Shown: piece after piece, positions 1-23,959 of the stretch
How positions within the stretch are numbered: position 1 is the first letter of the stretch
Layout of the letters: every line of letters starts with the position of its first letter
From: a virus
Reading direction: 5' to 3' (one strand)
DNA length: 23,959 nucleotides
IMG/VR virus record: IMGVR_UViG_3300024262_000243
Span: 1 to 23,959 of that record
Position numbers and translations under genes: made by a program
The notes under the pieces: generated by a model
Seen by the model: only the letters and a program-made list of their open reading frames with translations
Database searches by the model: none
Told to the model about the DNA's origin: nothing

Positions 1-398
1 CTGTATGTGGACTCCAGCATCTATGCCCTAAAGTAGGCACCACGGGTTGTGAAGAGGGTGCCTTGAAGCACCGCACCAACGGTATCAAGTTGGTCCTTGG
101 CATGGACCGTTGTGCCACTTGTGTCTTTAAAAATGCCAACGATACCTGCCAAAAATACAACAAGGTGTTGATTGACCAGATACCCAAGGAAGCACCTCAG
201 TACCAAGAAGAAATGATCCGTTTAGCAAATGGCACCGATGCCGACCGCATTGCTACTTTGTTTGCCCCCCAAGATCATTCCGTTTATGAATATGGTGTTG
301 AAAACGATAACCTAAACGATTTTTCTTTTTCCCTTACCGCTTCTAATGAAGATTTGGGAGAAGTATTGTTTGGGGGGATCACGCTGGGGGATGAATAA
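1..398 (+). CDS. 5'-truncated protein with a small Cys motif, function unknown
   Basis: The frame is open from the left edge of the window (first whole codon at base 3) with no stop, so the gene very probably starts outside the window. The TTG at 63 has no good ribosome binding site and is unlikely to be the start. The visible part contains DRCATCVFKNANDTCQKY, a CxxC followed by a third Cys, which suggests a small metal-binding or zinc-knuckle element; only part of a classical four-ligand site is visible. The C-terminus is acidic and rich in Asn, Asp, Phe and Gly. The stop TAA overlaps the ATG of the next gene by one base, so the two are probably co-translated. Position before the packaging genes suggests a virion or morphogenesis role, but this is only context. 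Confidence 0.6.
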   Translation, partial: VCGLQHLCPKVGTTGCEEGALKHRTNGIKLVLGMDRCATCVFKNANDTCQKYNKVLIDQIPKEAPQYQEEMIRLANGTDADRIATLFAPQDHSVYEYGVENDNLNDFSFSLTASNEDLGEVLFGGITLGDE

Positions 399-613
399 TG
401 GAACTTCAAGATTTGGCCAACACCTATGAATCCGCCGAGGATTTGGTGGCCCGTCAAACGGCTCTACGTGAAATCGTAGGGTGGATGTTGGGTAAAACAC
501 TAACACAAATTTCAGGGGATATAGATGCCCTGAGTAATTCAGTATCTACTAAAAACTCATTGTCTCAGTTGGTTTTGGCAAATAGAATATTTTTGTTTGC
601 GAATGGGGAGTAA
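398..613 (+). CDS. Small helical protein, function unknown
   Basis: A 71-residue protein starting at an ATG that shares one base with the upstream stop; a G-rich stretch (GGGGG, about 374-378 region and GGGGAUG just before the start) may serve as ribosome binding site. The sequence is a mix of amphipathic helix (residues about 1-45, MELQDLANTYESAEDL onward) and a hydrophobic C-terminal part (SQLVLANRIFLFANGE). No signal peptide or catalytic motif is visible. It sits between the truncated Cys protein and the Dps-like gene with no gap, so it belongs to the same transcription unit. I do not recognise a family. Confidence 0.6.
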   Translation: MELQDLANTYESAEDLVARQTALREIVGWMLGKTLTQISGDIDALSNSVSTKNSLSQLVLANRIFLFANGE

Positions 614-614
614 C

Positions 615-1718
615 ATGAAACAGGCATATTTGCAGGGAACCCCCCAAAACCGATCCAAATCACAGGAACTACTCCGTACCCTATTGGGGTATTTGAGGGC
701 CCTTGACTGGTACTATAGGACCGCTCATTGGCAAGTGAATGGTACCGCTCAATATGGTGACCACCTCTTGTTTCAAAGATTTTATGAGGCCATGCCTCAA
801 GAGATCGATGACCTTGCTGAAAAAATGGTAGGCTACCTGGGTACCCAAGCGGTGGATGCATTATCTTCCATTTCGCAGGTCCACACCATCTTGGAAAACC
901 TGGGGACCATCAATTGTCTTTTCAAAAAGGCGTTGGCGATGGAGCGGGGATTACAAGATGGTATACGGATTTGTAACGACACCTTGGAATCCATGGGAAT
1001 GTTGCCACTAGGTCTGGAAGACTACCTTGCGTCATTAGCTTCCTCCCATGAAACAAATATCTATCTGTTACAACAACGCCTCTATGCAGGGCTTACTAAA
1101 AAATCTTTCACCTCTTTGGAAAAGTCTTGGTCGGGTAACTCCACGTTTTCACCTATACGTCGTGGTGAATTCGATGAAGATGAAGAACCCTTTGATGTAG
1201 AGGATGACAAATCCGGCACTGGACCCGCTGAACATTACTTTCGGCATAGCCCCCTGCACATGGAAGTTAGGCAATTGGGTGAGGGTGGTCCCAAACCCCC
1301 AACACCCAAAGAGATCATTCAAGAAGACCCATTTGGGGGAGAATTCAGCACCTTGGGTCGTTATGTGGTGGATACCTCACAGCCAACCCAAAGAAGGGCG
1401 AGACTTCGCAGGGTCGAAGCCAAAAAACAGGATTCCTTATTTATCCCAGGGATCACCTATAAGTACACCAAAGACTCCTTCCAGATTATACATGTGGAAA
1501 GTGGTTTAGTTGTGGTTTCCTATGCCGGTAATGTGCGTGACCCTGAAAAATTTGTGAAGTTGGCAGATCGTATACTGCGCGATATGGATTGGACGGCACC
1601 TGATTTTGTGGTGGAGAAAGAAAAATCCCGTCAATTGACCCGCCAATTTCAAAGGCATGTGGAGTTGGTACCCGACCCGAAAACGGGTGAACTATTTTAT
1701 CAGGTAGCAGGAGATTAA
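615..1718 (+). CDS. Dps/ferritin-like domain protein with long C-terminal extension
   Basis: The start at ATG 615 is preceded by GGGGAG at 605-610; an in-frame TTG 18 bases upstream lacks a comparable site. Residues about 15-165 look like a Dps-type ferritin four-helix bundle: H38-W39, then H50, D65 and E69. Spacings are 12 residues from H38 to H50, 15 from H50 to D65 and 4 from D65 to E69, which match E. coli Dps H51, H63, D78 and E82 exactly. The position of Dps Asp67 is Gln54 here. Dps proteins oxidise and store iron and protect DNA. Unlike a usual Dps of about 150-190 residues, this protein is 367 residues: after the bundle comes an acidic, Pro-rich linker (about 185-265) and a second domain (about 270-367, with FIPGITYKYTKDSFQIIHV). 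The place in the head operon suggests a virion or DNA-associated protein; iron chemistry is inferred. Confidence 0.72.
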   Translation: MKQAYLQGTPQNRSKSQELLRTLLGYLRALDWYYRTAHWQVNGTAQYGDHLLFQRFYEAMPQEIDDLAEKMVGYLGTQAVDALSSISQVHTILENLGTINCLFKKALAMERGLQDGIRICNDTLESMGMLPLGLEDYLASLASSHETNIYLLQQRLYAGLTKKSFTSLEKSWSGNSTFSPIRRGEFDEDEEPFDVEDDKSGTGPAEHYFRHSPLHMEVRQLGEGGPKPPTPKEIIQEDPFGGEFSTLGRYVVDTSQPTQRRARLRRVEAKKQDSLFIPGITYKYTKDSFQIIHVESGLVVVSYAGNVRDPEKFVKLADRILRDMDWTAPDFVVEKEKSRQLTRQFQRHVELVPDPKTGELFYQVAGD

Positions 1719-1722
1719 CCCC

Positions 1723-2238
1723 ATGAAACGTACCACCCTAAGCCCCCCTTTCCAAGTATTGGTTGCTAACTTTACAGGTGAATCAGACAGCAAAGGGAAT
1801 CCCATTAAGGCACGTACCCAATTTAAAGAACAATGGGTTTATGGCATAGGGGACATTAATCGAATTGGTCTCTTGGGTGACTTTTCGGGAATCGCTAATG
1901 CTACCGCTAGTATTACAGTATCAGATAATGACTTTTCCACTGGGACTGCTGTGTTGACCCTGGACGGCAATGAAATACTAGCAGGAACCCATTTTACCGT
2001 TGGTGCTTCTGCTTCCGATACGGCTACCAATTTGGCCGCTGTTATTAATGCACTGGATGGTTTCATTGCGACCTCTGCCGCAGCGTTGGTGAGTGTGGTT
2101 GGACCCACGGGTCCAGATGGTGGAAACATTATACTAAAATCCATTTATTTAGGTAGTATAACAAATTACACCTTGTCCCCTACTACGGGATATATGGCCG
2201 CAGGTGGTCCTTTGGTGGGTACACCTGAAATTACGTAA
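1723..2238 (+). CDS. Probable phage structural protein, beta-rich
   Basis: A 171-residue protein with GGAG at 1709-1712 ahead of the ATG. It is rich in Thr, Ser, Ala and Gly with alternating beta-strand patterns. Residues about 60-120 (SITVSDNDFSTGTAVLTLDG, then AGTHFTVGASASDTATNLAA) fit a repeat-like beta domain often seen in phage virion proteins, in which a strand pair is followed by a TATNLAAAI-type helix. A VVGPTGPDGG segment near residue 125 resembles a short collagen-like turn. It is probably a head-completion, decoration or tail-associated protein. Exact role unknown; the family resemblance is from memory and not confirmed. Confidence 0.6.
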   Translation: MKRTTLSPPFQVLVANFTGESDSKGNPIKARTQFKEQWVYGIGDINRIGLLGDFSGIANATASITVSDNDFSTGTAVLTLDGNEILAGTHFTVGASASDTATNLAAVINALDGFIATSAAALVSVVGPTGPDGGNIILKSIYLGSITNYTLSPTTGYMAAGGPLVGTPEIT

Positions 2239-2249
2239 GCGAGGATCAC

Positions 2250-2921
2250 ATGAAAGACCCCTTGTTGGAACAAAAAAGATTATTGAAAATGATCCCTCTA
2301 GGGGTTTGGGGGGTCAAAGTACAAGATGAAAATGGAGACTTTTGTTTTAGAGACTTGGCTAGTGTTTTAACCACTGATGTGATCCAGGTGAAAAAAGATG
2401 GTGAACCCATCACCATGGTCAATAAGCCGGGTCGTAAAGCGGTTGAGAAAATAGAACCACAGAATGCCTACGCTCAAGCTCTTATTCAAGAGCGGGACAA
2501 ATCCGTTACCTCCAATCCCATCGCTACTTCTGCTCAAGAAGACCCCGATTCCTTAGATGTTTTTAACAATTTGATCAAGGGTATGGCCACAGGTATTGCG
2601 GCTTTGGAATTTGAGGCCGAACAGGCTATGCGCCAGGGTGACTCAACTGTTCAAATCTTGGTGAAGAAAATGACGGCCATGCGTTCTACGGCAGATCTTT
2701 GGATAAAACGCCGGGAACAACTAAGCACCCGATCCATAGATATGGATAGTCGTGCATTCAAGGAACTGTTTAAGTTCATCATGGATACCTTCCGTAGTGC
2801 CTTGAAAATTTCGGGTATACGCCAAGAAAAGATAGAGAACATTTTTGGTAACCTCTCTACCTTGATGAACGAAGAGGCCGGATGGGTCGAGGAAGCCAAG
2901 AATAAAATGAAGGACCTCTAA
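2250..2921 (+). CDS. Helical protein before the terminase; small terminase subunit candidate
   Basis: A 223-residue protein with GAGG at 2240-2243 before ATG 2250. The N-terminal about 75 residues look like a small mixed domain (IPLGVWGVKVQDENGDFCFR). From about residue 105 to the end it is almost entirely predicted helix with heptad-like spacing (GIAALEFEAEQAMRQGD, then FKELFKFIMDTFRSALKIS), so a coiled coil or helical bundle is likely. It ends seven bases before the large terminase gene, which is the usual place for the DNA-recognising small terminase subunit. No helix-turn-helix signature is obvious, so the small-terminase assignment rests on position and helical make-up only. Confidence 0.5.
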   Translation: MKDPLLEQKRLLKMIPLGVWGVKVQDENGDFCFRDLASVLTTDVIQVKKDGEPITMVNKPGRKAVEKIEPQNAYAQALIQERDKSVTSNPIATSAQEDPDSLDVFNNLIKGMATGIAALEFEAEQAMRQGDSTVQILVKKMTAMRSTADLWIKRREQLSTRSIDMDSRAFKELFKFIMDTFRSALKISGIRQEKIENIFGNLSTLMNEEAGWVEEAKNKMKDL

Positions 2922-2928
2922 TTGTATC

Positions 2929-4788
2929 ATGGCTAAAAAAGGTTTTTCGATCTCCGATCTAGTCCTCCAAGCGGGACGCATGGATATTGCTGGTGTTGCC
3001 AACGATGAAGTGGCTGACATCATTGAATTCATTGAATCCGATTGGGGTTTGGGTCTCAATCTATACCCGGTTCAAAAGTTCATACTTAAAGTCTACTACG
3101 GGCTTCCTTTGGAAGACAAGATCAAGTGTGTACCCGCCCCGAAGGACTGGAGAAAGAAAAACGTCCCTCTACTAACAGAAGTTGAATACCTACAATTTCT
3201 GTATGATGATGGCCGGATCAATATTAGACCCGAAGACTACGTACCCGGTAAGGAAAGGGTGCAGTTGGTCTTGTCGGTGGGTCGTCGTTCTGGTAAGACC
3301 ATGATATCCGCATGTATTTCGGCGTATGAGACCTATCGCTTGATCTTGAAGGGTAACCCTCAAAAATACTATGCCATGGTCGAGGGTAAGGACATTCAAT
3401 TAATGTCCATCGCGACGGATAAGGATCAAGCGGGTCTCCTATATCAGGATGTGAGTACCCATTTCCAAAAATGTAAGTTTTTCCAACAGTACATGGCCAA
3501 CAATACTCTTTCCTACGCCAGATTCCAAACCCCGCAAGATATTGAAACCTTTGGTTCCTACCAAGAAAATGATAAGGCCCGTTCCTCTATCCGGGTCACC
3601 TTTAAATCTTGTATCGCAAAAGGTCTTCGTGGTGCCGCCAACTTGGTGGTTATTCTGGATGAGGTTGCACACTTTATCGACAAGGGGCAAAGTGGCGCGG
3701 AGGCCGTTTGGCAAGCCGTGGTACCTTCTACCCGTACCTTCAACCCTAAAGATGAAAACAACGAAGCCTGTGGTCCCCTAGAGTCCAAGGTCATACTAAT
3801 TTCTTCCCCCCTTGGTCGCCAAGGCATGTTCTATGACCAATTTCAAATGGGGATGAAGGGTGGTGATGCCGGTAATAGTATGCTTTGCGTACAGGCACCC
3901 ACCTGGGAAGTCAACCCCACTTTGGACCCCGATGTATTCGAACTGGATTATCTTAAAGACCCCGTTGCTTTCTTTACCGAATTCGGGGCCATGTTTTCGG
4001 ATCGTACCCGTGGTTGGTGGGAGAGGGAAGAGGATCTACTGATCTGTGTGAAACCCGAACTTTTTATCAAAAAAGCAGCACCCCCCCGCAAGCCCCACTT
4101 TATGGGAATCGACTTTGCACTTGCCCAAGATGGTACGGCTGTTGCGATAGGTCATGTAGGTGAAGGTGGTATCGTGGTGGCTGATTATGTAGACCAGATC
4201 AAAGCAGGGGTAGGTATTTACCAGGATAAGGAACGTTTGGAATTTGAAGATGTTGCCAACTGGATTTATCAGTTGTCACGAAGATTCTATATTACACATG
4301 GAATGTTTGACCAATGGGCTGGTATTATTTTTGAGCAAGCGTTGCACAACAAGGGTCTGACACAGATCAAAATGGCCAATCTGAACAAACAGATCAACTC
4401 CCAGATATACAAGAATTTTAAAGACCTTGCGTGGGAGGGCGGGTTACATTTATTCACCCCAGAGGAACCTGAGGATGAAGAGGAAATTACCTATATCGAG
4501 GAATTGCTTACCCTCCAGGCCGAATACCATTCTAAGTATATCACCACTGTCGAAGCACCCCGTGGGGGTCATGATGACCGTTCCGATGCATTAGTGCGTA
4601 TGGTGTGGCTGGCTTCACAACATCGTGGTAATCCAAACTACATATCATCCTATAATAATAGAAATGGTGGTGGTGGTAATAGGGGTGCCACTTCGGGTCA
4701 AGCTTCCTACCGTAAGACTCGAAAAAAAGCTATGCGGTCAGGAAGTCACCCCTCTAGACAAATACCCAGAGGTGGTAAATGGAGATGA
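2929..4788 (+). CDS. terL: Terminase large subunit (DNA packaging ATPase and nuclease)
   Basis: The motor that cuts concatemeric phage DNA and pumps it into the prohead through the portal. The 619-residue length is typical. The ATPase half shows a Walker A motif SVGRRSGKT (residues 116-124) and a Walker B with catalytic acid VVILDE (D244, E245). The RNase H-like nuclease half shows HFMGIDFALAQDGTA with D395, a second acidic strand near MFDQWAG, and GGHDDRSDAL with D549/D550 and D553 in the place of the last metal ligand. A Gly/Asn/Arg-rich, basic tail (about 565-619) is probably disordered and may contact the portal or DNA. The nearest purine-rich ribosome binding site (AAGGA, about 2910) is rather far from the ATG. 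Downstream are two small genes and the portal. Confidence 0.95.
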   Translation: MAKKGFSISDLVLQAGRMDIAGVANDEVADIIEFIESDWGLGLNLYPVQKFILKVYYGLPLEDKIKCVPAPKDWRKKNVPLLTEVEYLQFLYDDGRINIRPEDYVPGKERVQLVLSVGRRSGKTMISACISAYETYRLILKGNPQKYYAMVEGKDIQLMSIATDKDQAGLLYQDVSTHFQKCKFFQQYMANNTLSYARFQTPQDIETFGSYQENDKARSSIRVTFKSCIAKGLRGAANLVVILDEVAHFIDKGQSGAEAVWQAVVPSTRTFNPKDENNEACGPLESKVILISSPLGRQGMFYDQFQMGMKGGDAGNSMLCVQAPTWEVNPTLDPDVFELDYLKDPVAFFTEFGAMFSDRTRGWWEREEDLLICVKPELFIKKAAPPRKPHFMGIDFALAQDGTAVAIGHVGEGGIVVADYVDQIKAGVGIYQDKERLEFEDVANWIYQLSRRFYITHGMFDQWAGIIFEQALHNKGLTQIKMANLNKQINSQIYKNFKDLAWEGGLHLFTPEEPEDEEEITYIEELLTLQAEYHSKYITTVEAPRGGHDDRSDALVRMVWLASQHRGNPNYISSYNNRNGGGGNRGATSGQASYRKTRKKAMRSGSHPSRQIPRGGKWR

Positions 4789-4791
4789 CCC

Positions 4792-5040
4792 ATGGACATA
4801 CATAACCCAATTCGTGCGGATTTCCGGTATATTAGGAAACTTCTGGACATTTCCTTTTCGGGTCAAGTAGAACATAACCCCAAGGAATATCTTCGAGTCA
4901 CCAATGCCTTTCAAAAAATGGGTGGTTCTTGGGAAAAATTATTCCTGGGTTCCCCTAAAGACCTTGAGTTACTACGTAACCTACTCAAAATTGCGGTTAA
5001 AAAAGGTTTCATTACAAAGGCATACAAATGGGAAGACTAA
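4792..5040 (+). CDS. Small protein between terminase and portal
   Basis: An 82-residue protein starting three bases after the terminase stop; GGAG at 4781-4784 lies inside the end of the terminase gene. Mostly helical, with mixed charge (DFRYIRKLLDIS, SPKDLELLRNLLKIAVKKG). No known motif. Its last 13 bases overlap the next gene in another frame, so translational coupling is likely. Conserved position between terL and portal hints at a head-assembly or packaging accessory, but I do not recognise it. Confidence 0.65.
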   Translation: MDIHNPIRADFRYIRKLLDISFSGQVEHNPKEYLRVTNAFQKMGGSWEKLFLGSPKDLELLRNLLKIAVKKGFITKAYKWED

Positions 5041-5315
5041 GATCAACGTTGGCAAAATCGGATGCTGATAAAAATATTTCCTCCCTATTGTATGAAGCCG
5101 AGATGATTCTAACTAAGGCATTGATATTGTGTGACCAAGTGTCCAAAGAGGAATCCAATAAAATTGAGCAAAGAAGATCCCTAAGGGTGAAAAGTGACTT
5201 GCGAAAAGTTTTGGGTGCTATGGAAAAGGTACGGAGGATCACCCCTTCCTATGATATGGAAGATGAAGACCTGAAATTGATCCCCAAGAAAAAAGAACGA
5301 GTGACTAAAAAATGA
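5028..5315 (+). CDS. Small basic helical protein upstream of portal
   Basis: A 95-residue protein whose ATG lies 13 bases inside the preceding gene, with AAAGG about eight bases upstream. It is strongly helical and heptad-like (SSLLYEAEMILTKALILCD, then LRKVLGAMEKVRR), ending in a Lys/Arg-rich tail (KKKERVTKK). The stop overlaps the portal start as ATGA. It could be a small coiled-coil packaging factor; position next to terminase and portal would also allow it to be a small-terminase-type DNA-binding protein. No firm family. Confidence 0.65.
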   Translation: MGRLRSTLAKSDADKNISSLLYEAEMILTKALILCDQVSKEESNKIEQRRSLRVKSDLRKVLGAMEKVRRITPSYDMEDEDLKLIPKKKERVTKK

Positions 5316-7075
5316 GTACCAAAGGATTAGAGGAAGCCACAGAGGTGGCGAAGATAAAACGCGGTCCTCAATCAAAAGCGCAAATAGGAAAAACCAGTGG
5401 GAAACCCCGCAAGGTGAATGCCGCTTCTATGAGGTCTAAGGTGGCTTTTGGTGGTGGTAGTGGTGGTAGCTTTGGAAGCACGGGCATTGGAGGGGGTACC
5501 TCCATGGGTCAGGGGAGTAATATGTACTCCCCTGAATTGTCCACGGACTTTCTAGAGTTACCACAGTCGTTGGATGAAAGCCGAAACTTTTATCGTTTCT
5601 TCTATCAAAAAGATCCTTTTGTTGGTCGTGCCATTGATACCGCTGTAGAAGTACCCATGTCCAAATTACGGATGGGTATGCCACGGGTCAAACACATGAA
5701 GAATAGACCCGTAGCCCTGATGGCTCAGGAATTTTGTGAGAAGTGGGCTAAGAGGGTAAACCTCCTAGAAAAGCTTCTTTATATAGCACACGACTACCAC
5801 CTGATTGGTGAGGTTTTTGTTTTTTGCGAAGACAAATCACCCGATATGCCGGATCACATCACACATGACACCATTCGGGTTATGGATGGTGATGGCAATG
5901 TCACGGAAGAAAAAACAAAACGTGAAGATGCCGACGAACGTGCCATACGTTGGCTAAAAAAGAATTACAAGGGTTGGACTGACATACGTGTGTTGCCTCC
6001 TGAGCAAGTCCACATGCAATCCTGGCCACTGTCGGGTGAAAAACTATTTGAGTTTATCCCTGATTCCATGACCAAAGATGTTATTGCTCAAGCGTCGGCT
6101 GGGGATGAAGATGCCGCAAGGATCGTCGAATCTTTTTCCCCTGCCGTGGTGCAAGCTGTCATGGAAGGGAAAAATGTTAAACTTAACACGAATCCCGATG
6201 CGGGTTCGTTTGTCCATTATTTGGCAAACAAAAAATCCCAATACGAACCTAGGGGTCACTCCATATTAGAACGGTGTATGCGAGTTCTCGTATACCGCGA
6301 CAAATTAAGACAGGCCCAGTCATCTATTGCTTCCCGTCACATGACCCCCATGCGTTTGATTTGGGCAGAAGATGCCTCCGTGGGTGATATAGAAGATCTA
6401 AGAGAGCAAGTTGACCTTGCCTTGCAAGATCCAGATTACTCCATCATCACCAACTTCCAGGTCAACTGGGAAGAAATGGGTTCGGATCAAAGACTTCTAG
6501 ATTTGTCTGGTGAGTATGATATGACAGATCGCCAGTTGTACGCGGGTCTGGGTGTCACCGAAAGCTTACTGTCGGGTGAGTCTTCCTATTCGAATGACCG
6601 GATCAACCTGGAAGTGATCAATACCCGATATATGTTGTTTCGAGAAATCATGCAGGAATTTGTGGAACGCCGTTTGTTTGAACCTATGTGCCGTCGTATG
6701 GGTTATATTGAAGAGATAGAGGATGAATTTGGAGACATAGAGGAAGAGGTGTTGGTACCCTCCTTATCTTTTACACGACTGGCTTTGATGGATAACCAGG
6801 AAGCGTTCGACGCGATGTTCAACTTGTACCAAAAGGGTTCGTTGGATATAGATATCATTCTGGAACTTCTGAACATTGACCCTGTGTCCACTAGAGAAAA
6901 ACTGCTTCGGGATAAATGGACCATGAATGACCCCAACTTCAATGAAGTGTTACGTACCATTTATGGTGATGCTGGTCGAGCATTGGTGGAAGACTCCGAC
7001 GTCACCGCTAAGATTGCAGAGGAGTTGGGACTCAAGTACACCAAGAAAGAGGAAGGGGATAACCGTTTTGGATAA
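5312..7075 (+). CDS. Portal protein
   Basis: The dodecameric ring at the capsid vertex through which DNA enters and leaves, and the docking site for the terminase. The 587-residue length and pattern fit portal proteins. Features include an N-terminal basic region, a Gly/Ser-rich linker (about 46-70), then the conserved entry FYRFFYQKDPFVGRAIDTA (about 92-110). A long central clip/wing region is followed by PMRLIWAEDASVGDIEDLRE, LLSGESSYSNDRINLE and a helical C-terminal crown (REIMQEFVERRLFEPM). SGESSYSN within a helix-rich segment is typical of portal stem regions. It begins by an ATGA overlap with the previous gene. The C-terminal acidic patch (EEIEDEFGDIEEE) lies near the barrel region. Identity is by pattern and by genome position between terminase and protease. 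Confidence 0.88.
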   Translation: MSTKGLEEATEVAKIKRGPQSKAQIGKTSGKPRKVNAASMRSKVAFGGGSGGSFGSTGIGGGTSMGQGSNMYSPELSTDFLELPQSLDESRNFYRFFYQKDPFVGRAIDTAVEVPMSKLRMGMPRVKHMKNRPVALMAQEFCEKWAKRVNLLEKLLYIAHDYHLIGEVFVFCEDKSPDMPDHITHDTIRVMDGDGNVTEEKTKREDADERAIRWLKKNYKGWTDIRVLPPEQVHMQSWPLSGEKLFEFIPDSMTKDVIAQASAGDEDAARIVESFSPAVVQAVMEGKNVKLNTNPDAGSFVHYLANKKSQYEPRGHSILERCMRVLVYRDKLRQAQSSIASRHMTPMRLIWAEDASVGDIEDLREQVDLALQDPDYSIITNFQVNWEEMGSDQRLLDLSGEYDMTDRQLYAGLGVTESLLSGESSYSNDRINLEVINTRYMLFREIMQEFVERRLFEPMCRRMGYIEEIEDEFGDIEEEVLVPSLSFTRLALMDNQEAFDAMFNLYQKGSLDIDIILELLNIDPVSTREKLLRDKWTMNDPNFNEVLRTIYGDAGRALVEDSDVTAKIAEELGLKYTKKEEGDNRFG

Positions 7076-7129
7076 CATGTTTATCACCACTTCATTAGGT
7101 CATAGTGAATAGTTAGTCTATGTAACCCT

Positions 7130-7753
7130 ATGTTGTATGTGATCCCTATCCTTGATCAGGTATACCAAATGAAACTTGTTACCCAAAAACAAATGGTGGC
7201 CGCTAAGAAATGGAAACCCACGGGCGATGGTACTCGTGTGGGTTTCTTTGTGCGATTGCCAGAAAACTTAGCCTCGCAATTTCCTTCGTTGGGTGACCAC
7301 GATGATTCTCCACCCCATATCACTTTTTTCAATATTGGTGACATCCCTAAAGATCGGCAAGAAGAATTCACCACACGGGTCAAGAATCTATTCCTGACTT
7401 TTAGGGGTCCGGTACATGCTTCATTGGGTCCTATAGATTATTTTGTCCATCCTGGTAAGGAACGTACGGTAGCTCACCTTGTGGTGCAATTCAACAAAAG
7501 CATTGCACAGTGGCGTTCTCGTTTGCATGATCTGGTCCTGGATATGGGATTATCCGTAGGCGACTTTAATCCCATGGTGTACAATCCACATGTCACACTA
7601 GAATACATGGATGGTTTGAATACCCAATTTACAGGTGAATTACCCAAAGGGCATTGGTCTTTCAACTCGGTGGAGATATGGGGCCTAAGTAAACCTCACA
7701 TTATACCTTTTGGTTTGGGTGCCGCAGTGCGTGTAGCTACCCACTGGGAAATC
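7130..7753 (+). other. 2H phosphoesterase domain (residues 1-208 of giant protein)
   Basis: Two HxT motifs about 90 residues apart, PHITFF at H63 and PHVTLEY at H154, each on a predicted beta strand, define the 2H superfamily, which opens 2',3'-cyclic or other cyclic phosphodiester bonds or acts on related nucleotides. The surrounding strands (GTRVGFFVRLP; SFNSVEIWGLS) fit the duplicated fold. Both His and both Thr are present, so the domain should be active. Substrate cannot be read. Families with this fold include RNA 2',3'-cyclic phosphodiesterases and the phage anti-CBASS enzyme Acb1; which is closest is unknown. Confidence 0.75.
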
Positions 7754-10700
7754 ATGAAACGGGTTGCCAGTAAATACCAGGACAAGATCAAAACGGACAA
7801 AGGTAATGTAATTTACCAATATGGTCCAAGGCAGGTAGCAGACCGCCATAAAAAAAAAGCTGAAAAGTTAGAAAAACTAAAGTCCTCCATAGGTAAATTG
7901 ACCTCTAAGGTCAAAAGAGACCTTAAATCCACAGACTCAAAAAAAAAACTCACCGCCCTGGCAGTGGCATTAATTAATGACACATATGAAAGGGTTGGGA
8001 ATGATGATTCCGCAGATGAAGGACATTTTGGGGTTACCGGTTGGTTGGTGGATCACATCAAATTCAATGGGAACGGTGCCAGTATTTCCTATGTGGGTAA
8101 ATCGGGTGTGTCCCACACCAAAAAGATAACCGACTCAACTTTAACTTCGGCCCTCAAAGATGTGTGTAAGGACTGCGACAAAGGGGGCCAAATTTTTAAT
8201 GGGGTTGGTGCTTCCGAAGTCAATGCCTACCTTAAAGAGTTTGAAATCACTGCTAAGGATCTACGTGGGTTTCATGCTAACCGTGAAATGTGCCGTGTGT
8301 TAAAAGAAAATCGCAAGAACGGTCCCACTTTGCCAAAATCCCGAAAAGAACGCGATAAGATCCTCAAAGAGGAATTCGCGAAGTCCCTGGATGAAGTGGC
8401 GCAAGTGGTGGGTCACGAAAAGGCTACCCTAAGATCCGATTATCTGGTCCCTGGTCTAGAAGATAGCTTCATGAAAGATGGGACGGTAATAGAGTCTTAT
8501 AAGAAAAAGACAGCAGCACTTCTACCAGTCATGAATCCTTTGTTTAACTTTCGCCAGATCGTCAAAGAGATTCTTCTCCTGGAGGATCATCTTGCTCACC
8601 CGGATATGCGATGCCCCGACTGCATCAATAAACACCTACTCAAAATAGAAGGGTACGCCGAAGAGGCTATTACGTTGGGGGGTGAACCCGAACTTATAGA
8701 CTTAGCAGATGGTGTGATCAGATCGGCTCGATCTTTCTTTTCTTTGTTCGGTATTGGGGTGGAGGAGGAAGAAGAGTGGTTGGATGTACAACAGGTTTTG
8801 CGCAAAACACGCAAGATTTTGTTACCCTATGCCCTACGGATCAAAGTGGCCACCAAAACACATGCTGAAAAAGAAGAAGAACAGGTAGAGAAAACCAAAC
8901 ATAAAAAACCAAAGTTGAGACCCCCCCGTAAGGACCTCCATAAAGACCGTATCCATGTGGATGATAATGACATGGATACGGGTGACCGTGGTGACGACAA
9001 AGATCTATCTTTGAACTATAAGCGGGTGGCCTCCCTATGGTCTTTTCGTAAGGCCACCCCTATGTCTTTAGCCCATAGGTTTATGGTCGCTGCCGCGAAA
9101 GAACCCGAACATGCCCCTGGTGATGTCTGGGAGACGGATGACGGCAATTGGAGAGCTAAGAACAAGAAGGGTGAGGGTAAGGGTGGTTTCGCCACAGAAG
9201 ACGCTGCTAAGGCATGGGTGAGTGGTAAGGCCCAAGACACAAAAGAAGATAAGGGTGAGGATAAGGATAAGGCTAAGGAGACGCCTGAGGAAACAATAGA
9301 AAAGGCCACCGACGAAGATATCGATAACGCCAAAAAAGAACAACAACGTTTGGAACTGGAAGATGCCATTAACGTTCGCGTGGAAAAAGAACGTAAAAAG
9401 GCTGAAAAATCAGGTGAGGACTTTGACGAGGATGCACTAAGAGAGAAGATCCACCAAAAGGGTTTGCAGTACCTCATTTCCAATATGAGCCTCAATGATA
9501 AAGAGAATAAAGAGAATCTTACTCCCGAGAACATGGAAAAAGTTCTGGATCAACATGTCCGGGAAGCATTAGAGGAAATTTCATCCGACTCAGAGGATCA
9601 AACCCAAGATAGTCCTACTCCCAAGATGGATAACAGGGTGCAGAGGGTCTTTCCTAAGGGTGACCCCGATGACAAACCCATTCGGATGCAAAGCTCTACA
9701 CAAAGATTGATTGCTGGTGTTGTGGGTGCCGCTAAGAATGTTTTAGGTGACGTGGTGGGTTCGGGTTCGGAACTACTACCCGATAAATCCAAAGATGTTA
9801 TCACCCAATGGTTTGAACAGGCGGGTACCGTTGAGTGGAATGATTTTTCGGAGGCATATTCCAAGGTAATTGATAACCTTGTTGATAGACACCTTAAGGG
9901 TGAGGTGGTAAACCCCGATGATCTAAATAAACCCCTGGGTAATTCCATACCGGAAATGGCAGAAGCGGTAGCCAAAGCGCGTTTCTTAGAAAAGTTTGAG
10001 GACATTGAGGATGCCTTGGAGGAAGATCGCAAGAAAGCGATTTCCAAAAAACTAAAGGCACTGGGACCAAAGATCCAAGGTCTCATAGAGGGTGGGTCCA
10101 AAGATACCGGGATGTCCAAGGAAGTGCAGGATGCTTTGTTGGATGCCTCTTTGGAGTTTGATGACACCCAACTCGAAAGACTTAGTGCTTCTATGGAAGG
10201 ACAACTCCGTCGTCTAAAAACCTACCGACCGGAAGCAGGGGAACCCTGGGATAAAACCACTATCAATTTGGCCCGTAAGTCTATTTCAGAGGGGATCTCC
10301 GGGGACACCCCGGATCAGATAGGTGAGTCTCTTGCCAATCTGTTATTTTCTGAAAAAGTGGTAATGAATCCTGAATTCGTGGGTAACCCCGCGATTCGTC
10401 AAAATTCCGAGTATGGGGAAGGCGAACCCACCTCGAAAAAGATAACCAGTAGAGCCAAAGCTAGTTTCAGACAGTATCAAACGATGTCCGAATTGGATAG
10501 GGTGGGTGCCTCTGAAAGGATTAAATCCCTACTTAAAAAAGAGAAAGACCCTGACTCCCCAAGGTCGTTGGAATTAGGTGCTGTGTTGGCGGGGATACAC
10601 TTGTCCCAAACACTTAATGGTGAAAAGTTAACGGGTACGGAACACCAACCTACAAGTTACTTCACAGAATTAGCCAAGGCTCTCAACAAAAAGGGTGATG

Positions 10701-12427
10701 CTGAACTTCTACTGGAGACCATGGAAGATTTTACCAGTGATAAGTCTAGGGAGATCATTGAGAATGCTATAGAGGGGATGAGTGACCAAGCACTTGCCAA
10801 CTTTGCAGGTGGTAAGGATGGCCCCTACGGTGCCTTGGCAGAGGCACTTTCGGATGGTAGCACCCTTCACTGGGATCAAAAAAGACAGGTACATAGTATT
10901 TTGTCGAGTTTGCTCACACATCGTATGACCTACGGTTATTCAGTTATTCACGATATGTACAGTGCTGTATCGGAAAAGGCAGATAATGGGGAAACACCCA
11001 AAGTTGATATGGAAGACTTTGGTAGTGTTTTTGACGAAAAGATGAATCAATGGAATCAAAAAAATCGATTTGATAATGACCGGTATTTTGATGATGATAG
11101 TATTTTGAATGTGGATGTTGACAGTCCCGATTTTGATGTGGATAAGTGGAAAAAAGAGATCCAGCAAGAAATGATGGGACAACAGAATCAATCACTTTTG
11201 GATTGGGCTGACAGTATATATGGTGGCAGACCCCCAAAAGGGGAATCCCCTGCCTATGAGTACATGGCACAAGCACAGCGGGATCAGAAATTTGACAACC
11301 TAAGTCAAAAGACGGACCCCCCTTTGCGGAAAACCGCAATGAACAATTTTCAATCTTCCTTCAATAAAAGCCACCATATATGTAATGGGGAAGTCTACCC
11401 CGTAGATAATTGTGGCAATAGCAGGTCACGGAGGTTTCTGATGGCACGTATTAGTAAAAAAGGTGCAAAAAGCGTAGTTGCCCAACTCGAACGGGTAGCC
11501 GAACTTTTTCAAACGGAACATGAAACATTGGGGATCAACGAGAAAGCAGCTTTAGATTTTGCTTACCGATGTGATCTTCTTTCCGATGTAATCGAAAAAA
11601 ACGCGGGTTTTGAAAAAGAATCCCTATCCGAGTTTGACCCGGTTAAAGAACAGGGTTTTAACCCAGAAGAAATCGGTAAAGAGGATTCCGGTCCTCTTCA
11701 AAAAGAACCCGATGAAGCGTACATGAATAGCCAATTTTCCCAACAGGAAAATCGTGAACTTCGTGAACGTCAAGAGTCGGGTGAAATTGAAAAAACCAAA
11801 GAAGGCAACCCAATTTTGGATGAACAAAATCCTCAATCAGGTAAGCAAGCTTTGGATCAATCCCTGGATACCTTGACCCGTATGGCTCAAGAGGAAGGAA
11901 GTTCTGTTACTCAGTTGAGTAACATGTCGGACACAATGCGTTTGTGTTTGGCTAAACTTCAAAATATCCCCTCTGGACCTGCAAGTGATCTTGCCAAGAA
12001 ATTATCTTCCAGTGTCCAAACACACCTCACAGCATTTACCAAAGTGCGTGATGGATTGATTGATACGGAAGCCTTGGGTGTCCCCTTGGATGTTATGAAA
12101 GAAGCGGCATTGGGTCGTCTTCTTCGTGCGTCTGGTGAAGTAATGCCACACCTCAAAGAGTTGTTGTCGGAACTTCGCGTGGGTGCCACTTCTGATAGTC
12201 CTACTGCTCAACTTAACTTGCAAGACCTCCTCGATGTCAAATCGGGACGTATTGCCAAACTCATGTCCTTGAGTGCTAAGATCGTGTCCGATGCGGCTTC
12301 TGATTTTGGCAAAAAAGAAGTTGAGGTGGTTGAAAAAAAGGCATCCGAAGAAAATGCACCCGAAGAAAAGGTGGCTTCTGTGGTCCCCCCCGCTGTTTTT
12401 GGTCATGGGTTTGATTTGTACGAATAA
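7130..12427 (+). CDS. Giant multidomain head-module protein: 2H phosphoesterase + topoisomerase IB + long helical tail
   Basis: A 1,765-codon uninterrupted frame. Residues about 30-208 form a 2H phosphoesterase (LigT/CPDase-like) with PHITFF (H63, T65) and PHVTLEY (H154, T156). Residues about 209-460 form a type IB topoisomerase catalytic domain: R288 in ERVGN, K324 in VGKSG, R379 in AKDLRGFHAN, H429 in VVGHE and nucleophile Y438 in RSDYLVPG. H to Y is nine residues, as in vaccinia enzyme (H265, Y274). Residues about 475-515 hold LLLEDHLAHPDMRCPDCINK (C495, C498), a probable metal or helical module. A charged linker, a small WETDDGNWRAKN motif (about 667-678) and about 1,000 mostly helical, acidic residues follow. 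A start at 7169 with AGG eight bases upstream is an alternative to ATG 7130, which has no clear ribosome binding site. The product may be processed or may be a fusion of formerly separate genes. Confidence 0.85.
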   Translation: MLYVIPILDQVYQMKLVTQKQMVAAKKWKPTGDGTRVGFFVRLPENLASQFPSLGDHDDSPPHITFFNIGDIPKDRQEEFTTRVKNLFLTFRGPVHASLGPIDYFVHPGKERTVAHLVVQFNKSIAQWRSRLHDLVLDMGLSVGDFNPMVYNPHVTLEYMDGLNTQFTGELPKGHWSFNSVEIWGLSKPHIIPFGLGAAVRVATHWEIMKRVASKYQDKIKTDKGNVIYQYGPRQVADRHKKKAEKLEKLKSSIGKLTSKVKRDLKSTDSKKKLTALAVALINDTYERVGNDDSADEGHFGVTGWLVDHIKFNGNGASISYVGKSGVSHTKKITDSTLTSALKDVCKDCDKGGQIFNGVGASEVNAYLKEFEITAKDLRGFHANREMCRVLKENRKNGPTLPKSRKERDKILKEEFAKSLDEVAQVVGHEKATLRSDYLVPGLEDSFMKDGTVIESYKKKTAALLPVMNPLFNFRQIVKEILLLEDHLAHPDMRCPDCINKHLLKIEGYAEEAITLGGEPELIDLADGVIRSARSFFSLFGIGVEEEEEWLDVQQVLRKTRKILLPYALRIKVATKTHAEKEEEQVEKTKHKKPKLRPPRKDLHKDRIHVDDNDMDTGDRGDDKDLSLNYKRVASLWSFRKATPMSLAHRFMVAAAKEPEHAPGDVWETDDGNWRAKNKKGEGKGGFATEDAAKAWVSGKAQDTKEDKGEDKDKAKETPEETIEKATDEDIDNAKKEQQRLELEDAINVRVEKERKKAEKSGEDFDEDALREKIHQKGLQYLISNMSLNDKENKENLTPENMEKVLDQHVREALEEISSDSEDQTQDSPTPKMDNRVQRVFPKGDPDDKPIRMQSSTQRLIAGVVGAAKNVLGDVVGSGSELLPDKSKDVITQWFEQAGTVEWNDFSEAYSKVIDNLVDRHLKGEVVNPDDLNKPLGNSIPEMAEAVAKARFLEKFEDIEDALEEDRKKAISKKLKALGPKIQGLIEGGSKDTGMSKEVQDALLDASLEFDDTQLERLSASMEGQLRRLKTYRPEAGEPWDKTTINLARKSISEGISGDTPDQIGESLANLLFSEKVVMNPEFVGNPAIRQNSEYGEGEPTSKKITSRAKASFRQYQTMSELDRVGASERIKSLLKKEKDPDSPRSLELGAVLAGIHLSQTLNGEKLTGTEHQPTSYFTELAKALNKKGDAELLLETMEDFTSDKSREIIENAIEGMSDQALANFAGGKDGPYGALAEALSDGSTLHWDQKRQVHSILSSLLTHRMTYGYSVIHDMYSAVSEKADNGETPKVDMEDFGSVFDEKMNQWNQKNRFDNDRYFDDDSILNVDVDSPDFDVDKWKKEIQQEMMGQQNQSLLDWADSIYGGRPPKGESPAYEYMAQAQRDQKFDNLSQKTDPPLRKTAMNNFQSSFNKSHHICNGEVYPVDNCGNSRSRRFLMARISKKGAKSVVAQLERVAELFQTEHETLGINEKAALDFAYRCDLLSDVIEKNAGFEKESLSEFDPVKEQGFNPEEIGKEDSGPLQKEPDEAYMNSQFSQQENRELRERQESGEIEKTKEGNPILDEQNPQSGKQALDQSLDTLTRMAQEEGSSVTQLSNMSDTMRLCLAKLQNIPSGPASDLAKKLSSSVQTHLTAFTKVRDGLIDTEALGVPLDVMKEAALGRLLRASGEVMPHLKELLSELRVGATSDSPTAQLNLQDLLDVKSGRIAKLMSLSAKIVSDAASDFGKKEVEVVEKKASEENAPEEKVASVVPPAVFGHGFDLYE
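7754..8509 (+). other. Type IB topoisomerase domain (about residues 209-460 of giant protein)
   Basis: The segment opens with MKRVASKYQ, which looks like an ancestral start codon context, then YQYGPRQVADRHKKKAEKL as in the N-terminal helix region of bacterial and poxvirus topoisomerase IB. The five catalytic residues R288, K324, R379, H429 and Y438 are all present with spacings of 36, 55, 50 and 9 residues, close to those of the vaccinia enzyme. These enzymes nick one strand through a 3'-phosphotyrosine and relax supercoils without ATP. The fold is shared with tyrosine recombinases, but ERVGN, GKSG and SDYLVPG point to topoisomerase. The N-terminal DNA-clamp domain of classical enzymes seems to be absent or replaced by the 2H domain. 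Confidence 0.85.
11430..11443 (+). promoter_or_regulatory. Internal ribosome binding site and in-frame ATG
   Basis: GGAGG (11430-11434) followed by six bases and ATG at 11441, in frame with the giant ORF at residue 1438. Translation from here would give a separate 329-residue protein starting MARISKKGAKSVVAQ. This is a better ribosome binding site than that of the giant ORF itself. The segment just upstream (ICNGEVYPVDNC) may be the end of an earlier unit. Confidence 0.5.
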
Positions 12428-12433
12428 TGGAGT

Positions 12434-13045
12434 ATGGCCTTGAAAAACAAAAAGGCAAACTACATAAATTACCAGCAAAGGGCCACGGAATTTGCGGTGG
12501 GTGACCCCGTTATTCCTTATGGTACCCGAGCGGAAACCGCAGGTAGAGTCAAAGCGGTTTTCCCCGCTATTGGTATGGTTGATGTGGAATTCCCCCATGG
12601 GTCCAAACGATATCCCGTGGAGGAATTGCAGGTGGTGGATTCCAGTGATTTTTGGATCAACGCTCCACAATCTGACTCAACCCCCGGTGGTTCTGGTACT
12701 GTATCGGTACCAGGGGGGCCCTACGAATTTCCTAACCCCCATCGGTATTATGATTACAAAGCGGAACAGGAACTCCAACGAAAGTTGCACCTTGAAAAAA
12801 AATTGGCTACTCAAAATGTGGCCGACCGTTTTCAAAAAAAAGCACTTTATTGGGCTACTCGGGATCGTAAGTACCGTGCCAATCAATCCGAAAGCCTAGA
12901 GGGTTGTTATAGCTGCCCCAAATGCCGTGATACACTTCTTAAAAAGTGCATCTACAAACGGGAAAATGGGGTTAGTGAACGCCTTTTGGGCTGTCCCAGT
13001 TGCTTATTCCTAATCAAACGTACCGATATTCTGGGTTGCGAGTGA
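12434..13045 (+). CDS. SH3-like/zinc-ribbon protein, head operon
   Basis: A 203-residue protein. Residues about 20-65 (FAVGDPVIPYG, AGRVKAVFPAIGMVDVEFP) look like a KOW or SH3-type small barrel. The C-terminus is a zinc ribbon with C161-x2-C164 (SCPKC) and C187-x2-C190 (GCPSC), with extra Cys at 158, 170 and 202. Between them is a helical, basic stretch (ALYWATRDRKYRANQSE). Such combinations bind nucleic acid or proteins. The start is six bases after the giant gene; GGAG ends only one base before the ATG, an unusually short spacing, so translation is probably coupled to the upstream stop. Position between the giant protein and the protease suggests a head-assembly role; function unknown. Confidence 0.7.
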   Translation: MALKNKKANYINYQQRATEFAVGDPVIPYGTRAETAGRVKAVFPAIGMVDVEFPHGSKRYPVEELQVVDSSDFWINAPQSDSTPGGSGTVSVPGGPYEFPNPHRYYDYKAEQELQRKLHLEKKLATQNVADRFQKKALYWATRDRKYRANQSESLEGCYSCPKCRDTLLKKCIYKRENGVSERLLGCPSCLFLIKRTDILGCE

Positions 13046-13055
13046 GGATCTAACA

Positions 13056-14465
13056 ATGGCATTCATGAAATATGCACGTGGTAAACTCGTCCACCCCTCT
13101 TTTGAAGTAGGGGCATGGGACAAAGTGCGTGTGGGGTCATTGAAAGGCCGTGTCTCGGACAACCTTATTGAACAGGCAAGCGAGATTTTTCAAAAGCCTT
13201 TTGATACCAAAAACTATCTTTTGTCTCATGTATCCATAGTGGCATCTGTGGATACCATGGAGGTACCCACCAAAAAAGTGGGTTCCTTTGTAGAAAATGG
13301 ACAGAAGATCAATAGGAAGTACCCAAACTTTCGGGTTACTCCAGAAACACAACCTTGGATTAACAACAATAACGACGGGTGGTCTCGTGAAGTCCTTATG
13401 AGTTCGTACCGGACTTTTATTGGGGCCCAAAACTTTCAAGAACATGTTCAATTGGAGGAACATTCCAAGGGACGCATTATAGATGCAGCGGCCCGTGATA
13501 TTGGACCTTCGGTGTACATTGATATCTTGGTAGCCACTGATCGAAAACATCGTGAATTGGTTTCCGCAATCCAAAATGGCACCATGTCTACTTTGTCCAT
13601 GGGCTGCTCTATAGACTTTTCCCAGTGTACCAAATGTGGTCATGTGGCAGCGGATGAAACCGAAATGTGCGGACACATTAAATACGAGAAAGGGAACATC
13701 TTTTATGATGAATCCGGTAATCGTCAAAAGGTGGCAGAACTTTGTGGTCATGAATCCCATGGTGATACCGCTGGTGTTACTTTCATAGAGGGTTCCTGGG
13801 TGGCGACCCCTGCATTTACGGGTGCCGTCCTACGAAACATTTTGAACCCCGATAACTTCAACAATGAAACATTGAAACAGGCACAAATGATCTTGTCCCG
13901 GCCCCCTGAACCTTGGGGTGATGGTTTTGTCAATGTGAAAACGGGAAGTCATTACTCTAATGATAGGGTTTCGGGTGACTTTGATTTTGATGAGGGTGGG
14001 GGTGACGAAGAGGCACCTCCTAAAGAAAAAGAAACCAGTCCTTTCAAGGAAATGGAAGAATCGGTTTACAAAGATGTTTTGGATCGTGTTCAAAAACGAT
14101 TAAAAAAAGACATCAACAAAGATGAAATCGACAACGCTCTAACACCTGAGAATTCAACGGCATCTCCCAATGATACCTTGATTAAACAGGCTTCCATGTA
14201 CCGTTCTGCGCTACATGCTTTAATAAAAACTTCAAATTCTGATGCAGAATTTATCAATAAACTGTCGCAATACAATGGGGAGGTTGGTATTTCAATTCCG
14301 GTTGAAATCTACCGTGCCTCGTTAACACTTGGTTCCCAGGATAAACATGAATCCTTGGATCAATTTTTGAAGTCCTGTCGCAATGTTTTGGGTAGACGCC
14401 CATCGGTGTCCGAGCAAAAGACATTAATTCGATTGGCAAAACTCTTAACTCTTATTAAGGAGTAA
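13056..14465 (+). CDS. Prohead protease with zinc-finger-like insert and extended C-terminus
   Basis: The serine protease that processes scaffold and capsid proteins during prohead maturation (HK97-type S78 or related herpesvirus-assemblin-like fold). The core is about residues 50-270. H130 in NFQEHVQ and S181 in STLSMGC stand where the catalytic His and Ser of this family lie, and GRIIDAAARDIG followed by VYIDILVATDRKHRELV matches the central strands and helix. Right after the Ser comes C191-x2-C194-G-H196 and C205-G-H207, then another CGH near residue 230: a metal-binding insert not present in classical members. The C-terminus (about 305-469) is acidic then helical and could be a scaffold-like or self-cleaved tail. 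Its neighbours are the scaffold and capsid genes, in the usual order. GAGG at about 13043 precedes the ATG. Confidence 0.82.
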   Translation: MAFMKYARGKLVHPSFEVGAWDKVRVGSLKGRVSDNLIEQASEIFQKPFDTKNYLLSHVSIVASVDTMEVPTKKVGSFVENGQKINRKYPNFRVTPETQPWINNNNDGWSREVLMSSYRTFIGAQNFQEHVQLEEHSKGRIIDAAARDIGPSVYIDILVATDRKHRELVSAIQNGTMSTLSMGCSIDFSQCTKCGHVAADETEMCGHIKYEKGNIFYDESGNRQKVAELCGHESHGDTAGVTFIEGSWVATPAFTGAVLRNILNPDNFNNETLKQAQMILSRPPEPWGDGFVNVKTGSHYSNDRVSGDFDFDEGGGDEEAPPKEKETSPFKEMEESVYKDVLDRVQKRLKKDINKDEIDNALTPENSTASPNDTLIKQASMYRSALHALIKTSNSDAEFINKLSQYNGEVGISIPVEIYRASLTLGSQDKHESLDQFLKSCRNVLGRRPSVSEQKTLIRLAKLLTLIKE

Positions 14466-14467
14466 CT

Positions 14468-15925
14468 ATGTCAAGAAAACGATTGACGGATAATCGCAAG
14501 GCGTCTGCCCCACCCGCAACACCAGGGTACCTGGAGTATTGGCAGAAAAAGGATGAGATTCATCCCGCTGCCACTCAACAAGATCCAGGGGCCCATGACT
14601 ATGAGAATGGGGACACTTCGTCTTGGGCAGAAGACCCACACCCTGGTCCCTATGCACAGGGACCACACCCTGCAACACCTTGGGAAGGTCCAGCTAACCC
14701 CCAAACTACCAAACCTGATCACAATCAGGGCGTCACTCTTTCCCCCTATACTTCCGAAAACGGTGGTGCCGGGAAACAAGCGATTGAGAAAAAAGCGGCC
14801 CGTTGTGTCCGTATTGCTTCTCAAATGCTAGGTAAAGAGGCTTCCCCTCAAGCTATCGAAGATCAAGCATTGTCATTGATGGATCTTCCCAACGCCACTA
14901 TTGAGGACACCTTACGTCGTATGAACGCGGGTGGATTCATGGTAGGTAACGGTTGCGACTCCTATGATGAACTCGACTATTTGGTCGAGGATGAATCCTA
15001 TGGTGATGACCCTTACGGGGAAGATGACCTCTTGGAAGATAGTATGTCCGATATGAGCATGTATGCCAACGTGGATCACATGGCCTCACAGGATCGGTTT
15101 GCTACCCTCGAAAAAGAACTCCATCGTTTGCATGGTGAAATCGCTATGCTACGTAAACAGGCCGAAGATCAAAATGATCCCGATGCCTATGAGTTTGGAG
15201 ACACCCAGGAAGTTTCTAAATCCGCTATGCATGGCGACATGTACAGCATGGATGACGAAATGGATGACCTCCTGCTTGCCCAGATGATGGAAGAAATGGG
15301 CAGCGATGATGAAGACGAAGACGAAGACGATGCCCAGATGGCCGCTATGCTCAAAGAAATGAGCATGGAGGAAGAAGGGGATATGTACGGCATGGAAGAA
15401 GAGATGAGAATGCTTCAAGCCATGATCCAAGAATCCCAATCGTCCAAACAAGCGGGTGAAGAAGAAGAAGAGGAAGAGGAGGAAGAGTCTGAGGAAGAAG
15501 AATCCAAGGAAGAAGATTCTGAGGAAGAATCCGAAGAATCCGATAAGGAAGCTTCTATGATTCTGGCAGAAGACCCCATGGGTGATCTTCTCAATGACAA
15601 CTCCTATGACCTCAATGGGGATCAATTCCTTTCTCAGCTATACACCGATAAGTTCGCTTCCGAAGATGAAGACGAAGACGATGAGGAAGAAAAAGAGGCT
15701 GCTAAGAAATCGGCCAAAAAAGCCGAAGAAGATGAAGAGGAAGAAATCGAATTGGAAGAAAAGGCCAGCAATAAAAAAGCAAGCCTTAAACCCAAAGCAC
15801 GTCTGGCAAGCAACGGTGCCACCACTTTGGGACAAGTTTCCAGAGTAGCCTCGGATCAAAACAGCATTGATGGACTATCCAAACTTTGGGAATCTTCCCC
15901 CGACGTTACCGGTGTCTTCAAATAA
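14468..15925 (+). CDS. Acidic scaffold-like protein
   Basis: A 485-residue protein with AAGGAG six bases before ATG 14468, the site lying in the end of the protease gene. The N-terminus is Pro-rich (residues about 10-95, with SWAEDPHPGPYAQGPHPATP). Residues about 105-165 look like a helical repeat. From about 170 on it is extremely acidic, with long Asp/Glu runs (for example EEEEEEEEESEEEES near residue 333) and Met-rich helices. The C-terminus is KLWESSPDVTGVF. Placement between protease and capsid genes, strong acidity and helical low-complexity composition fit an internal scaffolding or core protein that is degraded during maturation. No sequence signature proves this. Confidence 0.65.
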   Translation: MSRKRLTDNRKASAPPATPGYLEYWQKKDEIHPAATQQDPGAHDYENGDTSSWAEDPHPGPYAQGPHPATPWEGPANPQTTKPDHNQGVTLSPYTSENGGAGKQAIEKKAARCVRIASQMLGKEASPQAIEDQALSLMDLPNATIEDTLRRMNAGGFMVGNGCDSYDELDYLVEDESYGDDPYGEDDLLEDSMSDMSMYANVDHMASQDRFATLEKELHRLHGEIAMLRKQAEDQNDPDAYEFGDTQEVSKSAMHGDMYSMDDEMDDLLLAQMMEEMGSDDEDEDEDDAQMAAMLKEMSMEEEGDMYGMEEEMRMLQAMIQESQSSKQAGEEEEEEEEEESEEEESKEEDSEEESEESDKEASMILAEDPMGDLLNDNSYDLNGDQFLSQLYTDKFASEDEDEDDEEEKEAAKKSAKKAEEDEEEEIELEEKASNKKASLKPKARLASNGATTLGQVSRVASDQNSIDGLSKLWESSPDVTGVFK

Positions 15926-16028
15926 AAAACGCTAACCCACCTTCGTACCCCCCCATTCTTTTTTTCAAATAATTCAAAAAAAACCCCAATAGCCAATCAA
16001 TAACTTCCCCCTATATAAGTGAACCTTT

Positions 16029-16060
16029 GGAATGGCCTTTTAGGGTCATTCCCTATTTTT
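16029..16060 (+). terminator. Rho-independent terminator-like hairpin
   Basis: GGAATGGCCT (16029-16038), loop TTTA, GGGTCATTCC (16043-16052), forming ten pairs including two G-T wobbles, followed by CTATTTTT. It would end transcription from the portal-scaffold operon before the capsid genes or allow only partial read-through. Confidence 0.6.
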
Positions 16061-16071
16061 CAAACAACGCT

Positions 16072-16087
16072 TCCCTGTGAACAGGGA
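16072..16087 (+). promoter_or_regulatory. Short leader hairpin before capsid-decoration gene
   Basis: TCCCTGTGAACAGGGA is a near-perfect inverted repeat (six to seven pairs, small TGAA loop), four bases before the ribosome binding site. It may stabilise the 5' end of the capsid mRNA or tune translation. A similar TGTGAA/ACAG hairpin lies before the gene at 22001. Confidence 0.4.
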
Positions 16088-16104
16088 GTAGAGGAGAAGA
16101 TCAT

Positions 16105-16779
16105 ATGTCTCTACTTGGACAGGCGAGCGGTGGTTGGACTGAAAGTTCTTCGGCATTGAGATTACTCTATGTTGGAGTTAGAAACTCTGTGGGTGTCCTC
16201 ACCCCTGATTCTTTCACACAGTCCAATCCCCCCATCGTCACAACCGCTGGAACTATTTCGGCACAAGTGGATACCTTGGTTTCTGGGATTCTTTCCGGTG
16301 CCATTGCATTCACCCGCCCAGATGTGGGATCGAACTTTATCGGCGGTAACGTCGAAACCTTGGCTGTCGCAGGTCAAGAAACTTTGGTTCGACCACTCGG
16401 CTGTTTTATCAACAATGCCAACGGTAATGCCTTCGAAAACCTTCCCGGACAAGCTTCCGGTAAGGGTCCTTATGTTTCTTCCCAAGGAACATTCGGCAAT
16501 GGTCTCTTTGAGACCCAAGTTCTTGATGGCACCGCAATTACCGGTTTTGCCACGGGTGATGCATTCACTTATGTAACAGGTGTGGAGCTACATGCTTCCC
16601 GCAATGGTTACCTGATGCCAGCCGGTGCAATCGATGGTGGTGGTACTTTCCGATCCTTCCTAAACGCTGCAAACTCTGCGGAATTGGAACACGGTCTTGC
16701 TGCTTCAACAGTCATCGGCATCCTCAAAATGCCCGCTGATAGTGTCATGAACGAACTCGTTTATGACCAACGAATTTAA
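16105..16779 (+). CDS. Probable capsid decoration or minor head protein
   Basis: A 224-residue protein immediately before the major capsid gene, with GAGGAGA at 16091-16097. The sequence is Gly/Ala/Thr/Ser-rich, low in Lys, with alternating hydrophobic residues (GTISAQVDTLVSGILSG; GDAFTYVTGVELHASRNG), typical of an extended beta structural protein. Codon choice is enriched in preferred codons like its capsid neighbour, which suggests high expression. Small proteins placed just before the major capsid gene are commonly head-stabilising or decoration proteins; lambda gpD is an example of position, not of sequence. Confidence 0.6.
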   Translation: MSLLGQASGGWTESSSALRLLYVGVRNSVGVLTPDSFTQSNPPIVTTAGTISAQVDTLVSGILSGAIAFTRPDVGSNFIGGNVETLAVAGQETLVRPLGCFINNANGNAFENLPGQASGKGPYVSSQGTFGNGLFETQVLDGTAITGFATGDAFTYVTGVELHASRNGYLMPAGAIDGGGTFRSFLNAANSAELEHGLAASTVIGILKMPADSVMNELVYDQRI

Positions 16780-16792
16780 GGAGGGGATAACG

Positions 16793-17668
16793 ATGAGTAC
16801 CGTATCGAACGCTACAAAGCAAAAGATCATTGGAGATCTAATCAAAACCCCTCAAGGTCGTGCCAAACTTGCTGCGTCTATGACACAGCCCTTGAGAACC
16901 CGCAGAGACTACACTTCGGTAGGTCGTAAGACCTTTCTCGTAGAGCAATTGCCTGATGGCGCGTTGCCCATCTACGATAAAGATCCCGACGTAACCGCAT
17001 ACATCGTGGGCGAAGAAGGCGAGAACATTCTTGCCGTCACCAAACCACGTCGTGTGGTATTCCCTCTGTTCGAGATTGCATCGAATCCAGAGATTCCTTT
17101 GACACAGATCAAAGAGCGACGTTTCGACTTGATCGAAAGGGCCCAAGATCTTGCTCGGGCCCAAATCCAAGCTGCCGAAGACGAACGTGTCTTCGCAGTG
17201 CTGGACGCGATTGCCGTCAACGGTTTCGATAGCATCGCTGGACAAACCAACCCCGACATCCCTGTTGTTGCTCCCATTTCGGGTGCAGTTCTGGCAGATG
17301 CTTTTGCGGAAATTGAGCGTCACGACCTTCGTGTTGCCCGTATTTTCATGAACGCCACTGACTATGCTGACATTCGTAAATTCGGTCGCGACATCCTGGA
17401 TATCGAATCCCAAGCAGTGTTGCTGAAAACTGGTCTTCAAGCCACCCTTTGGGGGGCCCAGATCATCACTTCACGTTTGGTTCCAGTTGGTACGGTCTAT
17501 GTATGCTGCGAACCCGAAATGTTTGGTCGCATCCCAGTTCGTACAGAACTCACCGTTTTGTCGGCAGACGATCCAAAAGCCCGTACTATCGGCTTTTCCG
17601 TCTTCGAGAACCTGGGTATCGGCGCGTACAACCCCCGTGGTCTTACCCGCCTCGTGATCACTCGATAA
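16793..17668 (+). CDS. Major capsid protein
   Basis: A 291-residue protein. ATG 16793 with AAGGAGGGG at 16778-16786 is chosen over an ATG 30 bases upstream, which lies inside the previous gene and lacks a ribosome binding site. The pattern fits an HK97-fold shell protein: a basic N-terminal arm (about 1-45), an extended loop region (PDGALPIYDKDPDVTAYIVG), then a long spine-like helix rich in charged residues (RFDLIERAQDLARAQIQAAEDERVF split by short turns, about 103-127). Alternating A-domain strands and helices follow (ARIFMNATDYADIRKFG; LWGAQIITSRLVPVGTVYVC), with C-terminal beta strands (TIGFSVFENLGIGAYNP). It follows protease, scaffold and decoration genes, as expected. Confidence 0.85.
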   Translation: MSTVSNATKQKIIGDLIKTPQGRAKLAASMTQPLRTRRDYTSVGRKTFLVEQLPDGALPIYDKDPDVTAYIVGEEGENILAVTKPRRVVFPLFEIASNPEIPLTQIKERRFDLIERAQDLARAQIQAAEDERVFAVLDAIAVNGFDSIAGQTNPDIPVVAPISGAVLADAFAEIERHDLRVARIFMNATDYADIRKFGRDILDIESQAVLLKTGLQATLWGAQIITSRLVPVGTVYVCCEPEMFGRIPVRTELTVLSADDPKARTIGFSVFENLGIGAYNPRGLTRLVITR

Positions 17669-17832
17669 TTACCCGTAAATAAACGCCTTTTCCCCACCCA
17701 TAAAAAACCCCAAAATTACAATCTCTGTAAACCCTCTAATACCGGGGGACTACACCTTTTTGTATATATATGTAGTAACCTCTGAAAAATGGTGTATATT
17801 ACTGTAGGTATTTACACATTTTGGGGAGTAAC
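17669..17832. promoter_or_regulatory. Intergenic region with imperfect direct repeat
   Basis: 164 bases without a gene. TGTATATATATGTAGTAA (17761) and TGTATATTACTGTAGGTA (17793) are an imperfect direct repeat, 13 of 18 bases equal, spaced 32 bases, about three helical turns. TACACC (17751) and GGTGTA (17791) form an inverted pair around the first copy. The element could be a promoter/operator of the small HTH gene that follows. No clear terminator after the capsid gene was seen. Confidence 0.35.
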
Positions 17833-18072
17833 ATGCATATTTCAAAACTCACAGAAGAAACCCTTCGCCATCTTTACCTACAAGAAAAGAAAACAGAGAC
17901 CGAGATTGCGGATATCACTCGCAATAAAAAAGTTTACCCCTTGGTGGAGACCACGATAGAACTGGCATTGCTGGAGGGTTTCATGCATATAGAAACATTG
18001 AAAATGCCCCTACCTACGTTGAATAGAAGTATAGGGTTTGAACCCGTGTTGGTGTTCCAGAAACCTCGTTAA
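17833..18072 (+). CDS. Small HTH-like protein
   Basis: ATG 17833 is preceded by GGGGAG at 17823-17828, the same GGGGAGTAACATG context as the Dps-like gene. The product is 79 residues. Residues about 4-30 (ISKLTEETLRHLYLQEKKTE, then TEIADI) follow the pattern L-t-e-e-L-x-x-L-Y-x-x-x-x-x-t-x-x-E-I-A found in resolvase/sigma-type helix-turn-helix segments. The rest (LVETTIELALLEGFMHIETL) is helical and could be a dimer interface. It may be a small transcription regulator, perhaps acting on the repeats just upstream; this is inference. It is flanked on both sides by regulatory-looking intergenic DNA. Confidence 0.6.
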   Translation: MHISKLTEETLRHLYLQEKKTETEIADITRNKKVYPLVETTIELALLEGFMHIETLKMPLPTLNRSIGFEPVLVFQKPR

Positions 18073-18299
18073 CTTACTTATTCCTTATAGAGGGTAGAGA
18101 TTCGATCTCAACAGTTTATTCCCCTCTGGCCCAGAGTGCTAGGGAATCGCTACCGCGATGCCCCCTCCTTCCAGCTTGGTAACCTGGAGACCTACGGAGG
18201 GGGTTTCGTCTTTAAAAAATCCCACAAAAAAAATCTAGTTATTTGCGCCTCTTGTGTATGTAAAAGGTAAGAAACCACTTTCACTACCAGGAGACCTCC
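18073..18299. other. Intergenic region with structured RNA
   Basis: 227 bases with no credible gene. The first half folds into consecutive hairpins (see next entry); the second half (about 18211-18285) is A-rich then unstructured and leads to the GGAG site at 18290-18293. A 26-codon reading frame from 18158 has no ribosome binding site. A phrase CCTGGAGACCTAC (18183) recurs as CCAGGAGACCTCC (18287), overlapping the next gene's ribosome binding site. Confidence 0.55.
18097..18213 (+). ncRNA. Candidate structured RNA or leader ending in a strong hairpin
   Basis: Read from the sequence: hairpin 1 GAGAT-TCG-ATCTC (18097-18109); hairpin 2 ATTCCC (18118-18123) with GGGAAT (18142-18147), enclosing CTCTG-GCC-CAGAG; hairpin 3 ATCGC-TACC-GCGAT (18146-18159), which competes with the end of hairpin 2; hairpin 4 CCCCCTCC (18161-18168) with GGAGGGGG (18196-18203), enclosing TCCAG/CTGGA, then TTTCGTCTTT. 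Hairpin 4 is a terminator-like stem. The competing pairs and the terminator-like end would fit an attenuator, a riboswitch-like leader or a small phage RNA. It does not match tRNA geometry and I do not recognise a family. Confidence 0.5.
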
Positions 18300-18572
18300 A
18301 TGCCCCAAAGATATAACCACCTTGCGAAAACTGATTACCCCGTATCCGGTTGGGAACCTGACCTACAAGAGGTTGTGGTGGCCGAATGGAAGCCTATTCA
18401 AAACCAAAGTGACGTTAATTTGGTCATTTGCCATTATGAAGATGATGGGTGGGAGTTGGTGACGGTGACGTGTGTTGCTACGGGATATACTGATATGGTG
18501 GGTGTCCCCACCATGAAGTGGTGTGTTTACTTCAAACGCCCCGTCGAATCTGAACTTGAAGAAAAGGATTGA
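18300..18572 (+). CDS. DUF4177-like small protein
   Basis: A 90-residue protein with GGAG six bases before the ATG. The central part, VAEWKPIQNQS, then DVNLVICHYEDDGWELVTVT and a final strand KWCVYFKRP, fits the DUF4177-type pattern in which a helix ends in GWELV and is followed by a strand and a terminal F-K/R motif. Function of that family is unknown. Charged C-terminal tail (ESELEEKD). It ends four bases before the CoaB-like gene, so the two are probably one operon preceded by the structured leader. Confidence 0.6.
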   Translation: MPQRYNHLAKTDYPVSGWEPDLQEVVVAEWKPIQNQSDVNLVICHYEDDGWELVTVTCVATGYTDMVGVPTMKWCVYFKRPVESELEEKD

Positions 18573-18576
18573 TTTC

Positions 18577-19905
18577 ATGAAAGATCGATTTTATGTGATA
18601 TCAGGGGGTACTATGGTCCATGTGGCCCCCCATTTTAGTCTGTGTTCACCCGCTTACGGTACTGTGGGGAACTCCCTGGTACGGGGGTTGTCACTCTATG
18701 CTGGGGGTCAGGATAGCGTTCATCTGATTCCCACCCGTATGGTGAACACCCCCTTCCAGGTAGATGGCCATGTAGACCACCTCTTGGATATCTTGGATTT
18801 GAAATTCATAGAAACCAACGAAGATGTGTCCCGGTTGGTGGACCTCTTGGTATCTCGCGAAGAGACTCGTTGCATCGTGATGGCTTGCGCCTTGTGTGAT
18901 TTTGAACCCCGTAAGATATCTTGGATTGAGGAAGGTCCCTACAATTTTAAAAGCCTTCGGTCTTTTGGGAAAGATCAACCCCGTCTCTCTTCCAAATACC
19001 GCCCCCAAATGGATCTGATACCTACCGATAAGTTGATCGGGAAGATCCGTAAAAACCGAAAAGACATATTTTTGGTGGGGTTCAAAACCACAGCGGGTGA
19101 ATCTCCCAAATCCCTTTACGACAAGGGTCTCAAACTCTTGAAAGACAATTCCTGCAATTTGGTCTTGGGTAACGATATTCAAACCCACCTCAATATGATC
19201 ATCACACCGGAAGAGTTTCCATATACCTTTGTGGGCGGCAAGGGTAGGGATGAAGCTATTGACCAATTGTGTGAAATGGTAATCCAGCGGACTAAACTCT
19301 CTTTTTCCAAAACAGAGGTGACAGGGACACCCGATCAAAAAATCCTTCCTGCTACCGCAGAGGGTATCCCGGAAAACTTTGTTCCAGTGCTACGATTCCT
19401 TATTGAAAATAATGCCTTCAAGTTGGTCAATGGTAGGACCACGGGTCATTTTGGTTGTGTATACCCAGAGGGTAGTTTATCTTCTGTTAGGTATGCCAAT
19501 CACAACAAGGTTTTCGAAGAGGGTATGGTTCGGGTAACTGGTACCAAAGATGGAGTGATCCAGGCTATTGGTTCTAAGCCTTCGGCGGGGGAACATACCC
19601 AACAGGAGATCTATCGTCAATTGGGGGATAGGGTACATTCGGTGGTACACTTCCATTGCCCCTTGAGTAAAGGTATCATCCTACCCATGGCCTCACAGAA
19701 GCCATTTGAGTGCGGTTCCCATCAGTGTGCTACCAACACGGTCAACGCTATGGAGGAATTGTCTCCAGGGGTCTATGTGTGCCACCTGGAGGGGCATGGT
19801 CCAAACATTGCCTTTCACAAAGATGTACCCGCATATACTCTTATTTTCATGATTCGGAAGTTTTGGGATTTGTCAAAGGGTCTTTCCGATCACCTGGAGG
19901 ATTAG
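18577..19905 (+). CDS. CoaB-like (phosphopantothenoylcysteine synthetase) / class II aldolase-like fusion enzyme
   Basis: ATG 18577 with AAAAGGA at 18562-18568 gives 442 residues; upstream in-frame ATG overlaps the previous gene. Residues about 1-235 resemble the CoaB half of DFP/CoaBC, which joins phosphopantothenate and cysteine in coenzyme A synthesis: SGGT (9-12) for nucleotide binding, LVGFKTTAGES (166-) in the place of CoaB VGFxAET, and GNDI (198-201) in the place of AND(V). Residues about 265-442 resemble the class II aldolase/adducin fold with HFH (H358, H360) and HLEGH (H403, H407) as likely metal ligands. CoaB alone is usually fused to CoaC, not to an aldolase. The arrangement suggests an auxiliary metabolic enzyme or a repurposed nucleotide-dependent enzyme; substrates are unknown. 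Confidence 0.72.
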   Translation: MKDRFYVISGGTMVHVAPHFSLCSPAYGTVGNSLVRGLSLYAGGQDSVHLIPTRMVNTPFQVDGHVDHLLDILDLKFIETNEDVSRLVDLLVSREETRCIVMACALCDFEPRKISWIEEGPYNFKSLRSFGKDQPRLSSKYRPQMDLIPTDKLIGKIRKNRKDIFLVGFKTTAGESPKSLYDKGLKLLKDNSCNLVLGNDIQTHLNMIITPEEFPYTFVGGKGRDEAIDQLCEMVIQRTKLSFSKTEVTGTPDQKILPATAEGIPENFVPVLRFLIENNAFKLVNGRTTGHFGCVYPEGSLSSVRYANHNKVFEEGMVRVTGTKDGVIQAIGSKPSAGEHTQQEIYRQLGDRVHSVVHFHCPLSKGIILPMASQKPFECGSHQCATNTVNAMEELSPGVYVCHLEGHGPNIAFHKDVPAYTLIFMIRKFWDLSKGLSDHLED

Positions 19906-19906
19906 T

Positions 19907-20311
19907 ATGAAAGGACGTACCATGGGTAAAGAGATGTTTGTGGAACCTTTAGGGGATGACTCTGTTATTGGTGGGAACATCATTGATGTCTTTGTGGTGT
20001 ACCCCTCAAAGGGTGAAGAGACCCCCCTAGGTGTTTACACCAGTTTGGAGAAGGCCACAGTAGCCGTTTCCAAATTGACTGCCAAGATCAGTCACCCCAT
20101 TGAACCCAAAAAGGCTTTGGTGGTGAAGGGTGCCAAACCAAAGTCAATTCACTATGATAGTGAAGAAGGACAGGTGGTATTATTGGAATATACTGTTCCT
20201 ATGAAGCTCAATCGATGGGTATTCGAACATCGAGGTGAAGTCGTGGCTCAGGCATTGGCTAAATTGACCGCCGAAGAAAAATGGGCCTTGAATTTATCTC
20301 AAACCTACTAA
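19907..20311 (+). CDS. Unknown protein downstream of fusion enzyme
   Basis: A 134-residue protein. ATG 19907 follows the upstream stop by one base and has GGAGG about eight bases before it; a second ATG at 19922 (MGKEMFVEP) has AAGGA upstream and is equally possible. The middle has beta-like segments (IIDVFVVYPSK, ALVVKGAKPKS, VVLLEYTVPM), and the end is helical (VVAQALAKLTAEEKWALNL). No known motif or membrane segment. Probably translated with the enzyme upstream. Confidence 0.6.
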   Translation: MKGRTMGKEMFVEPLGDDSVIGGNIIDVFVVYPSKGEETPLGVYTSLEKATVAVSKLTAKISHPIEPKKALVVKGAKPKSIHYDSEEGQVVLLEYTVPMKLNRWVFEHRGEVVAQALAKLTAEEKWALNLSQTY

Positions 20312-20323
20312 AAAGGTGATAAC

Positions 20324-20758
20324 ATGAAAAACAATTGCAAAATTTCCCTTTACCTTGTGATCCTAACCCTTGGTTTTTCCTTTGGCATGGTGGCTTATTC
20401 CGCCCCCACTTCAAAACCAACGTCACAACCTACATCACAACAGGCATCACCACCTGTGATCAAATCCGGTAGGCACACGGGTGCTGTGCATGTAGAACCC
20501 TTTGACCCTTCCAAAAGTTGTTTCCTGGTTAATGACTTCCCGCAAGCCGATTTTACCACGGTGGTTAAAGCCAAGAGAACACCCGAGTGGGTGAAGCTTC
20601 GATCTCAAATTCGGATATTGCAGGAAGAACAGGCAAAATTGGGGAAAAAAATTGCCAGTAACAAAGAAAAATCGGTCGCCAAATCCATTGGGGATGCTTT
20701 CTCTTTCTTTGTGATGTGTGTGTTTTTGGGGTTTGTTGTGAAGAAAGTTTCTAACTGA
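20324..20758 (+). CDS. Secreted or membrane protein with Thr/Ser/Pro repeat
   Basis: A 144-residue protein with AAAGG nine bases before the ATG. Residues 1-27 are a signal peptide: basic MKNNCK, hydrophobic ISLYLVILTLGFSFGMVAY, and an Ala-containing cleavage site (YSA-PT). There is no lipobox Cys. Residues about 28-43 are repetitive (PTSKPTSQPTSQQAS), a likely extended linker. A helical, Lys/Gln-rich segment (about 92-120) precedes a C-terminal hydrophobic stretch (FSFFVMCVFLGFVVKKV), a possible second membrane anchor. This could be an envelope or lysis-related protein, for example a spanin-like bridge, but no lysis family is recognisable. Its end overlaps by eight bases the end of the convergent metallophosphoesterase gene. 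Confidence 0.6.
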   Translation: MKNNCKISLYLVILTLGFSFGMVAYSAPTSKPTSQPTSQQASPPVIKSGRHTGAVHVEPFDPSKSCFLVNDFPQADFTTVVKAKRTPEWVKLRSQIRILQEEQAKLGKKIASNKEKSVAKSIGDAFSFFVMCVFLGFVVKKVSN

Positions 20759-21518
20759 CCTTGAAAAGTTTCCCCTGGTAGAATAAAGACCCATTGATGA
20801 TGGGTATCTGATCAATCACCATCCTCTCTTCTTCCAATAAATAATGACCTATCGAAAATCCATGTTGCCAATCCGGTGTGCCATTTATGTATTCTGGGTC
20901 CATGTGGCAAAGGCACCCATTTTCATACCAAGTATAGTGTCCTTGTAGTGTGGTTCGATGGTGGGCCCCCAGCCTATGGGTGTGTCCCGAGATACCCGAA
21001 TTTTGTCTTCGCTCAAACATCTTCTTTGCTGTCATAGCGGAACCTACAGATACACGGTCACCATGTTCTACCAAAAAATTATGATGGGATAGGTATCCCC
21101 GATATCCCTGGTGTGTAATACCCAAGGAATCTAGTTCGAGCAATGCAGGTATCGTAAGTGCCTTGAGTCCCGCCATTTCCTCATGTTTTTTAATGTACGT
21201 GACCAATCGGTCTTCGTGGTTCCCATCTTTATATGCAATCTCTGCGTCGGGACAGGCGTTTTTGACGTGGTGTAGGAATTCAATGGTGGCATCGATTTCA
21301 AGCTGGAACTTACTGGCCTTGTTGGCATCTTTGGAGTAACTGCTAACCGCATACATATCGATGATATCACCAATAAGGTAAATGAATTGTGGTTGAAACC
21401 ATCTTATGAATGACAACATCAAACGGATGGCTACCTTATCCTGGAAGGGGTGGTGGGTATCCCCAATGAATACCACTTTTTCAACTTCGGTGGGGATGGA
21501 CTTTATAACTTTTATCAT
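20751..21518 (-). CDS. Calcineurin-like metallophosphoesterase
   Basis: Minus strand; the start is ATG at 21518 (reading down) because GGAG lies eight bases upstream of it on that strand (sequence GGAGAAGAACATG). A longer reading frame with 19 more codons has no site. The product is 255 residues and has all the signature blocks of the family: GDTHH (D20, H22), GDIID (D51), GNHED (N100, H101), EHGD and GHTHR. These place two metal ions that hydrolyse phosphomonoesters or diesters, including nucleic-acid ends. No membrane part. It is the only minus-strand gene in the window, convergent with the secreted-protein gene and divergent from the next, so it must have its own promoter in 21519-21696. 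Confidence 0.88.
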   Translation of the reverse strand: MIKVIKSIPTEVEKVVFIGDTHHPFQDKVAIRLMLSFIRWFQPQFIYLIGDIIDMYAVSSYSKDANKASKFQLEIDATIEFLHHVKNACPDAEIAYKDGNHEDRLVTYIKKHEEMAGLKALTIPALLELDSLGITHQGYRGYLSHHNFLVEHGDRVSVGSAMTAKKMFERRQNSGISGHTHRLGAHHRTTLQGHYTWYENGCLCHMDPEYINGTPDWQHGFSIGHYLLEEERMVIDQIPIINGSLFYQGKLFKVS

Positions 21519-21696
21519 GTTCTTCTCCAATGAAAGGACCAAAAGTCTATGGGTAAAAGTACCCCATAACTTCAAACCCCTACCCTATCTTTGGACGATA
21601 ATAAACGGAATCCGTCTAAAACTCCCTAAAATGGGGTCGTTCATACTCCTTTTATAAAAAAACTAATTAGGAACACTTTATATAGGAGTGAGGAAA
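21519..21696. promoter_or_regulatory. Divergent intergenic region
   Basis: 178 bases between the minus-strand metallophosphoesterase and the next plus-strand gene. It must hold promoters for both. On the plus side TATATAGG (21679-21686) sits just before the ribosome binding site and resembles the TATATAAG at 16012; whether it is a promoter box or only part of the leader is unclear. ACGGAATCCGT (about 21604-21614) is a small inverted repeat, too weak to call a terminator. Confidence 0.35.
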
Positions 21697-21942
21697 ATGT
21701 ACGATAAGCGTGTCTGTGACGTTGTATCCCTTGAGGGTCAAACCTGTCATTCCATCAATGCTTTTAGGATTGTGGAGGAAAACATATATGAGGATTACGA
21801 AACCGTACTTTTGGATTTCATGGAATATGATGGCAAGACAGATCAGGCTCAGGTAGTGTCACGAGTACGAGTACGCAAAGAATTCCTCCAACACATAATG
21901 TTAACCATGGAAGAGAAACTAAAAATTCACTTCGACGTGTGA
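21697..21942 (+). CDS. Small protein, function unknown
   Basis: ATG 21697 with AGGAGTGAGG directly upstream is preferred over a GTG nine bases earlier. The product of 81 residues is acidic in the middle (EENIYEDYETVLLDFMEYD) and basic at RVRVRKEFLQ, with a C-terminal helix (TMEEKLKIHF). Two Cys in the first 25 residues (VCDVVSLEGQTC) are too far apart for a simple zinc knuckle. No known family. It is followed by 58 bases containing a small hairpin before the next gene. Confidence 0.6.
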   Translation: MYDKRVCDVVSLEGQTCHSINAFRIVEENIYEDYETVLLDFMEYDGKTDQAQVVSRVRVRKEFLQHIMLTMEEKLKIHFDV

Positions 21943-21963
21943 TCATAAACTCCTTTTTTAGGT

Positions 21964-21978
21964 ACTGTGTGAAACAGT
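21964..21978 (+). promoter_or_regulatory. Leader hairpin
   Basis: ACTGT-GTGAA-ACAGT, five pairs with a five-base loop, 22 bases before the next start codon and just upstream of TAATTAAGGAGG. It shares the TGTGAA/ACAG core with the hairpin at 16072-16087. May mark late-gene leaders in this genome or be chance. Confidence 0.3.
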
Positions 21979-22000
21979 GATCTAATTAAGGAGGAACACT

Positions 22001-22963
22001 ATGATTTCTTTTGTGACTGGAGAATTTCAGAAATTTAGGGCCGTACGGAAAGTCCATCTTGGGAGTATGGGTCGCGATCTTAATCCCGGTCAAGTGATCC
22101 TATTTGATGGGCAAACCATGAAACTAGGTTCTGAGATTATCCCATATGATGGACTTAATGCAGCCATTCGAGCAGAATGGGTGGTTCTGGATCAAGATTC
22201 CGAATCCACATATACTCCCAGGGACAATGATATTCAAATCACCCCCGCCCAAATGGAAAACCCCAATGAAGCCCGACGTTCTAAAATGTCCATCCAAACG
22301 GTCTCTGATGAACAGCGGGTAGTGGGTTCACTTGAGGGTTTTAATCAACGCAAGGAAACAGCTACCCGATTGGCGCGTACAGACCAGGGGGGTATACCTA
22401 TTGGCGAAGTTCAAGTATCTGATGGTGGGATCAATTCCAATTTCCTGATTGACAATCCGGTGGGTGAAGAACGTAAAAAATTCGCTATTGTCCAGGAAGA
22501 TGAGGGTGACAAAATTGTGCGGACGGTGGAAGGGGCCATGAAAACAGAACCCCGGAAAATCAGTCCCGCAAGAACCAAGACCACGGTGACCCCTGATCGT
22601 ATCGTCGTATCCTCGGAAGATGAGGGAGGCACCAAAGGAAAAACGGAGGTGTTGGAATCCCAAGAGGGTACTGTGGTGCAAACTCGAAAGATCACTACTA
22701 AGACTAGGCAGGAGTGGGTCCAAGGGGAGGGTAGACCCGACCCCCTACCCAATACCCCCACTGAAACAGTGAGGTCTGCGAAAACGACTAAAACGGCTTC
22801 TCCAGAGACCCCCAAATTTACTTGGGATGTCACAGCACATTGGCAAACTAGGGTGAAACGTGCTTTGGCATATCAGGATCAACCAGAGAAATTTAAGTAC
22901 ATCATTTCTGTGGAAAAACCTAATATCGTTGAGAAAATATTGGAACGTGCTGATACTAAGTAA
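22001..22963 (+). CDS. Probable virion-associated protein with N-terminal SH3-like fold
   Basis: A 320-residue protein with AAGGAGG (21989-21995) and ATG 22001. The N-terminal about 60 residues (FRAVRKVHLGSMGRDLNPGQ, VILFDGQTMKLGSEIIPYDG) look like a small beta barrel. The middle (about 70-265) is low-complexity and rich in Thr, Glu, Lys, Gly and Val with repetitive charged strand-like segments (DRIVVSSEDEGGTKGKTEVL), likely an extended or disordered linker. The C-terminus is a short folded segment (FTWDVTAHWQTRVKRALAYQ) followed by a helix. I think this is a head- or neck-associated structural protein from position and composition, but no diagnostic motif exists. Confidence 0.55.
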   Translation: MISFVTGEFQKFRAVRKVHLGSMGRDLNPGQVILFDGQTMKLGSEIIPYDGLNAAIRAEWVVLDQDSESTYTPRDNDIQITPAQMENPNEARRSKMSIQTVSDEQRVVGSLEGFNQRKETATRLARTDQGGIPIGEVQVSDGGINSNFLIDNPVGEERKKFAIVQEDEGDKIVRTVEGAMKTEPRKISPARTKTTVTPDRIVVSSEDEGGTKGKTEVLESQEGTVVQTRKITTKTRQEWVQGEGRPDPLPNTPTETVRSAKTTKTASPETPKFTWDVTAHWQTRVKRALAYQDQPEKFKYIISVEKPNIVEKILERADTK

Positions 22964-23054
22964 CCTCTTTTGACCCCCCACCTGAAAATCCCCGATACTC
23001 TTTCAATCTAAACCCCCTGGTAGAGAAGTTTTTTTCTATTGGAGGTATTGCACA

Positions 23055-23837
23055 TTGAACCGCAGAAAAGAATCTAGCAGTCAAGCAGCGTGGGCTTTGA
23101 TCACCGATGGTGTCGTATCCTCTCGCATAGAGGCACATAGATTGAGGCACTTGGTGAACCGTGGTCTTAAGTTGGTGGATCAATCGGAAGAGAAAGAACA
23201 TATTTATCAGGTTGCAGGAGACCTTATACTTGCGGTCCCAAAACGTTTGGATCTTCTAGAGGGTTTGTTGGACCGTACCTCCTATGCCCTCACCATTATG
23301 GGTAAGGATTTTTTGCGCAGTCGTCTGCCCATACATGACCGTAATATGGTGGATGAAGCAATAGAATCCAGTCCTTCTTTTAGTGGTATGCGGTCAAAAC
23401 AATCCATGTTGGTACAGCGGGTTGCCCAACGTTGGACCAAACAAGCGGGTGCCTCTCAAAAAGATCTCTTGGATGCCCTGGATCATGCTTCGGATGAAAT
23501 CTATCCCGATAAATACCATCTTTCAGATTTCGAATTGAAGGATTTGGGTAACTTTAAAATATCAAATATACCCGATGACTTATCCTCATGGGTGTATTTT
23601 TCTCCAGGGGAACTTAAAGGTTTATCTCGCGATGAACTAATGGATGAACTTGGTGCTTTTAGGGGTAGGTCTTGGGCTACACGGGCCATGGTGTGGGCCA
23701 ACAAGGGTAAGGTACCCCCTATTGTGTTGGTGGAAACCCCCGAATTTCAGGGGGTGGGGGATGGACGTGGAAGGCTAAATTTAGCTGTGGGTTTGGGTTG
23801 GGATAGGGTACCTGCGGTTTTGTTGAGAAAAAAATGA
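23055..23837 (+). CDS. Protein with helical N-terminus and ParB-like C-terminal domain
   Basis: The start is TTG 23055, nine bases after GGAGG (23042-23046); no ATG fits. The product is 260 residues. Residues about 10-130 are helical with a motif YQVAGDLILAVPKRLDLLEG followed by LDRTSYALTIMGKDFLRSRL. Residues about 180-260 (PGELKGLSRDELMDELG, then PPIVLVETPEFQGVGDGRGR with D236, R238 and R240, then AVGLGWDRVPAVLL) follow the ParB/sulfiredoxin-type pattern of a PI-strand, a DG(R/H)xR helix start and an (I/V)PV strand. ParB-type domains bind CTP and/or DNA or act as nucleases; whether this one does is not known. The stop overlaps the next ATG as ATGA. Confidence 0.6.
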   Translation: MNRRKESSSQAAWALITDGVVSSRIEAHRLRHLVNRGLKLVDQSEEKEHIYQVAGDLILAVPKRLDLLEGLLDRTSYALTIMGKDFLRSRLPIHDRNMVDEAIESSPSFSGMRSKQSMLVQRVAQRWTKQAGASQKDLLDALDHASDEIYPDKYHLSDFELKDLGNFKISNIPDDLSSWVYFSPGELKGLSRDELMDELGAFRGRSWATRAMVWANKGKVPPIVLVETPEFQGVGDGRGRLNLAVGLGWDRVPAVLLRKK

Positions 23838-23959
23838 TACATAAAAAAGTAGCCTCACGATACCTGCAATCCTATAGCCCACCCGCAAGTGAGCTTCCTG
23901 GTGTGCAAACTTTAGTGACGCAGGATTCACAGAAAAATCTTCCTGGAGATACCGGGAAA
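23834..23959 (+). CDS. 3'-truncated gene at window edge
   Basis: ATG 23834 overlaps the upstream stop as ATGA and the frame is open to the window end (42 codons, MIHKKVASRYLQSYSPPASE onward). The K/RVAS-R/K-Y start resembles the MKRVASKYQ segment inside the giant protein. Too short for a function call. Confidence 0.55.
   Translation, partial: MIHKKVASRYLQSYSPPASELPGVQTLVTQDSQKNLPGDTGK

Follow-up and report, generated by a model that had tools for sequence, protein, structure and literature searches.

The window, by which we mean the whole stretch of 23,959 nucleotides of viral DNA that was analysed, encodes a very large protein of 1765 residues next to the portal gene. With a probability of roughly one half, we regard its N-terminal domain as a LigT/ThpR-type 2H phosphoesterase that is active and hydrolyzes 2',3'-cyclic phosphates at RNA 3' ends, and that is part of a polyvalent protein which huge phages encode in their head operon. 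Damaged tRNA would most likely be the substrate of such an enzyme.

The reading frame is free of internal stops, and the stretch from 7130 to 7753 corresponds to its residues 1–208 (Table 1). It combines several disparate domains in one ORF beside the portal and terminase genes, which is what defines polyvalent proteins; in the window these domains are the 2H domain and a type IB topoisomerase, and relatives add further domain types. As the 2H domain starts only at about residue 17, M14 may be the true start.

Table 1. Features of the window, with the match or observation on which each assignment is based.
Feature	Position	Strand	Basis or remark
Large terminase	2929..4788	+	phrog_17415 1.6e-12
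Portal	5312..7075	+	phrog_16240 9.5e-31; directly upstream of the 1765-aa ORF
Polyvalent-type ORF, 1765 aa	7130..12427	+	Order: 2H, topoisomerase IB, CxxC domain, long linkers, X domain
M14, possible true start	7169..7171	+	Sequence
2H phosphoesterase domain, residues 17-205 (approx.)	7178..7744	+	PF13563 9.1e-8, over cut-off; 23-sequence alignment A3
First HxT motif, H63-I-T65 (PPHITFF)	7316..7324	+	Invariant in the 23-sequence alignment
Second HxT motif, H154-V-T156 (NPHVTLEY)	7589..7597	+	Invariant in the 23-sequence alignment
RVASKYQ motif, 2H/topoisomerase joint	7760..7780	+	RVAxRY-type motif also at protein ends and domain joints of relatives
Catalytic core of topoisomerase IB, up to active Tyr438 (Pfam match to residues 239-434)	7844..8443	+	PF01028 2.7e-26; R288, K324, R379 and H429 inside
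CxxC domain, residues 464-562	8519..8815	+	In LR745208, encoded separately and upstream of the topoisomerase
X domain, residues 1442-1553	11453..11788	+	Most relatives encode it separately, behind the cassette
KOW gene (our label), 203 aa	12434-13045		No Pfam match; between the 1765-aa ORF and the protease
Head maturation protease	13056..14465	+	phrog_18299 6.4e-13
Major capsid protein, HK97-type	16763..17668	+	PF05065 4.9e-6

Three further genes of the window are noted as side aspects. Upstream of the terminase (597-1718, + strand), an ORF has an N-terminal Dps/ferritin-like domain (phrog_858 4e-7, PF00210 0.005). A 460-aa ORF at 18523-19905 (+) contains a CoaB-type DFP domain (PF04127 2.5e-5), and its C-terminal half appears class II aldolase-like by eye. 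A calcineurin-like metallophosphoesterase (PF00149 1.8e-4) is encoded at 20751-21575 on the minus strand, with its neighbors on the opposite strand.

The 2H signal is weak when the full-length ORF is scanned (LigT_PEase, E 0.11), whereas the domain scanned in isolation scored 32.7 bits with PF13563 (2_5_RNA_ligase2), the cut-off of which is 27. In alignment A3, which contains 23 sequences and whose other members are 27–45% identical to the window domain, only 12 columns are invariant, and both histidines and both threonines of the HxT motifs are among them. A chance occurrence of these motifs can therefore be dismissed, and the sequence-only reading, which had described H63/T65 and H154/T156 as intact, was right on this point. 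A profile match to an unrelated fold, named there as an observation that would contradict the assignment, did not appear. The dN/dS values in five pairs of relatives were 0.06–0.18. We thus assign the domain to the 2H phosphoesterase superfamily by its two HxT motifs and infer a 2H fold at residues ~17–205. The PHROGs profiles gave no match for the domain, no viral contig was matched in a DNA-pattern search that used only the window 2H, and one profile scan of genome contigs with alignment A4 did not find cellular relatives.

Among solved structures, profile A3 matched the RNA cyclic phosphodiesterases (CPDases) 2fyh, 1vdx, 5h7e, and 1iuh with E-values from 4e-7 to 3e-5; both HxT motifs aligned with those of 2fyh and 1vdx, and 5h7e was matched over the same stretch. 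By this homology, the two histidines would be expected to face a common groove. The model TIGR02258, "RNA 2',3'-cyclic phosphodiesterase", gave an E-value of 7.6e-5 at 22.7 bits, below its equivalog cut-off of 65.7, and we therefore consider that the domain probably works like these enzymes and do not file it as a member. Judged by these profiles, the window 2H resembles the LigT/ThpR RNA 2',3'-cyclic phosphodiesterases and not Acb1.

A scan with a topoisomerase alignment yielded 80 viral loci, and a second scan started from 2H domains that are linked to a nucleotidyltransferase. When both scans are combined, about 33 distinct loci in phages carry a 2H of the same clade; in nearly all of them, it lies in the head operon with the portal on one side and the topoisomerase on the other. 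In most loci of the topoisomerase scan, the order is terminase, portal, a variable cassette with the topoisomerase, X, the KOW gene, protease, and capsid; in another clade, a short topoisomerase lies upstream of the portal. A tRNA nucleotidyltransferase is found in the same interval as the 2H in 23 of the ~33 loci, often in one polypeptide, although this count is inflated because of the seeding of the second scan. In the first scan alone, the nucleotidyltransferase is present in 14 of 22 loci with a 2H versus 2 of 9 without (p=0.044, kinship ignored). Seven proteins have the nucleotidyltransferase after the 2H with a linker of 30–34 residues. The 2H is also fused or adjacent to an RNA-repair HAD domain in three loci: nucleotidyltransferase, HAD_SAK ("Swiss Army Knife" phosphatase), and 2H are chained in one 927-aa ORF in L068, and a HAD_SAK gene immediately precedes the 2H-topoisomerase ORF in L008 and L018. 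The window's own cassette consists of 2H and topoisomerase only, with neither nucleotidyltransferase nor HAD. As points against an RNA-repair role, no RNA ligase fused to a 2H was found, and several 2H-bearing records had no RtcB and PF09414 matches. T4-type Rnl1 (PF09511) had no match anywhere, controls included, so that its absence carries no information.

Further modules in the cassettes of relatives are ART-PolyVal (L058), InPase (L057, L053, L068), and GNAT, and these signatures mark the cassette as polyvalent (Iyer 2017, PMC5512222). A replacement of the HD domain of CCA enzymes by the 2H was considered and discarded, as no HD domain could be recognized by eye in standalone phage nucleotidyltransferases either. 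Several features of individual loci deserve mention in their own right. At L053:5797-7644, the nucleotidyltransferase is fused to an inorganic pyrophosphatase domain, which could clear the pyrophosphate released by the nucleotidyltransferase. In L045, L051, and L073, the cassette nucleotidyltransferase is interrupted by inteins that contain LAGLIDADG domains, and portal and protease matches are split within long ORFs in L011, L021, L077, L129, and L139 (portal), possibly also by inteins. Two tandem 2H domains are encoded in one 474-aa ORF after the portal at L134:3958-5043. The phage LR745208 has a second, distant 2H (2e-12) in a 503-aa ORF, with an RVA-type motif after the domain, and a caspase-like ORF, recognized by eye, lies nearby (L091:1997-3505 and 3960-4501).

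In jumbo phages, a pathway has been proposed in which 2H enzymes clear cyclic ends, a Swiss-army-knife HAD removes the phosphate, and a CCA enzyme restores the tRNA end (Iyer 2021, PMC7824862). As the cassette joins the three enzymes of this pathway, we favor RNA 3'-end healing as the function of the window 2H. The 2H would open the cyclic phosphate at the RNA 3' end, the HAD phosphatase would remove the phosphate, and the nucleotidyltransferase would rebuild the CCA end. For the window phage itself, whose cassette has neither of the latter two enzymes, the repair argument is one by relatedness, and nucleotidyltransferase and HAD would come from elsewhere in the phage or from the host.

Where this chemistry would take place is a separate question. 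Inferred from position only, the 1765-residue protein is possibly packaged in the virion and injected, in which case RNA repair and relaxation of DNA by the topoisomerase would start at entry. Tentatively, the virions of huge phages might contain 2H, HAD phosphatase, and CCA nucleotidyltransferase as a ready-made kit for the repair of tRNA 3' ends, which would be anchored to topoisomerase IB, be injected, and defend translation against host RNases before phage gene expression; we consider this extended proposal possible but rather less probable than the enzymatic assignment. Alternatively, the cassette could be expressed late and serve tRNA maturation or head assembly within the producing cell, with no delivered function. 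One nucleotidyltransferase per record was found in 18 of 21 parent records, and in 12 it is the cassette copy, which also speaks for RNA 3'-end healing; many of these phages have 17–70 tRNA genes to mature. However, the protein resembles packaged proteins in being polyvalent and in being encoded between portal and protease, and we hold sole use in the producing cell to be doubtful. This alternative is about where the protein acts and would agree with the RNA-end chemistry.

With respect to the RVASKYQ motif at the 2H/topoisomerase joint, a 536-kb relative (L093-L119) contains 21 motifs of the RVAxRY[LM] type versus 3.6 expected, mostly at protein ends and also at cassette joints, with a cluster at 111-208 kb. 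Thirteen of the 21 lie in one stretch of 18%, for which the nominal p of ~1e-5 refers to a stretch picked after seeing the matches. The motif might be a capsid-targeting or processing tag, which we regard as no more than a lead.

A delivered 2H could also be a counter-defence enzyme that degrades second messengers, either cyclic oligonucleotides in the manner of Acb1 or 2'-5' oligoadenylate. The 2H fold is capable of messenger cleavage, as Acb1 demonstrates (PMC9117128), signal degradation has been proposed for the 2H of polyvalent proteins (Iyer 2017, PMC5512222), penguinpox cGAMP PDE gave a weak match to profile A3 (E 0.15), and the InPase, ART, and GNAT neighbors are compatible with a role in conflict. 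However, the Acb1 model PF23474 reached only E 0.006 and 16.8 bits against a cut-off of 27 and was seen in just 2 of 23 members, no chain of an Acb1 structure was matched by A3 at E<=10, and the company of the 2H is a tRNA nucleotidyltransferase and an RNA-repair HAD. We therefore judge messenger degradation to be unlikely. Of the families between which the sequence-only reading had wanted a profile search to decide, the LigT/ThpR-type CPDases were thus recovered, whereas the Acb1 lead turned out to be weak.

The topoisomerase is an intact type IB enzyme, with the Arg-Lys-Arg-His-Tyr pentad (R288, K324, R379, H429, Y438) in the PF01028 core and invariant among 65 topoisomerase sequences. Type IB topoisomerases that cut at a ribonucleotide in DNA can leave a 2',3'-cyclic phosphate. 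The 2H might accordingly be an end-processing partner of the fused topoisomerase that opens this phosphate, and processing of embedded ribonucleotides by Topo 1 is established. The fusion of a 2H to a topoisomerase in a structural operon, which had been pointed out as unusual, is real, and it recurs in other phages, with both domains in one ORF in 16 of the ~33 loci. The two directly abut in five of them (the window, L008, L018, L057, and L129), which lie on several branches and do not form one clade in either the 2H or the topoisomerase tree, the deep support of which is low. However, in about half of the ~33 loci the 2H is on a separate ORF, it is missing from many topoisomerase-bearing loci, and a link to the tRNA nucleotidyltransferase is the more frequent one. 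The special link between the two domains that had been suspected was accordingly not borne out, and the 2H-topoisomerase pair was demoted as a dedicated functional unit; of the DNA/RNA end-processing option, end processing was retained, and the topoisomerase as its dedicated partner was not. We regard such a partnership as quite improbable.

In the trees, the window topoisomerase groups with topoisomerases that have a HAD in the 2H slot (support 0.79, moderate), and its 2H falls among the nucleotidyltransferase-linked 2H domains with low support, so the slot before the topoisomerase is exchangeable. In the 485-kb phage LR745208, the blocks of the window protein are separate genes, partly reordered, and the topoisomerase gene starts with the RNA-repair domain HAD_SAK_1 (1.1e-23) where the window has the 2H.

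Finally, a Usb1-like RNase effector directed against the host, as proposed for 2H domains fused to MuF or portal (Iyer 2017), would fit the same position beside the portal, but the close fusion to an RNA-restoring enzyme favors repair and the solved structures matched by the profile are LigT/ThpR-type CPDases, so that we consider this very unlikely.

For the 2H domains of polyvalent proteins, a concrete candidate substrate is thus provided by RNA 3' ends, which would be healed together with a tRNA nucleotidyltransferase on one polypeptide. In dozens of phages, many of which are huge, the head-operon cassette has a fixed topoisomerase, around which other modules are exchanged. The fusion of this 2H to other tRNA-repair enzymes in relatives suggests that phages of this kind maintain a set of enzymes for RNA repair and perhaps inject it. 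Should virions contain the protein, these phages would bring tRNA repair along instead of making it after entry, which would bear on how they survive tRNA-cutting defences.

The presence of 2H domains in polyvalent proteins and the role of 2H, HAD, and CCA enzymes in jumbo-phage RNA repair have already been published. For a head cassette that is anchored by a topoisomerase and in which 2H and nucleotidyltransferase are fused, we found no description in the literature searched, the scope of which excluded most subscription journals. One of the close known cases is gene 173 of Virus Rctr197k (KX853510), which encodes 2039 residues with a 29%-identical 2H near the C-terminus and InPase-like segments, but topoisomerase and nucleotidyltransferase matches are absent in the stretch examined. 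The anti-CBASS nuclease Acb1 shares the 2H superfamily and differs in the sub-threshold profile match of the window 2H and in its genomic company. With LigT/ThpR, the window domain shares the 2H family by profile and the alignment of both HxT motifs, but it remains below the TIGR02258 equivalog cut-off and had no cellular relative in the one genome-contig scan. The polyvalent proteins (PMC5512222) are alike in the very large multidomain ORF by portal or terminase, in 2H, InPase, and ART-PolyVal, and in domain shuffling; there, the stress for the 2H was on RNase or signal-degrading roles and the sole mention of "topoisomerase" is a reference title, whereas here topoisomerase IB is the constant core, and tRNA nucleotidyltransferase and HAD_SAK are the enzymes linked with the 2H. 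The jumbo-phage RNA-repair set (PMC7824862) has the same three enzyme types and an explicit pathway; its SAK HAD is mostly standalone, whereas here a cassette of the head operon brings the enzymes together, in many cases within a single polypeptide.

Follow-up and report, generated by a model that had tools for sequence, protein, structure and literature searches.

The analysed DNA is a virus record of 23,959 bases (hereafter the window, meaning this whole stretch) that carries a tailed-phage head module. Matches to PHROGs support the order TerL, portal, giant ORF, protease and major head protein, with an acidic protein after the protease (Table 1); the earlier note had set the giant ORF between portal and protease, in the head module and not in a replication region, and this placement is upheld by the PHROGs matches and recurs in most relatives. 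By its head genes, the closest named relative is LR745208.1, a metagenomic huge phage of 485 kb (60% identity in the portal and 89% in the MCP). The corresponding values are 34 and 48% for Tunturiibacter phage Tunturi_5 and 26 and 40% for Bacillus phage G. An Rfam scan of the window gave no match. Outside the head genes, an ORF upstream of the terminase (597-1718) has an N-terminal ferritin/Dps-like domain (phrog_3636, 8.7e-9), and an ORF just past them (18523-19905) has a CoaB-type DFP domain (PF04127, 2.5e-5), with a class II aldolase domain also apparent by eye.

Table 1. Features of the head module and of the giant ORF (positions in the window)
Feature	Position	Strand	Basis
Terminase large subunit (TerL)	2929..4788	+	phrog_17415, 1.6e-12
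Portal protein	5312..7075	+	phrog_16240, 9.5e-31
Giant multidomain ORF, 1765 aa, portal/head protease interval	7130..12427	+	ORF call; neighbours by PHROGs
2H phosphoesterase (LigT-like) domain, residues about 36-196	7235..7717	+	fold search
Candidate motif RVAT, 2H/topoisomerase border	7730..7741	+	motif scan; inferred
Topoisomerase IB catalytic core, cap-less (compact core, residues 215-445, 7772-8464)	7754..8509	+	PF01028, PDB matches, AF2
Candidate motif RVAS, just before topoisomerase core	7760..7771	+	motif scan; inferred
Catalytic Arg288	7991..7993	+	aligned to variola 2h7f; invariant 47/47
Catalytic Lys324	8099..8101	+	aligned to variola 2h7f; invariant 47/47
Catalytic Arg379	8264..8266	+	aligned to variola 2h7f; invariant 47/47
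Catalytic His429	8414..8416	+	aligned to variola 2h7f; invariant 47/47
Predicted nucleophile Tyr438	8441..8443	+	aligned to variola 2h7f; invariant 47/47
Candidate motif KTAA, topoisomerase/LLEDHL border	8507..8518	+	motif scan; inferred
Inserted LLEDHL..RC.DCI.KH domain, residues about 464-569	8519..8836	+	comparison with relatives
Candidate motif KVAT, LLEDHL/constant element border	8843..8854	+	motif scan; inferred
Constant post-portal element, residues 574-640 (ATKT.AEKEDE...PPRKDL...DKDLSLNYK.VA)	8849..9049	+	conservation in relatives
Candidate motif RVAS, end of constant element	9023..9034	+	motif scan; inferred
Candidate motif KTAM	11330..11341	+	motif scan; inferred
C-terminal segment, residues about 1427-1574	11408..11851	+	counterpart is its own ORF in most relatives; part of the giant ORF here
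Candidate motif RVAE	11492..11503	+	motif scan; inferred
Candidate motif KVAS, near C-terminus	12368..12379	+	motif scan; inferred
Head maturation protease	13056..14465	+	phrog_18299, 6.4e-13
Acidic, low-complexity protein (scaffold-like), [KR]xA[AS]-rich	14468..15925	+	motif counts
Major head protein (MCP)	16763..17668	+	phrog_2522, 3.6e-51; 39.5% identity to Bacillus phage G gp27

The start of the giant ORF is uncertain, the ATG at 7130 having no clear ribosome site and a second in-frame ATG lying at 7169. Its product holds at least two unrelated enzymatic domains in one polypeptide, 2H and topoisomerase IB, and relatives carry more enzymes. The 2H domain matches the folds of Deinococcus CPDase (5h7e, 1.1e-6) and E. 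coli LigT (5ldm, 8e-6); the Pfam LigT_PEase match is weak here (0.11), and relatives reach E=2e-13 with 2_5_RNA_ligase2. A HAD-type domain replaces 2H in two relatives, L002 (HAD_SAK_1, 3.7e-22) and, by eye, L003. Searching the giant protein against NCBIfam returned no match. The LLEDHL domain, fused after the core here, is in several relatives a separate ORF of ~150 aa just past the portal, and because both it and the C-terminal segment are separate ORFs in relatives, neighbouring cistrons of the head module appear to be fused in the giant protein. Another phage ORF, of 2040 aa (Rctr197k_173; L004:2835-8954), has a C-terminal 2H-like region with 28.9% identity to the N terminus of the window protein and is apparently another polyvalent protein.

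The Topoisomerase IB Core

Residues 215-445 of the giant protein are a type IB topoisomerase catalytic core, for which we infer relaxation activity. Pfam PF01028 (Topoisom_I) matched residues 239-434 at E=2.7e-26, its score of 92.8 bits exceeding the curated cut-off of 23.7, and the tyrosine-recombinase profile Phage_integrase (PF00589) gave no match up to E=1. The best sequence matches in the PDB were all topoisomerase IB, and the matches comprised the Deinococcus enzyme (4e-11), 6z01 DNA topoisomerase I (2e-9), variola topoisomerase (1.5e-7) and eukaryotic top1. AlphaFold2 (AF2) models were confident, with a mean pLDDT of 86.3 for residues 1-470 and 89.4 for residues 204-460, and the modelled core had its nearest fold in the topoisomerase of variola (E=3.5e-13, TM 0.74) and lay far from the recombinases, the best of which, XerH, gave E=1.4e-3 and TM 0.41. 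A chance match to topoisomerase is ruled out by the E-value, the fold and the invariance of the active site. Five catalytic residues had been read from the sequence in the earlier note, and in a phmmer alignment R288, K324, R379, H429 and Y438 indeed line up, in that order, with the active-site R, K, R, H and Y of variola 2h7f; all five are unchanged in 47 of 47 distinct phage relatives. The nine-residue spacing of His and Tyr, as in the poxvirus enzyme, was also found as described, and residues 209 and 460, between which the domain had been placed, do begin at base 7754 and end at base 8509.

The same note called the enzyme complete, which is too strong, as it has no N-terminal cap. The alignments to the variola and Deinococcus enzymes do not begin until residues 64 and 72, respectively, of those proteins. 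The Pfam family Top1B_N_bact (PF21338) was found in 4 of 4 bacterial enzymes and was absent from the window protein and from two stand-alone phage relatives (L007 and L014); neither is it listed for the 22 giant relatives. In the stand-alone phage versions merely 18-62 residues precede the core, counted from the upstream stop codon. The window domain is thus, by sequence, a catalytic core without its cap, and since the cap is missing, DNA clamping and activity may be weak.

Distribution among Relatives

Viral loci were retrieved by a topoisomerase search (42 loci) and by an independent portal search (35 loci), the former favouring loci that carry the domain. There are 49 distinct loci with the domain, mostly on huge-phage contigs, of which 36 have it on the portal-protease side, 7 between terL and portal and 6 elsewhere (one locus, L008, was placed by hand). 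In the seven terL-portal loci the topoisomerase is a stand-alone gene. One of the six others has the domain about 4 kb from an MCP gene, and L012 and L032 have it about 150 kb from the portal, near Dam-type methylase, RNase H-type and ThyX-like genes. PF01028 matched 21 of 22 giant relatives, and 17 of 19 records, the largest of 619 kb and some possibly incomplete, had no second match to it; type IIA (PF00521) and type IA (PF01131) topoisomerases were not found in 20 records, which may likewise be incomplete.

A search with a trimmed HMM found no topoisomerase in the neighbourhood at about half of the portal-anchored loci, which refutes an initial result, obtained with an HMM that included flanking segments, of a topoisomerase in every portal relative. 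Apparent duplicated topoisomerase fragments in L037 and L038 proved to be weak noise matches. The domain is absent from the two relatives that are named isolates, Bacillus phage G and Tunturi_5. In a tree made by a quick method, with long branches flagged, the phage domains group together (SH-aLRT 98), separated by a long stem from the 27 bacterial sequences included.

Several loci showed peculiarities of their own. One phage (L057, record G005) has two divergent PF01028 genes far from its head module (47920-48537 and 89311-89913) and a post-portal protein without a topoisomerase domain. Two contigs of the phage clade, L090 and L091, were binned into bacterial assemblies (an actinomycetotal MAG and an unclassified MAG). 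Portal ORFs of about 1000-1170 aa occur in L022 (record G023, 171605-174904), L038, L080 and L081, the portal match in G023 being split in two by about 1.6 kb; inteins or insertions in the portal genes are the likely cause.

A Constant Element with Variable Cargo

The charged, conserved element at residues 574-640 follows the portal with or without a topoisomerase. It lies in the topoisomerase's own ORF at 33 of 36 portal-side loci, in the ORF after the portal in phages with a stand-alone topoisomerase, and in 13 of 17 portal loci that have no topoisomerase, the remaining four being on contigs that end soon past the portal. The modules N-terminal to it vary and include topoisomerase, 2H, CCA-type nucleotidyltransferase, GNAT, InPase, HAD (HAD_SAK) and others, with a CCA/poly(A) polymerase head domain in 10 of the 22 giants. 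In one 2808-aa post-portal protein (L020:5132-13555) a LAGLIDADG intein interrupts the CCA/poly(A)-polymerase head domain. At the level of sequence, the topoisomerase is variable cargo N-terminal to a constant element. Such a constant element with exchangeable enzymes is the pattern that would be expected of a head-loaded protein, by analogy with the polyvalent proteins (PMC5512222).

A Candidate Processing Motif

The motif [KR]xA recurs at the domain borders of the giant protein (Table 1). In a motif spotted post hoc, among related sequences whose counts are not independent and therefore inflated, [KR][VTIL]A was depleted inside the topoisomerase core (4 observed against 42.7 expected from shuffling) and enriched in the 40-aa N-flank of the topoisomerase (39 against 8.8), in the 2H C-flank (20 against 4.1) and in the LLEDHL C-flank (16 against 2.4). 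The string RVAAKY may simply represent a helix belonging to the structure of the topoisomerase domain. The variant [KR][VTI]A was depleted in TerL (32 against 52), and non-head ORFs were neutral for [KR][VTIL]A (56 against 54.5). The acidic-protein family had 139 occurrences of [KR][VTIL]A against 42.7 expected; for [KR]xA[AS] the window's acidic protein had 10 against 0.72, and its family of 35 members 267 against 56.8. An unbiased residue-pair scan of this family also ranked K/R two residues before A, and the pair A-S, high. Large phages are known to cut head proteins at short motifs, as SPN3US does at AXE (PMC10052503), so that a prohead-protease site at [KR]xA is plausible at these borders, and the acidic protein is possibly a scaffold destroyed by the protease.

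Discussion

The reading that we consider most likely, and hold with moderate confidence, is that an active topoisomerase IB is packaged in the head and co-ejected as part of a polyvalent protein of phage G-like huge phages. The giant protein would be made together with the late head proteins and enter the procapsid by way of its constant post-portal segment. The prohead protease would then trim or cut it at the [KR]xA domain borders, freeing 2H, topoisomerase and other pieces, and the topoisomerase would be retained in the head until it was co-ejected with the DNA. There it would nick and rejoin one strand, needing neither ATP nor metal, and so remove supercoils from the incoming, first-transcribed genome of a phage with no other detectable topoisomerase. 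Fold, the five catalytic residues, gene order, the pattern of constant element and cargo and the distribution of the motif are observed directly in sequence and model; it is head entry, cleavage, co-ejection and relaxation that we infer. Once packaged, the cargo may act on the genome after ejection, on host DNA or already in the procapsid.

Several points count against a head-packaged enzyme: its absence from phage G and Tunturi_5, its placement in L012 and L032, the missing cap and the post-hoc nature of the motif. In the literature searched we also found no virion proteomics for the phage G-like clade and no paper on phage G virions; the Tunturi paper makes no mention of mass spectrometry, and the text of the PaBG structural-proteome section names no topoisomerase. 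A fuller version, which we advance tentatively, as possible rather than probable, is that huge tailed phages related to phage G carry a protease-released, cap-less topoisomerase IB in the head and deliver it with the genome, the enzyme being loaded by means of a constant element to which exchangeable modules can be joined, as an independent counterpart of the poxvirus virion topoisomerase.

The strongest competitor, although unlikely, is a replication or transcription topoisomerase that is encoded late or in the head operon, works inside the cell and never enters the virion. Replication could depend on it, since most of these genomes yielded no other topoisomerase, and the copies in L012 and L032 do lie in a DNA-metabolism neighbourhood. 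However, the great majority of portal-side copies are covalently joined to the constant element, the co-fused 2H, CCA and GNAT domains are typical of packaged polyvalent proteins (PMC5512222), and even the stand-alone copies still prefer the slot between terL and portal.

It is less probable again that the enzyme relieves torsion or untangles DNA in the procapsid while the motor is filling a very large head, the packaging part of the role in packaging or ejection that the earlier note suggested. Its position by terminase and portal and the very large genomes would suit such a role, which is weakened because close portal relatives package without a nearby topoisomerase domain and Bacillus phage G, with no PF01028 match at all, packages 498 kb; the fused cargo domains, moreover, have no packaging logic. 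A catalytically dead or purely DNA-binding domain that holds or condenses DNA within the head is very improbable: the missing cap is in keeping with it, and basic DNA-binding internal head proteins are known in other phages, but an invariant pentad in all the relatives compared is unexpected for a mere DNA binder. Identity as a tyrosine recombinase, which shares the catalytic fold and brought XerH into the fold search, can be dismissed on the much closer variola fold, the lack of a Phage_integrase match up to the threshold given above and best sequence matches that are all topoisomerase IB.

The constant element with its variable enzymes looks like a natural protein-loading system for a very large phage head, and the cap-less core is a minimal topoisomerase IB lineage that is biochemically worth study. 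In the literature searched we found no earlier description of a topoisomerase in a phage head. If true, the head-packaged reading bears on how a genome of 200-600 kb copes with supercoiling during the first minutes of infection, and with a candidate cleavage motif in hand, head loading can be tested directly by virion proteomics.

Comparison with Known Systems

Polyvalent phage proteins are encoded next to the portal (Iyer et al. 2017, PMC5512222) and resemble the window protein as multidomain giants beside portal or terminase with a 2H domain; InPase and GNAT are carried by relatives of the window. That paper does not name topoisomerase IB as one of the domains; the word topoisomerase occurs in its reference list only. 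Precedents for head proteins include the prohead protease and ejected head proteins of SPN3US (PMC10052503, PMC5694885) and the Dar proteins of P1 (PMC12810830). As is proposed for the cargo here, the T4 internal proteins and Alt, P1 Dar and the SPN3US E proteins are made along with the head, many of them processed by a prohead protease and several co-ejected, but their known processing motifs differ (AXE in SPN3US, PMC10052503) and none is described there with a topoisomerase.

Among phage enzymes, the topoisomerase I of PaBG, Motura and related jumbo phages (PMC7824862) shares the catalytic fold (BFVD matches of 2.5e-10 and 2.8e-9), and the PaBG gene lies about 4 kb from the MCP gene. Unlike the window protein, these enzymes stand alone at 541-562 aa, have no fused 2H or head element, are 29% identical over part of their length and form a distant long branch in the tree. 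Deinococcus-type bacterial topoisomerase IB has the PF01028 catalytic domain in common with the phage core, to which it is 23-30% identical, but carries the Top1B_N_bact cap, and the Deinococcus enzyme has Asn at the position aligned with His429, which the window protein keeps.

Virions of vaccinia virus contain its topoisomerase IB, which aids early transcription. The poxvirus (variola/vaccinia) enzyme is the best fold match to the phage core and shares its five residues and His-Tyr spacing, although it is a stand-alone protein of 314 aa with an N-terminal cap and only about 21% identity. We regard it as a possible functional parallel, with no claim of shared ancestry.

Follow-up and report, generated by a model that had tools for sequence, protein, structure and literature searches.

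A single gene in the window (the whole 23,959-base stretch of viral DNA analyzed here) encodes one polypeptide in which a CoaB-fold domain is joined to a class II aldolase-fold domain, and the two domains are conserved as a pair. Huge phages share this conserved pairing with a few bacteria, and each active site carries changes specific to the family. Each half comes from a known superfamily; the pairing itself is apparently undescribed, as the original prediction had suggested, since we found no description of it in open papers (subscription journals and preprints being outside the scope of the search), including two comparative studies of NAD and ADP-ribose metabolism in jumbo phages.

The fusion gene and its surroundings

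The fusion occupies one open reading frame (ORF) and follows a short ORF on the same strand.

18300..18572, + strand: upstream ORF of 90 amino acids (aa), without a family match, separated from the fusion gene by a 4-nt gap
18577..19905, + strand: fusion gene of 442 aa, one ORF, with ATG at 18577 and stop codon at 19903-19905

An AAGGAT ribosome site lies immediately 5' of the fusion ATG, and the 90-aa ORF and the fusion gene are probably on the same transcript. A full-length copy with 99.8% identity to the window gene is found on a second IMG/VR contig (L001), and the architecture is common to 148 ORFs of ≥380 aa, 92 of them distinct. The predicted fusion of two domains in one gene is thus borne out by the single 442-aa ORF and the 148 ORFs of shared architecture, which together with the L001 copy rule out an assembly error or frameshift as the cause of the join. 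Fusion homologues form 89 clusters at 90% identity, all with the same architecture. AlphaFold2 modeled the 442-aa protein with a pLDDT of 95.1 and a pTM of 0.92.

The window also contains phage head genes (terminase, portal, maturation protease and major head protein). Between the portal and head genes lies a 1765-aa ORF (7130-12427, + strand); its residues 239-434 match the catalytic core of eukaryotic-type topoisomerase IB (PF01028, E 2.7e-26), and two motifs in its N-terminus, HITFF and HVTLEY, recall 2H phosphoesterases. Adjoining the packaging genes, an ORF at 597-1718 (+ strand) matches, at its N-terminus, PHROGs of Dps-like or starvation-inducible DNA-binding proteins. A calcineurin-like metallophosphoesterase (PHROG 221) is encoded on the opposite strand shortly 3' of the fusion (20751-21575, - strand).

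The CoaB-like domain

18577..19308, + strand: CoaB/PPCS-like domain, residues 1-244, identified by Pfam, NCBIfam, a PDB profile and structure
18898..18900, + strand: D108, counterpart of the cation-binding Asp of CoaB (M. smegmatis D281), placed by hhalign to E. coli CoaB and present in 74/74 homologues

The window copy matched Pfam DFP above the cut-off (2.3e-5; 24.7 bits against a cut-off of 22), as did 52 of 75 homologues; its match to NCBIfam CoaB (2.5e-8) was weak and far under the equivalog cut-offs. Searched against the PDB, the family profile identified S. pneumoniae CoaB (2gk4) with E 7e-15. Residues 1-244 of the AlphaFold2 model aligned to 2gk4 with Z 21.9 (206 residues, 3.0 Å) and to E. 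coli CoaB (1u7z) with Z 19.5; solved CoaB/PPCS structures gave Z 17-22, the nearest folds were all CoaB/PPCS, and Foldseek concurs on the CoaB fold. The CoaB-like assignment made originally is upheld by the DFP match and the alignment to 2gk4, and the motifs quoted in its favor are all present, both in this half (SGGT, 9-12; VGFKTTAGES, 167-176; GNDI, 198-201) and in the aldolase half (HFH, 358-360; HLEGH, 403-407). A chance motif match is ruled out by the profiles and structure. PHROG 35624, a family of CoaB-like phage proteins with function unknown, also matched the window copy (4.9e-21) and 74/74 fusion members, which places them in the same CoaB-like family; unlike the fusion, however, its profile spans the CoaB-like part only.

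In M. smegmatis CoaB, D281 is the Asp that binds the nucleotide's cation, R207 and N211 are the active-site Arg and Asn, and the KXKK loop touches the triphosphate, with a few exceptions among bacterial CoaB (PMC7794376). Like CoaB/PPCS (PF04127; 2gk4, 1u7z), the fusion has the whole-domain fold (Z 19-22), the GGT/GPT strand, the cation-binding Asp, the GF loop and the ND motif. Unlike CoaB/PPCS, it has no CoaC half, has an aldolase-like domain attached, and lacks equivalents of E. coli R206 and N210, the Arg and Asn reported at the active site. By hhalign these two residues align with protein positions 20 (L/F/M) and 24 (A/T/M/S/V); Arg and Asn are absent there in 74/74 homologues. The KXKK place is RLxT/S in most members, with only Arg136 invariant. 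The loss of CoaB nucleotide-binding residues, envisaged originally as evidence against the assignment, is therefore partial: the metal/triphosphate Asp is kept, whereas KXKK is cut to an invariant Arg.

The aldolase-like domain

19351..19902, + strand: class II aldolase-like zinc domain, residues 259-442, identified by Aldolase_II matches in homologues and by structure
19588..19590, + strand: G338, at the position of catalytic Glu73 (FucA) or Asp76 (AraD), by hhalign; Gly in 74/74 homologues
19648..19656, + strand: H358-F-H360, two predicted metal ligands (FucA H92/H94), by hhalign; 74/74
19711..19728, + strand: C379-G-S-x-x-C384, family-specific invariant motif; C379, G380, S381 and C384 in 74/74
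19795..19797, + strand: H407, third predicted metal ligand (FucA H155), by hhalign; 74/74

Alone, the aldolase half of the window copy matched no Pfam model. Aldolase_II was matched by 67/75 homologues (best E 1.2e-10), and the family profile also matches L-ribulose-5-phosphate 4-epimerase, weakly. Residues 259-442 of the AlphaFold2 model aligned to 2opi with Z 13.8 (159 residues, 4.1 Å) and to FucA (1dzz) with Z 13.7, and FucA-type aldolases overall gave Z 12-14. The homologue matches and the alignment to 2opi agree with the class II aldolase-like domain predicted originally.

This half resembles class II aldolases and epimerases (PF00596; FucA, AraD and 6btg of Bacillus thuringiensis) in fold (Z 12-14), in the HxH...H metal triad and in the KPS loop. 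It differs from them in having Gly where the alignment puts Glu73/Asp76, the catalytic acid/base residues of FucA and AraD, a His at the FucA Asn29 position (H291 in 74/74 homologues), new invariant CGSxxC and GHF motifs, and a CoaB-like domain attached. S303, R305, N310, Q342 and N410 are likewise present in 74/74 homologues; over the whole protein, 45 positions are invariant across these 74 divergent homologues, the full metal triad included.

The protein could be a plain sugar-phosphate aldolase or epimerase, with the CoaB-like half as a mere binding or dimerization module, as the intact His triad and the aldolase fold would allow; we consider this improbable given Gly for the catalytic Glu/Asp and His for FucA N29 in 74/74, and given that other phages have the CoaB half by itself whereas the aldolase half is never alone among the best 80 viral loci. 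Both halves retain the fold and the metal or nucleotide side, with residues expected for the textbook reactions altered; by the residues tested, neither CoaB nor canonical class II aldolase is a proper label for the fusion. The earlier suggestion of a phosphopantothenate-like substrate is weakened as far as canonical CoaB chemistry is concerned, because counterparts of R206/N210 are absent and the aldolase Glu/Asp is Gly in 74/74.

Distribution in viruses and bacteria

In a viral scan, 123 contig stretches encoded a relative, the best 80 of which were kept; scans with the CoaB half and the aldolase half found 110 and 144, respectively. Contigs reach 578 kb. The pairing had been expected to be rare; large phage contigs instead have it commonly, at least 123 contigs from viruses encoding it, some of them >500 kb. 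In an annotated phage collection, the whole fusion is confined to the 595-kb record LR756511, and the CoaB-like part is present in Caulobacter Bertelyvirus and in Pseudomonas Otagovirus, Milchi and Astolliot; no aldolase half was seen at the Caulobacter and Pseudomonas phage loci inspected. None of the best 80 viral loci has a stand-alone aldolase half, the short ones being cut by contig ends, and the BFVD viral models gave no fold match at E ≤ 0.001. On one viral contig (L129:2307-3191), the gene stops at the linker, without the aldolase half, and is followed directly by a gene for the ~110-aa partner described below. Variovorax sp. plasmids (NZ_LR594667.1, 157809-158342, and three others) encode stand-alone CoaB-like relatives of the phage family that are annotated as phosphopantothenoylcysteine decarboxylase, a name that is probably misleading.

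Bacterial fusions were found in a few Patescibacteria, in Alphaproteobacteria, in a Saprospiraceae and in an Armatimonadota assembly; in the case of some contigs, viral sequence may have been put into bacterial bins. On the fusion tree, for which branch support is SH-aLRT only, cellular copies are scattered among phage copies, with 7 changes, at least 5 of them forced by supported branches; the tree rules out a recent acquisition by one phage.

Bacterial neighborhoods raise the possibility of a role in CoA/pantothenate metabolism, in which the CoaB half would use a phosphopantothenate-like acid and the aldolase half would make or break a sugar- or pantoate-like part. A CoaB-family gene lies beside the fusion in two patescibacterial genomes and a CoaC gene in one: on a saccharibacterial contig (L179:5659-8057) separate CoaB and CoaC genes come after the fusion, and in an Uhrbacterium a CoaB-family gene precedes it. 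The nearest solved folds of the N-terminal half, all CoaB/PPCS, also fit. However, in the saccharibacterial copy the CoaB half is degenerate, few genomes of that organism's order have the fusion (5/392), no CoaB/CoaC-like partner was noticed beside phage copies, and the E. coli R206/N210 positions are replaced in 74/74; on balance we regard a CoA role as unlikely.

Several alphaproteobacterial fusions carry an N-terminal XRE-type helix-turn-helix (HTH) domain (L161, L162, L165, L167, L168, L169 and L171), and TrmB-type regulator genes adjoin the fusion in Patescibacteria. Both features, and the loss of the catalytic Glu/Asp, would suit a ligand-sensing or scaffold protein that has lost catalysis in both halves. 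We doubt this reading, to about the same degree as that of a plain aldolase, because the HTH is absent from phage copies and the 45 invariant positions, with the full metal triad, suit catalysis better.

Gene neighborhood

Gene neighbors differ between the lineages that carry the fusion. By simple ORF calls, the neighbor is on the same strand in 77 of 87 cases upstream and 71 of 88 downstream, and many are tightly spaced. Two partners recur independently: a ~110-aa protein and an ADP-ribosylglycohydrolase.

The ~110-aa partner (PHROG 36447, function unknown) has an HNxxxHP...HD pattern, with invariant E-G, W, H-N, H-P and H residues in the alignment. It lies 3' of the fusion on the same strand at 37 loci of phages and bacteria alike, in almost every case no more than 1.5 kb away, and its adjacency changes at least 14 times on the tree. 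Its AlphaFold2 model (pLDDT 90) reached Z 5 with no PDB chain. Examples just downstream of the fusion, among others, are as follows.

L141:8740-9072: ~110-aa partner
L160:4253-4579: ~110-aa partner
L165:7772-8122: ~110-aa partner

An ADP-ribosylglycohydrolase gene lies within 5 kb of the fusion in 8 of the 15 genomes having one, against 0.67 expected, a result reached in 0 of 5000 random placements (one near-duplicate was dropped and genomes were treated as independent). The adjacency occurs in scattered lineages (≥7 changes on the tree), and such a gene is nearby in 15 of 110 rows. Carrier genomes encode an ADP-ribosylglycohydrolase in 16 of 37 cases and NAPRTase/NadV, not adjacent to the fusion, in 27 of 37; the corresponding values for jumbo phages are ~5% and 33% (PMC9503650), in other genomes that are mostly sequenced isolates. 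Macro and NAPRTase were rejected as linked neighbors, being present in carriers but not co-localized with the fusion, and CYTH was rejected as an independent neighbor because its adjacency represents one clade only (1 change on the tree). The window's own neighbors include no ADP-ribosylglycohydrolase, NAPRTase, Macro, CYTH, deoxyribosyltransferase-like or DUF4326 gene.

In some phages and Alphaproteobacteria, an M23-peptidase-family gene adjoins the fusion or a CoaB-like gene that stands alone.

L165:7233-7772: M23-family neighbor
L168:7227-7769: M23-family neighbor
L006:6591-7268: M23-family neighbor
L095:4779-5282: M23-family neighbor
L002:6875-7480: M23-family neighbor

Nucleoside deoxyribosyltransferase-like and DUF4326 neighbors occur at single loci, the former overlapping the fusion in LR756511. 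DNA modification is frequent in huge phages, and this, together with the overlapping gene, could point to the fusion making the precursor of a nucleotide or base that is hypermodified in phage DNA. This is the least probable of the readings considered: no DNA-modification gene recurs among the neighbors, and the fusion occurs in bacterial genomes too.

Proposed function

We tentatively favor, at well short of even confidence, a bifunctional, two-step enzyme acting on a nucleotide-linked sugar or an ADP-ribose-type substrate and serving an NAD/ADP-ribose programme of huge phages. Metal and nucleotide binding are predicted because of the conserved residues: the CoaB-like domain would bind a nucleotide and metal through D108, R136, GGT and the FKTT loop, and the aldolase-like domain would bind a divalent metal (zinc) through H358, H360 and H407. 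The CoaB-like domain may then activate or hold a substrate other than phosphopantothenate, and the aldolase-like domain may catalyze a step of the retro-aldol, epimerase or dehydratase type using a new acid/base set, for which H291, C379, C384 and N410 are candidates. The substrate class, a nucleotide-linked sugar or ADP-ribose-type metabolite, is the weakest step, suggested because of neighboring genes only; these neighbors are lineage-dependent, most loci have no nearby ADP-ribosylglycohydrolase, and the neighbors in two Patescibacteria point instead to CoA. Its role would be in the NAD/ADP-ribose and nucleotide programme by which huge phages counter host depletion.

The fusion has been annotated only as unknown (PHROG 35624) despite its conservation in very divergent huge phages; because such phages keep it, it does something that is repeatedly retained. 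Both halves have relatives among enzymes of solved structure, which would make substrate tests direct. The recurring ADP-ribosylglycohydrolase neighbor may tie the fusion to the phage-host contest over NAD and ADP-ribose. With its HNxxxHP partner, this new bifunctional family could, with similarly guarded confidence, carry out during infection an undescribed step by which a metabolite of the ADP-ribose/NAD or CoA type is made, remodeled or removed.
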